A DNA stretch of 64,000 bases, from positions 62,001 through 126,000 of the forward strand of contig CAMAXI010000006.1 of the NCBI GenBank assembly GCA_945862165.1, given 5' to 3'. Position numbers and translations under genes: made by a program. Below are positions 1-64,000 of this stretch, one piece after another. Numbering within the stretch: position 1 is the stretch's first letter; every line of letters begins with the position of its first letter. The notes beneath the pieces were generated by a model. That model made no database searches. It was given only the letters and a program-made list of their open reading frames with translations, and was not told the DNA's origin. Origin of the DNA: Chryseobacterium gleum. GTDB lineage: Bacteria > Bacteroidota > Bacteroidia > Flavobacteriales_D > Crocinitomicaceae.

Positions 1-1
1 T

Positions 2-2554
2 GCAACTACATTGACAGCTTCTGCTGCAGACGTTGACGGAACAGTAACGCAAGTTGAATTCTTCGTAGACGGTGTTTCTGTTGGTGTTGATAACGCTTCT
101 CCATTTACAGCTAACTATACTGCTGTTGCTGGTAACCATAACGTAACAGCTGTTGCTACAGATAACAAAGGAGATAACACAACTTCTTCTGCTGTTGCTA
201 TCACGGTTGCTAACAACCAAGCTCCTACAGTTACTGTTGCTGGTTCTAACGGTATCGTTGGAGATGTAATCACATTAACTTCTACAGCTTCTGATGTTGA
301 TGGTTCAGTTGCACAAGTTGAGTTCTTCGTAGATAACGTTTCTGTTGGTGTTGATAATACAGCTCCTTACTCTGTAAACTGGACTTCATCTTTAGGTGTT
401 CGTGCTATCAAAGCAGTTGCTACAGATAACTTAGGTTTAACTGGAACTTCAACTACACCAAACATTACAATTGCTGCTAACAATCCTCCATCAGCAATTA
501 TCGCTTCTACCTCTCCTTCTATTGCAGGTTCAATCATCGCTCCTACAGTTATCACAATCAACGCTACTGCAACAGATTCTGATGGTACTGTAACTGGTGT
601 TGAATTCTTAATCAATGGTACAGTAGTTGGTACAGATAATACTGCTCCATATTCTTACGATTGGACAAGTACACCTGGAAATAAATCATTAACTGTTAGA
701 TCTACAGATAACAAAGGTGCAGTAACTACTTCAGCTGCTCAAACTTTCTCTGTTGCAGATCCAAACGCACTTCCTTATGAAGTTGTAACGGTAAGTCAAA
801 AATGTAATCTTCCAACATTCAACATCGCTGTTGCTGCTGCTGCTACAAACACAGTAGACAACGTGATTGGTTATGATATGGTTGTTGCTTATGACAAAAC
901 AAGAGTTACACCAACAGGAAATATTACTGTAAACAATGAATTGATTAACCCAGCATTCGTTCAAACTTCAAACGCTATCAACGCTGTAGCTGGAACAATG
1001 AACATTTCTGTTTACTTCAAAGCGAATGCTCCTGCTAACACTAAATTTGCTGGTATCGGTAAAATCATTACTGTAGAATTTAACAAAACAGCAAACTTTG
1101 CTTCTGTGGATACAGCAGTAATATCTTCTTCTTTCTTACAAGAGTCTTACATAGGTGGTGTTTCTACAAAAGCTGTATCTGCTGGTAAAGCAATTACATT
1201 TAAAGATTTCAACTTCCCAATGGCATTAAGATTCTGGGGAGACAATACACCAATCAAATTTGACGCGAGTCGTCCAAATGATTACTTAGCTACTTCTGTA
1301 TTTGGTGCAGATGTAACTACTGGTATTCAAAATGGTAACAACTTAGAAGTTAAAGCGAATATCGATGGTAACATGACATACGACTTAAACAATGGTTTAG
1401 GTATTCGTATCGTAAGAGATATCGCTAATACATCGGATGTATTTGACGTAGTAAACGCAGGTGACGTTAACATCATTAACTCTATCTTGTTAAATGATGT
1501 AGCGGTAACTCCTACAGTTTATCAAATGATTGCAGCGGATGTTAACATTGATGGTGTTATTTCTGCGGGAGATATCTCTCAAATCAGACAAAGAGGTGCT
1601 TTAAGCATTGGTGAATTTAGACAAGCTTGGAACTATTCTAATGCTGGTGTTTCTAATGGACAAGCTTCTAAAGACTGGACATTCGTTGACTCATTAAGAA
1701 TCAAAAACAATCCTGCTTACCAAATTTCAGCTACATATCCTTCTAATGATTTAGCTGGTGGTTTCTCTAAATCAAGAGTTCCTGTAACTCCTTTCTTCTT
1801 ACCTGCTACAGTTACTGATTTTGCTATCTGTCCAGATATCATAGCAGAAACTTACAAAGGTATCATGATGGGTGACGTTGATGGTAGTTATGCTAACTTC
1901 ACAAACAATGGTTTAGTGAAAAACTTAGATAACAAAATCGTATTTGACTTTGCTAACGTAACTGTTAATGGTTCTACTATTGAAGTTCCTGTTTCTATCG
2001 AAGGTGAAAAAGCAGTGAAAGGTCTTGACTTTGCACTTACATTCAACGAAGAAGTTTTAACATACAAAAACGTTGTTGTTAAATCTAACGAAATCGAAAG
2101 CTTCAGTCATTTCAATACAAATGATAGAACTTTACGTTTCACATCTAATGATTTCTCTAATTTCGATAAGAACTCAAACGTAGTTTCTGTTCAATTTGAT
2201 GCTGCAAAAGGAATGATTAACATGGAAGATTTAACATCTGTTAAAGGTATGTTAGATGGTAAAGCTGTAAAAGTAGAATTAAGAGGTTTAGCTGCTGGAG
2301 TTGCTGCATTAGATGCTTCAAACTCAGTGAAAGTTTATCCTAATCCTGCTGCTGGTTTATTAAACATCGTTGCTGGTGTTAACTCTAAAGTAATTATCAC
2401 AGATATTTCTGGAAAAGAAGTAATCTTTGCTGGTGACTTAAATGCTAACATGCAACAAGCAATCAATGTTTCTAACTTTGCAAACGGTATGTACTTAGTA
2501 AAAGTATATAACGAAAACTTTAACAAAGTAGAAAGAGTTGTTATAAACAACTAA
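2..2554 (+). CDS. T9SS type A cargo: Ig-like repeats, cohesin-like and dockerin-like modules (5' end off window)
   Basis: This is the C-terminal 850 or so residues of a secreted adhesin or matrix protein; the reading frame is open at the window edge. In order it holds three Ig-like repeats (about bases 2-230, 230-480 and 480-770, each with a VEFFVD/VEFLIN strand and a VATDNKG/RSTDNKG strand), a cohesin-like beta domain (780-1200), and a dockerin-like segment (1430-1600) whose second loop ADVNIDGVISAGD keeps the calcium spacing DxNxDGxxxxxD. A second cohesin-like domain follows (1935-2290). The tail of about 80 residues with VKVYPNPA and NGMYLVKVYN is a type A sorting domain for T9SS export and surface attachment. 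Codons such as AAC, TTC and GCT are favoured more than in the next two genes, which suggests high expression. The ligand is unknown. Confidence 0.85.
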   Translation, partial: ATTLTASAADVDGTVTQVEFFVDGVSVGVDNASPFTANYTAVAGNHNVTAVATDNKGDNTTSSAVAITVANNQAPTVTVAGSNGIVGDVITLTSTASDVDGSVAQVEFFVDNVSVGVDNTAPYSVNWTSSLGVRAIKAVATDNLGLTGTSTTPNITIAANNPPSAIIASTSPSIAGSIIAPTVITINATATDSDGTVTGVEFLINGTVVGTDNTAPYSYDWTSTPGNKSLTVRSTDNKGAVTTSAAQTFSVADPNALPYEVVTVSQKCNLPTFNIAVAAAATNTVDNVIGYDMVVAYDKTRVTPTGNITVNNELINPAFVQTSNAINAVAGTMNISVYFKANAPANTKFAGIGKIITVEFNKTANFASVDTAVISSSFLQESYIGGVSTKAVSAGKAITFKDFNFPMALRFWGDNTPIKFDASRPNDYLATSVFGADVTTGIQNGNNLEVKANIDGNMTYDLNNGLGIRIVRDIANTSDVFDVVNAGDVNIINSILLNDVAVTPTVYQMIAADVNIDGVISAGDISQIRQRGALSIGEFRQAWNYSNAGVSNGQASKDWTFVDSLRIKNNPAYQISATYPSNDLAGGFSKSRVPVTPFFLPATVTDFAICPDIIAETYKGIMMGDVDGSYANFTNNGLVKNLDNKIVFDFANVTVNGSTIEVPVSIEGEKAVKGLDFALTFNEEVLTYKNVVVKSNEIESFSHFNTNDRTLRFTSNDFSNFDKNSNVVSVQFDAAKGMINMEDLTSVKGMLDGKAVKVELRGLAAGVAALDASNSVKVYPNPAAGLLNIVAGVNSKVIITDISGKEVIFAGDLNANMQQAINVSNFANGMYLVKVYNENFNKVERVVINN

Positions 2555-2574
2555 TCATACAATTGATATCCGGA

Positions 2575-2606
2575 AAGGTCGTGGTGAAAACCACGGCCTT
2601 TTTTTA
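2575..2606 (+). terminator. Intrinsic terminator after the first cargo gene
   Basis: An 11-bp stem (2575-2585 with 2590-2600, one G-U pair) has a GAAA tetraloop and runs into a T-tract. It lies about 20 nt after the stop codon. Its core AAGGTCGTGG recurs after the next gene. Confidence 0.9.
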
Positions 2607-2674
2607 TGCCCAAAAATGAAGGAGATTAATGTTAAATACACAAGGATTTAAACATATCATAGCATATAGTTTAA

Positions 2675-2703
2675 TTTGTTTTGATGATTCAAAAGTACCT
2701 TTG
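2675..2703 (+). promoter_or_regulatory. Promoter of the chimeric cargo gene
   Basis: TTTG at 2675-2678 and TACCTTTG at 2696-2703, 17 nt apart, fit the Bacteroidota -33/-7 pattern. They place the transcript start about 30 nt before the ATG at 2741. A homologous promoter precedes the next gene. Confidence 0.65.
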
Positions 2704-2740
2704 CTGGAATGTTACAAGATGTAACTCTAACCAAACCTCT

Positions 2741-3766
2741 ATGAAAAAAATAATTTGGATATTACTGCTGTTTTTTGCCGCACAACTAAATGCAAAAGAG
2801 ACAAACAATAATTGTAAAAATAGCGCTTTTCTTCCTCCTCCTCCACCGGATGTTGCGAATGACACCTTGTTTTTTGATTTGCAAAATGCAATGTATACAT
2901 TTTCAAAAACTGAAAACTTTGTAGATATTCCGATCTATGTAAGATCCAAAGGGCCTGTAAGTTCTTTTGACTTTAGAATGAAATTTAATCAAACAAAACT
3001 TACCTATATAAGTACAACGAATATAGAAGCACAACTTCAACCATTTACTTCATTAAACTCCAATGATAATTTCTTACGAAACAACACATCTGGTCCTTCC
3101 GTATCTTATGTAATACCAAATAATACTACCCTAGTATATGTTCGTTTTCAAATCAACGTGCCATGTACAACAATTTCAGAAACAGATTTCTTTTCTATAA
3201 CGACTTTATTGGTTGGTTATCCGTGTAAAAACCAGGTGACTCCTGTTACACCGATAACTGCCAATACAATATTAACCACCAGCTTACTTAGCAGTGGATC
3301 CCCTATTCTATTTTATGGCCCTACAAACAATGCAGGTATTCCAATAACTTCCTACAGTTGGAATCTTGGAAATGGGGTAACTTCAACAGATAAAAATGTA
3401 AGTACGACATATACCGATCCAGGAAATTATAATGCAAAATTAGTAGTAAAAACTGCAGAAGGCTGTAAAGATTCAATAACGCAAGTCCTTAACATCCTTA
3501 CTGCTGGTATTGCATCATTGGATGCTACAGACAAGGTGAAAATTTATCCAAATCCTGCGGATGGTATAGTAAACATCTTTGCTAACGTTAACGCGAAAGT
3601 AATGATCACGGATATTTCTGGAAAAGAGGTGCTGTTTTCTAGTAACGTACATGCAAACATACAAGAATCAATCAATGTTTCAAACCTTACAAACGGTATA
3701 TACTTAGTGAAGATTTACAATGAAAGCTATAAAAAAGTAGAACGAATCGTTATCAATCACAAATAA
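2741..3766 (+). CDS. T9SS type A cargo with cohesin-like and PKD domains; mosaic of its two neighbours
   Basis: A 341-residue exported protein. The start at 2741 is chosen because MKKIIWILLLFFAAQLNA is a clean signal peptide; the upstream in-frame extension to 2681 covers the promoter. Residues about 30-190 form a cohesin-like domain (SSFDFRMKFNQTKL), followed by one PKD domain (YSWNLGNG) and a type A sorting tail (VKIYPNPA, NGIYLVKIYN). The first 255 or so residues are close to the head of the next gene, while the last 85 or so match the tail of the previous gene, so it is probably a recombination product. Surface attachment through T9SS is expected; the binding partner is unknown. Confidence 0.85.
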   Translation: MKKIIWILLLFFAAQLNAKETNNNCKNSAFLPPPPPDVANDTLFFDLQNAMYTFSKTENFVDIPIYVRSKGPVSSFDFRMKFNQTKLTYISTTNIEAQLQPFTSLNSNDNFLRNNTSGPSVSYVIPNNTTLVYVRFQINVPCTTISETDFFSITTLLVGYPCKNQVTPVTPITANTILTTSLLSSGSPILFYGPTNNAGIPITSYSWNLGNGVTSTDKNVSTTYTDPGNYNAKLVVKTAEGCKDSITQVLNILTAGIASLDATDKVKIYPNPADGIVNIFANVNAKVMITDISGKEVLFSSNVHANIQESINVSNLTNGIYLVKIYNESYKKVERIVINHK

Positions 3767-3781
3767 TACATTTGATTTTAG

Positions 3782-3813
3782 AAAAGGTCGTGGTGAATTC
3801 TCGACCTTTTTTT
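3782..3813 (+). terminator. Intrinsic terminator after the chimeric cargo gene
   Basis: AAAAGGTCG (3782-3790) pairs with CGACCTTTT (3802-3810) around an 11-nt loop, followed by T residues. The sequence is related to the terminator at 2575. Confidence 0.85.
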
Positions 3814-3882
3814 ATGCGCAAAAAGGAATGAAATTAATATTAAGCAAACAAGTAATTAAACATATCATAACACAGAGTTTAT

Positions 3883-3911
3883 TTTGATTTAGTGTTTCAA
3901 AAGTAACTTTG
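3883..3911 (+). promoter_or_regulatory. Promoter of the type B cargo gene
   Basis: TTTG (3883-3886), 17 nt, then TAACTTTG (3904-3911). Spacing and flanks (CATATCATA upstream, TTCAAAAGTA just before the -7 box) are shared with the promoter at 2675, showing the two regions are duplicates. Confidence 0.65.
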
Positions 3912-3946
3912 TTAGGTTACGTGAAGTAACTTTTAATCGCAAATCT

Positions 3947-6900
3947 ATGAAAAAAATACTTTGGATTTTAATCCTATTTTTCGCCTCTCAATTAAACGCA
4001 AAAGAGACTTTTAATTTTTCCAACAACTCCTCTTTTCTTCCGCCCCCTCCTCCAGATGTTGCAAATGACACCTTGTTTTTTGATTTACAAAATGCTATCT
4101 ATTCATTTTCAAATGGTGTGACTTATTTTGACCTACCAATATTTGTAAAATCGAAAGGTCCTGTGAGTTCTTTTGATTTTAGAATGAAATTCAATCAAAC
4201 AAAATTAACATACATAAGTACAAGCAAAGTAGTTGTGCAACTAGACCCTTATACCTTTTTAAATCCGAATGATAATTTCTTAAGAAACAACACATCAGGC
4301 CCTTACGTTTCCTATGTAATTCCAAATAATACCACGCTTGTATATGTTCGTTTTCAAATCAACGTACCATGTACTACAATTTCGGAAGCAGATTTCTTCG
4401 CAATAACCACTTTGTTAGTGGGGTATCCTTGTAAAAACAAAGTTACACCTGTTACACCGATAACTGCCAACTCAAAATTAACAACTAGTTTACTTTGTAG
4501 TGGTTCTCCAATAGTTTTTAACGGACCCTTAAATTCCTCCGGTATTTCAATTGCAACCTATAATTGGGATCTTGGAAATGGTTCAACTTCTACAACTCAA
4601 AATGTAAGTACTACGTATGTCGATCCTGGAAAATATACTACAAAATTAGTGGTTCAAACTGCAGAAGGTTGTAAGGATTCCGTTACCCAAGAACTTGAAA
4701 TTAATCAATCGCCAAAAGCAAACTTTACTTCGGAGTTCTTACCACTTATAGACTCTATGAAATTTACAAATATTTCAGAAAATGTAGGGAGTTCACCAAC
4801 CTATGAATGGAATTTTGGGGATCAAAAAACAAGTACAGAATCAAATCCATCTCATCAGTATAAATCTGGAGGGGAATACGGAGTTACATTAAAGGTAAGA
4901 ACAACCGAAGGATGTGTTAGCTCCTACTTCTTTTCTATTATACTTTCCAAACCAACCGCAAATTTCACGAACTCAACCAATGCATGTGTAGATGCTTCCA
5001 TGAATTTTATAAATACTTCTGTGTATACCGGTGGTAAGCTAACAAAATGGGAATGGGACTTTGGTGATGATACTAAATCAGACCTTGAAAATCCATCCCA
5101 CATTTTTTCTAAATCTGGAACCTATCAAGTTTCATTAACCGTAACTAGTGATAAAGGTTCGAAAGGAAATATTACCAAGACAATCACCATAAACAATAAA
5201 CCAAAAGTAGATTTTGTATCTAATTCTATCAGTGGATGTTCTCCTTTCCCAGTTAATTTTAGTGATCAATCCATTACAGATGAAGGTTCCGAATATTTAT
5301 GGGATTTTGGGAATTTTAAATTATCTACTGAAAAAGACCCTACCCATACATTTATAGAAAATCGTTCGTACACAATAAAAGAAATTATTACAACCAAAGG
5401 TGGTTGTAAAGATTCATTAGTTAGAACATCCTACATTACTGTTTTAAATGTTCCCATTGCAGAATTTAGCAACTCTGTAACATGTTCGAATGCTATCATA
5501 AATTTCACCGATCAATCCACCGTATTAGCTTCTAAAATCACTTCATGGTTCTGGGATTTCGGAGACGGTAGTACATCAAACATTCAAAATCCAACACACG
5601 TATATGCTAAAAAAGGTAAATACAAATTAAACCTTACGGCTACTTCAAGTATTGGTTGTTCAAATGATATTGTTAGAGATCTAGTTATCAATGACAAACC
5701 AATTGTAGTATTCAGTGCACAAAACACATCTGGCTGCTTACCACTTACGCCAAAATTCAATGATTTCTCTACAACGGTGGATGGTTCAACCTATCAATGG
5801 ATATTTGGGGATAGCACCACTTCTACTGAAAAATCGCCAAGCCATACCTATTTAAAAGATGGTTTATTCAATGTAAAAGAAATTATTACCGCACCAGGCG
5901 GATGTAAAGATTCCCTTGAAATTCCAGGATATATCTATGCATTAAGTGCTGTTAAACCTAATTTTACAGTAAAAAACTTTTGCGCTAATCGTATCACAGA
6001 TTTTATCGATAGCTCTTCTGTTACAAAAGGTTCCATTAAAAATTGGAAATGGGAAATAAACAACGATATCATTCAAGCGCAAAACAAAACGTATGTATTT
6101 AATAAAGCTGGAAAATACCTAATCAAACTAACCGTATCTTCCGATCAAAACTGTGAAAATAGCATTCAAAAAGAAATTGAAATAGATGATGTACCAAAAG
6201 TGAGTTTCACTTCCGATAAAGTAGAAGGTTGTTTCCCGGAAGTAATCAACTTTTTAAATACTTCTATTGTGTCATCCAACACTAAATTTAAATGGGATTT
6301 TGGAGATGGATTCAAAGACTTTACACCTAGTCCATTCCATAAATATCAATCCATGGACACATTTACCGTAAAATGTATCGCAACTTCTCCATTAGGATGT
6401 ACCGACAGTTTGATAAAAGCTAAAATGATAACCATCTACCCTATACCAACTGCTAAATTCGCAATTAAAAACACGAGTGCATTAGTGCCAAATTTAAAAA
6501 TTGCTTTCGAAAATTTATCGAGTTATGCAAGTGAGTTCTTGTGGGAATTTGGAGATAATACCAGTTCAGCACTCGTAACACCTCAACATGCATATATCGA
6601 AGAAAAATCAGCAGATTATCAAGTTTGTTTAACGGCATACTCCTCTAAATCCTGTTACACTACTGCGTGTGATTCTATAAAAATAAACTTTTCAACCATT
6701 TTAGCTGTTCCATCTGCATTTTCGCCAAATGGTGACAATAACAATGACGTCTTTAAAATTTTAGGAGGTCCAATTGTTAAACTCGATTTAAAAATATTCA
6801 ATGAATGGGGGAATGAAATTTTTGCAAGTACCTCTCAAAATGAAGGATGGGATGGAACAAACAAAGGACTACCACAACCAATTGGCTCCTACCAATACGC

Positions 6901-6967
6901 ATTTACTGCTACCACAGTAGATGGTAAAGAAGTTACCAAAAATGGTATAATCAATCTTACGCGTTAA
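3947..6967 (+). CDS. T9SS type B cargo: cohesin-like domain plus about nine PKD repeats
   Basis: A 1006-residue exported protein. After the signal peptide (MKKILWILILFFASQLNA) comes a cohesin-like domain (residues about 30-190), then nine PKD-like repeats marked by WDLGNG, WNFGDQ, WDFGDD, WDFGNF, WDFGDG, WIFGDS, a degenerate WEINND, WDFGDG and WEFGDN. The last 85 or so residues (VPSAFSPNGDNNND, IFNEWGNEIF, GWDGTNKG, GSYQYAFT) are the gliding-motility-associated C-terminal domain, the type B T9SS sorting signal. Such cargo is typically encoded next to a PorP/SprF protein, as here, with 12 nt between the genes. Likely a long adhesin or filament component; the ligand is unknown. Confidence 0.9.
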   Translation: MKKILWILILFFASQLNAKETFNFSNNSSFLPPPPPDVANDTLFFDLQNAIYSFSNGVTYFDLPIFVKSKGPVSSFDFRMKFNQTKLTYISTSKVVVQLDPYTFLNPNDNFLRNNTSGPYVSYVIPNNTTLVYVRFQINVPCTTISEADFFAITTLLVGYPCKNKVTPVTPITANSKLTTSLLCSGSPIVFNGPLNSSGISIATYNWDLGNGSTSTTQNVSTTYVDPGKYTTKLVVQTAEGCKDSVTQELEINQSPKANFTSEFLPLIDSMKFTNISENVGSSPTYEWNFGDQKTSTESNPSHQYKSGGEYGVTLKVRTTEGCVSSYFFSIILSKPTANFTNSTNACVDASMNFINTSVYTGGKLTKWEWDFGDDTKSDLENPSHIFSKSGTYQVSLTVTSDKGSKGNITKTITINNKPKVDFVSNSISGCSPFPVNFSDQSITDEGSEYLWDFGNFKLSTEKDPTHTFIENRSYTIKEIITTKGGCKDSLVRTSYITVLNVPIAEFSNSVTCSNAIINFTDQSTVLASKITSWFWDFGDGSTSNIQNPTHVYAKKGKYKLNLTATSSIGCSNDIVRDLVINDKPIVVFSAQNTSGCLPLTPKFNDFSTTVDGSTYQWIFGDSTTSTEKSPSHTYLKDGLFNVKEIITAPGGCKDSLEIPGYIYALSAVKPNFTVKNFCANRITDFIDSSSVTKGSIKNWKWEINNDIIQAQNKTYVFNKAGKYLIKLTVSSDQNCENSIQKEIEIDDVPKVSFTSDKVEGCFPEVINFLNTSIVSSNTKFKWDFGDGFKDFTPSPFHKYQSMDTFTVKCIATSPLGCTDSLIKAKMITIYPIPTAKFAIKNTSALVPNLKIAFENLSSYASEFLWEFGDNTSSALVTPQHAYIEEKSADYQVCLTAYSSKSCYTTACDSIKINFSTILAVPSAFSPNGDNNNDVFKILGGPIVKLDLKIFNEWGNEIFASTSQNEGWDGTNKGLPQPIGSYQYAFTATTVDGKEVTKNGIINLTR

Positions 6968-6979
6968 AACTGAAAGACA

Positions 6980-8269
6980 ATGAAACTAATTTTATCCATA
7001 CTTTTATCTTTTAGTGCTTTAATCAGCCTTGCTCAAGATGCTAGATATTATCAATATGACCTAAATGCGTTGTATCTGAACCCTGCCCTAACAGGTGAGC
7101 GAATTTATGCTTCTAAAGGTGTTCAATTAAACACAAACAATGGTTACCGTTCTTCTAATGCTTCTCGTGAATCAGGAAATATAATTTCTTCCTTAGGAGT
7201 AGATATGCCTTTAACCAACCGTTTTGCTATTGGACAATTTTTAGGCAATAATAGAAGTGAAAGTGGTGCTTTTAATACCTTCAACTTTTTACTTTCAGGT
7301 GCATATAAAATTATTAATCCTGCAAATAATGAGGATAAAAGATGTCTCTCAATAGGAATGCAAATTGGTGTTTTAAACACGAGTATGAACACCCAAAATT
7401 TCACCTACGCATCGCAATACAATCCTAATTCTGCAAGCGGATTCGATAATTCTTTTGCTTCTGGAGAAAACTATACGAGACAAAGTTTGTATGCTTTAGA
7501 TAACAATGTTGGAATCTATTATCGAACCAAATTTGGCAAAAAGAAAACGTTATTAGCTACAGGACTTTCATTTTATCATGTAGGAACAATCAACAAAGCA
7601 AATACGATTGATCACACAACAGATTTACGTTCTAACTTCCATATCAACCTAATCTATCCAATAGGAGAATTTTTGACAATTACACCAAAATTCTTATACA
7701 TGAATCAAAGTAATGCTAAAGAATATAATACCGGTTTATTAATAAACTTTAAAGTAAATAAACATACAGAACCTATCGTTGGTGTAAACTGGATTTATCA
7801 AAAAGCATTGGTTGCACAAATCGGCTTAAAATTTAATGAAAACAATATAATTCGTGTAAGTTATGCAACCTCCATTGGTGATTACGTGGCTTCCGGTTCA
7901 AGAGGTATGGAATTTTCGTATGTTCATATTTCTAATCGTAAACTTCAACCTATCCAAAAAACGAATGTTAATGGAGATTCAAAAGATGAAAAAGGAAACG
8001 AAGCTATTCCTGTTCCAACAACGAATGACCCTGAAGATATCTATTATCTATTGAAAATGAAAAACATTCTTAATCGTCTAACTACAGTAGCAAATACCGA
8101 AAATATTTCACCAAAAGACATTCAAAAAGAATTGGATAAAGTACAAGAGGAATTAATTGAATTGTCAAATATTCAGACAAGTCCTGAGATGACACCTATA
8201 ATAGATGCATATATCAAGCAAATCGAAGATAAATTGAAAATTTTACAACAAAAACTGCAAAAGAAATGA
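6980..8269 (+). CDS. PorP/SprF-family T9SS membrane protein with a C-terminal coiled-coil extension
   Basis: A 429-residue outer-membrane protein with signal peptide MKLILSILLSFSALISLAQ. The family start DARYYQYDLNALYLNPALTG and alternating beta-strand pattern to about residue 320 are typical of PorP/SprF, which helps a type B cargo reach or stay on the cell surface. Family members are usually near 300-340 residues; here about 110 more follow. These comprise a polar linker, then helical heptads (IQKELDKVQEELIELSNIQ, IKQIEDKLKILQQKLQ). Its stop overlaps the next start (ATGA), and the upstream gene is a type B cargo, so the three are probably co-transcribed. Confidence 0.88.
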   Translation: MKLILSILLSFSALISLAQDARYYQYDLNALYLNPALTGERIYASKGVQLNTNNGYRSSNASRESGNIISSLGVDMPLTNRFAIGQFLGNNRSESGAFNTFNFLLSGAYKIINPANNEDKRCLSIGMQIGVLNTSMNTQNFTYASQYNPNSASGFDNSFASGENYTRQSLYALDNNVGIYYRTKFGKKKTLLATGLSFYHVGTINKANTIDHTTDLRSNFHINLIYPIGEFLTITPKFLYMNQSNAKEYNTGLLINFKVNKHTEPIVGVNWIYQKALVAQIGLKFNENNIIRVSYATSIGDYVASGSRGMEFSYVHISNRKLQPIQKTNVNGDSKDEKGNEAIPVPTTNDPEDIYYLLKMKNILNRLTTVANTENISPKDIQKELDKVQEELIELSNIQTSPEMTPIIDAYIKQIEDKLKILQQKLQKK

Positions 8270-8874
8270 AAAAATTAATCGTATTTAGCATTCTATTTTA
8301 TCACGGATTTACTTTTTCACAAGACACAACGCATGTAAAACATACGCAAAAAATAAGTAATTTATTAGACAAAGTTCAAGTTATTAATGAGGGTAAAATA
8401 AATAATAAGAAACAAGTAATTAATAAAAGTAAGATTGATGGTTTAATGTTGAAAATTGAAACTATCAATAATGAACAACAGAAAATTGCTACTTCAAAAG
8501 AGTACAACCTGGATTCGTTACGTGCTGTTATTCAAATATTAAATTTCAACAATCTACAAAAGGATTCTCTTATTGCAACACTTAAAAAACAACTTGAATC
8601 CCAAAAAACATCCAACCAATCATTCACTGCTGTACTAACAAAACAACCAAACAGTATTTCACATAAGTATATCGTGCTTGGTGCGTTTCACTACAAATCA
8701 AATGCAGAAAAACAGTTGTCTAAACTTAGAAATTATAATCTAGAGCTAATTCCTACACATACGAATCAACTTCATTATGTAGTTTATAAAATGAAACCGA
8801 ACGAAAAAATAAATGCAACATTACATAAATTCAGAAATCAGGTAGATCCAAACGCTTGGTATATTTCGTTTTAA
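8266..8874 (+). CDS. Exported coiled-coil protein with a SPOR-like C-terminal domain
   Basis: A 202-residue protein with a signal peptide ending near TFSQD. Residues about 25-125 are polar and helix-prone (KIDGLMLKIETINNEQQKI, DSLIATLKKQLESQK). The last 70 residues (KYIVLGAFHYKSNAEKQLSKL ends with the YVVYKM strand) resemble a SPOR fold, which in other proteins binds denuded peptidoglycan. It overlaps the PorP/SprF gene by 4 nt. A periplasmic role linking the PorP/SprF extension to the cell wall is inferred, not shown. Confidence 0.7.
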   Translation: MKKLIVFSILFYHGFTFSQDTTHVKHTQKISNLLDKVQVINEGKINNKKQVINKSKIDGLMLKIETINNEQQKIATSKEYNLDSLRAVIQILNFNNLQKDSLIATLKKQLESQKTSNQSFTAVLTKQPNSISHKYIVLGAFHYKSNAEKQLSKLRNYNLELIPTHTNQLHYVVYKMKPNEKINATLHKFRNQVDPNAWYISF

Positions 8875-9036
8875 AAATTACGTTTAAACGTCACTACAAA
8901 ATTTAGTATTCTCCTAGGAGCAGGACACAATATTTTCTTAATGTTAAATTTCTGTAACTTGATATTATTAAACATCTTACCCCTATTTTTTCTCTTCAAA
9001 CTTTCCTAGCTTTATTGAAAAATTTAGCAAAGTAAT

Positions 9037-11757
9037 ATGTCAGTAAAAATTAAAAAATCAACCTCCTTTCAGGCGGAGCTGAATACAGAACTTAAAGAAT
9101 TTCTATCCACTCAAAAAGAGAAATTTCCAATACACGAAGTACTAAAAATTGACCTACATTGTCACGACTACAATAGCGATGTACCGGATGAATTAATTGG
9201 TCGAATTTTAAATGTTCCAGAAACATGGTTACCTACCGAAAGGCTTATTAAACGTTTAGAAAAAAACAAGGTTAACGCAATCACCATTACAAACCACAAT
9301 AATGCACGTTCTTGTTTCGAGCAAATAGAAAAAGGAAACGATGTGTTAGTTGGTTCTGAATTTAGTTGTACTGTTCCTGACTTCAACATTGGAATTCATG
9401 TATTAACATACGGATTCTCGAAAGAGCAAGAACCGATTTTAAATAAATTAAGAAGAAATGTCTACCAGTTTCTTCAATACACGCACGCAAATAATCTACC
9501 AACCATTTGGGCACATCCACTTTATCATTATGATGTTCAAAAAACGCCTTCTTTTGACTTTTTAAGTAAAATGGTGCTGCTTTTTGAACGTTTTGAAGTG
9601 TTAAACGGACAAAGAGATACTTGGCAAAACATATTAGTGAAAACATGGTTAGAAAACTTAACTCCTGAACAAATTGATACAGATGCTGAGCGATTCAATA
9701 TAGACATTAGTCTATACTGCAAAAACCGCTACAAAAAAGCGTACTCTGGAGGTTCGGATAGTCACATGGGAATATTTTCTGGTCAAACGGGAACCTACCT
9801 TCATATCCCTAATTTACAAGAAAGATTAAAAACAGAATCCACCTCCTCTTTAGCATTAGAAGCGATTAGAAATGGTGCAATGGCTCCTTTTGGGACGCAT
9901 CAAAATACAGAAAAATTAACAGTTGCATTCCTGGATTATTTTTGTCAAATTGCCATGTACATGGAAGATCCAGGACTAGTAAGAATCATGCTTCACAAAG
10001 GTTCTTTCAATGAAAAAATGTTAGCCCTATTTGTCACAAATGCTTTTGCAGAATTACGTCGTCATAAAGTTACCATGAAATTCATTGAATTATTTCATAA
10101 CTGCTTTATCGGAAAAGTACCATCCAAAAGAAAACGTTTATTATTACCAAAAATTTACAAACCTGTATTCGATGCCGCCTTGCAAATAGCGAAAGCAAAT
10201 GAATTGGAAGGGGAAGAAATGAATACACAAATCATCGAATCCGTAAATGTAATTAATAACGAACTAAGCAAAATCTTGTTCTCGCGAGTGACTGAAAAAG
10301 TAAACAAACTAATCGAAGATGGTTCCCTTGAAAAAATCAATCTAACAGAAATTATTGAAAGTTTAGAAATTCCAAGTGAAATACGTTTGTTAACCAAGCC
10401 GAAAAGTAAAAAGTCAAAATTCTTTGGAAAGAAAATGCTAAATCCAGATATTTCCAATTTTTTAGATGGTTTACCATTTCCAATGTTGGCTTCATCACTC
10501 ATTCAAGGAGCACTTTTCACAAGCTCAAAAGTAATGTATGCAAATCGCCCACTTTTAGATGTTTTCTCTAAAAAAATTAATGCATTTGAACATCCTAAAA
10601 GAATGTTGTGGCTAACAGATACTTTTGAAGATAAAAATGGCGTTTCATCTGTATTACAAGAAATGCACAAAGAAGTAAAACGTTTAAACCTTCCGATTGA
10701 TTTTCTAGTATGCAGTAGTACTTTACAAGCGGATGACCATTTAATCGTTGTTAAACCAATGGCAGAATTCACGTTACCATTCTACAAACAACAACCGATT
10801 AGAATTCCTAATTTGAATGAAATACACCATCTTTTCTTAGAAAACGAATACGATAGAATTATGTGTTCTACAGAAGGTGTAATGGGTGCTATCTCGCTTT
10901 ACCTTAAAAATGCATATTCTGTTCCTGCGAATTTTTATGTACATACTGACTGGCTATTATTTGCTAGAAAAGTACTTGGGGTTGATGGACATAATTTAAA
11001 TCGTGTTCGAAGAATGTTACGTGCATTTTATAGTGGTTTCGATCAATTATATGTACTAAATTCAGACCATCAAAACTGGTTTTCTAGCAAGGACATGGAT
11101 TTCGCACCAGAGAAAATAAAACGTACAGCACATTGGTGCAACGATACATTCTATCCAAGAAAAAGCACCAAGAAAAAATTATTTGGTTGTAAAGAATCCG
11201 ATAACGTAATCTTATTCACCGGGCGATTAAGCAATGAAAAAGGGGTGATGGATATCATTTCTGTTTTTCCAGAAATTGAAAAAGAAATTAAAAATGTAAA
11301 ACTTGTTTTTGCCGGAACAGGACCAGCAGAAGAAGCATTGAAAAAACAACTTCCAAATGCTATTTTCCTAGGTTGGGTAGACGCTGTTAAATTACCTGAA
11401 ATTTATTCGTCTGCAGATTTATTAATTCTTCCGTCTAAATTTGATACGTTTAGTTGTGTAGTACTTGAAGCTATGAGTTGTGGACTTCCAGTGATTGCAT
11501 ACAAAGCAAAAGGACCTAAAGATATTATCACTGAAAACACAGGGTATTTAGCTTCCGGAAAATCAGAAATGGTTAAACATGCTATTCATTTCTTTCAAAA
11601 CAAAGAAGCTCAGACTGAAATGAAAGTAAACGCAATAAATCGCGGGAAAGAATTTAACAAAGGAATAATCCTTAAAGAACTTCTTGAAAATACAGAACTT
11701 GAGAAGTTTAAAACATTTGAAAATAAATCAGTACCTGAACTTTTTCCAATTCTCTAG
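9037..11757 (+). CDS. PHP-domain phosphoesterase fused to a GT4 glycosyltransferase
   Basis: A 906-residue cytoplasmic protein. The N-terminal 260 or so residues form a PHP domain with metal-ligand motifs in order: DLHCHD (H41, H43), ITNHNN near 87, EFSC near 109, WAHPLYH near 158 and GGSDSH near 245. A helical middle follows (about 290-480). From about 490 to the end is a GT-B glycosyltransferase of the GT4 type, with LWLTDTF, a donor-site FTGRLSNEKG, and DTFSCVVLEAMSCGLP, where the first acidic residue of the usual E-x7-E is Asp. It could modify a lipid or surface glycan while hydrolysing a phosphate ester. It is transcribed alone and ends at a shared terminator facing clpX. Confidence 0.85.
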   Translation: MSVKIKKSTSFQAELNTELKEFLSTQKEKFPIHEVLKIDLHCHDYNSDVPDELIGRILNVPETWLPTERLIKRLEKNKVNAITITNHNNARSCFEQIEKGNDVLVGSEFSCTVPDFNIGIHVLTYGFSKEQEPILNKLRRNVYQFLQYTHANNLPTIWAHPLYHYDVQKTPSFDFLSKMVLLFERFEVLNGQRDTWQNILVKTWLENLTPEQIDTDAERFNIDISLYCKNRYKKAYSGGSDSHMGIFSGQTGTYLHIPNLQERLKTESTSSLALEAIRNGAMAPFGTHQNTEKLTVAFLDYFCQIAMYMEDPGLVRIMLHKGSFNEKMLALFVTNAFAELRRHKVTMKFIELFHNCFIGKVPSKRKRLLLPKIYKPVFDAALQIAKANELEGEEMNTQIIESVNVINNELSKILFSRVTEKVNKLIEDGSLEKINLTEIIESLEIPSEIRLLTKPKSKKSKFFGKKMLNPDISNFLDGLPFPMLASSLIQGALFTSSKVMYANRPLLDVFSKKINAFEHPKRMLWLTDTFEDKNGVSSVLQEMHKEVKRLNLPIDFLVCSSTLQADDHLIVVKPMAEFTLPFYKQQPIRIPNLNEIHHLFLENEYDRIMCSTEGVMGAISLYLKNAYSVPANFYVHTDWLLFARKVLGVDGHNLNRVRRMLRAFYSGFDQLYVLNSDHQNWFSSKDMDFAPEKIKRTAHWCNDTFYPRKSTKKKLFGCKESDNVILFTGRLSNEKGVMDIISVFPEIEKEIKNVKLVFAGTGPAEEALKKQLPNAIFLGWVDAVKLPEIYSSADLLILPSKFDTFSCVVLEAMSCGLPVIAYKAKGPKDIITENTGYLASGKSEMVKHAIHFFQNKEAQTEMKVNAINRGKEFNKGIILKELLENTELEKFKTFENKSVPELFPIL

Positions 11758-11787
11758 TAGAAATGCTATGCATTTCTACCTAAAATT

Positions 11788-11823
11788 AAAATGGGTGTTT
11801 AGAAATTTCTAAACACCCATTTT
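11788..11823. terminator. Bidirectional terminator between the PHP-GT4 gene and clpX
   Basis: A perfect 36-base palindrome (arms AAAATGGGTGTTTAGAAA and its complement) has A-runs on one side and T-runs on the other in both orientations. It lies between two convergent genes. Confidence 0.9.
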
Positions 11824-11852
11824 CATAATCCATATTTTATTTGCTCCGTACA

Positions 11853-11890
11853 GACGCAATGCTTTGCGTCTCTTCGCAATGCTTTGCGTC
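11853..11890. repeat. Tandem copies of a GACGCAATGCTTTGCGTC-type inverted repeat
   Basis: CGCAATGCTTTGCGTC occurs at 11855-11870 and again at 11875-11890. Each copy can fold on itself (CGCAA/TTGCG). It sits directly after the clpX stop codon. Confidence 0.8.
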
Positions 11891-11894
11891 TCTA

Positions 11895-13127
11895 CTACGC
11901 AACACTCAACTGCGCCACTTTCGATTTCGAAAATTGCTCTTTCGCATATTCTAAGGTTACCTTAAATTCTCCTAATTTTTCCGAAGGAATTTCATACATG
12001 GCATCCGTTAAAATCGCCTCGCATATCGAACGTAATCCACGAGCACCCAACTTAAATTCAATCGCTTTATCCACAATAAAATCTAATGCCGCCGCATCAA
12101 ACGAAAGTTTAGTTCCATCAATTTCAAACAAACGTAAATATTGTTTTACCAATGCATTTTTAGGTTCTGTCAAAATACGCTTCAAACTCTTGGCATCCAA
12201 CGGTTCTAAATACGTCAACGATGGAAAACGACCGATTAATTCCGGTATTAAACCAAATGTTTTTATATCCGTTGGATTAATGTATTTCAAGAAGTTATCC
12301 CCATCGATACGAACGGTATCATTGGAAGTAAAACCTATCGTCTGACGATTAATTCTTCGAGAAATAATTTTTTCAATACCATCAAACGCTCCTCCACAAA
12401 TAAACAAAATGTTCTTTGTCTCAACTTGAATCATTTTTTGTTCTGGATGCTTTCTTCCTCCTTGTGGTGGAACATTCACTACCGTACCTTCTAATAATTT
12501 TAATAAAGCTTGTTGAACTCCTTCTCCAGATACATCTCGTGTTATCGATGGATTATCACTCTTACGTGCAATTTTATCAATCTCATCGATAAAAACAATT
12601 CCTCTTTGTGCAGCATCTACATCAAAATCAGCAGCCTGTAACAAGCGAGACAAGATACTTTCTACGTCTTCTCCTACATAACCTGCCTCTGTTAATACAG
12701 TAGCATCGGCAATACAAAATGGAACATTCAACATTTTCGCAATGGTTTTCGCTAATAATGTTTTTCCTGTACCCGTTCTACCCACCAAAATAACATTTGA
12801 TTTCTCAATCTCCACCTCATCTTTCGTTACCTTTTGATTCAAGCGTTTATAATGATTATACACCGATACGGATAACACTTTTTTAGCATCCTCCTGACCA
12901 ATCACATATTCATCCAATTTCGCTTTGATTTCTTTTGGTTTCAATACATTTAATGGTTCTTGAGGCTTAGTAGTAGCTTTGTTTCCAGCTCCCATTTCTT
13001 CCTGTACAATCGTATACCCTTGTGTAATACAACTTTCACAGATATGTCCAGAAACCCCGGCAATCAACATCCCTACTTCCGCTCTCGGACGACCACAAAA
13101 TGAACAATTCGTTTCTTTTTTTGCCAT
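11895..13127 (-). CDS. clpX: ATP-dependent Clp protease ATP-binding subunit ClpX
   Basis: The 410-residue AAA+ unfoldase feeds substrates to ClpP. It has an N-terminal zinc domain (C8, C11, C30, C33), Walker A GRTGTGKT at 116-123, Walker B VFIDEIDK, the RKH pore motif in GGRKHPEQ and the IGF tripeptide (RQTIGFTSN) that docks on ClpP. The second Walker A position is Arg (AGA) where GPTG is usual; the P-loop lysine is intact. clpP lies 181 nt upstream on the same strand, but a terminator stem stands just before the clpX start, so the two are probably not simply co-expressed. Confidence 0.97.
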
Positions 13128-13141
13128 ATATATATTGGAAC

Positions 13142-13171
13142 AAAAAGAGATACTAAATTATAGTATCTCTT
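13142..13171 (-). terminator. Intrinsic terminator or attenuator directly before clpX
   Basis: On the minus strand AAGAGATACTA and TAGTATCTCTT (13171-13161 and 13155-13145) form an 11-bp stem with a 5-nt loop, then a U5 run. The clpX ATG follows 14 nt later, leaving no room for a separate promoter after the stem. Confidence 0.8.
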
Positions 13172-13186
13172 AATTAATATTAATTA

Positions 13187-13302
13187 GGTTGATTTAAAAT
13201 AGTAATAACGAGGCGTTCAAAGATGAAAAAGGCGGAGTTTACAAAAGTAAATGAGCATTTTTGAATCGAGAACAACGATGTTAGTGTTAGTTTAAATCAA
13301 CC
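13187..13302. mobile_element. Possible MITE-like 116-bp element between clpP and clpX
   Basis: GGTTGATTTAAA (13187-13198) and TTTAAATCAACC (13291-13302) are perfect 12-bp terminal inverted repeats enclosing 92 bases with no gene. The right end stops 6 nt short of the clpP stop codon. No clear target-site duplication is visible, so the element reading is tentative. Confidence 0.4.
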
Positions 13303-13308
13303 GATTAT

Positions 13309-13977
13309 TTATTTGGGGTTGCGAACCAAAACCTCGTCCACCATACCGTATGCCTTAGCTTCTTCAGCTGTCATCCAGTAGTCACGGTCAGAATCAGCCC
13401 AAACTTTATCAAAATCTTGACCAGAATGATCTGCAATGATTTGATATAATTCATTTTTCAATTTTTGAATCTCTCTTGCCGTGATTTCGATATCCGAAGC
13501 TTGACCTTGAGTACCTCCTAATGGTTGATGAATCATCACACGTGAATGTTTCAATGCTGTACGTTTTCCTTTCGTACCTGCACACATCAAGACAGCTCCC
13601 ATAGAAGCAGCCATACCAGTACAAATTGTTGCAACATCTGGTTTGATATACTGCATTGTATCATAGATACCTAAGCCTGCGTATACAGATCCACCTGGTG
13701 AATTCAAGTAAATTTGAATGTCTTTTTTAGCATCTACAGACTCTAAAAACAATAATTGCGCATTGATAATATTCGCAACTTGGTCATTGATTCCTGTACC
13801 TAAAAAGATGATTCTATCCATCATCAAACGTGAAAACACGTCCATTTGTGTCATATTCAAATGACGTTCCTCAATGATATATGGTGTTACAGAAGATTCA
13901 ATGTAACTTTCTAAATGCATACTGCTTATACCTACATGTTTTGTAGCATATTTTCTAAATTCGTCGTTTCCAAACAT
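13309..13977 (-). CDS. clpP: ATP-dependent Clp protease proteolytic subunit ClpP
   Basis: The 222-residue serine peptidase forms the barrel that degrades unfolded proteins delivered by ClpX. The nucleophile is S125 in GMAASMGA, the general base H150 in MIHQPLGG, and the Asp lies in SDRDYWM near 199; the oxyanion loop NSPGGSV is at 92-98. Length is slightly above the usual 195-210 because of about 20 N-terminal residues before HLESYIE, probably the processed propeptide region. A near-consensus -7 box (TATCTTTA on the minus strand, 14013-14006) lies about 30 nt upstream. Confidence 0.97.
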   Translation of the reverse strand: MFGNDEFRKYATKHVGISSMHLESYIESSVTPYIIEERHLNMTQMDVFSRLMMDRIIFLGTGINDQVANIINAQLLFLESVDAKKDIQIYLNSPGGSVYAGLGIYDTMQYIKPDVATICTGMAASMGAVLMCAGTKGKRTALKHSRVMIHQPLGGTQGQASDIEITAREIQKLKNELYQIIADHSGQDFDKVWADSDRDYWMTAEEAKAYGMVDEVLVRNPK

Positions 13978-14077
13978 AGGATCTAATTTTTTATTTTATC
14001 GAGATTAAAGATACATGAAAAATCACGATGAAAGATTTTTTTGGGAAATTTTGTGGATAGTCAAATGTTAAAAACAA

Positions 14078-14383
14078 TTATCCAAAAGTTAAATTTACTT
14101 GTTTACCTAAACCAAATTCAAATATTCGATATAATGTAGAAAGTTGAATATCACATTTACCATTCTCAATGCGTGAAATATAGCTTTTTTTTGTGCCAAT
14201 TTTTTCAGCTAATTGCTCCTGCGTCATGTTAGCTTCTTTGCGCGCCTCTTTCAAAATTTCACTGATAATAAAATAGGTAGCACGACTCTCAAATTGTTCT
14301 CTTTTATCAGTCCCTTTCTCTCCATATTTCAAATCTAAAAGCGCATCAAAGTCACAAATCTTATTAATGTTCTCTTTTTTCAT
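14078..14383 (-). CDS. HigA-type antitoxin, XRE-family helix-turn-helix
   Basis: A 101-residue DNA-binding protein. The HTH occupies about residues 47-100: EANMTQEQLAEKIGTKKSYI is the scanning and recognition helix pair, followed by SRIENGKCDIQLSTLYRIFE. The N-terminal 45 residues probably bind the toxin. It follows the toxin gene with a 3-nt gap, the gene order of HigBA modules. By analogy it neutralises the toxin and represses their shared promoter. Confidence 0.88.
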   Translation of the reverse strand: MKKENINKICDFDALLDLKYGEKGTDKREQFESRATYFIISEILKEARKEANMTQEQLAEKIGTKKSYISRIENGKCDIQLSTLYRIFEFGLGKQVNLTFG

Positions 14384-14386
14384 GTC

Positions 14387-14731
14387 CTAATTATTTTTCA
14401 AAATAAAATATTCGTTTTTTAATTTACGCGCTAATTTAATTTCATTTCTAGGTGTTTTCTGTGATTTTTTATGAAACCCATTAAAAAGCAAAATCAAATT
14501 TCCTTGATCAAAACAACAAAAAATACGGTAAATATTACTTTCATACTCAACCCTAACTTCATATAAACCTTCTTCTCCAGAAATATGAGTTAAAAATTTT
14601 TTTGGCACATATTGCACAGTCTTTAAAATCATTAAAACATACACTATTTTCTCCTGGACTTTTTCAGGTTGATTCTTATAAAAATCAATAAAGTGGTTTT
14701 TATAAAAAATTATTTTTCGTTGTAAGTTCAA
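14387..14731 (-). CDS. HigB/RelE-superfamily toxin (phage Gp49-like)
   Basis: A 114-residue protein of the Gp49/HigB branch of RelE ribosome-dependent mRNA interferases. The family core is visible as YEVRVEYESNIYRIFCCFDQ, then LILLFNGFHKKSQKTP with the usual basic tail. No ATG is available near the 5' end; the only canonical start that keeps the family N-terminus (RKIIFYKNHF) is TTG at 14731, immediately after the -7 element. It precedes its antitoxin by 3 nt. Target and toxicity are inferred from the family. Confidence 0.85.
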   Translation of the reverse strand: MNLQRKIIFYKNHFIDFYKNQPEKVQEKIVYVLMILKTVQYVPKKFLTHISGEEGLYEVRVEYESNIYRIFCCFDQGNLILLFNGFHKKSQKTPRNEIKLARKLKNEYFILKNN

Positions 14732-14733
14732 AT

Positions 14734-14764
14734 CAAAGTTAACTTAAAAGTTATCAAAAACCAA
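14734..14764 (-). promoter_or_regulatory. Promoter of the higBA-type operon
   Basis: On the minus strand TTG (14764-14762), 20 nt, TAACTTTG (14741-14734). The -7 element ends only 2 nt before the TTG start of the toxin, so the transcript has essentially no leader. Confidence 0.6.
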
Positions 14765-14910
14765 TTTAATTATCCTTATTGCTAGTGAAAAATGGATATT
14801 TAAAATTAATTGGATTAATTCACACTTAAGAATACAAACAAAAAATCACGTATAAATACTATAGAGTATTGCTGTAATTATTTATCAAACAGATTTTTAA
14901 AATTTAAAAC

Positions 14911-14941
14911 AAAAAAAGGGCTGTCGTGAGACAGCCCTTTT
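14911..14941 (-). terminator. Intrinsic terminator of dnaK
   Basis: A 12-bp stem (AAAAGGGCTGTC with GACAGCCCTTTT, 14914-14925 and 14930-14941) has a 4-nt loop and a U-run on the minus strand. It lies 22 nt past the dnaK stop. Confidence 0.93.
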
Positions 14942-14962
14942 CATAATGTATTTAAAAAAGAA

Positions 14963-16873
14963 TTATTTTCCTTCTTTCTTATCTTCTACTTCTTCGAAGT
15001 CAACATCCGTAACCTCATCTGCTGGATTACCTCCATCATTTGACGCTCCTTGTGCTTGATCTCCGCCAGCATTACCAGCATTGTACATGTCTTGAGAAGC
15101 AGCTTGGAATACGTTATTCAAACGCTCCATTGCAGCATCCAAGTTTGCGATGTTTTTCGCTTCGAACTCCACTTTCAACGCAGCTAATGCATCTTCAATT
15201 GGTTGTTTTTTGTCCGCAGCAATCTTATCACCGTACTCTTTCATTTGACGCTCCGTTTGGAAAATCAATGAATCCGCTTTGTTGATTTTTTCGATTTCTT
15301 CTAACTTACGTTTATCAGCATCCGCATTTTGTTCCGCTTCAGCACGCATTCTTTGGATATCTTCATCACTCAAACCTGAAGAAGCTTCAATTTTGATAGA
15401 TTGTGATTTTCCAGTTCCTTTATCTTTAGCAGAAATATGCATGATACCATTCGCATCAATATCAAATGTTACTTCGATTTGAGGAACACCACGTTGTGCT
15501 GGTGGAATGTCTGTCAATTGGAAACGACCTAATGATTTATTGTCTGTTGCCATTGGACGCTCACCTTGTAATACGTGAATATCTACAGATGGTTGGTTGT
15601 CAGATGCTGTAGAGAAAGTCTCTGATTTTTTTGTAGGAATAGTCGTGTTAGCATCGATTAATTTTGTCAATACTCCACCCATTGTTTCAATACCTAAAGA
15701 CAATGGAATAACGTCTAATAATAATACGTCTTTCACTTCTCCTGTTAATACACCTCCTTGGATTGCAGCTCCTAATGCTACTACCTCATCTGGATTAACT
15801 CCTTTAGATGGTGCTTTTCCGAAGAAACGCTCAACTGCATCTTGAATAACTGGGATACGTGTAGATCCACCTACTAAGATAACTTCGTCGATATCGCTTG
15901 GTGTTAAACCTGCGTTGCTTAATGCAGAACGACATGGAGCAATTGTTCTTTCAACGATAGAAGCAATTAATTGCTCAAATTTCGCTTTTTGTAATGTTCT
16001 AACTAAGTGTTTTGGAACACCATCCACTGGCATGATGTATGGCAAATTGATTTCAGAAGATGCTGTAGAAGAAAGTTCAATTTTCGCTTTCTCTGCTGCT
16101 TCTTTCAATCGTTGTAATGCCATTGGATCTTTACGTAAGTCAACTCCTTCATCACTTTTGAATTCGTCAGCTAACCAGTCAATGATTACTGCATCCACAT
16201 CATCACCTCCTAAGTGCGTATCTCCGTCTGTAGACAATACTTCAAATACACCATCCCCTAATTCTAAGATAGAAACGTCATGTGTTCCTCCACCGAAATC
16301 GAATACTGCGATTTTTTTGTCTGTTCCTTTTTTATCTAATCCGTAAGCTAATGCTGCTGCAGTTGGCTCGTTAATAATTCTTTTGATTGTTAAACCAGCG
16401 ATTTCACCTGCTTCTTTTGTAGCTTGACGTTGCGCATCGTTAAAATATGCTGGAACTGTTACAACAGCTTCCGTAACTTCATGTCCTAAATAGTCTTCAG
16501 CAGTTTTCTTCATTTTTTGAAGAATCATTGCAGAAATCTCTTGCGGAGAATATTGTCTGTCATCAATTTGTACACGTGGAATATTATTATCCCCTTTTAC
16601 GATTGTATATGGTACACGTTCAGATTCTTTTCTTGTATCATCATAAGTAGCACCCATGAAACGTTTGATTGAACCAACTGTTTTTGTTGGATTCGTGATT
16701 GCTTGACGTTTTGCAGGATCCCCTACTTTACGCTCACCACCTTCTACGAATGCAACAATCGAAGGAGTTGTTCTTTTTCCTTCAGAGTTAGCGATAACCA
16801 CTGGCTCATTTCCCTCCATTACAGATACACACGAGTTTGTGGTTCCTAAGTCAATTCCAATTATTTTTCCCAT
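14963..16873 (-). CDS. dnaK: Molecular chaperone DnaK (Hsp70)
   Basis: A 636-residue Hsp70. The nucleotide-binding domain (1 to about 385) has [11 protein letters not shown], the phosphate-2 loop [12 protein letters not shown] and the adenosine motif VGGSTRIP. The conserved linker [15 protein letters not shown] leads to the substrate-binding domain and a Gly/Asn/Ala-rich tail ending in [11 protein letters not shown]. It acts with DnaJ and GrpE in folding nascent and heat-damaged proteins; neither partner gene is adjacent. The gene is monocistronic, with its own terminator and 146 nt to the upstream transposase gene. Confidence 0.98.
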
Positions 16874-16910
16874 AATCTTTGTTTTTGCTTTTTTAATTTC
16901 CTTTCCTATT

Positions 16911-16928
16911 TCAATCTTTGTGCCACAA
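16911..16928 (-). promoter_or_regulatory. Inverted repeat and sigma-54-like element upstream of dnaK
   Basis: TTGTG-C-CACAA is a perfect inverted repeat at 16918-16928. Read on the minus strand the same bases give TGGCAC-N5-TTGAA (16925-16910), close to the sigma-54 -24/-12 pattern TGGCAC-N5-TTGCW but lacking the -12 C. It lies about 40 nt before the dnaK start. No good TAnnTTTG box was found here. Confidence 0.35.
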
Positions 16929-17019
16929 GGGATTTAATCTGTTTTTATGCCATTTTTCCTCGTCTACACGATGTTTCAAAGAGTAAATATGTCGTTTTGG
17001 CAGAAAATGGGTGACAATA

Positions 17020-17643
17020 TCATTTTAAAAACCGATCATCCCGCCAATTTATTGGATTATTGACAATATAATTTGATATGTTATCATACGATTGCTCATT
17101 GCGAATGATTATATCATAATAATTGCGATGCCATACATTTATTACACCCGTATTTTGACGCATCCATTTCGTGACTCCTATTTTGAAACCCCGAACCACC
17201 GACCCAATCGTTCGCGATGGCGATTGCGGCAGGAGCGAATTTCTATTCCCAATGATATCCACACGTACATGCGAAAAATTTTTCGCCCCTTCCCTATCCG
17301 CATTATTTTCATTATTCCCATTATTTTTCATTTTCGCCCCTGCCACGTTGCCATCCTCTTCATTTTTCGCCCCCACAATCTCCAAAATCCCATGCACATG
17401 ATTCGGCATTATCACAAACGCATGCAACACAACATTTTTAAAATGCTCCGGAATCTCCTCCCAACACCTTTCCGCAACTCTCCCTGCCTCATTCAACATC
17501 ACCACCCCATCCACTATCTTTCCAAACAGATGCTTATTCTCAAAACAACAGATGGTAATAAAATATAAACCTTCCCGTGCATAATCATACCCTTTCAATC
17601 GTATCGAACGTCGATGATGAATCCTTGGATTAAATTGACTCAT
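17020..17643 (-). CDS. REP-associated tyrosine transposase (RAYT, Y1_Tnp family)
   Basis: A 207-residue single-stranded DNA endonuclease of the HUH type. The HUH motif is MPNHVHGI; the catalytic Tyr lies in VWHRNYYDIIIRN, and the family C-terminus YIVNNPINWRDD is intact. A polar stretch of about 45 residues rich in Asn, Gly and Lys (after HGILEIVGAK) lengthens the loop between the two active-site parts. RAYTs are single-copy, domesticated relatives of IS200/IS605 transposases that recognise REP hairpins. No left or right ends flank it; REP-like hairpins occur 3 and 7 kb away. Confidence 0.85.
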   Translation of the reverse strand: MSQFNPRIHHRRSIRLKGYDYAREGLYFITICCFENKHLFGKIVDGVVMLNEAGRVAERCWEEIPEHFKNVVLHAFVIMPNHVHGILEIVGAKNEEDGNVAGAKMKNNGNNENNADREGAKNFSHVRVDIIGNRNSLLPQSPSRTIGSVVRGFKIGVTKWMRQNTGVINVWHRNYYDIIIRNEQSYDNISNYIVNNPINWRDDRFLK

Positions 17644-17843
17644 TTTTCAAATAATAAATTAACAACCTTTAAAATTTAAAACTCTTATTTTCAGTTAATT
17701 AAAAACAAAAAATCTTCTTCTACTATTAATTTACACTAAAACATCAAATCCAACAAAACTATTCTACCGAAATTTTCATCAAATTCATCCATTATAACAT
17801 ACTTTTTTTCACCCCGATAAAAGTAACTTTCTTTTTAATCCCT

Positions 17844-17851
17844 TATCTTTG
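17844..17851 (+). promoter_or_regulatory. Promoter -7 element of alaS
   Basis: TATCTTTG matches TAnnTTTG exactly, about 31 nt before the alaS ATG. No clear -33 TTTG is seen at the expected distance. Confidence 0.55.
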
Positions 17852-17882
17852 AGCAAAATTGAATCAAAACACCCAAGATACT

Positions 17883-20498
17883 ATGACTATTCAAGAAATT
17901 AGACAGCATTTTTTCGACTTTTTCGCTAGTAAAGGACACAAAATCGTTCCTTCTGCACCCATGGTTGTAAAAAACGACCCGACGTTGATGTTTACGAACG
18001 CAGGGATGAATCAGTTCAAAGATTATTTCTTGGGGAATGCCAAACCAAGCGTAACGCGTATTGCAAACACACAAAAATGTTTACGTGTTTCTGGAAAACA
18101 CAACGACTTGGAAGAAGTGGGTGTAGATACCTACCACCATACCATGTTCGAAATGCTTGGAAACTGGTCTTTCGGCGATTATTTCAAAGAAGATGCTATT
18201 TCTTGGGCATGGGAATTGTTAACGGAAGTATACAAAATACCGAAAGATCAATTATATGTAACTGTATTCGAAGGGGACGCAAAAGATAACGTTCCAAAAG
18301 ACGAAGAAAGTTTTGCTATCTGGAAACGCTTCATCGCGGAAGATCGTATCCTTCTCGCTTCCAAAAAAGATAACTTCTGGGAAATGGGAGAAACGGGACC
18401 TTGCGGACCATGCACGGAAATCCATGTAGATATTCGCCCACTAGAAGATCGTTTAAAAACACCTGGAAAAGACTTAGTAAACAACGATCACCCGCAAGTA
18501 ATCGAAATTTGGAACAACGTTTTCATGCAATTCAACCGTAAAGCGGACCAAAGCCTAGAACCACTTCCTGCAACACACGTAGATACAGGGATGGGATTAG
18601 AGCGTTTAGCAATGGCTTTGCAAGGAATAACTTCCAACTACGATACAGACCTTTTCCAAACACTTATTAAACACATGGAAAAAGTATCTGGTGTACAATA
18701 TGGGAAAGTGGAAACAACAGATATCGCTTTACGTGTCATCGCGGATCACATTCGTGCGATCGCGTTCTCAATTGCAGACGGACAATTACCAAGCAACACC
18801 GGTGCTGGTTATGTAATTCGAAGAATCTTACGTCGCGCAATTCGTTACGGATACCAAACGCTTGGCTTAAAAGAACCTTTCATGGGGGAATTGTCTGTAG
18901 TGTTAGGACAAACAATGGGGGAATATTTCACAGAACTAATCACACAAAAAGATATCATTCAAAAAGTAATTCACGAAGAAGAAATAAGTTTCTTTAGAAC
19001 GCTAGAATTAGGGATTCGAAGAATGGATAACTTAATGAAAACCGCAAAAGAAACAAATACAAAAGTGCTAAGCGGTACTTCTGTGTTCGAATTATACGAT
19101 ACGTTCGGTTTCCCTGTAGATTTGACTTCTTTAATTGCAAGAGAAAATGAGTTGTCTATTGATGAGGAAGCTTTCCAAGCAGAACTTCAAACGCAAAAAG
19201 ACCGTTCACGTGCTGCAACTGCGATTGAAACAGACGATTGGGTGCAATTACAGCCAGATCAAGACGAGAAATTTGTAGGATACGACAACCTAACTGCCGA
19301 ACTACAAATAATCAAATACCGTAAAGTAAGCCAAAAACAAAAAACGTTCTACCAATTGGTGTTCAACCAAACTCCATTCTACCCAGAAGGTGGTGGACAA
19401 GTGGGTGATACTGGATTCATTGAGGCTAACGGTGAAAAAACAAGCATCTTCGACACGAAAAAGGAAAACAACCTCATCGTTCATTTAGCGGAAAAATTAC
19501 CTGCAGATCCGAAAGCAATATTTGTTGGAAATGTAGATAAAACTAAACGTGCACTTTCTGCATGCAACCACTCTGCGACGCATTTATTACACCATGCTTT
19601 ACGAACGGTTCTTGGAACACACGTGGAACAAAAAGGTTCCTTGGTAAATGCTAAAAACCTACGTTTCGACTTCTCACATTTCTCTAAAGTGACCAATGAA
19701 GAATTGAAAAAAATAGAAGAATTAGTGAACGCTAATATTCGTGAAAGCATCTTGTTAAACGAACACCGCAACATTCCTATCGAAGAAGCAAAATCCATGG
19801 GTGCAATGGCTTTGTTTGGCGAAAAATATGGAGATTCAGTGCGTGCTATCCAATTCGGAGAATCCATCGAATTATGTGGTGGAACACACGTTGCTACAAC
19901 TAGCGCTATCGGTTTATTTAAAATCACTTCGGAAGCAGCTGTTGCAGCAGGTATTCGTCGTATTGAAGCAATCACAAGTACTACAGCGGAAGAATTCTAC
20001 CGTTCACAAGTAGAAACCTTAAACGAAATCAAAGAGGTACTTAAGAATCCTAAAAACATTGTAGAAGCAGTTGAAGAACTAAACAAAAAAAATGCAGCAC
20101 TACAAAAACAAATCGAAGTTTTCCAACATGAGAAAGCACAAGCGGTGAAACACGAATTGAAAACAAAAATTGAAGGCATCAACGGCATCAATTTCTTAGG
20201 AACGAAAGTAAATCTAGACGCGGGAAGTATCAAAGACATCGCGTACCAATTAAAAGGGGAAACTTCCAATTTCGTTGGAATCTTTGGTGGTGTAGAAGAA
20301 GATAAATGTTCGTTAACCATCATCATCGACGAAGCACTTGCTAAAGAAAAAGGATTAGACGCTGGAAAAATCATCCGTGAAATTTCCAAACACATCCAAG
20401 GAGGTGGCGGCGGACAAGCATTCTTCGCAACTGCTGGTGGTAAAAACAAACAAGGCGTCGACAAAGCTATTGAAGAATTCAAAACTATTGTACAATAA
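17883..20498 (+). CDS. alaS: Alanine--tRNA ligase
   Basis: An 871-residue class II synthetase that charges tRNA-Ala. The start at 17883 gives MTIQEIRQHFFDFFASKGH, matching the family N-terminus; an in-frame TTG eight codons upstream is rejected. Visible in order are the catalytic core (residues about 1-240, with TNAGMNQFKD), the tRNA-binding helical region, the editing domain with zinc motifs HSATH and CGGTH, and the C-terminal oligomerisation region ending in the glycine-rich GGGGGQAFFATAGG. Length is normal for the family. Confidence 0.98.
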   Translation: MTIQEIRQHFFDFFASKGHKIVPSAPMVVKNDPTLMFTNAGMNQFKDYFLGNAKPSVTRIANTQKCLRVSGKHNDLEEVGVDTYHHTMFEMLGNWSFGDYFKEDAISWAWELLTEVYKIPKDQLYVTVFEGDAKDNVPKDEESFAIWKRFIAEDRILLASKKDNFWEMGETGPCGPCTEIHVDIRPLEDRLKTPGKDLVNNDHPQVIEIWNNVFMQFNRKADQSLEPLPATHVDTGMGLERLAMALQGITSNYDTDLFQTLIKHMEKVSGVQYGKVETTDIALRVIADHIRAIAFSIADGQLPSNTGAGYVIRRILRRAIRYGYQTLGLKEPFMGELSVVLGQTMGEYFTELITQKDIIQKVIHEEEISFFRTLELGIRRMDNLMKTAKETNTKVLSGTSVFELYDTFGFPVDLTSLIARENELSIDEEAFQAELQTQKDRSRAATAIETDDWVQLQPDQDEKFVGYDNLTAELQIIKYRKVSQKQKTFYQLVFNQTPFYPEGGGQVGDTGFIEANGEKTSIFDTKKENNLIVHLAEKLPADPKAIFVGNVDKTKRALSACNHSATHLLHHALRTVLGTHVEQKGSLVNAKNLRFDFSHFSKVTNEELKKIEELVNANIRESILLNEHRNIPIEEAKSMGAMALFGEKYGDSVRAIQFGESIELCGGTHVATTSAIGLFKITSEAAVAAGIRRIEAITSTTAEEFYRSQVETLNEIKEVLKNPKNIVEAVEELNKKNAALQKQIEVFQHEKAQAVKHELKTKIEGINGINFLGTKVNLDAGSIKDIAYQLKGETSNFVGIFGGVEEDKCSLTIIIDEALAKEKGLDAGKIIREISKHIQGGGGGQAFFATAGGKNKQGVDKAIEEFKTIVQ

Positions 20499-20535
20499 TA
20501 TACTTTTTGAAACCGTAAGGACGGCCCTCTTTTTT

Positions 20536-20564
20536 CCCTCCTCGAGGAGGGATTAAGGGAGGTG
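20536..20564. repeat. REP-like element 1
   Basis: CCCTCCTCGAGGAGGG is a perfect palindrome (20536-20551), followed after 5 nt by GGGAGGTG, a second copy of the 3' arm. The element at 24353 shares this design. It lies between alaS and the FrnE-like gene and may add to termination of alaS together with a weak CCGT/ACGG stem at 20513-20524. Confidence 0.6.
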
Positions 20565-20583
20565 AAAATATTCCATTAAAAGT

Positions 20584-21234
20584 ATGACCCCTACTCTTTC
20601 AATCGAAATCTGGAGCGACATCGTTTGCCCTTTCTGCTACATCGGGAAAATGAAACTCGAACAAGCCTTGCGTAAACTAAACGCCCTTGACAAAGTAGAA
20701 ATCACATGGAGAAGTTTTCAATTAGACCCAACTTTCCCTAAGAACATCTCCAAAAATTCTGCCATTCACCTTTCAGAAAAAACAGGTATTCCAATGGAAC
20801 GTTTAACCAACATGTTTGTGGAATTGAACCAAACAGGTCAACGTTATGGTATCGATTTGAAATTAGACCAAACTCCTGTTTTCAACACCTACGACCTTCA
20901 CCGTTTATGGCAGTGGAGCAAAACCGAAAACAAAGGACAACAATTTAAAGAAGAGTTTTTATACCAATACTTTACCAACTGTGTAGATTTTTCAGCAGAA
21001 GAAAACATCTTAAAATCGATCGAAAACTTAGGTTTAGACAAAACCAAAGCACTTGAAATCATCCACTCCGACGAATACACCCAAGCCTTCAACTTCGACA
21101 TGGAAAGAGGACGTAAATTTGGTGTTCGTGGTGTCCCACATTTTGTCATCAACCAACGCAAATCATTCGTCGGCGCACAAGAAGATGAAATGTTAAAAGA
21201 AATGTTAAAAGAGGAGTTGGAAAAGATTGATTAA
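20584..21234 (+). CDS. FrnE-like DsbA-family thioredoxin-fold oxidoreductase
   Basis: A 216-residue cytoplasmic protein with no signal peptide. The redox motif CPFC (C15-C18) follows the first beta strand (IEIWSDIV), and the cis-Pro loop is RGVPHFVIN. A helical insertion between them, including WRSFQLDP and the YDLHRLWQWSK segment, is typical of FrnE and 2-hydroxychromene isomerase-like members of the DsbA superfamily. FrnE proteins are linked to disulfide isomerisation and oxidative-stress tolerance; the substrate here is unknown. Confidence 0.9.
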   Translation: MTPTLSIEIWSDIVCPFCYIGKMKLEQALRKLNALDKVEITWRSFQLDPTFPKNISKNSAIHLSEKTGIPMERLTNMFVELNQTGQRYGIDLKLDQTPVFNTYDLHRLWQWSKTENKGQQFKEEFLYQYFTNCVDFSAEENILKSIENLGLDKTKALEIIHSDEYTQAFNFDMERGRKFGVRGVPHFVINQRKSFVGAQEDEMLKEMLKEELEKID

Positions 21235-21248
21235 TATTCGTGCTTCCT

Positions 21249-21429
21249 CCTTTCTAAAAACTATCTGCTAAATGCTATTGCCTTTCTACTAAAAGCTATA
21301 ACCTATTTCCTCCCTTTCAAAACTATCTACTAAAAGCTATTGCCTATTTGCTCCCTACTAAAAGCTATTGCCTATTTCCTCCCTTCCAAAACTATCTGCT
21401 AAATGCTATTGCCTATTTGCTAAAAGCTA
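21249..21429. repeat. Degenerate tandem-repeat tract
   Basis: About 180 bases are built from variants of CTAAAAGCTATTGCCTATTT and TTTCAAAACTATCTGCTAAATG. GCTATTGCCT occurs four times and AAAACTATCT three times, giving a higher-order period of roughly 55-65 nt. There is no open frame and no spaced identical repeats, so this is not a CRISPR array. Confidence 0.85.
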
Positions 21430-21433
21430 ATTC

Positions 21434-22111
21434 CTACCCCACCCTAAACTTACAATACTTAATCACACTACCCTTCGCTGTAAACAACTCTTCATAATGC
21501 GTTTTAATCGAAAAAATCTCGCGTTCTAATTCCGTTTTACCTTCCAAGGAAGCATACAAATCCCAGGTCAATTCCAAACAGTCATACCCGTGTTCTTTGA
21601 TTTCTTCTTCCGTAGATTCAAACAAGACATCGCTATCCGTTTTTAAATGGATAATTCCACCTTTTTTTAAGATTTTACGGTAGCGATTAATAAATAACGA
21701 TGAAGTCAAACGTTTTCTAGGTTTATTCGGTTGAGGATCTGAGAATGTCAGCCAAATTTCATCTACTTCGTTTTCTCCAAAATAATCGGTGATAAAATCA
21801 ATCTTCGTACGCAAGAAAGCAACATTCTCCACACCACGTTCCACAGCATCCTTCGCTCCAACCCAAATACGCGCACCCTTAATATCAACACCAATAAAGT
21901 TCTTCTCTGGAAAATGATCCGCCATCCCAATCGAGTACTCCCCTTTACCACAACCCAACTCCAAAACAATCGGATTCTCGTTCTTGAAATGTTCCGCATT
22001 CCATTTCCCTTTCAAAGGAAAAGGCTCCCGCTTTAATGGATCCAACGATGGTTCATACACATTAGACCATTCTTTCATTTCACTGAAACGACGTAATTTA
22101 TTTTTTGCCAT
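21434..22111 (-). CDS. trmB: tRNA (guanine-N7-)-methyltransferase
   Basis: A 225-residue SAM-dependent enzyme that makes m7G46 in tRNA. The Rossmann motif I is VLELGCGKGEYS, the acidic loop IGVDIKGARIW, and the TrmB signature EIWLTFSDPQPNKPRKRLTS is present. The N-terminal 50 residues are rich in Lys and Arg, fitting tRNA binding. It converges on the FrnE-like gene across the repeat tract. No terminator was recognised after it. Confidence 0.96.
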   Translation of the reverse strand: MAKNKLRRFSEMKEWSNVYEPSLDPLKREPFPLKGKWNAEHFKNENPIVLELGCGKGEYSIGMADHFPEKNFIGVDIKGARIWVGAKDAVERGVENVAFLRTKIDFITDYFGENEVDEIWLTFSDPQPNKPRKRLTSSLFINRYRKILKKGGIIHLKTDSDVLFESTEEEIKEHGYDCLELTWDLYASLEGKTELEREIFSIKTHYEELFTAKGSVIKYCKFRVG

Positions 22112-22638
22112 ACTAAACTTGCACTAGTTGAATCCATAAAGATAATTAAAATCACAAAATCGAAAAATAGAAGAATTTAATCCACAGTTCAATCTGAAAA
22201 TCACAAAATCACAAAGGATAGTTTATATCATTACCGAAGAGTTTTTTTTGAGAATTTGACGCTCACTCGTTTTAGAGGACGCAGAGTCCATTTTGACAAA
22301 GTCAAAATACAACCGCCCAACCAATGCGATTGAACTATTCAGGAACCACTAAAAAACGTGAACCGAAAGTCGTCGCATTAGAAAAGTAAATCGTGCTTTT
22401 ATCGAATAAGGCAGCGTAACAAAAACAACTGTCTGAGGAGGAACGACGAGTTTTGTTTTTGTAGCGAACGTTTCGAAATAAAAGCCGATGCTTTTCGAGC
22501 GACAAGCAGTTTTTGGTTACTTTTTGCTGCTCCAAAAAGTAACAGAACAAACTCCGTTTCGCAAAGCGAAACAAAAAAAGCCCCAGTAAAACCGGGGCTC
22601 AATCTATAACATCAAAAAAAATAATCACTAAAACTTTT
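22112..22638. other. Gene-less 527-bp region rich in hairpins
   Basis: It contains three perfect inverted repeats: ATTTTGAC-N3-GTCAAAAT (22290-22308), GTTACTTTTTG-N6-CAAAAAGTAAC (22516-22543) and GTTTCGC-N3-GCGAAAC (22555-22571), followed by the fumarase terminator. Two short minus-strand frames of 79 and 67 codons overlap each other here, run through the hairpins and lack recognisable features, so they are not called. From memory, similar sequence recurs between genes in Bacteroidota. Confidence 0.7.
22573..22599 (-). terminator. Intrinsic terminator of class I fumarase
   Basis: On the minus strand AGCCCCGG pairs with CTGGGGCT (one G-U pair) around a 5-nt loop and is followed by a U7 run. 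It lies 40 nt past the fumarase stop. Confidence 0.9.
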
Positions 22639-24243
22639 CTAAATATTTTCAAAAAAATCATTCCCCTTATCATCCGTAATAATAAACGCTGGGAAATTCT
22701 TAATCGTAATCTTTCTCACTGCCTCCATACCCATCTCTGGAAAATCAACCACCTCAACAGAAGTAATATTCTCTTTCGCTAAAATAGCCGCAGGACCACC
22801 AATCGAACCTAAATAGAAACCACCGTATTTGTTACATGCATTTGTAACATCTTTCGAACGATTTCCTTTCGCTAACATGATCATACTCCCTCCTAACGAT
22901 TGGAATTGATCTACATAAGCATCCATTCTACCTGCAGTTGTAGGACCAAAACTTCCGGATGGCATTCCTTCTGGTGTTTTCGCAGGACCCGCATAATAAA
23001 TTGGGTGGTTTTTAAAGTATTCTGGCATTGGTTGACCAGCATCGATAATTTCTTTGATTTTAGCATGTGCCATATCACGCGCAACAATCAATGTACCATT
23101 TAATTTCAAACGCGTTTTAATCGGATATTTCGACAATTCAGCCAAAACTTCTGCCATTGGACGATTTAAATCGATTTCTACTGCAGGCTCTAAATGTGGA
23201 GCCGTCTCTGGCAATAATCTACGTGGATTTTGTTCTAACTGCTCTACAAAAATTCCATCTTTCGTGATTTTTGCTTTGATATTTCTATCTGCAGAACAAG
23301 ATACACCCAATCCTACTGGACATGAAGCTGCATGACGAGGTAAACGAATCACACGAACATCATGGGTAAAATATTTACCACCAAATTGCGCTCCAATCAA
23401 ACTCTCTTGACAAATTTTGTGAACACGTGCCTCCCATTCTAAATCACGGAATGCTTGCCCCCCTTCATTTCCTTCAGTTGGCAATTCATCAAAATAACCC
23501 GCAGATGCTTTCTTTACTGTCGCTAGGTTTGATTCAGCAGAAGTTCCTCCAATAACCAACGCTAAGTGATATGGTGGACAAGCAGAAGTTCCTAAATCTT
23601 TAATTCGCTCTCTTACAAATTGCTCTAAAGAAGCATCGTTCAATAACGATTTTGTACGTTGGTATAAAAATGTTTTATTTGCAGAACCTCCACCTTTTGC
23701 TAAAAACAAGAACTCATAAGACATCCCTTTTTTCGCATAAATATCAATTTGTGCAGGTAAGTTTGTACCTGAGTTTTTCTCATCAAACATCGTCAATGGA
23801 ACGACTTGTGAAAAACGTAAATTTTTCTCTTGGTAGGTATTATAAATTCCTTTCGATAAATGTTCTTCGTCTATAGCGCCTGTATAAACATCCTCCCCTT
23901 TTTTCGCCATCACAATTGCAGTTCCTGTATCCTGACAAGAAGGTAATTGACCCTCCGCTGCAATGGTTGCATTTTGCAATAAATTATACGCTACAAAACG
24001 ATCATTATCTGTCGCTTCTGGATCTTCAATAATCGCACGCAATTTTTCTAAATGAGATGCTCTCAAATAAAAAGAAACATCGCTTAACGCTTCTTGTGCT
24101 AATACTTCCAATCCTTTTGAATCGATTTCTAACACCTCTCTATTGCCGTAGTTTACTACCTTCACATAATCAGAAGTGATTTTTCTATATTCTGTTTTAT
24201 CTCCTAAAATTGGAAATGGATTTTGATAAAAAAAGTCAGCCAT
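22639..24243 (-). CDS. Fumarate hydratase, class I
   Basis: A 534-residue iron-sulfur fumarase of the E. coli FumA/FumB single-chain type, interconverting fumarate and malate in the TCA cycle. The N-terminal alpha part has the cluster cysteine in PSCQDTGT, a second in [14 protein letters not shown] and a third in AASCPVGLG or VSCSADRN. The C-terminal beta part carries [11 protein letters not shown] and KGNRSKDV. It is unrelated to oxygen-stable class II FumC. It stands alone, with its own -7 box and terminator. Confidence 0.95.
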
Positions 24244-24262
24244 AACAAGTAATTTTTGACTG

Positions 24263-24270
24263 CAAATGTA
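24263..24270 (-). promoter_or_regulatory. Promoter -7 element of class I fumarase
   Basis: TACATTTG on the minus strand, about 20 nt before the start codon at 24243. No clear -33 element was seen. Confidence 0.5.
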
Positions 24271-24352
24271 AGAAAATATTTAACGCTTAAACCTTAAACC
24301 AGAGTCTAAAAAACCTTGAAAATTATTCTTAATCGAAGCTCTAAATAAATCT

Positions 24353-24383
24353 TCCCCCTTTGAAGGGGGACCGAGGGGGATGA
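24353..24383. repeat. REP-like element 2
   Basis: TCCCCCTT-TG-AAGGGGGA is a perfect 8-bp hairpin (24353-24370), followed after 4 nt by GGGGGATGA, again a partial second copy of the 3' arm. The architecture matches the element at 20536. It lies in the divergent fumarase/dnaB space. Confidence 0.6.
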
Positions 24384-24506
24384 CCTTTTGAAACAAAAAT
24401 AAACTTAAAATACTCAAAATATTACTCCACTTTTTAGGCGATGCAACTCGAAGCAGCTACGAAGTGAAAAAGGTGGAAATAACCTCTCCTCATTTATCAA
24501 CAAAAT

Positions 24507-24537
24507 TTTGTATCTCTCTTCCCTTTCCGTACATTTG
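24507..24537 (+). promoter_or_regulatory. Consensus promoter of dnaB
   Basis: TTTG (24507-24510), exactly 19 nt, then TACATTTG (24530-24537): a full match to the Bacteroidota consensus. The ATG begins 6 nt after the -7 box, so the mRNA should be leaderless or nearly so. Confidence 0.85.
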
Positions 24538-24542
24538 TTTCT

Positions 24543-26117
24543 ATGGAAAATAATTCGGATAAAATCAAAAAACCGCTAACCAGAACGAAACCTGCAAACG
24601 CAGATTTTCCGGAGGCTTTCGGTAAGCGACCACCACAAGCTGTTGATTTAGAACAGGCTGTTTTGGGAGCAATGATGTTAGACAAAAATGCGGTGAACGA
24701 CACAATTGATGTACTGACACCTAGTAGTTTTTATGATCCAAAACACGTGGTGATTTACAAAGCCATTCGTGAACTTTTCGCTAGTACAAATCCAATCGAC
24801 CTGCTTACCGTTACTACCCAACTTCGTAAAGAAGGTGAGTTAGAAATGGCTGGTGGTACTTTATATGTATCTCAATTAACACACCGAATCGCTTCTGCTG
24901 CACACGCGGAATACCACGCACGAATCATTTCCCAAAAATACATCCAACGGGAAATTATTCGTATGTGTAACGAAGTACTTCGCGATGCGTTCGATGAAAC
25001 AACGGACGTTTTTGATTTACTAAACAAAGCGGAAGGTGACCTTTTCAAGATTGCAGAAAACAACATGAAAAAGAACGTAGACGTAATGCAAAACGTTGTA
25101 CGTGAAGCTATTTTAGAAATTGAAAAAGCTTCTAAAAATACAGATGGTATATCTGGTGTTCCTACTGGGTTCCGGGAATTAGACAAATTAACCTCTGGCT
25201 GGCAGCGTTCGGATATGATTGTAATCGCTGCTCGACCTGCAATGGGTAAAACAGCATTCGTACTTTCAATGGCTAGAAATACTGCTGTTGATTACGGAAT
25301 GGGTGTTGCCTTTTTCTCATTAGAGATGTCTTCCGTTCAATTAGTGAAACGTTTAATTGCTAGTGAATCTCGTATCAGTGCTGAAAAACTACGTAAAGGA
25401 GACCTAGCAGAACACGAATTTCAACAATTACATACACGTATTGCAAAACTAGCAACAGCTCCTATTTATATTGATGATACTGCTGGATTAAGTGTCTTTG
25501 ACCTTCGAGCAAAATGCCGTCGACTAAAAAGTCAATATGATATCCAAATGGTAATTATCGATTACCTACAATTAATGACTGCAGGAGGAACGAAAGGCTC
25601 AGGAAATCGTGAACAAGAAATTTCTACTATCTCGCGTTCAATCAAAGAAATCGCAAAAGAATTAAATATTCCTGTAATTGCGCTTTCTCAGTTGAGTCGT
25701 TCGGTAGAAACACGTGGAGGCGATAAAAAACCAATACTTTCCGACTTACGTGAATCTGGAGCAATTGAACAAGATGCCGATATCGTATCATTCTTATACC
25801 GTCCAGAATATTATCAAATTCTTCAAAACGAAGAAGGAGAATCCAATTTAGGTGTAGGTGAAATCATAGTAGCAAAACACCGAAATGGTGCTACAGATGC
25901 TGTTCGTTTACGTTTCATTGGGGAATATGCTCGTTTCGATAATTTCGATTCATTCGAAGAAGATTTCCAACCAATTGGTAAAACAATGGGTGCTTTGGGA
26001 GTAAATACTGGTTTCGATAATGCCCCTGCAGGAAATAGCTATACCGTTCAAAGTAAAATGAATGAAGCAGAGGAAAATTTCGATTTCAATACAGATAGTC
26101 TTGATGATCCTTTCTAA
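24543..26117 (+). CDS. dnaB: Replicative DNA helicase DnaB
   Basis: A 524-residue hexameric helicase that unwinds DNA at the fork. The N-terminal primase-interaction domain begins near PQAVDLEQAVLGAMMLD. The RecA-like motor follows, with Walker A AARPAMGKTAF (around residue 231), Walker B in MVIIDYLQLM, and the arginine-finger region QLSRSVETR. The C-terminal tail is acidic (EAEENFDFNTDSLDDPF), as in other Bacteroidota DnaB. No intein is present. The next gene starts 3 nt after the stop. Confidence 0.97.
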   Translation: MENNSDKIKKPLTRTKPANADFPEAFGKRPPQAVDLEQAVLGAMMLDKNAVNDTIDVLTPSSFYDPKHVVIYKAIRELFASTNPIDLLTVTTQLRKEGELEMAGGTLYVSQLTHRIASAAHAEYHARIISQKYIQREIIRMCNEVLRDAFDETTDVFDLLNKAEGDLFKIAENNMKKNVDVMQNVVREAILEIEKASKNTDGISGVPTGFRELDKLTSGWQRSDMIVIAARPAMGKTAFVLSMARNTAVDYGMGVAFFSLEMSSVQLVKRLIASESRISAEKLRKGDLAEHEFQQLHTRIAKLATAPIYIDDTAGLSVFDLRAKCRRLKSQYDIQMVIIDYLQLMTAGGTKGSGNREQEISTISRSIKEIAKELNIPVIALSQLSRSVETRGGDKKPILSDLRESGAIEQDADIVSFLYRPEYYQILQNEEGESNLGVGEIIVAKHRNGATDAVRLRFIGEYARFDNFDSFEEDFQPIGKTMGALGVNTGFDNAPAGNSYTVQSKMNEAEENFDFNTDSLDDPF

Positions 26118-26120
26118 CAA

Positions 26121-27374
26121 ATGAAAAAACTACTATTTCTTTTTCTACTTATTTCTTTTAGTTTACGACTAAACGCTACAAGCGTGTTGATTCCTATGGA
26201 TAATGGACAAACAAACCATTTAAAAGCATATGGAATAGCATACTGGATGTTGAATAATGGATTAACATTGGAGTGGTTACTTAACTACAGAGGTGGTTCT
26301 TTTTTATGCACCCACGATGTGAAAATTGAAGAAGAATTAACTATTCGCGGTGTAAAATATGAGGTTATTACAGACGGAAAAGCGAATGCTATTCGGAATG
26401 AAATATCCAATCCAGATGTAAATCAAGAAATTATTCAACTAGAAAAAGCACCTAAAATTGCTGTCTATACACCAAAAGGGAAACAACCTTGGGATGATGC
26501 AGTTACGCTTGTTTTAGAATATGCAGAAATACCATACGATAAAATCTATGATTCCGCCATTGTAATGGGGGTACTCCCAAAATATGATTGGCTTCACTTA
26601 CACCACGAAGATTTTACAGGTCAATATGGTAAATTTTACAGCAATTTCAAAAATGCTCCCTGGTATCTTGCGCAAGTAGAGGAAGCAGAAAACGATGCTA
26701 AAATGTTAGGTTTCCATAAGGTATCACAACTAAAATTAGCGGTTGCAAACAACCTTAAAAACTTTGTATTGGGTGGTGGATTCCTTTTCACCATGTGTAG
26801 TGGCACCGATAGTTTCGATATTGGACTGGCAGCACACAAAACAGATATTTGTGAAAGTATGTTTGATGGTGATCCATCTGATCCAAATTGCCAACAAAAA
26901 CTCGATTACACAAACACTTTTGCCTTTGATAAATTTACTTTAGAACGAAATCCATTGGTGTATGAATATTCAAATATCGACGGAACGGACTTACACAGAT
27001 CGGAAGCAATGGACAAATTCTCTTTGTTTGAATTTTCTGCTAAATGGGATGTGATTCCAACTATGTTAACACAATGTCACACAGATATCATCGATGATTT
27101 CATGGGACAAACTACCGACTTTAAAAAAGAATTTATTAAATCAAATGTTCTCATCTTAGGGGAAAACAAAGCGCTTGGAACAGCAAAATATGTACACGGT
27201 GAATTAGGTCAAGGTACCTGGACATTCTACGGTGGACACGACCCAGAAGATTACCGCCACATGGTGCAAGATCCTCCAACGGATTTAAACCTTCACCCAA
27301 ACTCACCAGGATACCGTTTAATTCTTAACAATATCCTATTCCCTGCAGCTAAAAAGAAAAAACGTAAAACGTAA
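26121..27374 (+). CDS. Secreted protein of unknown function, often labelled asparagine synthetase B
   Basis: A 417-residue protein with a signal peptide ending near LRLNA. It shows no PP-loop, no N-terminal Cys nucleophile and no asparagine synthetase domain, so the common database name looks wrong. Conserved-looking blocks include IPMDNGQTNHLKAYGIAYW, LLNYRGGSF, KQPWDDAVTLVLEYA, LHLHHEDFTGQYG, GGGFLFTMCSGTDSFD and FYGGHDPEDYRH. The GGGFLFTMCSG loop resembles the nucleophile elbow of a class I amidotransferase-like fold, but that is speculative. It lies 3 nt behind dnaB and is probably co-transcribed with it. Confidence 0.75.
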   Translation: MKKLLFLFLLISFSLRLNATSVLIPMDNGQTNHLKAYGIAYWMLNNGLTLEWLLNYRGGSFLCTHDVKIEEELTIRGVKYEVITDGKANAIRNEISNPDVNQEIIQLEKAPKIAVYTPKGKQPWDDAVTLVLEYAEIPYDKIYDSAIVMGVLPKYDWLHLHHEDFTGQYGKFYSNFKNAPWYLAQVEEAENDAKMLGFHKVSQLKLAVANNLKNFVLGGGFLFTMCSGTDSFDIGLAAHKTDICESMFDGDPSDPNCQQKLDYTNTFAFDKFTLERNPLVYEYSNIDGTDLHRSEAMDKFSLFEFSAKWDVIPTMLTQCHTDIIDDFMGQTTDFKKEFIKSNVLILGENKALGTAKYVHGELGQGTWTFYGGHDPEDYRHMVQDPPTDLNLHPNSPGYRLILNNILFPAAKKKKRKT

Positions 27375-27416
27375 CTTTTCGTTACTAACCACTAATAATC
27401 AATTATGTTGCCGTTC

Positions 27417-27436
27417 GGGTGTGTCGCGACGCACCC
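27417..27436. terminator. Inverted repeat between convergent genes, possible terminator
   Basis: GGGTGTGTCG/CGACGCACCC forms an 8-bp stem with a CGCG loop and one G-U or A-C pair depending on strand. It has no T-tract on either side, so terminator strength is doubtful. Confidence 0.45.
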
Positions 27437-27437
27437 A

Positions 27438-27462
27438 TTATATCAACCCCTTATATCAACCC
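27438..27462. repeat. 13-bp tandem duplication spanning the hutU stop codon
   Basis: TTATATCAACCC occurs at 27438-27449 and 27451-27462. On the minus strand this repeats the last codons (TTG ATA TAA) of hutU, so a second stop lies just past the first. Confidence 0.85.
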
Positions 27463-29448
27463 ATCCAACACATTTCCGTCCACCAACTCTGGTATCGTAA
27501 CCTTCAACAAAGGCTCTCGCTCCATTGCGCGTTTAATCGCAAAAATCGCACCTTCATTTCTAGCCCAACTTCTTCTTGAAACCCCATTATTTACATCCCA
27601 ATGTAACATAGACTTCAAACGTCTATCTGCATCAGCAGAACCATCTAATAACATTCCAAACCCTCCGTTAATAACTTCTCCCCAACCTACTCCGCCTCCA
27701 TTGTGAATAGAAACCCAAGTCGCTCCTCGGAAACTATCTCCAATCACGTTTTGAATTGCCATATCCGCAGTAAACTTAGAACCATCATAGATGTTAGAAG
27801 TTTCGCGATAAGGCGAGTCTGTTCCAGATACATCGTGGTGATCTCTACCTAATATAACTGGTCCAATTTGACCTGCTGCAATTGCTTTATTGAAAGCTTC
27901 TGCAATGAGCATTCTACCTTCAGCGTCCGCATATAAAATACGTGCTTGAGAACCGACAACTAATTTATTTTGTTGCGCACCTTTAATCCACGTAATATTA
28001 TCGTCCATTTGCTGACGTATCTCGTCTGGACTTGTCTTCATTAATTCTTCTAATACTTGACAAGCAATTTCATCTGTTTTAGCTAAATCTTCTGCTTTCC
28101 CGGATGCACAAACCCAACGAAATGGACCAAAACCATAATCAAAACACATAGGTCCCATGATATCCTGAACATAAGAAGGATATTTAAAATCAATATGATT
28201 TGTAGCCATAACATCCGCTCCAGCGCGAGAAGCCTCTAGTAAAAATGCATTCCCATAATCAAAGAAATACGTACCTTTTAAAGTATGCTTATTTATTGCT
28301 GCTGCATGACGAACTAATGTCGCTTGTACTTTATGTTTGAATTCTTCAGGATTGTTTGCCATTAAAGCATTAGACTCTTCGAACGTTAATCCAATAGGAT
28401 AATATCCTCCTGCCCATGGATTATGTAGGGAAGTTTGATCAGAACCTAAATCAATATGAATATTTTGAGTATCAAAAGCTTCCCAAACATCTACGATATT
28501 TCCTAAGTAGGCAATCGAAACAACCTCTTTATTTGCTTGCGCTTCTTTTACTCGTACAACTAATTGATTAATATCATCAATTACTTCGTTGATCCATCCT
28601 TGTTCGTGTCTTATTTTTGTAATCTTTGGATTTACCTCCGCACAAACAGTCACACAACCTGCAATATTTCCTGCTTTTGGTTGAGCTCCTGACATCCCCC
28701 CTAATCCAGAAGTAACAAATAAAGAACCCGCAGGAGATTTTTTGATTTTTCGGAATCCATTCAAAACAGTAATGGTTGTTCCATGTACAATTCCTTGTGG
28801 ACCAATATACATATAGGAGCCAGCTGTCATTTGTCCGTATTGAGAAACTCCCAAAGCATTCATTTTCTCCCAATCATCTGGTTTAGAATAATTAGGTATA
28901 ACCATTCCATTCGTCACTACAACCCGTGGAGCATCTTTATGCGAAGGAAACAACCCCATCGGATGACCTGAATACATAACTAAAGTCTGATCTTCCGTCA
29001 TCTCCGCCAAATATTTCATCGTTAAACGATATTGAATCCAATTTTGAAATACAGCGCCATTTCCTCCATAGGTAATTAACTCATGAGGGTGTTGCGCAAC
29101 TGCATAATCCAAATTATTTTGAATCATCAACATAATTGCCTTAGCTTGTAAAGATTTACCAGGATACTCTTCTATCGGACGAGCATACATCGTATAATCT
29201 GGACGAAAACGATACATATAAATACGACCAAAATCTTTCAGCTCTTGTAAAAACTCAGGCGCTAATTCCGCATGTAAATCTTTAGAAAAATAACGCAATG
29301 CATTCTCCAATGCCAATCTCGTTTCCTCTTTGGATAAAATTTGCTTACGTTTCGGAGCATGATTAATAACGCTTTCATATGCTTTTCGAGGAGGTAAAAC
29401 ACTTGGAATACCTTGTGAAATATCTTGTTGAAATTCCTGAGTTGTCAT
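27451..29448 (-). CDS. hutU: Urocanate hydratase, long form
   Basis: A 665-residue NAD-dependent enzyme converting urocanate to imidazolone propionate in histidine breakdown. The start at 29448 gives MTTQEFQQDI; an in-frame extension of 17 codons is rejected as unconserved and hydrophobic. Motifs include YGGNGAVFQNW, GPQGIVHGTTIT, GLGGMSGAQPKA and the catalytic-cysteine region GFGPFRWVCASG. Proteobacterial HutU is near 555 residues; this length is nearer the animal UROC1 form. No hutH, hutI or hutG is adjacent, so it is an orphan pathway gene here. Confidence 0.95.
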   Translation of the reverse strand: MTTQEFQQDISQGIPSVLPPRKAYESVINHAPKRKQILSKEETRLALENALRYFSKDLHAELAPEFLQELKDFGRIYMYRFRPDYTMYARPIEEYPGKSLQAKAIMLMIQNNLDYAVAQHPHELITYGGNGAVFQNWIQYRLTMKYLAEMTEDQTLVMYSGHPMGLFPSHKDAPRVVVTNGMVIPNYSKPDDWEKMNALGVSQYGQMTAGSYMYIGPQGIVHGTTITVLNGFRKIKKSPAGSLFVTSGLGGMSGAQPKAGNIAGCVTVCAEVNPKITKIRHEQGWINEVIDDINQLVVRVKEAQANKEVVSIAYLGNIVDVWEAFDTQNIHIDLGSDQTSLHNPWAGGYYPIGLTFEESNALMANNPEEFKHKVQATLVRHAAAINKHTLKGTYFFDYGNAFLLEASRAGADVMATNHIDFKYPSYVQDIMGPMCFDYGFGPFRWVCASGKAEDLAKTDEIACQVLEELMKTSPDEIRQQMDDNITWIKGAQQNKLVVGSQARILYADAEGRMLIAEAFNKAIAAGQIGPVILGRDHHDVSGTDSPYRETSNIYDGSKFTADMAIQNVIGDSFRGATWVSIHNGGGVGWGEVINGGFGMLLDGSADADRRLKSMLHWDVNNGVSRRSWARNEGAIFAIKRAMEREPLLKVTIPELVDGNVLDGLI

Positions 29449-29630
29449 AGTATGAATTTTGATTTTTTGGTGCCATAAATATAGAAAGAAGAAATGCAAA
29501 ATCCGAATCTATCACTATAAAATCAATCCCGAAAAACATATCCTAAAGATTAAAACCCTAATCACTCCCAATCCTGAAAGAACGAGATATATTCTAACAT
29601 AGAGGACCGTCTCATGACGAACGCTAAATG

Positions 29631-29655
29631 AAAAAAGCTCCCTCTCGGGAGCTTT
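29631..29655 (-). terminator. Intrinsic terminator of eno
   Basis: AAAGCTCCC and GGGAGCTTT (29634-29642 and 29647-29655) form a 9-bp stem with a 4-nt loop and a U6 run on the minus strand. Confidence 0.92.
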
Positions 29656-29685
29656 AACGGATCAAAAAAACATAAAATGTTTTTT

Positions 29686-32071
<2,386 letters not shown>

Positions 32072-32085
32072 AATAATAATTTATA

Positions 32086-32093
32086 CAAAAATA
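32086..32093 (-). promoter_or_regulatory. Likely -7 element of carA-eno
   Basis: TATTTTTG on the minus strand fits TAnnTTTG and lies 14 nt before the carA start. The -33 match is weak (TTG at 16 nt). Confidence 0.45.
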
Positions 32094-32175
32094 AATAATC
32101 AAATTATAACAACGAGTAATACATCTAAAATTCAATTAACAAATTGAATAGGTTCTTAACAATAAAACAATAACC

Positions 32176-32206
32176 AAAAAAAAAAGGGTGACCTAAGCCA
32201 CCCTTT
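32176..32206 (-). terminator. Terminator closing the ribosomal array
   Basis: AAAGGGTG pairs with CACCCTTT (32206-32199 and 32190-32183 on the minus strand) around 8 nt, followed by about ten U residues. It lies between rplQ and carA. Confidence 0.93.
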
Positions 32207-32226
32207 AACTATAAATTTAAAGAAGA

Positions 32227-32790
32227 TTATTCTTCAGTTGTAGTTTCTTCAGCTGAAGCTTCAGGAGCTTCAGGAGTAGATTCTTCAGTAGAAGCTTCAG
32301 GAGAAGTTGTTTCTTCGGTAGCAACTTCTTCAACAGAAGTTTCAGTAGAAGCAGCAGTAGCTTTTGCACCAGCTGGTTTTCTAGATCTTCTTGTCGTAGC
32401 TTTCTTAGGAGCTTCATTAGCTAACATTAACTCATTGAAATCTACTAATTCAATCATACACATTTCTGCGTTATCCCCTAAACGGAAACCTAAACGAATA
32501 ATACGTGTATAACCACCATTTCTTGTAGCAACTTTTGGTGCAACATCTCTAAATAGAGCAGAAACAGCTTCTTTATTTTTCAAATAACTAAATACTGTTC
32601 TACGTGAATGTGTAGAATCATTTTTAGATTTTGTAATTAATGGCTCAACATATCCTCTTAATGCTTTTGCTTTTGCTACAGTTGTAGTAATGCGTTTGTG
32701 CTCAATAAGTGAATTAGCCATATTAGATAGCATAGCCTTTCTGTGCTCTGATTTTCTACCTAAATGATTTACTTTATTTCCGTGTCTCAT
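32227..32790 (-). CDS. rplQ: 50S ribosomal protein L17 with an acidic C-terminal extension
   Basis: A 187-residue protein; L17 lies near the peptide exit tunnel. The core (1 to about 125, [20 protein letters not shown]) is normal. The remaining 60 or so residues begin with a basic patch ([18 protein letters not shown]) and end in a low-complexity Thr/Glu/Ala tail ([17 protein letters not shown]) coded by imperfect GAAGCTTCA-type DNA repeats. It is the last gene before the array terminator. Confidence 0.97.
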
Positions 32791-32813
32791 TGTAATACTT
32801 TATAATATGGTTA

Positions 32814-33806
32814 TTAGTCCTTGTCTAATTTGTATTTCGCAACGTTCATACCAAAAGTCAACCCCTTATTATCTACTAAATCATCTAATTCAGTAAGAGA
32901 TTTTTTACCGAAATTACGGAATTTCAATAGGTCATTTTTGTTAAACGATACTAAATCACCAAGCGTTTCAACATCTGCTGCTTTCAAACAATTTAGTGCT
33001 CTTACAGATAAATCCATATCCACTAATTTTGTTTTTAACAACTGACGCATGTGCAAAGATGTTTCATCAAATTCATCTGTATCAGATTTAGATTCGCTAT
33101 CCAATGTGATTTTCTCATCGGAAAACAACATAAAGTGGTGAATTAAAATCTTTGCAGCTTCTTTCAAAGCATCTTTTGGATGAATTGAACCATTAGTAGT
33201 GATTTCCATAACCAACTTCTCATAATCCGTTTTTTGCTCTACACGAAAGTTTTCAATCGCATAATTAACGTTTTTAATCGGAGTAAAAATAGAATCAATA
33301 AAAATAGTTCCAAATGGAACACCTTGAATTTTATTTTCTTCAGCAGGAACATACCCTCTACCTTTGATAATGGTTAATTCCATTTCAAATTTAACAGATG
33401 GTTCCATGTTACAAATTACTAATTCAGGATTTAAAACCTGAAAAGCAGATGTAAATTTACCTAAATCTCCAGCAGTTAATTGATTTTGACCAGTAACAGA
33501 AACAACTACAGTCTCATTATCAGTTCCATCAATTTGTTGTTTGAAACAAACTTGCTTTAAATTAAGTACAATTTCTGTAATATCTTCTACCACACCTTTT
33601 AAAGTAGTAAACTCATGATCTGCCCCTTCAATACGAATGGAAGATATTGCGAATCCTTCTAAGGAAGATAATAATATTCGACGTAATGCATTACCTACAG
33701 TGATACCATAACCAGGCTCCAAAGGACGGAATTCAAATTGTCCTTTATGCTCATCTGATTGAATCATGATAACCTTGTCAGGCTTTTGGAAGTCTAAAAT
33801 AGCCAT
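32814..33806 (-). CDS. rpoA: DNA-directed RNA polymerase subunit alpha
   Basis: A 330-residue subunit that nucleates polymerase assembly. The N-terminal dimerisation domain (about 1-230) contains [20 protein letters not shown]. The C-terminal domain (about 255-320) has the helix-hairpin-helix [20 protein letters not shown] and [11 protein letters not shown] that bind UP-element DNA and activators. It sits between rpsD (16 nt) and rplQ (23 nt), the conserved alpha-operon order. Confidence 0.98.
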
Positions 33807-33822
33807 GTTAATTCTTTAATTA

Positions 33823-34431
33823 TTATTTAGAATATAATTCGACAATTAATTGTTCTTTGATGTTTTCAGGAATCATTTCACGTGCTGGTGTAGCTAAAAA
33901 TCTTCCAGCTAACTCAGAATTATTCCAATCTAACCAATCATACTTCTTGCTAGAAGAAGCTAATGAAGAAGTAATTGCTTCTAAAGATTTAGATTTTTCA
34001 CGAACACCAATAACATCACCAATTTTAACAGTGTAAGAAGGAATGTTTACAACCTCACCGTTAACAGTAATATGTCTGTGTGAGACTAATTGTCTAGCAC
34101 CACTACGAGAAGGAGAAATACCTAAACGGTAAACCGTATTATCTAAACGAGACTCACACAATTGTAATAAGTTCTCTCCAGTAATTCCTTTCATACGAGA
34201 AGCTTTCTCGAACAAGTTAGAGAATTGACGTTCCAAAATACCATATGTGTATTTTGCTTTTTGCTTTTCCGCTAATTGAATTGCGTACTCAGATTTTTTT
34301 CCTCCTCTTCTTTTATTTGGACCATGTTGTCCAGGACCATAAGCTCTTTTATCTAAAGCTTTATCTGGTCCGAAGATAGGTTCATTGAATCGTCGAGCTA
34401 TTTTCGACTTTGGACCTGTGTATCTTGCCAT
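33823..34431 (-). CDS. rpsD: 30S ribosomal protein S4
   Basis: A 202-residue primary 16S-binding protein. The S4 RNA-binding domain is visible as [20 protein letters not shown] then [14 protein letters not shown]. The N-terminal basic part ([19 protein letters not shown]) lacks the zinc-binding cysteines of some S4 proteins. In E. coli S4 represses the alpha operon by binding its mRNA. Here the largest gap in the array (74 nt) lies just upstream and holds a strong stem-loop, a candidate S4 target. Confidence 0.98.
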
Positions 34432-34445
34432 TTTTATTTAATTTA

Positions 34446-34497
34446 AAAAGAGAGAGTGTGAATTAAGGCTTTCCTTCGACACTCTATATTCTCTTTT
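34446..34497 (-). promoter_or_regulatory. Three-tier stem-loop ahead of rpsD
   Basis: Three nested helices stack: 34446-34452 with 34491-34497 (AAAAGAG/CTCTTTT), 34453-34459 with 34479-34485 (AGAGTGT/ACACTCT) and 34465-34468 with 34473-34476 (AAGG/CCTT). A 5-nt one-sided bulge separates the first two. On the minus strand the structure ends in a U-run 14 nt before the S4 start codon. Confidence 0.65.
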
Positions 34498-34505
34498 GGT
34501 TTATA

Positions 34506-34892
34506 CTATACTCTTCTACGTTTAGGAGGGCGACATCCATTATGTGGTAATGGAGTAATATCAACTATTTCTACAACTTCAATTCCAGAATTATGAATTG
34601 AACGAATTGCAGACTCACGTCCTCCACCTGGTCCTTTTACGAAAACCTTAACTTTACGTAATCCGAAGTCAAATGCTTCTTTGGAACAATCTTCAGCAGC
34701 CATTTGCGCAGCATAAGGCGTGTTTTTCTTCGATCCTCTGAATCCCATTTTACCAGCCGATGACCAAGATATAACTTGACCAGCGTTGTTAGTCAAAGAA
34801 ATAATAACATTGTTGAAGGTAGCTTGAATATGCGCTTCACCCATTGCCTCTACTTTGACGTTTTTCTTCTTCTTTTTATCAGCTTTTGCCAT
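34506..34892 (-). CDS. rpsK: 30S ribosomal protein S11
   Basis: A 128-residue protein of the 30S platform that contacts S7 and the mRNA exit region. Family blocks [35 protein letters not shown] and [12 protein letters not shown] are intact. The Lys-rich N-terminus (KADKKKKKN) fits rRNA contact. It follows rpsM by 8 nt. Confidence 0.98.
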
Positions 34893-34900
34893 ACTATTTA

Positions 34901-35275
34901 TTATTTAGTCGCTTTTTTCTTGTTCGCAACTGTTTTTCTTTTACCTTTTCTTGTACGAGAGTTGTTCTTTGTACGTTGACCTCTTAATGGTAAACCAGCT
35001 CTGTGACGAATCCCACGATTACATCCAATATCCATTAAACGTTTGATGTTTAATTGTACTTCAGAACGTAACTGTCCTTCTACTTTAAACTCGTTAATAG
35101 ACTCACGAATCAAACCAATTTGATCGTCATTCCAATCTTGAACTTTGATATTTTCATCAATACCATTTTTATCCAAAACTTGCTTAGCCGTGCTACGACC
35201 AATACCATAGATGTAAGTCAATCCAATTACACCTCTTTTTTTCTTTGGTAAATCTATACCTGCTATACGTGCCAT
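34901..35275 (-). CDS. rpsM: 30S ribosomal protein S13
   Basis: A 124-residue protein of the 30S head that touches the P-site tRNA and forms intersubunit bridges. The start [20 protein letters not shown] and the [20 protein letters not shown] block are canonical. The basic tail ([15 protein letters not shown]) reaches toward tRNA in known structures. Normal length. Confidence 0.98.
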
Positions 35276-35287
35276 ATACCTACTAAA

Positions 35288-35404
35288 TTATCCTTGTCTT
35301 TGTTTAAGTTTTGGATTTTTTTTATTAATCACATAAACTCTACCTTTTCTCTTAACGATCTTGCAGTCTGCAGAACGTTTTTTTACTGAAGCTCTAACTT
35401 TCAT
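35288..35404 (-). CDS. rpmJ: 50S ribosomal protein L36, zinc-ligand-free form
   Basis: A 38-residue protein read directly on the minus strand: it begins [19 protein letters not shown] and ends NPKLKQRQG. Of the four zinc ligands in C+ L36, only C14 remains: the first Cys is Ser11, and the later Cys and His are Asn and Leu. This is the zinc-independent form, common in Bacteroidota as far as I recall. It sits 24 nt after infA and 12 nt before rpsM. Confidence 0.95.
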
Positions 35405-35428
35405 TTTTTTATTATTTAAGGAGAAATC

Positions 35429-35647
35429 CTATTTGTATCTAAACGAGATACGCCCTTTTGATAAATCATAAGGCGACATCTCAACCTTTACTCTATCACC
35501 TGGAAGTATTTTAATGTAAAACATTCTCATCTTTCCAGAAATATGTGCGGTGATAACATGACCATTCTCTAACTCAACACGAAACATTGCATTAGAAAGC
35601 GCCTCAATTATTACACCATCTTGTTCTATAGAAGTTTGCTTTGCCAT
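35429..35647 (-). CDS. infA: Translation initiation factor IF-1
   Basis: A 72-residue OB-fold protein that occupies the A site during initiation with IF-2 and IF-3. The sequence [20 protein letters not shown] and the [20 protein letters not shown] end are typical. It begins 2 nt after secY; the map gene often found between them in other bacteria is absent. Confidence 0.98.
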
Positions 35648-35649
35648 AA

Positions 35650-36990
35650 TTAATAAGATGCTATTTCACTTGTTTGTCTACCTCTAACTCTTGATCCTTC
35701 CATTAAACCATCCATATGTTTATTTAACAAATAGGTCTCAATTTGTTGAAGTGTATCCAAAACAACACCAACCATAATTAACAAAGAAGTTCCACCAAAA
35801 AACATCTCAAATCCAGAAGTAATACCAGCTCCATGTGCAATAGATGGTAAAATTGCAATCAATGCTAAGAAAATTGAACCAGGTAGCGTAATACGAGAAA
35901 CCAAAGTGTCAATATAATCAGCAGTTTCATCACCAGGTTTAACTCCAGGGATAAAACCTCCGCTACGTTTCATATCATCCGCCATTTTACGAGGATTAAT
36001 CATAATCGCAGTATAAAAGAAAGTAAATACAATAATCAACAATGCTAATAAACCATTGTATGAAAATCCATATACATCCCCTAAAGTACGTTGAATAAAA
36101 TTAGTTGATCCCTCTGCACTTGCTTTTGAAAAAATCATAACCGGAATAGTCATAATTGCTTGAGCAAAAATAATCGGCATAACTCCACTAGCATTAACTT
36201 TGATAGGTAAATAACTACGAGCAGCTTCAGAATCTACACCACGAGAACCAACGATTCTTTTTGCTGTACTCATTGGAATTTTACGAACACCCTGAACAAT
36301 TAAGATAGTACCTAAAACGATCAACATAAATGCAACCAATTCTAAAACAATCATAATCAAGTTATCCTTATTAAATCCAATTTCTGCAAATAATGCTTGT
36401 GGAAAACGAGATAGAATACCTACAGTAATTAATAATGAAATTCCATTACCAATTCCTTTGTCAGTAATTCGCTCACCTAACCATACTGCGAACATAGATC
36501 CAGCTACTAAAACAATTGTAGATTGAATCCACCAAATTGAACTAGCATCTAAAGGTAAAGCACCTTTGTTACCGATCCACATTGTTAAATATGTAGGAGC
36601 TTGAAGAGCACAAATTATAATCGTAAGAATACGCGTATAATTATTAATTCTCTTTTTACCAGACTCTCCTTCATTTTGCATTTTTTGCACAGCAGGAACT
36701 GCCATGCCCAACAATTGCATAATGATAGAAGCACTAATATAAGGCATAATCCCTAAAGCCATAATTGAAGCATTAGAAAAACCACCTCCAGAGAAAAGAG
36801 ACAATAAAGACTCAAGTGCATTCGAATCACCTTTAGCATTAGCCGCAGCTAAAGCATCATAATTAACACCTGGTAAGATGATAAAAGAACCAACTCTATA
36901 TACAAGAATTAGAGAAAGAGTTAATAAAATCCTCTTTCTCAATTCTTCTACTTTCCAGATATTTTTAATATTCTGTATAAACTTCTTCAT
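35650..36990 (-). CDS. secY: Preprotein translocase subunit SecY
   Basis: A 446-residue inner-membrane channel protein with about ten transmembrane helices. Visible features are the first helix ([20 protein letters not shown]), the plug and TM2 region ([20 protein letters not shown]) and the TM7-8 cytoplasmic loop. It exports signal-peptide proteins, including all T9SS cargo in this window. adk does not follow it, unlike in many other phyla. Confidence 0.98.
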
Positions 36991-37015
36991 TTTAATAAAA
37001 TAAAGGCAAAGTTAA

Positions 37016-37462
37016 TTAGATTTCTGAACAATTACCACCTTGTTCTTCAATAACTGCTTTTGCAGTATCAGAAAACTTATGTGCACTTACACTTATTTTA
37101 GATTTTAATTCACCTCGACCTAATACTTTTACTAAATCGTTACGCGAAATAAGACCATGTGTACGTAATACATCAGGAGTAATTTCAGTTACATTTTTAC
37201 GTTCAATCAAAGACTGAATAATGTCTAAATTAATAGCCTTATATTCTACTCTGTTTATATTTTTAAATCCAAATTTAGGAACACGTCTTTGAAGAGGCAT
37301 TTGCCCACCTTCAAAACCGATTTTCGTACTATATCCAGATCTTGATTTTGCTCCTTTGTGTCCACGTGTAGAAGTTCCACCATGCCCTGATCCTTGACCA
37401 CGAGCAATTCGTTTTGTCTTCTTTACAGAACCTTTTGCAGGAGTTAAATTATGTAAATTCAT
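37016..37462 (-). CDS. rplO: 50S ribosomal protein L15
   Basis: A 148-residue late-assembly protein. The Gly/Arg-rich N-terminal extension (RIARGQGSGHGGTSTRGHKG) threads into 23S rRNA, and the globular part ends FSDTAKAVIEEQGG. It is 25 nt upstream of secY in the usual spc order. Confidence 0.98.
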   Translation of the reverse strand: MNLHNLTPAKGSVKKTKRIARGQGSGHGGTSTRGHKGAKSRSGYSTKIGFEGGQMPLQRRVPKFGFKNINRVEYKAINLDIIQSLIERKNVTEITPDVLRTHGLISRNDLVKVLGRGELKSKISVSAHKFSDTAKAVIEEQGGNCSEI

Positions 37463-37482
37463 ATTAATTCGATTTAAAGATT

Positions 37483-37659
37483 TTACTCAACAACTTCCAA
37501 AAGATGTTGTACTTTTTTAACCATACCTAATATCTGAGGTGTAGCTTCGTGTTCAATTACCTGATTCATTTTTTTTAATCCTAAAGCTTGCATAGTAGCT
37601 TTTTGAATAGCAGGACGTTTAATCGAACTTCTTACTTGCTTAATTTTAATTGTAGCCAT
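37483..37659 (-). CDS. rpmD: 50S ribosomal protein L30
   Basis: A 58-residue protein. The start at 37659 gives MATIKIKQVRSSIKR; a longer in-frame start inside rpsE is rejected. The family core KRPAIQKATMQALGLKKMNQ is present. Some bacteria lack L30; its presence between rpsE and rplO is the classical order. Confidence 0.96.
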   Translation of the reverse strand: MATIKIKQVRSSIKRPAIQKATMQALGLKKMNQVIEHEATPQILGMVKKVQHLLEVVE

Positions 37660-37669
37660 GATTGAAATA

Positions 37670-38188
37670 TTAACCGTTAAACACTTTATCCAAACTAATA
37701 CCACGTTGTCTAGCAACTGTAACAGCATCTCTCATTTGAGATAACGCATCCATAGTTGCTTTAATAACGTTGTGAGGATTTGATGAACCCTGAGATTTAG
37801 CAAGTACATTGTGTACTCCTACGCTCTCTAAAACTGCACGCATAGCACCACCCGCAATAACACCTGTACCAGGAGTAGCTGGTTTAAGTAGAACCTGTGC
37901 TCCACCGAATTTACCTTTTTGTGCATGAGGAACTGTTCCTTTTAAAATTGGAACACGTATCAAATTCTTTTTTGCATCGTCAATACCTTTAGTAATCGCT
38001 TCAGTAACCTCTTTAGCTTTTCCTAATCCATGACCAACGATTCCGTTTTCGTCACCTACTACAACAATCGCAGAAAAACTAAAAGTACGTCCACCTTTTG
38101 TAACCTTGGTTACACGGTTAATCGCAACTAATTTGTCTTTCAACTCAGTTTCTGTAGATTTTACTCTATTTAAATTTAATGTCGCCAT
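37670..38188 (-). CDS. rpsE: 30S ribosomal protein S5
   Basis: A 172-residue protein near the mRNA entry channel, affecting decoding fidelity. The double-stranded RNA-binding N-terminal domain contains [20 protein letters not shown] and [10 protein letters not shown]; the C-terminal half has [15 protein letters not shown]. Normal length. It starts 3 nt after rplR. Confidence 0.98.
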
Positions 38189-38191
38189 CGT

Positions 38192-38545
38192 TTAAAATTT
38201 AAGTCCACCTTCTCTTGCAGAGTCAGCTAATGATTTAACTCTTCCATGATACAAATAACCATTTCTATCAAAAACTACTTTTTCGATACCAGCTTTAATT
38301 GCTTTAGCAGCAACTTCTTTACCAACTAATGCAGCTTGTTCAACTTTCGTTAATTTATCCGCTGCAGCGTTTTTATAAGAGCTAGATGCTACCAAAGTAA
38401 CACCATTCGTGTCGTCAATCAATTGAGCGTAAATCTGCTTGTTAGAGCGGAATACAGTCAAACGAGGCAATTGAGCAGAACCAGAAACTTTCTTTCTGAT
38501 TCTTCTTTTAATCTTAGCTCTTCTATTTATTTTACTAAATGCCAT
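38192..38545 (-). CDS. rplR: 50S ribosomal protein L18
   Basis: A 117-residue 5S rRNA-binding protein that works with L5. The basic N-terminus ([18 protein letters not shown]) and the central [18 protein letters not shown] and [17 protein letters not shown] blocks are canonical. Confidence 0.98.
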
Positions 38546-38556
38546 GATATTTTAAA

Positions 38557-39111
38557 TTATTTTTTACCTGCAGCTTTACCAGCTTTTCTTCTAATTATTT
38601 CACCAACAAATTTGATACCTTTACCTTTATAAGGCTCTGGTTTACGAAGGGAACGAATTTTGGCAGCAACTTGTCCTACTAATTGTTTATCGTGAGACTC
38701 TAAAGTTACAACTGGAGCTTTACCCTTAAGGGTTTCTGCAGATACCTTAATTTCAGAAGGAACTTCCAAAATAATCGCATGTGAATAACCTAATGACAAC
38801 TCTAAAGTTTGACCTGTAGCAGTTGCACGGTAACCTACACCGATAACTTCCATTTCCTTCTTGTACCCTTGCGATACACCAGTAATCATATTATTAACTA
38901 AAGCACGGTATAAACCATGTTTAGCTCTATGATTAGGGGCATCAGATTCGCGGTTAAAAGTGATTACATTGTCCTCAATGATAAGTGTAACACAAGAATC
39001 AATTTCTTGTGTTAAAGTACCTTTAGAACCTTTAACAGAAACAACGTTTCCATTAAGTTTTACTTCTACTCCACTCGGGATCGTAATTGGATTTTTACCT
39101 ATCCTTGACAT
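38557..39111 (-). CDS. rplF: 50S ribosomal protein L6
   Basis: A 184-residue protein near the factor-binding site. It consists of two repeated alpha/beta domains; MSRIGKNPITIPSGVEV starts the first, and the second carries GVGYRATATGQTLELSLGYS and the C-terminal signature PEPYKGKGIKFVGE. The tail is Lys/Gly rich. Confidence 0.98.
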   Translation of the reverse strand: MSRIGKNPITIPSGVEVKLNGNVVSVKGSKGTLTQEIDSCVTLIIEDNVITFNRESDAPNHRAKHGLYRALVNNMITGVSQGYKKEMEVIGVGYRATATGQTLELSLGYSHAIILEVPSEIKVSAETLKGKAPVVTLESHDKQLVGQVAAKIRSLRKPEPYKGKGIKFVGEIIRRKAGKAAGKK

Positions 39112-39129
39112 TTTACTAATTAAATTTAA

Positions 39130-39528
39130 TTAATATACATAGCAGAGAACTTCTCCACCAACGTTGTTTTTTCTAGCTTCTTTATCAGTTATTACACCTT
39201 TAGAAGTAGATACGATTGCAATACCTAAACCGTTTAATACACGTGGCATTTCAGCAGAACCGCTATATTTTCTTAATCCCGGACGTGATGCACGAACAAG
39301 TTTAGTAATAGCAGGTACTTTCGTAGACTGATTGTATTTAAGTGCAATTTTAATTACACCTTGTTTCTCGTTATCTTCGAATTTAAAGTTTGTAATGTAA
39401 CCTTGATCGAAAAGGATTTGAGTCATAGCTCTCTTTACATTAGAGCCAGGGATCTCAACCATTTTCAAATTAGCACTACTCGCATTTCTAATTCGAGTCA
39501 AGAAATCTGCAATAGGATCTGTATTCAT
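39130..39528 (-). CDS. rpsH: 30S ribosomal protein S8
   Basis: A 132-residue primary 16S-binding protein. MNTDPIADFLTRIRNA at the start and NGLGIAIVSTSKGVITDKEA plus GGEVLCYVY at the end are family hallmarks. In E. coli S8 represses the spc operon by binding the rplE region; no matching structure was sought beyond inspection of the short gaps here. Confidence 0.98.
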   Translation of the reverse strand: MNTDPIADFLTRIRNASSANLKMVEIPGSNVKRAMTQILFDQGYITNFKFEDNEKQGVIKIALKYNQSTKVPAITKLVRASRPGLRKYSGSAEMPRVLNGLGIAIVSTSKGVITDKEARKNNVGGEVLCYVY

Positions 39529-39547
39529 TTTTTACCTAATTAAGATT

Positions 39548-39862
39548 TTACCAACTTGATTTTTTAATTCCTGGGATTTTACCAGCAAGAGCCATCTCAC
39601 GGAACGTTACCCTTGAGATACCAAATTGGCGCATATAACCTCTAGGACGTCCAGTCAAACCACAACGGTTATGTAAACGTACTTTAGCACCATTAGCTGA
39701 TAATTTTTGAATTGCTAACATAGCATCCCATTTTGCATTTTGTACAGCTTCATCTGTACTTGAAGATTTAATGATAGATGTCAAAGCTGCTCTTTTAGAA
39801 ACATCTCTAGCTACCATGCGTTCTCTTTTGCGCTCACGCGCTTTCATTGATTCCTTAGCCAT
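39548..39862 (-). CDS. rpsN: 30S ribosomal protein S14, long zinc-free form
   Basis: A 104-residue protein of the 30S head. The C-terminal rRNA-binding part (RLHNRCGLTGRPRGYMRQFG, SRVTFREMALAGKIPG) has one cysteine only, so it is the zinc-independent form. An extra segment (TSIIKSSSTDEAVQNAKW) makes it longer than the 89-residue S14 I recall from most Bacteroidota and closer to the E. coli type. Confidence 0.97.
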   Translation of the reverse strand: MAKESMKARERKRERMVARDVSKRAALTSIIKSSSTDEAVQNAKWDAMLAIQKLSANGAKVRLHNRCGLTGRPRGYMRQFGISRVTFREMALAGKIPGIKKSSW

Positions 39863-39867
39863 CTTAC

Positions 39868-40419
39868 TTATTTTTTAATAAATGGAAAACCAAAAGCGTC
39901 TAACAAAGCTTTTCCTTCTTCATCACTATCTGCTGTTGTAACAAAGGTAATATCCATACCCATCATACGACTTACTTTGTCGATATCAATTTCAGGGAAA
40001 ATGATATGTTCTTTAATACCTAAGTTGTAGTTACCTCTTCCGTCAAAACCTTTAGGATTAATTCCTCTAAAGTCTCTTGTACGAGGTAAAGCAACAGAGA
40101 TAAAACGATCTAAGAAATCGAACATTTTATCACCACGTAAAGTAACTTTTGTACCAACTGGCATTCCTTTACGTAATTTGAAATTAGAGATATCTTTTTT
40201 AGAAATTGTAGCAACTGCTTTTTGACCAGCAATTCTAGACAATTCTGCAACTGCATTATCTACTAATTTTTTATCAGCTACTGCATCACCAACTCCTTGG
40301 CTTAATACAATTTTAGATAATTTAGGTACACGCATAACGGTTTTGTACCCAAATTTTTCAGTAAGTGCAGGAATAATTTCCTGTGCATACTTTTCCTTTA
40401 GTCTCGGTGTATAACTCAT
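39868..40419 (-). CDS. rplE: 50S ribosomal protein L5
   Basis: A 183-residue 5S rRNA-binding protein that touches the P-site tRNA. Blocks [36 protein letters not shown] and [19 protein letters not shown] are canonical. Its ATG overlaps the rplX stop by 1 nt (TAATG), so translation is coupled. Confidence 0.98.
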
Positions 40420-40736
40420 TACTTAATTTCCTCCCCTGACTTTTTAGAATGACGAACTAATTTACCTGCGGTGTTCTCTTTACGTGTAACTCTTGAAGCA
40501 ACACCATTGTGAACAACCATAAGATTGGAAATATGAATTCCACTCTCTTTTTCAACAATGCCTCCTTGAGGATTTGAAGCACTTGGCTTAGCATGACGCT
40601 TAACCATATTCAAACCTTCAACTGCAGCACGGTCTTTCTTTTTGTCGATAACAAGAATTTTTCCTTCTTGTCCACGAGAGTCACCGCTAAGTACCTTAAC
40701 TGTGTCTCCAACTTTAATGTGTAATTTCTTTTGCAT
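40419..40736 (-). CDS. rplX: 50S ribosomal protein L24
   Basis: A 105-residue assembly-initiator protein near the exit tunnel. The start at 40736 ([13 protein letters not shown]) is chosen; a 14-codon in-frame extension into rplN is rejected. The KOW motif ([20 protein letters not shown]) and the [20 protein letters not shown] block are present. Confidence 0.97.
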
Positions 40737-40749
40737 AACTTCCACAATT

Positions 40750-41118
40750 TTAAAGTACTTCAGGAGCAAGCGAAACAATTTTCATAAAATTGTTTTCACG
40801 AAGCTCACGTGCTACTGGTCCGAAAATTCGAGTACCTCTCATTTCACCTGCTTGATTAAGAATAACCACAGCATTGTCGTCAAATCGAATGTAGGAGCCA
40901 TCAGCTCTACGTACTTCTTTTTTAGTTCTTACTATAACTGCCTTGGCTACCTGACCTTTTTTTACGGCACCAGAGGGCGTTGCGCTCTTTACAGCAACTA
41001 CGATTTTATCTCCAACTGAAGCATAACGACGTTTAGTACCGCCTAAAACGCGTATACATAATACCTCTTTAGCTCCCGAGTTATCGGCTACTGAAAGTCT
41101 TGATTCCTGTTGTATCAT
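40750..41118 (-). CDS. rplN: 50S ribosomal protein L14
   Basis: A 122-residue protein forming an intersubunit bridge with 16S helix 14. [18 protein letters not shown] and [20 protein letters not shown] are typical. Full length. Confidence 0.98.
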
Positions 41119-41127
41119 TATTAATGA

Positions 41128-41388
41128 TTATTTAGCTCTTTCAACAATATCTACTAATCTCCAATTCTTGTTCTTTGACAAGGGTCTTGTTTCCATGATT
41201 CTAACTGTATCGCCTTCGTTACAGTCGTTATTCTCATCATGGGCTACAAATTTAGTAGTTTTTTTTACGAACTTACCATACTTTGGGTGTTTTACTTTTC
41301 TTTCTACAGAAACAACGATAGATTTTTCCATCTTATCGCTAGTAACAACACCTACTCTTTCTTTTCTTAAATTACGCTTTTCTTCCAT
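41128..41388 (-). CDS. rpsQ: 30S ribosomal protein S17
   Basis: An 86-residue OB-fold 16S-binding protein. [19 protein letters not shown] and the signature [20 protein letters not shown] are intact, as is [20 protein letters not shown]. Confidence 0.98.
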
Positions 41389-41416
41389 TACTAAGCAAAT
41401 TTCAAATTAAACAAGC

Positions 41417-41611
41417 CTAAGCTTGAATTAAACGTTTACCCAATTCTGTTTTCAGACGCGCAACTGTTTTTCTTGTTGCACGGATTTGTAACGGATTTTC
41501 TATTGGAGTTACAGTGTGAGATACTTTCATCTTCATCAATTTCTCTTCTAGAGTCTCGATACGACCTCTTAAGTCTGCATCTGATAACTTGGTGATTTCT
41601 TGTTGTTTCAT
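41417..41611 (-). CDS. rpmC: 50S ribosomal protein L29
   Basis: A 64-residue two-helix protein at the exit tunnel rim, where SRP and trigger factor dock. MKQQEITKLSDADLRGRIE and QIRATRKTVARLKTELGKR are typical. Confidence 0.97.
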   Translation of the reverse strand: MKQQEITKLSDADLRGRIETLEEKLMKMKVSHTVTPIENPLQIRATRKTVARLKTELGKRLIQA

Positions 41612-41618
41612 ATCTTAA

Positions 41619-42047
41619 TTATTTACCAGGTACAACATAATCGTTACGAACTATAAACTTACATTTAACTGGAAGTTTTTGTGCTGCTAAGCGCAATGCT
41701 TCTTTAGCAGTTTCGTAAGGTACACCGTCTGCTTCAAATAAGATACGTCCTGGTTTAACAACTGCTACCCAGTGACTTGGTGCTCCTTTACCTTTACCCA
41801 TCCTTACCTCTGCAGGCTTAGAAGTTACAGGTTTATCAGGGAAGATTCTAATCCAAACCTGACCCTCTCTTTTCATGTAACGAGTTACAGCGATACGAGA
41901 AGCTTCAATTTGTCTAGAAGTTATCCATGCAGGTTCCAATGTTTTAAGTCCAAAAGATCCAAAAGCGATAGTGCTACCTCTTTGAGCTTCACCACGATTT
42001 CTTCCTTTTTGTACTCTCCTAAATTTGGTTCTTTTTGGTTGTAACAT
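41619..42047 (-). CDS. rplP: 50S ribosomal protein L16
   Basis: A 142-residue protein near the A-site tRNA elbow. [19 protein letters not shown] at the start, [20 protein letters not shown], and [20 protein letters not shown] are conserved. The Arg in GRNRG and the Gly-rich loop near the peptidyl-transferase centre are unchanged from the usual pattern. Confidence 0.98.
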
Positions 42048-42069
42048 CTTTAATAATGTATTAAATCAA

Positions 42070-42804
42070 TTATTTTTTCTTTCTTTTTGGAGCAGCCTTA
42101 CGGTTGTTCGGAGCTTGTGATGTAGCACCACCTTTAGACCCAGCAGCAGACATTCCTACGTTAGGAGATAAATCTCTTTTACCGTAAACTTCACCTTTGC
42201 AGATCCAAACTTTAATTCCAATACGTCCATAAGTCGTATGCGCTTCACTAACAGAGTAATCAATATCAGCTCTGAACGTATGTAACGGAGTACGTCCATC
42301 TTTGTACATCTCGTTACGTGCCATTTCAGCACCATTAAGACGACCAGATATTTTAACTTTGATACCTTCAGCACCCATTCTCATCGTTGAACCAATAGCC
42401 ATCTTGATTGCACGACGGAAAGAGATACGCGCTTCGATTTGACGAGCAATTCCATCAGCAACTAAACGAGCATCCAATTCTGGACGTTTAACCTCGAAAA
42501 TGTTGATTTGAATTTCCTTTTTCGTCAATTTTTTTAACTCTTCTTTCAGTTTATCAACTTCTTGACCACCTTTACCAATAATTACACCTGGACGTGCAGT
42601 ATTAATAGTAACAGTAACAAGTTTCAAAGTTCTCTCAATGATAATTTTAGAAAGACTAGCTCTTGATAAACGTGTAAACAAATATTTACGGATTTTATCG
42701 TCTTCAACAATTTTGTCCTTATAGTCATTTCCACCATACCAATTAGATTCCCATCCGTGGATGAAACCTAATCTATTTCCAATTGGATTTGTTTTTTGTC
42801 CCAT
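42070..42804 (-). CDS. rpsC: 30S ribosomal protein S3
   Basis: A 244-residue protein at the mRNA entry tunnel with helicase-like function. [18 protein letters not shown] starts the N-domain; the KH domain has [18 protein letters not shown]; the C-domain shows [20 protein letters not shown]. The last 30 residues are a Gly/Ala/Lys-rich tail ([11 protein letters not shown]). Confidence 0.98.
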
Positions 42805-42814
42805 GTTCTATTAC

Positions 42815-43210
42815 TTATTTAGCACCATCAACAATGATGGTAACGTGGTTCGATCTTTTTCTAATTCTATGAGCTCTACCTTGAGGAGCAGTTTGAATAC
42901 GTTTCATCATTGCAGCACTATCAACTTGGATAGAAGTTACAACTAATTTTTCATCTTCAATACTTTTTCCTTCATTTTTTTGTTCCCAGTTAGAAATTGC
43001 AGAACGCAATAACTTCTCAAGACTTTTAGAAGCAAATTTAGAATTATGTTGCAAAATATTTAGAGCTTTATTTACTTCAACTCCCCTTACAAGATCTGCA
43101 ACTAATCTCATCTTTCTTGGAGCAATCGGAGAAGCTTTCAAACTTGCAATTGCAGTTGTTGCTTTCTCTTCTTTTAACTTCTCAGCTCTTATTCTTTTTC
43201 TAGCGCCCAT
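42815..43210 (-). CDS. rplV: 50S ribosomal protein L22
   Basis: A 131-residue protein whose beta-hairpin lines the exit tunnel. The core [20 protein letters not shown] and the hairpin end [20 protein letters not shown] are conserved; no hairpin deletion of the type linked to macrolide resistance is seen. A 20-residue Lys/Glu/Ala N-terminal extension precedes the core. Confidence 0.98.
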
Positions 43211-43230
43211 GTCACTACTAATTTTAAAAA

Positions 43231-43509
43231 CTATCTTTTCTTATTTTTCTTATCAGCACCATGTCCACGGAAGTTACGCGTTGGAGAAAACTCTCCTAAC
43301 TTGTGTCCTACCATGTTCTCTGTTGCGAAAACAGGAATAAACTTATTCCCATTGTGTACAGCTATAGTTAACCCAACAAAATCTGGGGTAATTGTAGAAG
43401 CTCTAGACCAAGTCTTGATCACTGCTTTGCTGTTTGAAGCTTGTGCTTCTTCCACTCGTTTAAACAATTTATAATGTACGAATGGTGGTTTTTTCAACGA
43501 TCTACTCAT
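43231..43509 (-). CDS. rpsS: 30S ribosomal protein S19
   Basis: A 92-residue protein of the 30S head, partner of S13. [19 protein letters not shown], the [20 protein letters not shown] block and the [11 protein letters not shown] end are typical. Confidence 0.98.
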
Positions 43510-43515
43510 AACTTA

Positions 43516-44340
43516 TTATTTCTTACTTTTCGAGATGATATATTTATCTGAATATTTGGTTTTAGAACGTGTTTTGAATCCTTTAGCAAGAACACCGTTA
43601 CGAGATCTAGGGTGACCTCCGGAATTTCTTCCTTCACCACCTCCCATTGGGTGATCCACTGGATTCATTACAACACCACGAACACGTGGTCTTCTACCTA
43701 ACCATCTTGAACGTCCAGCTTTACCTGAAACAACTAAGCTATGCTCAGAATTTGAAACAGAACCAATAGTAGCTAAACAAGTAGTCAAAATCATTCTAGT
43801 TTCACCAGAAGGAAGTTTGATAATTGCAAAACGACCATCACGTGCGTTCAACTGTGCATAAGTACCAGCTCCACGAGCAATAGCACCACCTTTACCTGGT
43901 TGTAATTCGATGTTATGGATTACAGTTCCTAATGGAACATCCGCCAAAAACATTGCATTACCCACGTTAGGTGTAGCAGATTTACCAGCAACAACAGAAT
44001 CACCAACTTTCAATCCTTCAGGCGCGATAATATATCTTTTTTCACCATCAGCATAGAACAACAAAGCTATACGAGCTGTACGATTTGGATCGTACTCAAT
44101 AGTTTTGACAGTTGCAGGGATATCCTGTTTGTCTCTTTTAAAATCAATGATACGGTATTTTTGTTTGTGACCACCTCCAATGTATCTCATGGTCATTCTA
44201 CCGTCATTGTTACGACCACCAGTTTTACTCTTTTTCGTTACTAATGACTTTTCAGGTACATTCGTAGTTACTTCAGTGTAAGTACTGTTGATCTTGTGTC
44301 TTTGCCCTGGAGTTGTAGGCTTGAATTTTTTAAGACCCAT
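43516..44340 (-). CDS. rplB: 50S ribosomal protein L2
   Basis: A 274-residue protein needed for subunit joining and peptidyl transfer. [17 protein letters not shown] lies in the OB-fold, and the essential C-terminal loop [20 protein letters not shown] includes the conserved His of the peptidyl-transferase region. The basic tail ends [19 protein letters not shown]. Confidence 0.98.
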
Positions 44341-44349
44341 TTCTTTTTG

Positions 44350-44646
44350 TTAAATGTTATTATACAAGTCAATCGTCTCTCCATCTGCAACAGTAACAAT
44401 TGCCTTTTTCCAAGGATTGTTAGGTTGCACAACGATACCTTTGTTAGTTTGCTTAACAGAGGATTTCCCACCGCCATAGGTTTGTGTACGAACTTCAGTT
44501 ACGTGAACTCCATACATTTTTTCGACAGCTTTTTTTATTTCAATTTTGTTAGCACTTTTTTCTACTTCAAAAGAGAAACGGTTGCGAGTTTCCATCGCAA
44601 GTGTTGCTTTTTCAGTAATAAGTGGTTTTCTAATAATTCTATTCAT
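44350..44646 (-). CDS. rplW: 50S ribosomal protein L23
   Basis: A 98-residue exit-tunnel protein that docks trigger factor and SRP. The start at 44646 (MNRIIRKPLITEKATLAME) is chosen over an upstream in-frame ATG inside rplD. The rRNA-binding loop KTYGGGKSSVKQ-like segment (TQTYGGGKSSVKQTNKG) is present. Confidence 0.97.
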   Translation of the reverse strand: MNRIIRKPLITEKATLAMETRNRFSFEVEKSANKIEIKKAVEKMYGVHVTEVRTQTYGGGKSSVKQTNKGIVVQPNNPWKKAIVTVADGETIDLYNNI

Positions 44647-44653
44647 CACTAAA

Positions 44654-45280
44654 TTAGTTAAGAATGTTTTCGATAATTTCAATGGAACTAGCAGCCATTA
44701 CTACTTTTTTCGCATTCAATACATCAAATGTATTTACAGAATCAGCAGTAACAACTTTCACTCTTTTTAAATTACGAGAAGACAAATATACGTTATCATT
44801 TTGTGAACCCAAAATGAAAAGAACTTTATCATTCGTTAATTCAAGATTATTAATCAGTGAAATAAACCCTTTTGTTTTAATTGTATCAAAATTTACATCT
44901 TCTAATACGATTAATGAATCAGATTTTGCTTTGTAAGCGAACGCAGATTTACGAGCTAAACGTTTCAATTTGATATTCAATTTGAAATGGTAGTTACGTG
45001 GACGAGGTCCGAAAATACGACCACCACCTACAATAGTACCTGACTTGATACTACCAGCACGTGCACCGCCTGTACCTTTTTGCTTTTTAATCTTACGAGT
45101 AGAACCAGCAATTTCTGCTCTTTCTTTCGCTTTGTGTGTTCCTTGACGACGGTTAGCTAAATGTTGCTTAACATCAAGATAGATAGCGTGATCATTTGGT
45201 TCAATACCAAAGATTGCATCTGAAAGTGCTACTTTTTTAGAAGTAGCTTTTCCATTTTGGTCAATTACTTTTACTTCCAT
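44654..45280 (-). CDS. rplD: 50S ribosomal protein L4
   Basis: A 208-residue protein; its extended loop (KIKKQKGTGGARAGSIKSG, then GGGRIFGPRPRNYHFKLN) reaches into the exit tunnel. In E. coli L4 also represses the S10 operon; here rpsJ is preceded directly by fusA without a long leader, so that control is not evident. Its start overlaps the rplC stop by 1 nt. Confidence 0.98.
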   Translation of the reverse strand: MEVKVIDQNGKATSKKVALSDAIFGIEPNDHAIYLDVKQHLANRRQGTHKAKERAEIAGSTRKIKKQKGTGGARAGSIKSGTIVGGGRIFGPRPRNYHFKLNIKLKRLARKSAFAYKAKSDSLIVLEDVNFDTIKTKGFISLINNLELTNDKVLFILGSQNDNVYLSSRNLKRVKVVTADSVNTFDVLNAKKVVMAASSIEIIENILN

Positions 45281-45894
45281 TATTTCGCGATTAATACAGT
45301 TGAACCTTTAGCTCCAGGAACCGATCCCTTAACTACTATTATGTTTTTGTCAGCAAGAACTTTTAAGATTACCAAGTTCTCCATCATAACGCGCTTGTTA
45401 CCCATTTGTCCAGCCATACGCATTCCTTTGAATACACGTGCAGGATAAGAACAAGCACCGATTGAACCAGGAGCACGAAGACGGTTATGTTGACCGTGTG
45501 TAGCTTGACCTACTCCGGCAAAATTATGTCTTCTAACAACCCCTTGAAAACCCTTACCTTTAGAAGTACCTACTACTCCTACAAATTCTCCTTCTTCAAA
45601 GATATCTACATTCACAACATCTCCAAGGTTCAAACCTTCAAAACCTTTGAACTCAACAAGCTTCGCTTTTGGAGTTGTGTTCGCTTTTTTGAAGTGACCT
45701 TTTAAAGCATTTGGAGTTCGAACTTCTTTACGTTCTCCAAATCCTAATTGTACTGCGTCGTATCCATCTCTTTCTTGTGTTTTTAACTGAGTTACTACAC
45801 AAGGACCAGCTTCTATTACTGTGCATGGCGTTGCCTTACCCTCGGCACTATAGATGCTAGTCATTCCGACTTTTCTACCAATTATTCCAGGCAT
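45280..45894 (-). CDS. rplC: 50S ribosomal protein L3
   Basis: A 204-residue early-assembly protein near the peptidyl-transferase centre. [19 protein letters not shown] at the start and the central loop [20 protein letters not shown] are conserved, including the Gln methylated in some species. Confidence 0.98.
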
Positions 45895-45911
45895 ACTTTA
45901 TTTTATTATAA

Positions 45912-46217
45912 TTAAACTTTAATTTCTACGTCAACTCCACTAGGAAGTTCTAATCTCATTAATGCATCTACAGTTTTTGCAGAAGAACTGTAGATATCTA
46001 ACAAACGTTTGTAAGAACATAACTCGAATTGCTCACGAGCTTTCTTATTAACGTGTGGAGATTTTAATACAGTATAGATTCTTTTGTGTGTTGGCAATGG
46101 AATTGGTCCACTAACAATAGCACCTGTAGCTTTAACCGTCTTAACAATTTTTTCAGCTGATTTATCAACTAAATTGTGATCATACGATTTTAATTTAATT
46201 CTTATTTTTTGACTCAT
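45912..46217 (-). CDS. rpsJ: 30S ribosomal protein S10 (NusE)
   Basis: A 101-residue protein of the 30S head that doubles as the antitermination factor Nus[21 protein letters not shown] and the signature [20 protein letters not shown] are typical. It directly follows fusA (12 nt); tuf, found between them in many bacteria, is missing. Confidence 0.98.
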
Positions 46218-46229
46218 CTGTTAATCTTA

Positions 46230-48335
46230 TTAAGCGTTTACTTTACCGTTAATTTTTGCGATTACATCTTCAGCAACGTTACGTGGTGCTTCAGCGTAAT
46301 GAGAGAACTCCATACTAGATGTAGCACGTCCAGAAGTGATAGTACGTAATTGAGTTACATATCCAAACATTTCAGATAAAGGAACGTCCGCTTTAACAAC
46401 TTTAGATCCAGCTCTATCATCCATACCTTTCATCATACCACGACGACGGTTTAAGTCACCTACTACGTCACCCATATTTTCTTCAGGAGTAACCACTTCT
46501 AATTTCATGATAGGCTCTAATAAGATAGGCTTACATTTTCTCAATGCTTCACGGTATGCCATTTTCGCACAAATCTCAAAAGATAAAGAATCTGAATCGA
46601 CGTTATGGTAAGAACCATCTAATAATTCTACTTTCATAGAATCAACTAAATATCCTGCCAATACACCATTTTTCATAGATTCTTTGAAACCTTTCTCCAC
46701 AGAAGGAATAAATTCACGAGGAATGTTACCACCTTTAATAGAGTTAACAAATTCTAAACCTGTTTTCTCTTGATTTTCTTGTGGAGAAATTCTAACAAGG
46801 ATGTCAGCGAATTTACCACGTCCACCTGATTGTTTTTTGTATTGTTCTCTGTGCTCAACTTCAGCAGTTATTGCTTCACGGTAAGAAACCTGAGGTGCAC
46901 CTTGATTAACCTCAACTTTAAACTCTCTTTTCAAACGGTCGATGATAATCTCCAAGTGAAGCTCACCCATTCCGCTGATAATAGTTTGTCCTGTTTCTTC
47001 GTCAGTTTTAACTCGGAACGTTGGATCTTCTTCAGAAAGTTTATTTAAACCAATCGAAAGTCTATCTGTATCTGCTTGTGTTTTTGGTTCAATCGCTAAA
47101 CCAATTACTGGCTCAGGGAAATTCATAGACTCAAGAATAATTGGGTGTTTTTCATCACACAATGTATCTCCAGTACGAATATCTTTAAAACCTACAACTG
47201 CACCAATATCTCCTGCACCTAACTCATCAATTTGATTTTGTTTGTTAGCATGCATTTGGAAGATACGAGAAATACGCTCTTTATTATCCGATCTAGTATT
47301 GAATACATAAGAACCTGCTTGTAAGTTTCCTGAATAAGCACGAATAAAACATAAACGGCCTACGAAAGGATCTGTTGCAATTTTAAACGCCAACGCAGCA
47401 AAAGGCTCATTATAAGAAGGTTGACGCGTAGTCTCTTCACCAGTTCTTGGATCTGTACCAGTAATCCCATCAACATCCATTGGAGAAGGTAAAATTTCCA
47501 TTACCATATCCAACATTGCTTGAACACCTTTGTTTTTAAATGCAGATCCACACATCATTGGTACAACTTTACCAGCGATAGTAGCAGCTCTTAATGCATC
47601 TAAAATTTCTCTTTCAGTTAATGATTCTGGATCAACGAAATATTTCTCCATTAATGTATCATCAAATTCTGCAACAGCTTCTAATAATTCTTCACGTAAT
47701 TGACGCGCTTCATCAATGATATCTGCAGGAATTTCAATTTCTTTGAAAGTCATACCCATATCGTGCTCATTCCAAACTACACCTCTGAAGTTAATTAAGT
47801 CAACAACACCTTGAAAATCGTCTTCAGCACCAATGTTTAATTGAAGTGGTAAAGCGTGACTTCCAAGCATTTCTTTTACTTGTTTACACACGTTTAAGAA
47901 ATCTGCACCAGAACGGTCCATTTTGTTAACGAAACCAATACGTGGAACATTATAGTTATTTGCAAGTCTCCAGTTAGTTTCAGATTGTGGTTCAACACCA
48001 TCAACAGCTGAAAATAAGAAAACTAAACCATCCAATACACGTAATGAACGATTCACCTCAACTGTAAAGTCAACGTGTCCAGGAGTATCAATAATATTCA
48101 TGTGATACTCTTGATTACGATATTGCCATTTCAAAGTTGTAGCAGCAGAAGTGATAGTAATACCTCTTTCTTGCTCTTGCTCCATCCAATCCATAGTAGC
48201 TCCACCGTCGTGTACCTCACCAATTTTATGGTTTACACCACCATAATAAAGGATACGCTCAGTAGTAGTAGTTTTACCAGCATCAATGTGCGCAGCAATA
48301 CCAATATTTCTTGTGAATTTTAAATCTCTAGCCAT
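46230..48335 (-). CDS. fusA: Elongation factor G
   Basis: A 701-residue translocation GTPase. G1 is [14 protein letters not shown]2 lies in [12 protein letters not shown]3 is DTPGHVD and G4 NKMDRSG. Domains II to V follow, with the domain IV tip region in [15 protein letters not shown] and domain V ending in [14 protein letters not shown]. Length is normal. It is in the classical str order rpsL-rpsG-fusA. Confidence 0.98.
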
Positions 48336-48340
48336 GATTA

Positions 48341-48811
48341 TTAGAATCTAAAGTGTGAGAACGCTTTGTTTGCTTCAGCCATACGTAATGTGTCTGCTTT
48401 TTTCTTAAATGCAGCGCCTTCTTCTTTCGAAGCAGCGATGATTTCAGAAGCTAGTTTCCCAGCCATAGACTTTTCATTACGTTTACGTGAATAACCAATT
48501 AACCATTTCATAGCTAACGATTGTTTTCTTTCTTCACGAACCGGAGTAGGAATTTGGAACGTTGCTCCACCTACACGGCGACTTCTTACTTCTACGCTAG
48601 GAGTAACATTTTCCAATGCTTTTTTCCATACGTCTAACCCGCTTTGATCTTCTATTTTAGCGTCTACCAGTTCGATAGCGTCATAGAAAATTTTAAAAGC
48701 TAGAGTTTTTTTCCCGTCATACATTAAATTGTTAACGAATTTCGTAACGATAATTTCGTTAAATTTTGGATCCGGGAGAATCGGGATTTTTTTGGCTTTT
48801 CTTCTTCTCAT
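48341..48811 (-). CDS. rpsG: 30S ribosomal protein S7
   Basis: A 156-residue protein that organises the 3' domain of 16S rRNA and lines the E site. [19 protein letters not shown] and the block [20 protein letters not shown] are canonical. It is 5 nt from fusA. Confidence 0.98.
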
Positions 48812-48828
48812 TTCTTGAAAGCTTTAAA

Positions 48829-49209
48829 TTATTTTTTCGCTTTTGGTCTCTTAGTTCCGTACTTAGATCGACGTTGTGTTCTACCTTCTACTCCTGCTGT
48901 ATCTTCAGCTCCTCGTACGATGTGGTATCTTACCCCAGGAAGATCTTTTACTCTTCCTCCACGTACAAGCACTAAAGAGTGCTCTTGTAAATTGTGTCCT
49001 TCACCACCGATGTAAGCATTAACTTCCTTACCATTAGTGAGACGTACCCTCGCTACTTTTCTCATAGCTGAGTTCGGCTTTTTAGGCGTAGTGGTGTAAA
49101 CCCTTACACATACCCCTTTGCGTTGCGGGCAAGAATCAAGAGCAGCTGACTTGCTTTTCTTAACTACTGCCGTTCGTCCTTTGCGAACTAATTGTTGAAT
49201 AGTTGGCAT
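48829..49209 (-). CDS. rpsL: 30S ribosomal protein S12
   Basis: A 126-residue decoding-centre protein and first gene of the array. The loop [20 protein letters not shown] and the second loop [19 protein letters not shown] keep the lysines whose substitution gives streptomycin resistance, so the sequence looks wild type. The leader is about 50 nt. Confidence 0.98.
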
Positions 49210-49243
49210 ACTTAAACTCTAACTTTTATTAATAAATAAACAT

Positions 49244-49260
49244 CCCAAACTTATTTTGGG
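49244..49260 (-). promoter_or_regulatory. Hairpin at the 5' end of the rpsL leader
   Basis: CCCAAA (minus strand 49260-49255) pairs with TTTGGG (49249-49244) around 5 nt. The predicted transcript would begin at or beside this stem. Confidence 0.4.
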
Positions 49261-49265
49261 AACAA

Positions 49266-49295
49266 CAAAGATATGAAATAAACTATACAATACAA
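49266..49295 (-). promoter_or_regulatory. Promoter of the ribosomal protein array
   Basis: On the minus strand TTG (49295-49293), 19 nt, TATCTTTG (49273-49266). It is the only promoter-like match before rpsL and lies about 57 nt ahead of the start. The 306-bp space to pcrA also holds the divergent pcrA promoter and is otherwise AT-rich sequence without genes. Confidence 0.75.
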
Positions 49296-49479
49296 GTAAA
49301 CACGTGATTTTATATGTTTTTTTCACAATTATATGTTGAAATAAACATTTTATTCACTTTATTAAAGGTTATAAACATTGGACTGACTGATATTCTTAGG
49401 GTAAGTTAAGTTATGAACAAAGTTTGAACTGTTTTGGATGCGGTGATTTTAAATATAAAATGTGTTTCAGAAAAAATGA

Positions 49480-49510
49480 TTGAAAATTTCATACTAGTAA
49501 TGTATCTTTG
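49480..49510 (+). promoter_or_regulatory. Promoter of pcrA/uvrD
   Basis: TTG (49480-49482), 20 nt, TATCTTTG (49503-49510). The ATG starts 6 nt after the -7 box, again implying an almost leaderless mRNA. Confidence 0.7.
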
Positions 49511-49515
49511 TTTAT

Positions 49516-51804
49516 ATGGAATATTTAGACGGATTAAACAGAAGCCAACGTGAGGCTGTAGAACAAATTGATGGACCAATCATGGTTATTGCAGGAGCTG
49601 GTTCAGGAAAAACACGTGTTCTCACCTACCGTATCGCCCATATGATTAAACAAGGTATCGACCCTTTCAATATTTTAGCGCTAACATTTACCAATAAAGC
49701 AGCAAAAGAAATGACTGAAAGAATTAATGCGATTGTTGGCGGTGGTGAAGCTCGAAATATTACCATGGGAACCTTCCACTCTGTTTTTTCTCGCATTCTA
49801 CGTTTTAATAGTGATCGTTTAGGATATCCTAAAAATTTTACCATATATGACACATCTGACTCCAAGAGTTTGTTAAAGGATATAATTAAAGAATTAAATC
49901 TAGATGATAAGACTTATAAACCAAGTATGGTACTAGGTAGAATTTCCGCTGCCAAGAATAACCTTATCTCTCCAGAGGCCTATGCTCAGAACAAGGAGAT
50001 AATGGATGAAGATAAAATGAGTCGCCGACCAGAAATAAGCAGAGTATATATGACCTATGCAAATCGTTGTTTCAAAGCTGGGGCAATGGATTTTGATGAC
50101 TTACTTTATCAAACAAATGTTCTACTAAGAGATTTTCCAGATGTACTTCAATATTACCAACACAAATTTAAGTATGTATTGGTAGATGAGTATCAGGATA
50201 CCAATTATGCACAATACTTAATTGTAAAAAAATTGGCAGCAGTTTATGAGAATATTTGTGTGGTTGGTGATGATGCTCAAAGTATCTATTCTTTCCGAGG
50301 TGCAAACATTCAAAACATATTAAACTTTAAAAATGACTATCCTGATTTCCGTGTATACAAATTAGAGCAAAACTATCGTAGTACGAAATCAATTGTAGAA
50401 GCTGCGAATAGTGTCATCTCGAAAAATAAAGATCAAATTCAAAAAAATGTTTGGACAGCAAACGAAGACGGAAAACCAATTACAATAATAAAAACATTAA
50501 CAGATAACGAAGAAGGAAAGGTTATTTCCAATAAAATATACGATTTAAAACAAGCAGAAGGATTAACTTACAATGACTTCGCTATTTTATATCGCACCAA
50601 CCGACAATCCAGAGCATTTGAGGAGGCGTTACGAAAATTGAATTTGCCTTATAAAATTTATGGAGGCTTATCATTTTATCAACGTAAAGAGATCAAAGAT
50701 ATTTTAGCATATTTTCGTTTAACAGCTAATCCAAGGGATGAAGAAGCACTGAAACGTGTTGTAAATTACCCCAAACGCGGAATTGGTAAAACATCCATTG
50801 AAAACTTAATCATTGCCTCCAACACTTACCAAGCGAGTATTTGGGATGTCATCAATGACTTCAATCGTTATCCAGTAGCATTGAATGCAACAACCAAAGC
50901 CAAGCTAACAGAATTCGCTACAATGATTGAAAGCTTTCATGTGCAAATCGACAAAATGAAAGCTTATGACCTATCGTATGAAATTGCAAAATCATCTGGT
51001 ATACTAAAAGAGTTACATTCTGAAAAAGACAAAGGACCGGAAGAAGTGGAGCGCTACCAAAATATCGAAGAGCTACTAAATGGTATAAAAGCGTTTACCA
51101 ATAGTAAAGCGGAAGATGAAAATAATACGCTTTCGGAATTCATGATTGATGTTGCTTTATTGACTGATGCAGACAATGAAAAAGAAGATGAAAAAAATCA
51201 CATTACATTAATGACCATACATTCCAGTAAAGGACTAGAATTTCCGCATGTCTATTTAGTTGGATTAGAAGAAAATCTATTTCCATCACAAATGGCATTA
51301 AACACTCGAAGTGAATTAGAGGAAGAAAGACGTTTATTTTATGTCGCGGTTACCCGTGCAGAAAAAACGTGTACGATTTCACATGCTGCTTCGCGTTTTG
51401 TATTTGGATCCTTAACAACCAGCGAACCGAGTCGTTTTATTTCTGAAATAAATAAAGACTATATTCAATACGAAAACCCTTACCAAAACAGAACTGGTGG
51501 TAGGTCCTTGAATTCGAATTCTGGTATTTCGGAACGTACAATATCCCATGGACTAAATCGAACTCCTGAACCAGCACGAAGTTTACGTTCGCTTTCCGAT
51601 GTAACATCAAGACCGAGTAAAAATTCTGGAGAATTAGAATCTACTTTAAAAGTCGGTTACAATGTATTACACGAAAAATTTGGTAAAGGAAAAGTAATTC
51701 GTTTGGAAGGTGCCGGAGCAGAAAAGAAAGCAGTTATATTTTTTCCGCAAGAAGGAAGTAAAACCTTGTTGTTGAAATTTGCGAAATTGGAAGTGTTGGA
51801 TTAA
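49516..51804 (+). CDS. UvrD/PcrA-family 3'-5' DNA helicase
   Basis: A 762-residue superfamily 1A helicase for repair and replication-fork maintenance. Motif I is GAGSGKTRVLTYRI, motif Ia LTFTNKAAKEM, motif II VDEYQDTN, motif III GDDAQSIYSFRGA, motif IV LEQNYRS, motif V TIHSSKGLEFPHVYL and motif VI EERRLFYVAVTRAE. The C-terminal 50 residues (VLHEKFGKGKVIRLEG, then FPQEGSKTLLLKFAKL) form the Tudor-like domain of PcrA that contacts RNA polymerase, which favours PcrA/UvrD over Rep. Confidence 0.95.
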   Translation: MEYLDGLNRSQREAVEQIDGPIMVIAGAGSGKTRVLTYRIAHMIKQGIDPFNILALTFTNKAAKEMTERINAIVGGGEARNITMGTFHSVFSRILRFNSDRLGYPKNFTIYDTSDSKSLLKDIIKELNLDDKTYKPSMVLGRISAAKNNLISPEAYAQNKEIMDEDKMSRRPEISRVYMTYANRCFKAGAMDFDDLLYQTNVLLRDFPDVLQYYQHKFKYVLVDEYQDTNYAQYLIVKKLAAVYENICVVGDDAQSIYSFRGANIQNILNFKNDYPDFRVYKLEQNYRSTKSIVEAANSVISKNKDQIQKNVWTANEDGKPITIIKTLTDNEEGKVISNKIYDLKQAEGLTYNDFAILYRTNRQSRAFEEALRKLNLPYKIYGGLSFYQRKEIKDILAYFRLTANPRDEEALKRVVNYPKRGIGKTSIENLIIASNTYQASIWDVINDFNRYPVALNATTKAKLTEFATMIESFHVQIDKMKAYDLSYEIAKSSGILKELHSEKDKGPEEVERYQNIEELLNGIKAFTNSKAEDENNTLSEFMIDVALLTDADNEKEDEKNHITLMTIHSSKGLEFPHVYLVGLEENLFPSQMALNTRSELEEERRLFYVAVTRAEKTCTISHAASRFVFGSLTTSEPSRFISEINKDYIQYENPYQNRTGGRSLNSNSGISERTISHGLNRTPEPARSLRSLSDVTSRPSKNSGELESTLKVGYNVLHEKFGKGKVIRLEGAGAEKKAVIFFPQEGSKTLLLKFAKLEVLD

Positions 51805-51851
51805 CTTTTTTAGAAAATAGATTCAACAAAAGTAATTTTGAATTCAATAAA

Positions 51852-51890
51852 ACATGCCCCAAATAGTGTCTAACTTTTTGGGGCATGTTC
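51852..51890. terminator. Bidirectional stem between pcrA and rlmB
   Basis: AACATGCCCCAAA (51852-51864) pairs perfectly with TTTGGGGCATGTT (51878-51890) around 13 nt. A U-rich tail follows on the minus strand, so it probably ends rlmB and may also stop pcrA transcription. Confidence 0.75.
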
Positions 51891-51925
51891 AATTCTATCA
51901 GAATCTTTTAATTGTGATGAAATTT

Positions 51926-52723
51926 TTAATATAACTCCTGTCTCAAGCGTTCGTACAAAATCATACCAGTAGCAACACCAACATTTAAAGATGCAATTTG
52001 ACCTTTCATCGGAATACGTGCTTTGATATCACACATTTTAAGAATATCGCTACTTACTCCGTCTTCTTCCGAACCCATCACGATTCCAACCTGCCCACGC
52101 AGATTTACTTCGTATAATGGGACAGCAGATTTTTCCGTACAAGCAACGATTCTAAACCCACTTTGTTGTAAATAGAATAAACTGTCCTTTAAGTTTCCAA
52201 CTTTACATACCGGAATACGATTTAATGCTCCTGCACTCGTTTTGATTGCATCTGGTGTTACTTGAACAGATCCTTTTCCAGGAATTACAATTGCAGTTAC
52301 TCCTTCACATTCTGCTGTTCGCGCAATTGCTCCGAAATTACGTACATCTGTCAAACGATCTAAAAATAAGAAACAAGCTTTTTCTTCCGTTTCAACAGCT
52401 TTATCCACTAGTTCTTCAAAATTAGCATACTCCATTGGAGATAAATATGCAATAACTCCTTGGTGGTTTCCTGTTGTAATTCGATCAAGTCTTTCAATCG
52501 GAACAAACTGAATGAAATAATTTTTGTTTGCAGTTGCTTCTTTTAGCTCAAAAAAGAGCTCTTTTTGCATACCTTTTTGAATCATCAATTTGTTAATCTC
52601 GCGACCAGAATTGATTGCTTCGATTACAGCTCTTACTCCAAAAATTATGTCGTCATTTTCCTTTTCACGAGGAGTATATTTTTCTTCTTTTCTTTGAAAA
52701 GGTTTATCGAATCTTTTTTCCAT
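51926..52723 (-). CDS. rlmB: 23S rRNA (guanosine-2'-O-)-methyltransferase RlmB-like (SpoU family)
   Basis: A 265-residue SPOUT methyltransferase, probably making Gm2251 in the P loop of 23S rRNA. The N-terminal substrate domain (IIFGVRAVIEAINSG) precedes the knotted SAM domain with motif 1 LTDVRNFGAIARTAE, motif 2 IVMGSEEDGVS and motif 3 IPMKGQIASLNVGVA. The first 25 residues are charged and unconserved. The OsmC-family gene ends 15 nt upstream, so the two form an operon. RlmB is favoured over TrmH by the long N-terminal domain. Confidence 0.92.
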   Translation of the reverse strand: MEKRFDKPFQRKEEKYTPREKENDDIIFGVRAVIEAINSGREINKLMIQKGMQKELFFELKEATANKNYFIQFVPIERLDRITTGNHQGVIAYLSPMEYANFEELVDKAVETEEKACFLFLDRLTDVRNFGAIARTAECEGVTAIVIPGKGSVQVTPDAIKTSAGALNRIPVCKVGNLKDSLFYLQQSGFRIVACTEKSAVPLYEVNLRGQVGIVMGSEEDGVSSDILKMCDIKARIPMKGQIASLNVGVATGMILYERLRQELY

Positions 52724-52738
52724 ATTTAAATTTTGGCC

Positions 52739-53146
52739 TTATGCGTTTATAGTTAATTCAACCTCCACATTATCCCCTAAAGTTTTCGCAACTGGGCACG
52801 CTTTACCTGCTGCAATAACATGTTTTGTTTGATTTTCATCCCAACCGTTATCAGAAATATCGATAGTAACAATTAATTTTTCAATTTTACGTGGTGGTAT
52901 TGAAGACATAATTTTAGTGACTTCTGCTTTTCCATGCGTGAACGGTAAGTCGTGTGATTGACAATAAATTCCGATGATCGTCAACATACAGGAAGCATAC
53001 GAAGTCGCAACTAAGTCTGTTGGTGAAAAGGCTTCCCCTTTTCCGTGGTTATCCGTTGGCGCATCCGTCAAAATAGTTGTACCCGAAGCAAGATGTGTTG
53101 CGGAAGTTCTTAAACCTCCTACATATTCAACTTTTGAAGTAATCAT
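52739..53146 (-). CDS. OsmC-family peroxiredoxin-like protein
   Basis: A 135-residue protein of the OsmC/Ohr fold, which reduces organic hydroperoxides with two cysteines. The first lies in SYASCMLTIIG and the second in GKACPVAKTLG, both conserved. The Arg that usually activates the peroxidatic Cys may be R15 in YVGGLRTSATH. It resembles the YhfA/OsmC-like branch more than Ohr. The link to rlmB is positional only. Confidence 0.9.
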   Translation of the reverse strand: MITSKVEYVGGLRTSATHLASGTTILTDAPTDNHGKGEAFSPTDLVATSYASCMLTIIGIYCQSHDLPFTHGKAEVTKIMSSIPPRKIEKLIVTIDISDNGWDENQTKHVIAAGKACPVAKTLGDNVEVELTINA

Positions 53147-53205
53147 AGCTCACTAAATTATAGAATGTAAAATTAGTTCTTTTATGTGATAAACATTGCT
53201 ACTAG

Positions 53206-54102
53206 ATGAAAAACAATAACTTTGATTTAATGAAAAAAATAAAAACCACACTACTTTCCCATACAGACATCCTGCCACTCACCTGTACTAGAACCGGAAC
53301 TTGTTGTCATGGAAATCAAATCTGGATAAACCCATGGGAAGTAAGACAACTAGCAGAAACAAAAAAAATAACAGTAACTGAATTTTGTGCTAAATACACA
53401 GACTTTGGTGGTATACGATTAAAATTTGAGGGAAATATAAATGTAACAGGCAAGAAAAGTTGTTTATTGTATGACCAACAATTTGGATGTAGCGTACATA
53501 CTGGAAGACCTCTCGCTTGTCGCATGTACCCATTAGGCAGACAAATTCAACATGGAGAAACACAGTATATATACCAAGGAGACGAATTTCCATGTTTTAA
53601 AGAATGTCCTGAAGTTAAAACACTTCCTCACTTATCAGTTGGAGAATATTTAAAACAACAAGAAACAACAAAGCATGAACTAGCACAATCAGGTTATTTA
53701 GAAGTCGTGCAAAATTTAGCAGACAACGCTTTTGCATTATTATTGGATACTCCATTAGCTTCATCGGATGATCGAATCACATTAAAAGCTTGGAGAGAAC
53801 TTGGAATGGAAAATCCCGAAACATTATATTGTAAGATTGACAAATTTTGGATGGATGCTTTAATGAATCCACCCATAGAAACGAATGAAGGTTCAATATC
53901 CTTTGTAGAAAAACATAATGAATTTCTTCAGCAGAAAATTCAAGATGTTTTTGGCGGTTTGAACTCTATTCATGAAATTCGTGAAGCATCTATTATTATG
54001 ATGACAATGGCACTTTATCTTGCAATCGCAATTGGGGCAAATGTGAAAGAACTTTCAGAATTTTGGATTGATATTGCCAAAGCAAATGGGGCTTTAGAAT
54101 AA
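53206..54102 (+). CDS. YkgJ-family cysteine-cluster protein
   Basis: A 298-residue protein with the Cys-rich UPF0153/YkgJ pattern: CTRTGTCCHGN near 27-37, then SCLLYDQQFGCSVHTGRPLA and CRMYPLG, then FPCFKECP. These cysteines probably bind an Fe-S or zinc cluster. The C-terminal 150 residues are helical without a recognised domain. No partner gene indicates a substrate. The ATG at 53206 is chosen; a second in-frame ATG eight codons on is possible. Confidence 0.85.
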   Translation: MKNNNFDLMKKIKTTLLSHTDILPLTCTRTGTCCHGNQIWINPWEVRQLAETKKITVTEFCAKYTDFGGIRLKFEGNINVTGKKSCLLYDQQFGCSVHTGRPLACRMYPLGRQIQHGETQYIYQGDEFPCFKECPEVKTLPHLSVGEYLKQQETTKHELAQSGYLEVVQNLADNAFALLLDTPLASSDDRITLKAWRELGMENPETLYCKIDKFWMDALMNPPIETNEGSISFVEKHNEFLQQKIQDVFGGLNSIHEIREASIIMMTMALYLAIAIGANVKELSEFWIDIAKANGALE

Positions 54103-54167
54103 CACATATCAACAATTCAATCTTATTAACTGTTTATATTTCTCCAAAATCAAGATTTTACTTGGCT

Positions 54168-54194
54168 TATCTTTGTACAAATACTTGTACAAAT
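54168..54194 (+). promoter_or_regulatory. lipA -7 element with two TTGTACAA palindromes
   Basis: TATCTTTG (54168-54175) is followed by TTGTACAAAT at 54173-54182 and again at 54185-54194, exactly 12 nt apart. The second copy overlaps the ATG. The arrangement fits a dimeric operator covering the transcription start. Confidence 0.55.
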
Positions 54195-55074
54195 GAGCGA
54201 GATTATCAACAAAGACGACCAACCTATTCGTATTAAAAAACCAAATTGGTTACGTGTAAAATTACCTATCGGTGAAAATTACAAGAAAGTTCGTGCTTTA
54301 GTTGATGAGCATAAATTACATACTATTTGTGAGAGTGGTAGTTGTCCAAATATGGGTGAATGTTGGGGGGAAGGAACTGCTACATTTATGATCCTTGGAA
54401 ATATCTGTACACGTAGTTGTGGATTTTGTGCTGTCCAAACAGGCAAACCATTAGCGGCAGATTTATTGGAGCCAAATCGAGTTGCCAATAGTGTAAAAAC
54501 AATGGGCGTAAAACATGCTGTAATAACCTCTGTAGATCGTGATGACTTGAAAGATGGTGGATCTGAAATTTGGGCAGAAACAGTCAATGCAATCCGCAAA
54601 GAATCCCCTGGTACAACCTTAGAAACCTTGATTCCTGATTTTATGGGAAAATGGGAAAATCTTCAAAATATTATCGATGTAGCTCCAGAAATTGTTTCTC
54701 ACAATTTAGAAACTGTTAGACGATTAACCAAACAAGTTAGAATACAAGCAAAATATGACCGTAGTTTAGAAGTCTTATTTCGATTGAAAAAAGGAGGAAT
54801 GCGAACGAAATCCGGAGTAATGTTAGGACTTGGAGAAAGTCATGAAGAAGTAATTGAAACCATGGAAGATTTACGCAGTGTTCAAGTAGATATACTAACA
54901 CTTGGTCAATACTTACAACCTACTCCAAAACATCTTCCAGTTGTAGAATTTATCACTCCAGCACGCTTTGAAGAATACAAAGAATTAGGCTTAAAAATGG
55001 GATTTAGATATGTAGAAAGTGGACCGTTAGTTAGATCATCCTATCATGCTGAAAGACATATTTTTGAATTATAG
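54193..55074 (+). CDS. lipA: Lipoyl synthase
   Basis: A 293-residue radical-SAM enzyme that inserts two sulfurs into protein-bound octanoyl groups. The auxiliary 4Fe-4S cluster ligands are in [12 protein letters not shown], the SAM cluster in CTRSCGFC, and the C-terminal Ser ligand in RSSYHAE. All motifs are intact. lpdA, encoding a lipoamide-using enzyme, lies 494 nt downstream on the same strand, a functional pairing. An AT-rich stem (ATAGTTTTT/AAAAACTAT, 55071-55097) overlapping the stop may end the transcript. Confidence 0.97.
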
Positions 55075-55568
55075 TTTTTAAAGTTAATAAAAACTATAGT
55101 TTATCAATAATAAATTATTAATAACTTGTTAATTAATCATACTTATCTAAAGTTTTAAATTAGCATTTAGTATAAAATTCCTTAATTAACAAATTATAAA
55201 CAGTTTTCAATTTAAAATTGTGCTGATTTATGAAGTAGAATTCACCTATGTTTAGAATTCTCGATTTTTCAACTCAAAATCCTATTTTACGTTGAAAAAA
55301 TAAGCGAAAAATGAAAAAAAAATCGTTTTTCACAATTTTCTTCTCACTTCTAAAAATCAATTATAAGTGAGTAAAATCAATACTTTTAGGCTAAAAATAA
55401 CTGACAACTTCTTCTTTAGAATCGAAAATTTGAAGTTAAATTTTAAAAGTCGCACAAATACCTTGTTAAAAACGCATAAAAAAGTATTACACTACACGAT
55501 TTTTATCGTAATCCCGGCTATCTAAACAAACTTAAATTCTAACTTTGCACTTTTAAAAATCAAATAAG
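55075..55568. other. Gene-less 494-bp AT-rich region between lipA and lpdA
   Basis: No open frame, RNA gene or strong repeat is visible. It holds the weak lipA stem at its left end, AT-rich homopolymer runs in the middle, and the lpdA -7 element near the right end. Confidence 0.7.
55540..55547 (+). promoter_or_regulatory. Promoter -7 element of lpdA
   Basis: TAACTTTG matches TAnnTTTG, 21 nt before the ATG. No -33 match at the expected spacing. Confidence 0.5.
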
Positions 55569-56972
55569 ATGAGTTCATACGACGTTGCCATTATTGGATC
55601 AGGACCTGGAGGATATGTTGCTGCAATACGTTGCGCACAATTAGGTTTTAAAACAGCATTAATTGAAAAATACGACACATTAGGAGGAACATGCTTAAAC
55701 GTTGGTTGTATACCTTCAAAAGCGCTTTTAGATTCTTCGGAACATTTCCATAATGCAAAACATACATTTTCAACGCATGGTATCGGATTAGAAAATCTTA
55801 CTGCGGACATCAACCAAATGGTAAAACGTAAAGAGGAAGTAATCAACCAAACGTGCAGTGGTATTAAATTTCTAATGGATAAAAATAAAATAACTGTTAT
55901 TCACGGAACAGGTTCATTTGTTTCTAACACAAAAATTTCAGTTAAAAAAGCGGATGGTTATGAAGAAATTATCGAAGCAAAAAATTCGATTATAGCAACT
56001 GGGTCTAAACCAAACTTTTTTCCTGGTATGGAACCAGATAAAAAACGAATCATCACATCTACAGAAGCTTTAAAAATGACTGAAATCCCTAAAAAGATGT
56101 TAGTGATTGGTGGTGGAGTTATCGGTTTAGAATTAGGGTCTGTTTACGGTAGATTAGGGACTGAAATTCAAGTAATTGAATTTGCGGATTCCATTATCCC
56201 AACGATGGATAAATCATTAGGAAAAGAATTATCAAAAGTACTTAAGAAAGAGGGCTTTAAATTCCACATGGAACATAAAGTTCAAGGTGTTGTAAACAAT
56301 GGAGATTCTGTAACTTTAAAAGCTTTAAATAAAAAAGGAGAAGAGGTAATTTTTGAAGCGGATTATTGTTTAGTAGCAGTTGGAAGAAAGGCATTTACAA
56401 ATGGATTAGGTCTAGAAAACACAGGAATAATAGTAAACAATAGAGGTCAAGTAGAAGTAAATGATCATTTACAAACTGCTGTTCCTAACATCTATGCAAT
56501 TGGTGATGTAGTTAGAGGTGCAATGCTCGCACACAAGGCTGAAGAAGAAGGAGTTTATGTAGCAGAATTGATAGCAGGACAAAAACCGCATATCAATTAC
56601 AACTTAATACCAGGAGTTGTGTATACTTGGCCAGAAGTTGCTGCAGTTGGTAAAACGGAAGAAGAATTAAAAGCAGCGAACATTGAATATAAAGTAGGTA
56701 ATTTCCCTATCAAGGCTTTAGGAAGAGCAAGAGCAAGTATGGACACTGCAGGATTTATTAAAATATTGGCAGATAAAACTACAGATGAAGTATTAGGCGT
56801 TCATATGATTGCACCACGCGCAGCGGATTTAATAATGGAAGCAGTAGTTGCAATGGAGTATAGAGCATCTGCCGAAGATATCTCTCGTATTTGTCATCCA
56901 CACCCAACCTATTCAGAAGGAGTTAAAGAAGCAGCTTTAGATGCAACCGAAGCTAGAGCACTTCACATATAA
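55569..56972 (+). CDS. lpdA: Dihydrolipoyl dehydrogenase
   Basis: A 467-residue flavoenzyme (E3) that reoxidises dihydrolipoamide in 2-oxoacid dehydrogenase and glycine-cleavage complexes. FAD motif IIGSGPGGYVAAI, redox pair GGTCLNVGCIPSK, NAD motif VIGGGVIGLELGSVYGRLG, second FAD motif YAIGDVVRGAMLAHKAEEEG, and the His-Glu dyad in CHPHPTYSE are all present. No E1 or E2 gene is nearby. It is followed by its own terminator. Confidence 0.97.
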   Translation: MSSYDVAIIGSGPGGYVAAIRCAQLGFKTALIEKYDTLGGTCLNVGCIPSKALLDSSEHFHNAKHTFSTHGIGLENLTADINQMVKRKEEVINQTCSGIKFLMDKNKITVIHGTGSFVSNTKISVKKADGYEEIIEAKNSIIATGSKPNFFPGMEPDKKRIITSTEALKMTEIPKKMLVIGGGVIGLELGSVYGRLGTEIQVIEFADSIIPTMDKSLGKELSKVLKKEGFKFHMEHKVQGVVNNGDSVTLKALNKKGEEVIFEADYCLVAVGRKAFTNGLGLENTGIIVNNRGQVEVNDHLQTAVPNIYAIGDVVRGAMLAHKAEEEGVYVAELIAGQKPHINYNLIPGVVYTWPEVAAVGKTEEELKAANIEYKVGNFPIKALGRARASMDTAGFIKILADKTTDEVLGVHMIAPRAADLIMEAVVAMEYRASAEDISRICHPHPTYSEGVKEAALDATEARALHI

Positions 56973-56993
56973 CAAATTATCAATGAATCTATT

Positions 56994-57027
56994 TAAGGGT
57001 AAATGAAAATTTACCCTTATTTATTTT
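56994..57027 (+). terminator. Intrinsic terminator of lpdA
   Basis: TAAGGGTAAAT (56994-57004) pairs with ATTTACCCTTA (57009-57019) around a GAAA loop, followed by a T-rich run. Confidence 0.88.
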
Positions 57028-57040
57028 AAGATCTTTATGT

Positions 57041-58060
57041 ATGAAAAAAACCGGAGTTTTATTATTACAATTAGGAACACCAGATAGTCCAAGCACATCT
57101 GATGTCAGACGTTATTTAAACGAATTTTTAAATGACCCTCGTGTTATTGATTTACCTTGGTTAGGTCGAAAACTTCTAGTAAATGGTATTATTGTTCCTT
57201 TTCGTGCACCTAAATCAGCAAAGATTTATAAGAAATTATGGAATCATGGTAATGGAAAATCGCCACTTTTAGATTATTCTGAAAAAGTCCAAGTCTTATT
57301 ACAACAGCAATTTCAGAAGGAAAATATAACCGTTGAAATGGCGATGCGATATCAAAATCCTTCGATGGAAGTTGTATTAGATAAGATGCATCAAGCTAAT
57401 TATGATCAAATTATAATTATTCCATTATTCCCTCAATATGCAAGTGCTTCAAGTGGTTCTGCCATTGAAAAAGCAATGAATATTCTTCGAAAATGGTGGG
57501 TAGTCCCAGAATTAAAAATTGTTTCTCAATTCTACGATAATCCAGATTATATATCATCGATCATCGAAAGATCAAAAGAATTTAAACTATCCGACTTCGA
57601 CCATATCTTATTCTCATACCACGGCTTACCAGAACGTCATGTAGACAAAGTATATAACGACGGTTTATGTGAAGACCAACCTTGTGAAGCAGAAATTAAC
57701 GAATACAATAAATTATGTTATAAGGCTACTTGCTATGCAACAACACGATTAATTGCAAATCAATTAGGTATAACAGAAAAAGACTATACAGTATGTTTTC
57801 AATCTCGTTTAGACAAGAAATGGCTACATCCATTTTCTGACAAAATAGTTGAAGAACAAGGAAAAAAAGGAGCGAAAAAATTGTTAGTATTTAGCCCTGC
57901 ATTTATCGCGGATTGTTTAGAAACAATTGTCGAAATAGGCGAAGAATATCAAGAGATTTTTGAAGAGTTCGGTGGAGAAAAAGTACAATTAGTACCCAGT
58001 TCTAACGACCATCCACTTTTTATAAATTGTTTAGAAACATTAGTGAGAGAAAGATTGTAG
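57041..58060 (+). CDS. hemH: Ferrochelatase
   Basis: A 339-residue enzyme inserting ferrous iron into protoporphyrin IX, the last step of haem synthesis. The N-terminal LLQLGTPDSPSTSDVRRYLN, the catalytic His in FSYHGLPERHV and the acidic site ADCLETIVEIGEE are conserved. The CEDQPCEAEINEY segment and a third cysteine in YKATCYATT resemble insertions of metal-ligand type seen in some ferrochelatases. No haem neighbours are present. Confidence 0.96.
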   Translation: MKKTGVLLLQLGTPDSPSTSDVRRYLNEFLNDPRVIDLPWLGRKLLVNGIIVPFRAPKSAKIYKKLWNHGNGKSPLLDYSEKVQVLLQQQFQKENITVEMAMRYQNPSMEVVLDKMHQANYDQIIIIPLFPQYASASSGSAIEKAMNILRKWWVVPELKIVSQFYDNPDYISSIIERSKEFKLSDFDHILFSYHGLPERHVDKVYNDGLCEDQPCEAEINEYNKLCYKATCYATTRLIANQLGITEKDYTVCFQSRLDKKWLHPFSDKIVEEQGKKGAKKLLVFSPAFIADCLETIVEIGEEYQEIFEEFGGEKVQLVPSSNDHPLFINCLETLVRERL

Positions 58061-58159
58061 TTGTAATTTTAAGACATAAATAGAAAAGAATAAAGAATCT
58101 AAATTGGGATAAAATGGGAAGCTGCGTCTTTCCCCTCTTTGATCAAAATCTTTGTACTA

Positions 58160-58885
58160 TTAAGCTATTACAACTGCTAAAGCAACACCAACGATAATAC
58201 TCAACAATTTCATCAAATTAAATCGATGATTTTCACTAGCCTCAAAAATTATTGTTGTAGAAATATGTAAAAACATACCAACAACAATGGCAAGTAGTAT
58301 ATTCATCGAAAACATATCGATAGCATTATGAGCAATTTTTCCAAAAAGTAAACCTAGAGGTGTCATACACGCAAAAGTCATAAGGATAATCCAAGATTTT
58401 TTATTTGTAATTCCTGATCCCTTTAGCAAAGTCATTAAAGCGATGGCAACAGGAGTCTGGTGAAACAAAATTCCTAGTAACAAGGATTGTCCTGACATAT
58501 GACTATGATGGGCATGTATTTCCCCTCCTGCTAATGGGATACCTTCAATAAAAGAATGAACGGACAAAGAAAAAAACAAAGCCCAAGGAATTCTGTGATT
58601 TTTGTGAATATGAATATGTCCATGTTCTATCCCTCCTGAAAAATATTCTAAAAATAATTGAATTAAAAAACCAATCAAAATAAATAAACCGATACTATAT
58701 TTAGATTCTGATTCATATAATTCAGGTAAAAAATGAACAAATGCGATCGATAATAAAAAACCACCACTAAAAGCTAACATAATCTTAATCAGCTTTTTTT
58801 GTTTAAGTCCATCCATCAAGGAAACAATTATTCCTCCCAAAAAAACAGCAAAAATCAACAACAAAATATTAAAAAGATCCATCAT
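58160..58885 (-). CDS. ZIP-family divalent metal transporter
   Basis: A 241-residue inner-membrane protein with about eight helices. TM4 carries HSFIEGIPLAGG and TM5 FHQTPVAIAL, the paired motifs that form the ZIP metal site; a His-rich loop (EHGHIHIHKNH) and a second His cluster (HAHHSHMSG) flank them. Zinc or iron uptake is likely; the metal cannot be told from sequence. The first codons overlap the end of the methyltransferase gene by 4 nt. Confidence 0.9.
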   Translation of the reverse strand: MMDLFNILLLIFAVFLGGIIVSLMDGLKQKKLIKIMLAFSGGFLLSIAFVHFLPELYESESKYSIGLFILIGFLIQLFLEYFSGGIEHGHIHIHKNHRIPWALFFSLSVHSFIEGIPLAGGEIHAHHSHMSGQSLLLGILFHQTPVAIALMTLLKGSGITNKKSWIILMTFACMTPLGLLFGKIAHNAIDMFSMNILLAIVVGMFLHISTTIIFEASENHRFNLMKLLSIIVGVALAVVIA

Positions 58886-59628
58886 AATTTTCGTGCAATT
58901 ATAATTAAACGATCTGAAGTTCCTCCATTAAATGTGTTTAGTTGAAAATCACCAAAAACTTTCTCAATTTTGAAATTTGTTTCTTTTAACATATTGTGAA
59001 AATCATCAAATGTAAAACCACGAACGGATTCTTGAAAATTATATACTTGACCTTGGTCCGTAAAAGAGATATTTTTATTTATAAACTTACCATCGAATTC
59101 ACGTTTTAATTTAAATTCGATATTGTCTTCTACCTTAATCTCTTCTTTTACAAGGGAATTTAACGTTTTTGTTACATTCATAAAATCGATTACTAACAAA
59201 CCATTCGTATGTAACATTTCATAAATAGATCTTAATACCTTAAAATTATCTTCTTCAATTTCAAAATAACCAAAACTGGTGAAAAGATTAAAAACAACAT
59301 CAAAACTTTCATTATCAATCACTTCACGCATATCGTGTTCTTGAAACTTTAAATGATTATTTTGAAAATGCGTGGCACTTTGAATACTTTGCGGAGACAA
59401 ATCAACCCCTAATACTTTTAAACCTAAATTATTAAGTGTTATAGAATGTCTACCTTTTCCACACGCTAAATCTAAGACATACTCATTGGATAAATTCAAG
59501 TATTTATATAAATTGGAAATAAACAATTCAGCTTCTGACTCGTTTCTGTTTTTATAGAGAGAATGGTAATATTTGGTATCAAACCAAGTACTAAACCATG
59601 CTTTATTTTGATCAACTTTATCCGACAT
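58882..59628 (-). CDS. Class I SAM-dependent methyltransferase
   Basis: A 248-residue protein. Motif I is VLDLACGKGRHSITL, the acidic residue after strand 2 is in VLGVDLSPQSI, and motif III-like FDVVFNLFTSFGYFE leads to LVIDFMNV. The N-terminus AWFSTWFDTKYYHSLYKNR is typical of a family annotated as methyltransferase domain 25/11. The substrate is unknown. It is the first gene of a two-gene operon with the ZIP transporter. Confidence 0.88.
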   Translation of the reverse strand: MSDKVDQNKAWFSTWFDTKYYHSLYKNRNESEAELFISNLYKYLNLSNEYVLDLACGKGRHSITLNNLGLKVLGVDLSPQSIQSATHFQNNHLKFQEHDMREVIDNESFDVVFNLFTSFGYFEIEEDNFKVLRSIYEMLHTNGLLVIDFMNVTKTLNSLVKEEIKVEDNIEFKLKREFDGKFINKNISFTDQGQVYNFQESVRGFTFDDFHNMLKETNFKIEKVFGDFQLNTFNGGTSDRLIIIARKL

Positions 59629-59635
59629 ATTACTA

Positions 59636-59643
59636 CAAAAATA
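59636..59643 (-). promoter_or_regulatory. Likely -7 element of the methyltransferase-ZIP operon
   Basis: TATTTTTG on the minus strand, 7 nt before the start codon at 59628, suggesting a very short leader. Confidence 0.4.
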
Positions 59644-59662
59644 GACATTATAGAGTGAATTA

Positions 59663-59692
59663 TTGCTACATATTTAGTTTAACCTATCTTTG
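59663..59692 (+). promoter_or_regulatory. Promoter of coaE
   Basis: TTG (59663-59665), 19 nt, TATCTTTG (59685-59692), 24 nt before the ATG. Confidence 0.65.
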
Positions 59693-59716
59693 AGATATTA
59701 TTAGTAGAAATTCATT

Positions 59717-60304
59717 ATGTTAAAAATTGGTATTACTGGTGGAATAGGTTCCGGGAAAACTTTTGTTTGCCACATTCTAGAAAAATTAGGCTATCCAGTT
59801 TTTTATTCCGATCAGGAAGCAAAAAAATTGATGAATGAAAATCTCGATTTAATAATAAAAATAAAGGAGTTATTAGGTTATGGGGCATATTTAAATGGAA
59901 TAATAAATAAATCATTTATTGCTCGAAAAATTTTTGAAACTCCTACTTTACGCAATGAATTAAACGCCGTAGTGCATCCAGAAGTTTATCTTGCATTTGA
60001 AAATTGGAGTAAATCTCAACCTAGTAACCTTGTTTTCAACGAATCCGCACTTTTATTCGAAACTGAATCTTACAAACGATTTGATAAAACTATTTTAATT
60101 ACTGCAGATATTTGCCTCAAAATTGAACGAATTAAAAAAAGAGATCTTTTAGATGAAATAGAAATAAAACATCGGATGAATAGTCAACTTTCCGATGAAA
60201 TTAAATTGAAATTAGCAGATTTCGTGATAGAGAACAATGAAGATAAACTATTGTTACCACAATTAATTCAATTTATAAATCAACTAGAAACTTCTACATT
60301 ATAA
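59717..60304 (+). CDS. coaE: Dephospho-CoA kinase
   Basis: A 195-residue P-loop kinase for the final step of coenzyme A synthesis. The P-loop is GGIGSGKT (8-15); YSDQEAKKLM contains the catalytic Asp region, and VVHPEVYLAFENW plus FNESALLFET are family blocks. The lid contains RIKKRDLLDEIEIKHRMNSQ. It converges with the next gene, overlapping it by 6 nt at the 3' ends. Confidence 0.94.
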   Translation: MLKIGITGGIGSGKTFVCHILEKLGYPVFYSDQEAKKLMNENLDLIIKIKELLGYGAYLNGIINKSFIARKIFETPTLRNELNAVVHPEVYLAFENWSKSQPSNLVFNESALLFETESYKRFDKTILITADICLKIERIKKRDLLDEIEIKHRMNSQLSDEIKLKLADFVIENNEDKLLLPQLIQFINQLETSTL

Positions 60305-60961
60305 TTCTTCAAAATCATCAAATTTAGTAGAATCTTCTTTGGTATTCTCTTCTTTTACATGCATCTGAGTTGTAACAAGTGGTTTACCGGACATTAAGTA
60401 AAAAACACCATTGATTAATTTATTAGAAATACTTAAAAGGATAAAAAATCCGATTATTTTGAAAATAAAACCTATAATAGGTGCTTCTTCAATTCCAACA
60501 ATTGAATCATAAAACCAGTTACTAATTGGATTTTGAGCATATTGTGGATTAAAAATAAAAAAAACAAACATTCCTATCCCAAATAAAATAACTCCTACTT
60601 CAGCTTTTAAATTAAATATCGGCGTTAAAAACTTCATATTTTCTCCTAAAGAGGCTTTAAATAAAGTAGAGCGTTTTTGTCTGTTTTGCAGTTTCCCGAC
60701 AAAATAAACTACCAAAATCAATGCACCTGTATATAATTCATATGGGAGAATATAGCCTGAGTTATTTTGATTTAAACAAAACAAAAAAGTAACATCAATT
60801 AAAAAAAAATATTGTAGCGTTTTTATAGAATATTCTTCAATAATACTTCTTTCAAAATGCTTTGGTCTTATTAAAGTAATAGATAAACGAACAAATCCCC
60901 ATAAAAAACCAAAAACAGCAAACATAACGCCCATCAAAAAGGCAAATTTTAATAGATTCAT
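60299..60961 (-). CDS. Unknown integral membrane protein
   Basis: A 220-residue protein (start at ATG 60961; an in-frame ATG at 60976 is also possible). About five transmembrane helices are visible: FAFLMGVMFAVFGFLWGFV, FFLIDVTFLFCL, YTGALILVVYFVGKL, GVILFGIGMFVFFIF and IIGFIFKIIGFFILL. A charged cytoplasmic tail (KEENTKEDSTKFDDFEEL) ends it. I recognise no family. Its 3' end overlaps coaE by 6 nt in the convergent direction. Confidence 0.75.
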   Translation of the reverse strand: MNLLKFAFLMGVMFAVFGFLWGFVRLSITLIRPKHFERSIIEEYSIKTLQYFFLIDVTFLFCLNQNNSGYILPYELYTGALILVVYFVGKLQNRQKRSTLFKASLGENMKFLTPIFNLKAEVGVILFGIGMFVFFIFNPQYAQNPISNWFYDSIVGIEEAPIIGFIFKIIGFFILLSISNKLINGVFYLMSGKPLVTTQMHVKEENTKEDSTKFDDFEEL

Positions 60962-61027
60962 ACTACAAAAATGCAAAAAAAAGTTCTATCCGATTCATTT
61001 CTAAAAAAGCATTCTAGAATTAATTAA

Positions 61028-61035
61028 TATATTTG
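61028..61035 (+). promoter_or_regulatory. Promoter -7 element of the S46 peptidase gene
   Basis: TATATTTG, 30 nt before the chosen ATG. It overlaps the longer in-frame ORF start, supporting the downstream start. Confidence 0.5.
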
Positions 61036-61065
61036 ATGTTAATATCTAAAAATAAAAAAATTAGA

Positions 61066-63231
61066 ATGAAAAAAATTTTATTCGCTATCGCAATAAGTTT
61101 TATTACGCTTATTTCCTTTGCTGAAGAAGGAATGCTTATTCCGTCTTTAATTCAAGCTTTTCAATCAGACATGAAAGCAAAAGGAATGAAATTGTCTGCA
61201 GAGCAAATCTACAGTATTAATAATTCCAGTCTAAAAGATGCTGTAATCAGTTTTAATGGAGGATGTACCGCTGAAATAATATCTGACCAAGGTTTAATCT
61301 TAACAAATCATCATTGTGGTTTTTACAACATTCAATCACATTCATCACTTGAAAACGACTATTTAAAAAACGGTTTTTGGGCAAAAACTAAAGCAGAAGA
61401 GTTAGCAAATCCAGGTTTAACAGCTACCCGTATTGTTCGTATAGATGATGTAACTGCAAGTGTCCTATTTGGAGTTACGGACGAAACGCCATTAAATGAA
61501 CGTAACCAAAAAATCAAAGAAAACATCCAACAAATCATAAAAGATAAGAGCTTAAATACCCACTACAAAATTGATATTAAGGAGTTTGACTATGGTAATA
61601 GCTTTTATGCTATGACTACTGAAGTATTTACAGATGTAAGACTTGTTGGCGCTCCTCCAAGTTCTATTGGGAAATTTGGTGGTGATACAGACAATTGGGT
61701 TTGGCCAAGACATACTGGAGATTTTGCATTATTTAGAATTTATGCAGGACCAGATAATAAACCTGCTGTATACAATCAAACCAATGTTCCATATATTCCA
61801 GAATACTCCTTAACAATCGATGCTGGACATAGAAAATCAGGAGAATTTACAATGGTATACGGATTTCCAGGTGTTACTGAACAACATACTGTCTCGGGAC
61901 AATTAGCATATTTAATAAATAGAGAAAGACCTGCGCGTATTGGTATGCGTGAAAAATCTTTATCCATCATTAACACACGTATGCGCGCTAGCGATGATAT
62001 TCGCATTAAATACGCTGCAAAGCAAGCAACAATCGCTAATTCCTATAAGAAATGGATTGGCCAAGTGCAAGGTTTGGTAGAACTTAATGCGATTGAAATT
62101 AAAAAACAATACGAGGCAAAATATACCAAAACAGCGCAGAAAACGGAGCAATGGAGGAATCGATATGGAGATATTGTGCAAAAAATGAATAATTTATTTG
62201 AAGAAAATAAAGAATATGACTTCACAAATACGATGATTATGGAATACATCTATATCGGTGGTGGGCCAGAATTTTTCAAACAAGTGAGAGTTGTAGATGA
62301 GTTAGTCAAAAATTATGACAAGTATAAATCTGCAGGTGAAATACCTACTAAAATTGAAAAAATTAAAACTTCGTATGAAAAATTCTTTAAGAATTATAAT
62401 AAAGAAATAGATCAAACTATTTTTAATCTATTACATGCAGAGTTCATTCATTTAATGAATCCAAACTATCTTCCAACGACTGTCTTAAGTAAAAAAACTG
62501 AAGAATGGTCTAACGAAATATATACAAAATCGATTTTTACGGATAAAGAAAAGTTAGCGTATTTCTACGCAAACCTAAATGACGAATCCATCGTAAAAAT
62601 AAAACAAGATCCTGCCTATATTTTGTATACAGATATTATTAATAAATACAGCACTGAAATTGTTCCAAGATTAGATGATTTCAACGCAAAAATGGATGAT
62701 CTATTAAAAATATATATTGAAGGTAAACACGTTATGTTTCCGAAAGACAAACACTGGCCGGATGCCAACGGTACACTTCGAATTGCTTATGGAAAACTAG
62801 AAGGATCTTCACCTAAAGATGGATTAGAGTATAAAAATCATTCTACCGTAGAAGGTATATTAGAAAAAAACAGAACAAATAATCCTGATTTTGAACTATT
62901 ACCGCGTATAAAAGAATTGTACGAGAAAAAAGAATATGGCGGATATGACCAAGACGGGGAGTTATGGGTATGTTATACGGCTTCTAATCACACAACAGGT
63001 GGTAACTCTGGTTCTCCTGTACTAAACAAAGATGGTTACTTTATAGGGATTAATTTTGACCGCACTTGGGAAAGTACGATGAGTGATTATATGTTTGATC
63101 CTGCTAGGTGTCGAAACATCGTATGTGATTCTAGATACATACTATGGGTCATCGATGTATATGCAGAAGCAGATAATTTAATTGAAGAGATGCATATTAT
63201 AACCGAGAAAGATAAACGAAGAAAAATGTAA
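61066..63231 (+). CDS. S46-family dipeptidyl-peptidase, DPP11-like
   Basis: A 721-residue exported serine peptidase that removes dipeptides from peptide N-termini. The start at 61066 yields the signal peptide MKKILFAIAISFITLISFA; the longer frame adds 11 charged residues and covers the promoter. The chymotrypsin-fold triad is His in LTNHHCGF (near 81), Asp in GGDTDNWVWPRHTGDF, and Ser in TGGNSGSPVL (near 648). The S1 pocket segment INFDRTWESTMSD has Arg where DPP7 has Gly, which points to preference for Asp or Glu at P1. A periplasmic role in peptide nutrition is likely. Confidence 0.93.
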   Translation: MKKILFAIAISFITLISFAEEGMLIPSLIQAFQSDMKAKGMKLSAEQIYSINNSSLKDAVISFNGGCTAEIISDQGLILTNHHCGFYNIQSHSSLENDYLKNGFWAKTKAEELANPGLTATRIVRIDDVTASVLFGVTDETPLNERNQKIKENIQQIIKDKSLNTHYKIDIKEFDYGNSFYAMTTEVFTDVRLVGAPPSSIGKFGGDTDNWVWPRHTGDFALFRIYAGPDNKPAVYNQTNVPYIPEYSLTIDAGHRKSGEFTMVYGFPGVTEQHTVSGQLAYLINRERPARIGMREKSLSIINTRMRASDDIRIKYAAKQATIANSYKKWIGQVQGLVELNAIEIKKQYEAKYTKTAQKTEQWRNRYGDIVQKMNNLFEENKEYDFTNTMIMEYIYIGGGPEFFKQVRVVDELVKNYDKYKSAGEIPTKIEKIKTSYEKFFKNYNKEIDQTIFNLLHAEFIHLMNPNYLPTTVLSKKTEEWSNEIYTKSIFTDKEKLAYFYANLNDESIVKIKQDPAYILYTDIINKYSTEIVPRLDDFNAKMDDLLKIYIEGKHVMFPKDKHWPDANGTLRIAYGKLEGSSPKDGLEYKNHSTVEGILEKNRTNNPDFELLPRIKELYEKKEYGGYDQDGELWVCYTASNHTTGGNSGSPVLNKDGYFIGINFDRTWESTMSDYMFDPARCRNIVCDSRYILWVIDVYAEADNLIEEMHIITEKDKRRKM

Positions 63232-63238
63232 CAGATTA

Positions 63239-63266
63239 TAATTTATGAATTGTAATTTATGAATTG
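63239..63266. repeat. 14-bp perfect tandem duplication
   Basis: TAATTTATGAATTG occurs twice in a row, directly before the terminator stem. Confidence 0.9.
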
Positions 63267-63291
63267 GGTAGCTAAAAAGTTACCCTTTTTT
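63266..63291. terminator. Terminator between the S46 gene and the last gene
   Basis: GGGTAGCT pairs with AGTTACCC (one G-U pair) around AAAA and is followed by T6. It lies between convergent genes and can serve both. Confidence 0.85.
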
Positions 63292-64000
63292 ATTTCCCAA
63301 TAAGATAAGAATTTAAATCCCAATATGTTTTATAACACGTGTTTGGAAAATACTTTGGATCACTTGAAAGGTCATAAATAAATATAGATCTAGGCTTTAT
63401 ATTTAAGACAGGTATTTTTTGAATTTTATAAATGTGTTTATCCATATTATCCAATAATAAATAACGATTATTCAATTGCTTATTGAAGTTTTTTGCATCA
63501 TTTGATATCAAATCTTTCCATGCTGTAAAGCTGTTATTACTAAATCCTAAACATAATATGGATACTATTAATGTTATTTTCTTTATTTGAACATTGCCAA
63601 ATATTTTCGTGTTAATTAATACATCACTCCAAACAGTTAAATTAATAAACCACAACATAATAAAATAAAAATAAGCCATGTTAACAGTCCTGTGTTGGCC
63701 CATGATTCCAGTACTCCAATATGCAGGGAAAATTGCAAGAAATAACACACCAATTAGCGTGATAAATACAATCCATCTGTTTACGAAAAAATGATTTCGC
63801 AACAAATTTGAAAAAAACACAACAAATTGACTAAAAGAAAGATAAATATATGAAAGCAAAATTAGGACACCGTTAAAAGTCCAATCAAAAGAAAAACGAA
63901 GCATTTGCAGAAAAGTTTGCAAGACCGAATATCCTAGACGATGGGATTCACCAATGAAATATGACTCTCTAACTTTATTTCCAGGTGCAAAATATACCAA
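63290..64000 (-). CDS. Polytopic membrane protein, C-terminal part (5' end off window)
   Basis: The last 236 residues of a membrane protein open at the window edge. About five helices are visible (WTFNGVLILLSYIYLSFSQF, WIVFITLIGVLFLAIFPAYW, MAYFYFIMLWFINLTVW, ITLIVSILCLGF). The motif FAPGNKVRES near the start recalls the PGN-x-x-R loop of DUF6056-type proteins, which are linked to surface polysaccharides; that assignment is tentative. Its stop codon overlaps the T-run of the shared terminator. Confidence 0.65.
   Translation of the reverse strand: MVYFAPGNKVRESYFIGESHRLGYSVLQTFLQMLRFSFDWTFNGVLILLSYIYLSFSQFVVFFSNLLRNHFFVNRWIVFITLIGVLFLAIFPAYWSTGIMGQHRTVNMAYFYFIMLWFINLTVWSDVLINTKIFGNVQIKKITLIVSILCLGFSNNSFTAWKDLISNDAKNFNKQLNNRYLLLDNMDKHIYKIQKIPVLNIKPRSIFIYDLSSDPKYFPNTCYKTYWDLNSYLIGK

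What the first reader, a model, noticed from the sequence alone, without database searches (positions are those of the whole stretch)
2555..3946. Mosaic cargo gene formed by unequal crossover, with duplicated promoter and terminator
The gene at 2741-3766 has the promoter, signal peptide, cohesin-like and PKD domain of the next gene, and the sorting tail and terminator of the previous gene. The order terminator-promoter-head|tail-terminator-promoter is what a crossover between sister copies would leave. It swaps a type B for a type A sorting signal, changing the predicted surface-attachment route.
Basis: partly seen in the sequence, partly recalled or inferred. Interest (0 to 1): 0.6.

Follow-up and report, generated by a model that had tools for sequence, protein, structure and literature searches.

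The report
Mosaic surface-protein gene from tandem duplication
A 1.2-kb stretch spanning the end of one secreted-protein gene and the start of the next was copied in tandem in an ancestor of three related bacteria, making a new in-between gene with one neighbour's front and the other's export tail, which has stayed an intact protein since.

Summary
Window 2291-3496 (A's tail, terminator, promoter and a B-type head) and 3497-4702 are one ~1.2-kb unit repeated head to tail: 77.9% identity over 1195 columns, 957 bits, against at most 34 bits for 20 shuffled queries. Similarity drops on both sides. The middle gene M (2741-3766) joins B's head to A's type A T9SS tail at codons 252-254 (about 3496-3500).

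Three genomes of the genus, this one included and one gyrB clade, carry M with the same junction. Six have A directly beside B; four gave no match to A. M heads form one clade (95/99.8), pointing to one old duplication; outer parts of G000's copy look closer to its own neighbours, perhaps by partial conversion. M is constrained (head dN/dS 0.16-0.23).

S is not M's orthologue (p-AU 1.7e-4), so M re-created an arrangement not seen in the rest of its genus. The switch from PorP/SprF to PorV/PorU export is inferred, not shown.

The parts
2..2554 (+). Gene A (3' part; full gene 1144 aa starts upstream of the window): T9SS cargo with Big_7 domains and a type A sorting tail; donor of M's tail
2291..3496 (+). 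Copy 1 of the ~1.2-kb tandem unit: A tail + terminator + promoter + M head
3497..4702 (+). Copy 2 of the unit: M tail + terminator + promoter + B head
2572..2603 (+). Terminator-like hairpin behind A (-21.2 kcal/mol for 2560-2610, z -5.05), with a T run
   Evidence: the consensus scan did not list it
2675..2703 (+). Promoter-like TTTG-N17-TANNTTTG before M
   Evidence: pattern alone is weak: 12 in the window, 6.4 expected; alignment
2741..3766 (+). Middle gene M, 341 aa: signal-peptide-like start (by eye), cohesin-like domain (sub-threshold), one PKD domain, type A T9SS tail
3494..3502 (+). Junction between B-derived head and A-derived tail (codons 252-254 of M)
   Evidence: consistent with the same codons in three genomes
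3780..3812 (+). Terminator-like hairpin behind M, second copy of the A terminator (-13.9 kcal/mol for 3775-3820, z -2.89)
3883..3911 (+). Promoter-like TTTG-N17-TANNTTTG before B, second copy
3947..6967 (+). Gene B, 1006 aa: same head, 9 PKD_4 stretches, type B (CHU_C) tail; donor of M's head
6980..8269 (+). PorP/SprF-family outer-membrane protein, presumed shuttle of B
   Evidence: PF11751, TIGR03519

Best explanation
Origin (well supported): in the common ancestor of G000, G008 and G010, a ~1.2-kb segment running from the start of A's C-terminal sorting tail to just past B's first PKD domain was duplicated in tandem, in frame. This left A and B whole and made gene M between them, with B's promoter, signal peptide, head and first PKD domain and A's type A tail and terminator. 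M has stayed an intact 340-341-aa protein under purifying selection. Function (inferred): M displays the same ~170-residue head that B carries at its N terminus. M's type A tail should send it out by the PorV shuttle and PorU attachment complex, independently of B's PorP/SprF-type partner, so one binding head is presented in two surface settings: a long PKD stalk on the PorP route (B) and a short anchor on the type A route (M).
For: Continuous repeat with clear edges. Nearly the same edges in G010: 264 nt before A's end and 745 nt into B, against 262 and 745 in G000. Junction codons consistent in three genomes. Six genomes of the genus have A (or its tail, in G002) directly beside B. M heads form one clade, 95/99.8, and grouping G000_M with G000_B is rejected, p-AU 6e-5. 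The carriers are one gyrB clade, 92.8/93. M heads fall inside the clade of this genus's B heads (100/98) and M tails inside the clade of the A tails of the seven closest genomes (100/100). dN/dS between M orthologues is 0.16-0.23 for heads and 0.19-0.23 for tails, upper 95% bootstrap bounds at most 0.46. M carries PF18962/TIGR04183 above cut-off; B carries PF13585/TIGR04131 with a PorP/SprF gene next to it. PorV and PorU are encoded in the genome. Type A substrates use PorV and type B substrates use cognate PorP/SprF shuttles (PMC12618676, abstract and introduction; PMC9143113, abstract).
Against: Tails and spacers do not show the single origin as the heads do: M tails are not a supported clade (50/0), the DNA tail tree puts G000_M beside G000_A (85.7/65) and the spacer tree is unresolved. 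In sliding windows the first ~120 nt and last ~170 nt of G000's M head, and its tail, are mostly closer to its own B and A than to the other Ms, and G000's M-B dS (0.99) is below that between orthologous B heads (1.29-2.70): partial conversion in G000, slower change there, or saturation noise. Whether M branched before or after the split from the sister clade is open (p-AU 0.27). No expression, secretion or localisation data exist. The head's binding function is unknown, its cohesin label is sub-threshold and its predicted structure poor (mean pLDDT 54.6). Many dS values exceed 1.
Confidence: 0.87

Rival explanations
1. M is the family's old short gene S (head + PKD + type A tail behind A), kept in place in this genus and later made to look like its neighbours by gene conversion from A and B.
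For: S occupies the same slot behind A in 14 of the 15 S loci read and has the same kind of architecture.
Against: Holding S and M heads together costs 60 log units (p-AU 1.7e-4). The six genomes of the genus outside the M clade that hold the locus have no gene in the slot. M's unit includes spacer, terminator and promoter, so conversion would have to cover 1.2 kb end to end. The three A-S-B loci of other genera that were tested show DNA similarity only inside the heads.
Confidence: 0.04
2. Two-step origin: a whole copy of B was made first, then its 3' part was replaced by A's tail and terminator.
For: Gives the same gene order.
Against: Needs two events and coincident ends; the copied stretch is one uninterrupted unit with nearly the same edges in G000 and G010.
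Confidence: 0.03
3. M arose in an earlier ancestor (before the split from G001/G004/G005/G009) and was lost in that sister group.
For: AU test does not reject the B heads of all seven genomes forming a clade without M (p 0.27).
Against: Needs an extra, clean loss that restores a 184-188-nt A-B spacer; in the best tree M sits with the carriers' B heads, but with support of only 46/69.
Confidence: 0.12
4. More than one event: G000's copy was made, or partly overwritten from its own A and B, separately from that of G008 and G010.
For: Outer parts of G000's unit are mostly closer to its own neighbours; G000_M tail groups with G000_A at 85.7/65.
Against: Heads as a whole reject G000_M with G000_B (p-AU 6e-5); junction codons and outer edges agree between G000 and G010. 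Partial overwriting is compatible with one origin.
Confidence: 0.1
5. M is a by-product under no selection (a decaying duplicate).
For: M changes faster at protein level than its parents: dN 0.16-0.19 against 0.10-0.12 for B heads, 0.27-0.42 against 0.01-0.04 for A tails.
Against: Open frame of 340-341 codons in three genomes whose gyrB dS is 0.48-0.73; dN/dS 0.16-0.23 with upper bounds at most 0.46.
Confidence: 0.05

Closest known systems
Chimeric genes formed by tandem duplication (Drosophila yakuba, PMC5460883, abstract read)
   Same: Tandem duplication makes a chimeric gene and shuffles regulatory parts.
   Different: Here in a bacterium, between two adjacent secreted-protein genes, in frame at a domain boundary, shared by three species-level genomes and changing an export signal.
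T9SS type A cargo (PF18962 / TIGR04183)
   Same: M and A both end in this domain above cut-off; PorV and PorU are encoded in the genome.
   Different: M's head comes from a type B cargo.
T9SS type B cargo with a downstream PorP/SprF partner (SprB-SprF kind)
   Same: Gene B followed by a PorP/SprF gene is this arrangement.
   Different: M kept only the head and has no type B tail.
Short type A 'S' genes in the same slot behind A in other genera of the family (not a named family)
   Same: Related head, PKD-like repeats in most, type A tail, directly behind A.
   Different: Not orthologous to M; tails not grouped with the local A tail; two PKD-like repeats or none instead of one (by eye; profile only for G077).

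Membership tests
Chimeric gene born by tandem duplication | Two parental genes, each similar over only one part of the chimera, switching at one point | tested here: met
Chimeric gene born by tandem duplication | Repeated unit continuous through the intergenic region, with matching outer edges | tested here: met
   (G000 and G010); in G008 it is found in three pieces, one break being where the M-B spacer has lost the terminator part
Chimeric gene born by tandem duplication | Relatives retain the unduplicated order | tested here: met
   A directly beside B in 6 of the 9 genomes of the genus with the locus
Chimeric gene born by tandem duplication | Homologous crossover as the mechanism | tested here: inconclusive
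   no long homology seen at the two breakpoints, by eye; a few shared bases at most
T9SS type A cargo | C-terminal PF18962/TIGR04183 domain above curated cut-off | tested here: met
T9SS type A cargo | PorV shuttle and PorU sortase encoded in the genome | tested here: met
T9SS type A cargo | Sec signal peptide | not tested
   start of M looks like one by eye; no predictor was run
T9SS type A cargo | Secretion and attachment by the PorV/PorU route | not testable with these tools
   needs experiment
T9SS type B cargo | C-terminal PF13585/TIGR04131 domain | tested here: not met
   absent from M at E 0.1, present in B
Cohesin domain | PF00963 above its gathering score | tested here: not met
   20.8-23.2 bits against 24.1 in M; 8 of 14 heads hit Cohesin at E up to 1, best 2.3e-5
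Cohesin domain | Cohesin fold | tested here: inconclusive
   AlphaFold model of the head has pLDDT mostly under 50; no fold search was run on it

The most novel reading that the evidence does not exclude
The slot behind A is under lasting selection for a short, type A-anchored version of the head. In a lineage without S, a single tandem duplication rebuilt the same layout from the neighbouring type B gene: a convergent re-creation of a missing gene that switched the head's T9SS route from PorP/SprF to PorV/PorU.
Probability: 0.3. Interest if true: 0.6.

Novelty: new member of a known kind. Interest (0 to 1): 0.4.

Why it matters
It is a case of gene birth in bacteria, placed on a tree of relatives, in which both parents, both edges, the unduplicated state and later constraint are visible, and in which one mutation gave a surface protein a different T9SS sorting signal. 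It offers a natural test of whether the head or the tail decides where a T9SS protein ends up. The parallel S genes raise the question of why a short type A version behind A recurs. I saw no report of a natural type B to type A tail switch by tandem duplication in the listings (open-licence PMC papers; only the top 12-15 of each list were shown).

Tried and rejected
Recent or G000-only origin: rejected, because M is shared with G008 and G010. M as the orthologue of S: rejected. Assembly artefact: unlikely, since M is on one contig in G000 and in G008; in G010 the contigs break inside M with a 149-nt identical overlap. Whole-head conversion between M and B in G000: rejected; partial conversion is hinted at and not settled. 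Microhomology at the breakpoints: not resolvable at this divergence. A cohesin fold for the head: the model was too poor to search, and the PDB profile search gave only two weak hits, E about 0.1, to chains named Endoglucanase. Consensus scans were unhelpful: 0 terminators found where shuffles give 0.7, and sigma-70 promoter-like sites at chance level, 7 against 7.0. YN00 failed for 9 of 21 pairs, so NG86 values are quoted. The species proxy was distorted by the long G002 branch and replaced by gyrB. All S heads as one clade is neither shown nor rejected (p-AU 0.30).

Mends: G000's M was read one base off and the G008 comparison matched itself; these parts were not used and were redone from then on. 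In one search the left edge of G010 was set by my choice of stretch; it was redone with wide stretches, which is the one quoted.

Rows left out: G189 (near-copy of G243) was left out; G116 and G129 have no A row. Of 29 family genomes outside the genus with a head match better than E 1e-25 (in which at most 11 candidates a genome were scored), stretches from 19 were read. In one search some bootstrap replicates failed (137-200 of 200 used).

Full report
WHAT WAS CHECKED. Repeat search gave three long direct repeats at one spacing: 2292-2588 / 3501-3797 (79%), 2594-2703 / 3802-3911 (82%) and 2738-3037 / 3944-4243 (78%), spacing 1206-1209. A global alignment showed one uninterrupted unit through coding and non-coding DNA, with identity dropping on both sides. 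Blastn of 2291-3496 against the window found 3501-4691 at 77.9% over 1195 columns, 957 bits; 20 doublet-shuffled queries reached at most 33.7 bits.

ANATOMY. Pfam and NCBIfam place a type A T9SS sorting domain at the end of A (52.3 bits, cut-off 27) and of M (58.6, cut-off 27). B has nine PKD_4 stretches and a type B domain (CHU_C 60 bits, cut-off 27), and a PorP/SprF-family gene follows it. M has one PKD domain. The 'cohesin-like' head is below Pfam's gathering score (20.8 bits in M, 22.1 in G008's M, cut-off 24.1; 8 of 14 heads hit it at E up to 1). Both spacers hold a hairpin with a T run (-21.2 kcal/mol, z -5.05; -13.9, z -2.89), which the consensus scan did not list. Both also hold TTTG-N17-TANNTTTG, at 2675-2703 and 3883-3911 (the pattern alone is only about twice chance, 12 against 6.4). 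I take that motif from recall as the Bacteroidota promoter type; of the papers I saw only the search listing.

BREAKPOINT. Reading codons side by side, M follows B through codon 252 and A from codon 254 (window about 3496-3500). The more diverged M genes of G008 and G010 are consistent with the same codons. The two reading frames meet in phase. I saw no long homology between the two breakpoints, so a homologous crossover is not shown; slippage or other illegitimate joining gives the same product.

RELATIVES. Of 13 genomes of the genus, 9 matched A: three with A-M-B (G000, G008, G010) and six with A directly beside B (G001, G004, G005, G009, G003, G002; gaps 174-188; in G002 only the end of A is on the contig). 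The other four (G006, G007, G011, G012) gave no match to A and only PKD-type partial matches to the head; they are 74-94% complete, so absence is not proven. In G010 the contigs break inside M with an identical 149-nt overlap, and the two pieces were joined in a script. With wide stretches, the unit starts 262 nt before A's end in G000 and 264 in G010, and ends 745 nt into B in both. In G008 it is found in three pieces; the M-B spacer has lost the terminator part (124 nt instead of about 182).

DATING. On gyrB, G008+G010 join G000 (92.8 SH-aLRT / 93 bootstrap) beside the four A-B sister genomes. M heads form one clade (95/99.8), and forcing G000_M with G000_B costs 30 log units (p-AU 6e-5). 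Against a simple picture: M tails are not a supported clade (50/0), the DNA tail tree puts G000_M beside G000_A (85.7/65) and the spacer tree is unresolved. Sliding windows show the first ~120 nt and last ~170 nt of G000's M head, and its tail, mostly closer to its own B and A than to the other two Ms, while the middle of the head is not. G000's M-B dS (0.99) is also lower than that between orthologous B heads (1.29-2.70). Partial conversion in G000, slower change at its ends or saturation could each cause this. Whether M branched before or after the split from the sister clade is open (p-AU 0.27). By eye, M's spacer is the more diverged copy and B's stays closer to the A-B state.

SELECTION. 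NG86 dN/dS between M orthologues is 0.16-0.23 for heads and 0.19-0.23 for tails (upper bootstrap bounds up to 0.32 and 0.46), against 0.04-0.08 for B heads and 0.04-0.15 for A tails. M is thus constrained but, for the heads clearly, looser than its parent. Many dS values exceed 1 and are rough.

THE WIDER FAMILY. A profile of the heads searched over 240 genomes of the family found head matches better than E 1e-25 in 29 genomes outside the genus; stretches from 19 of them were read. There the head comes in two forms: long genes of about 1000 aa like B, and short genes (S) of 246-418 aa, ending in a type A tail by profile in the one tested (G077) and by eye in the others printed. S lies directly behind A (recognised by its end and place) in 14 of 15 S loci; in the other (G129) the contig begins near S. 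A-S-B on one contig occurs in G077, G069 and G115; A-B without S in G075, G076 and G134. S and M heads as one clade is rejected (60 log units, p-AU 1.7e-4), while M sits inside this genus's B heads (100/98) and M tails inside the A tails of the seven closest genomes (100/100). In the three A-S-B loci, DNA similarity between the two halves is confined to the heads. So M is a separate gene that re-created the S layout.

HOW IT LIKELY WORKS. Supported by data: origin, intactness, constraint, sorting-domain class, presence of PorV (300.7 bits, 412.9 with its neighbour in frame; cut-off 250) and PorU (1165.8; cut-off 420) genes. Inferred: M is exported with PorV and handled by the attachment complex, whereas B uses the PorP/SprF protein beside it. 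This rests on PMC12618676 (abstract and introduction read) and PMC9143113 (abstract read). The head's ligand is unknown. The AlphaFold model of M is poor for the head (mean pLDDT 54.6 overall), so no fold search was made.

KNOWN OR NEW. Chimeric genes from tandem duplications are known (PMC5460883, abstract). T9SS type A and B tails are known and modular. I saw no report of a natural B-to-A tail switch made this way in the listings. I therefore call it a new member of a known kind, of moderate interest, raised by the parallel with S.

Noticed in passing
L091:5355-7061 (just upstream of A, outside the window): A ~560-870-aa protein (GACGCP-type motif near the start, C-terminal CPTDxNxDGxTxVxDF...C motif that looks like half a dockerin by eye) precedes A in this genome and in other family loci where the upstream stretch was read; the copy here gave no Pfam match at E 0.01.
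   Followed up: partly
window 1901-2260 (A, before its tail): The part of A just before its sorting tail is itself weakly similar to the M/B head (24-33% identity in several genomes), so A, B and M may all carry one head type.
   Followed up: no
window 2-2554 (gene A): A has low synonymous divergence between the three carriers (dS 0.28-0.49) compared with gyrB (0.48-0.73) and B heads (1.29-2.70), suggesting strong codon bias and high expression.
   Followed up: no
L087 (G008:C19), M-B spacer: G008 lost the terminator copy between M and B (spacer 124 nt against about 182), so M and B may be read together there.
   Followed up: partly
L126:7081-8337 (G077) and L127 (G074): The S heads of G077/G074 group with their own B heads (92/87) rather than with other S heads, hinting at another, older B-to-S origin; not statistically settled.
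   Followed up: partly
window 8266-8874: Small gene after the PorP/SprF gene with a weak, sub-threshold SPOR-like C-terminus (16.9 bits, cut-off 21); similar genes follow in six congeners.
   Followed up: no
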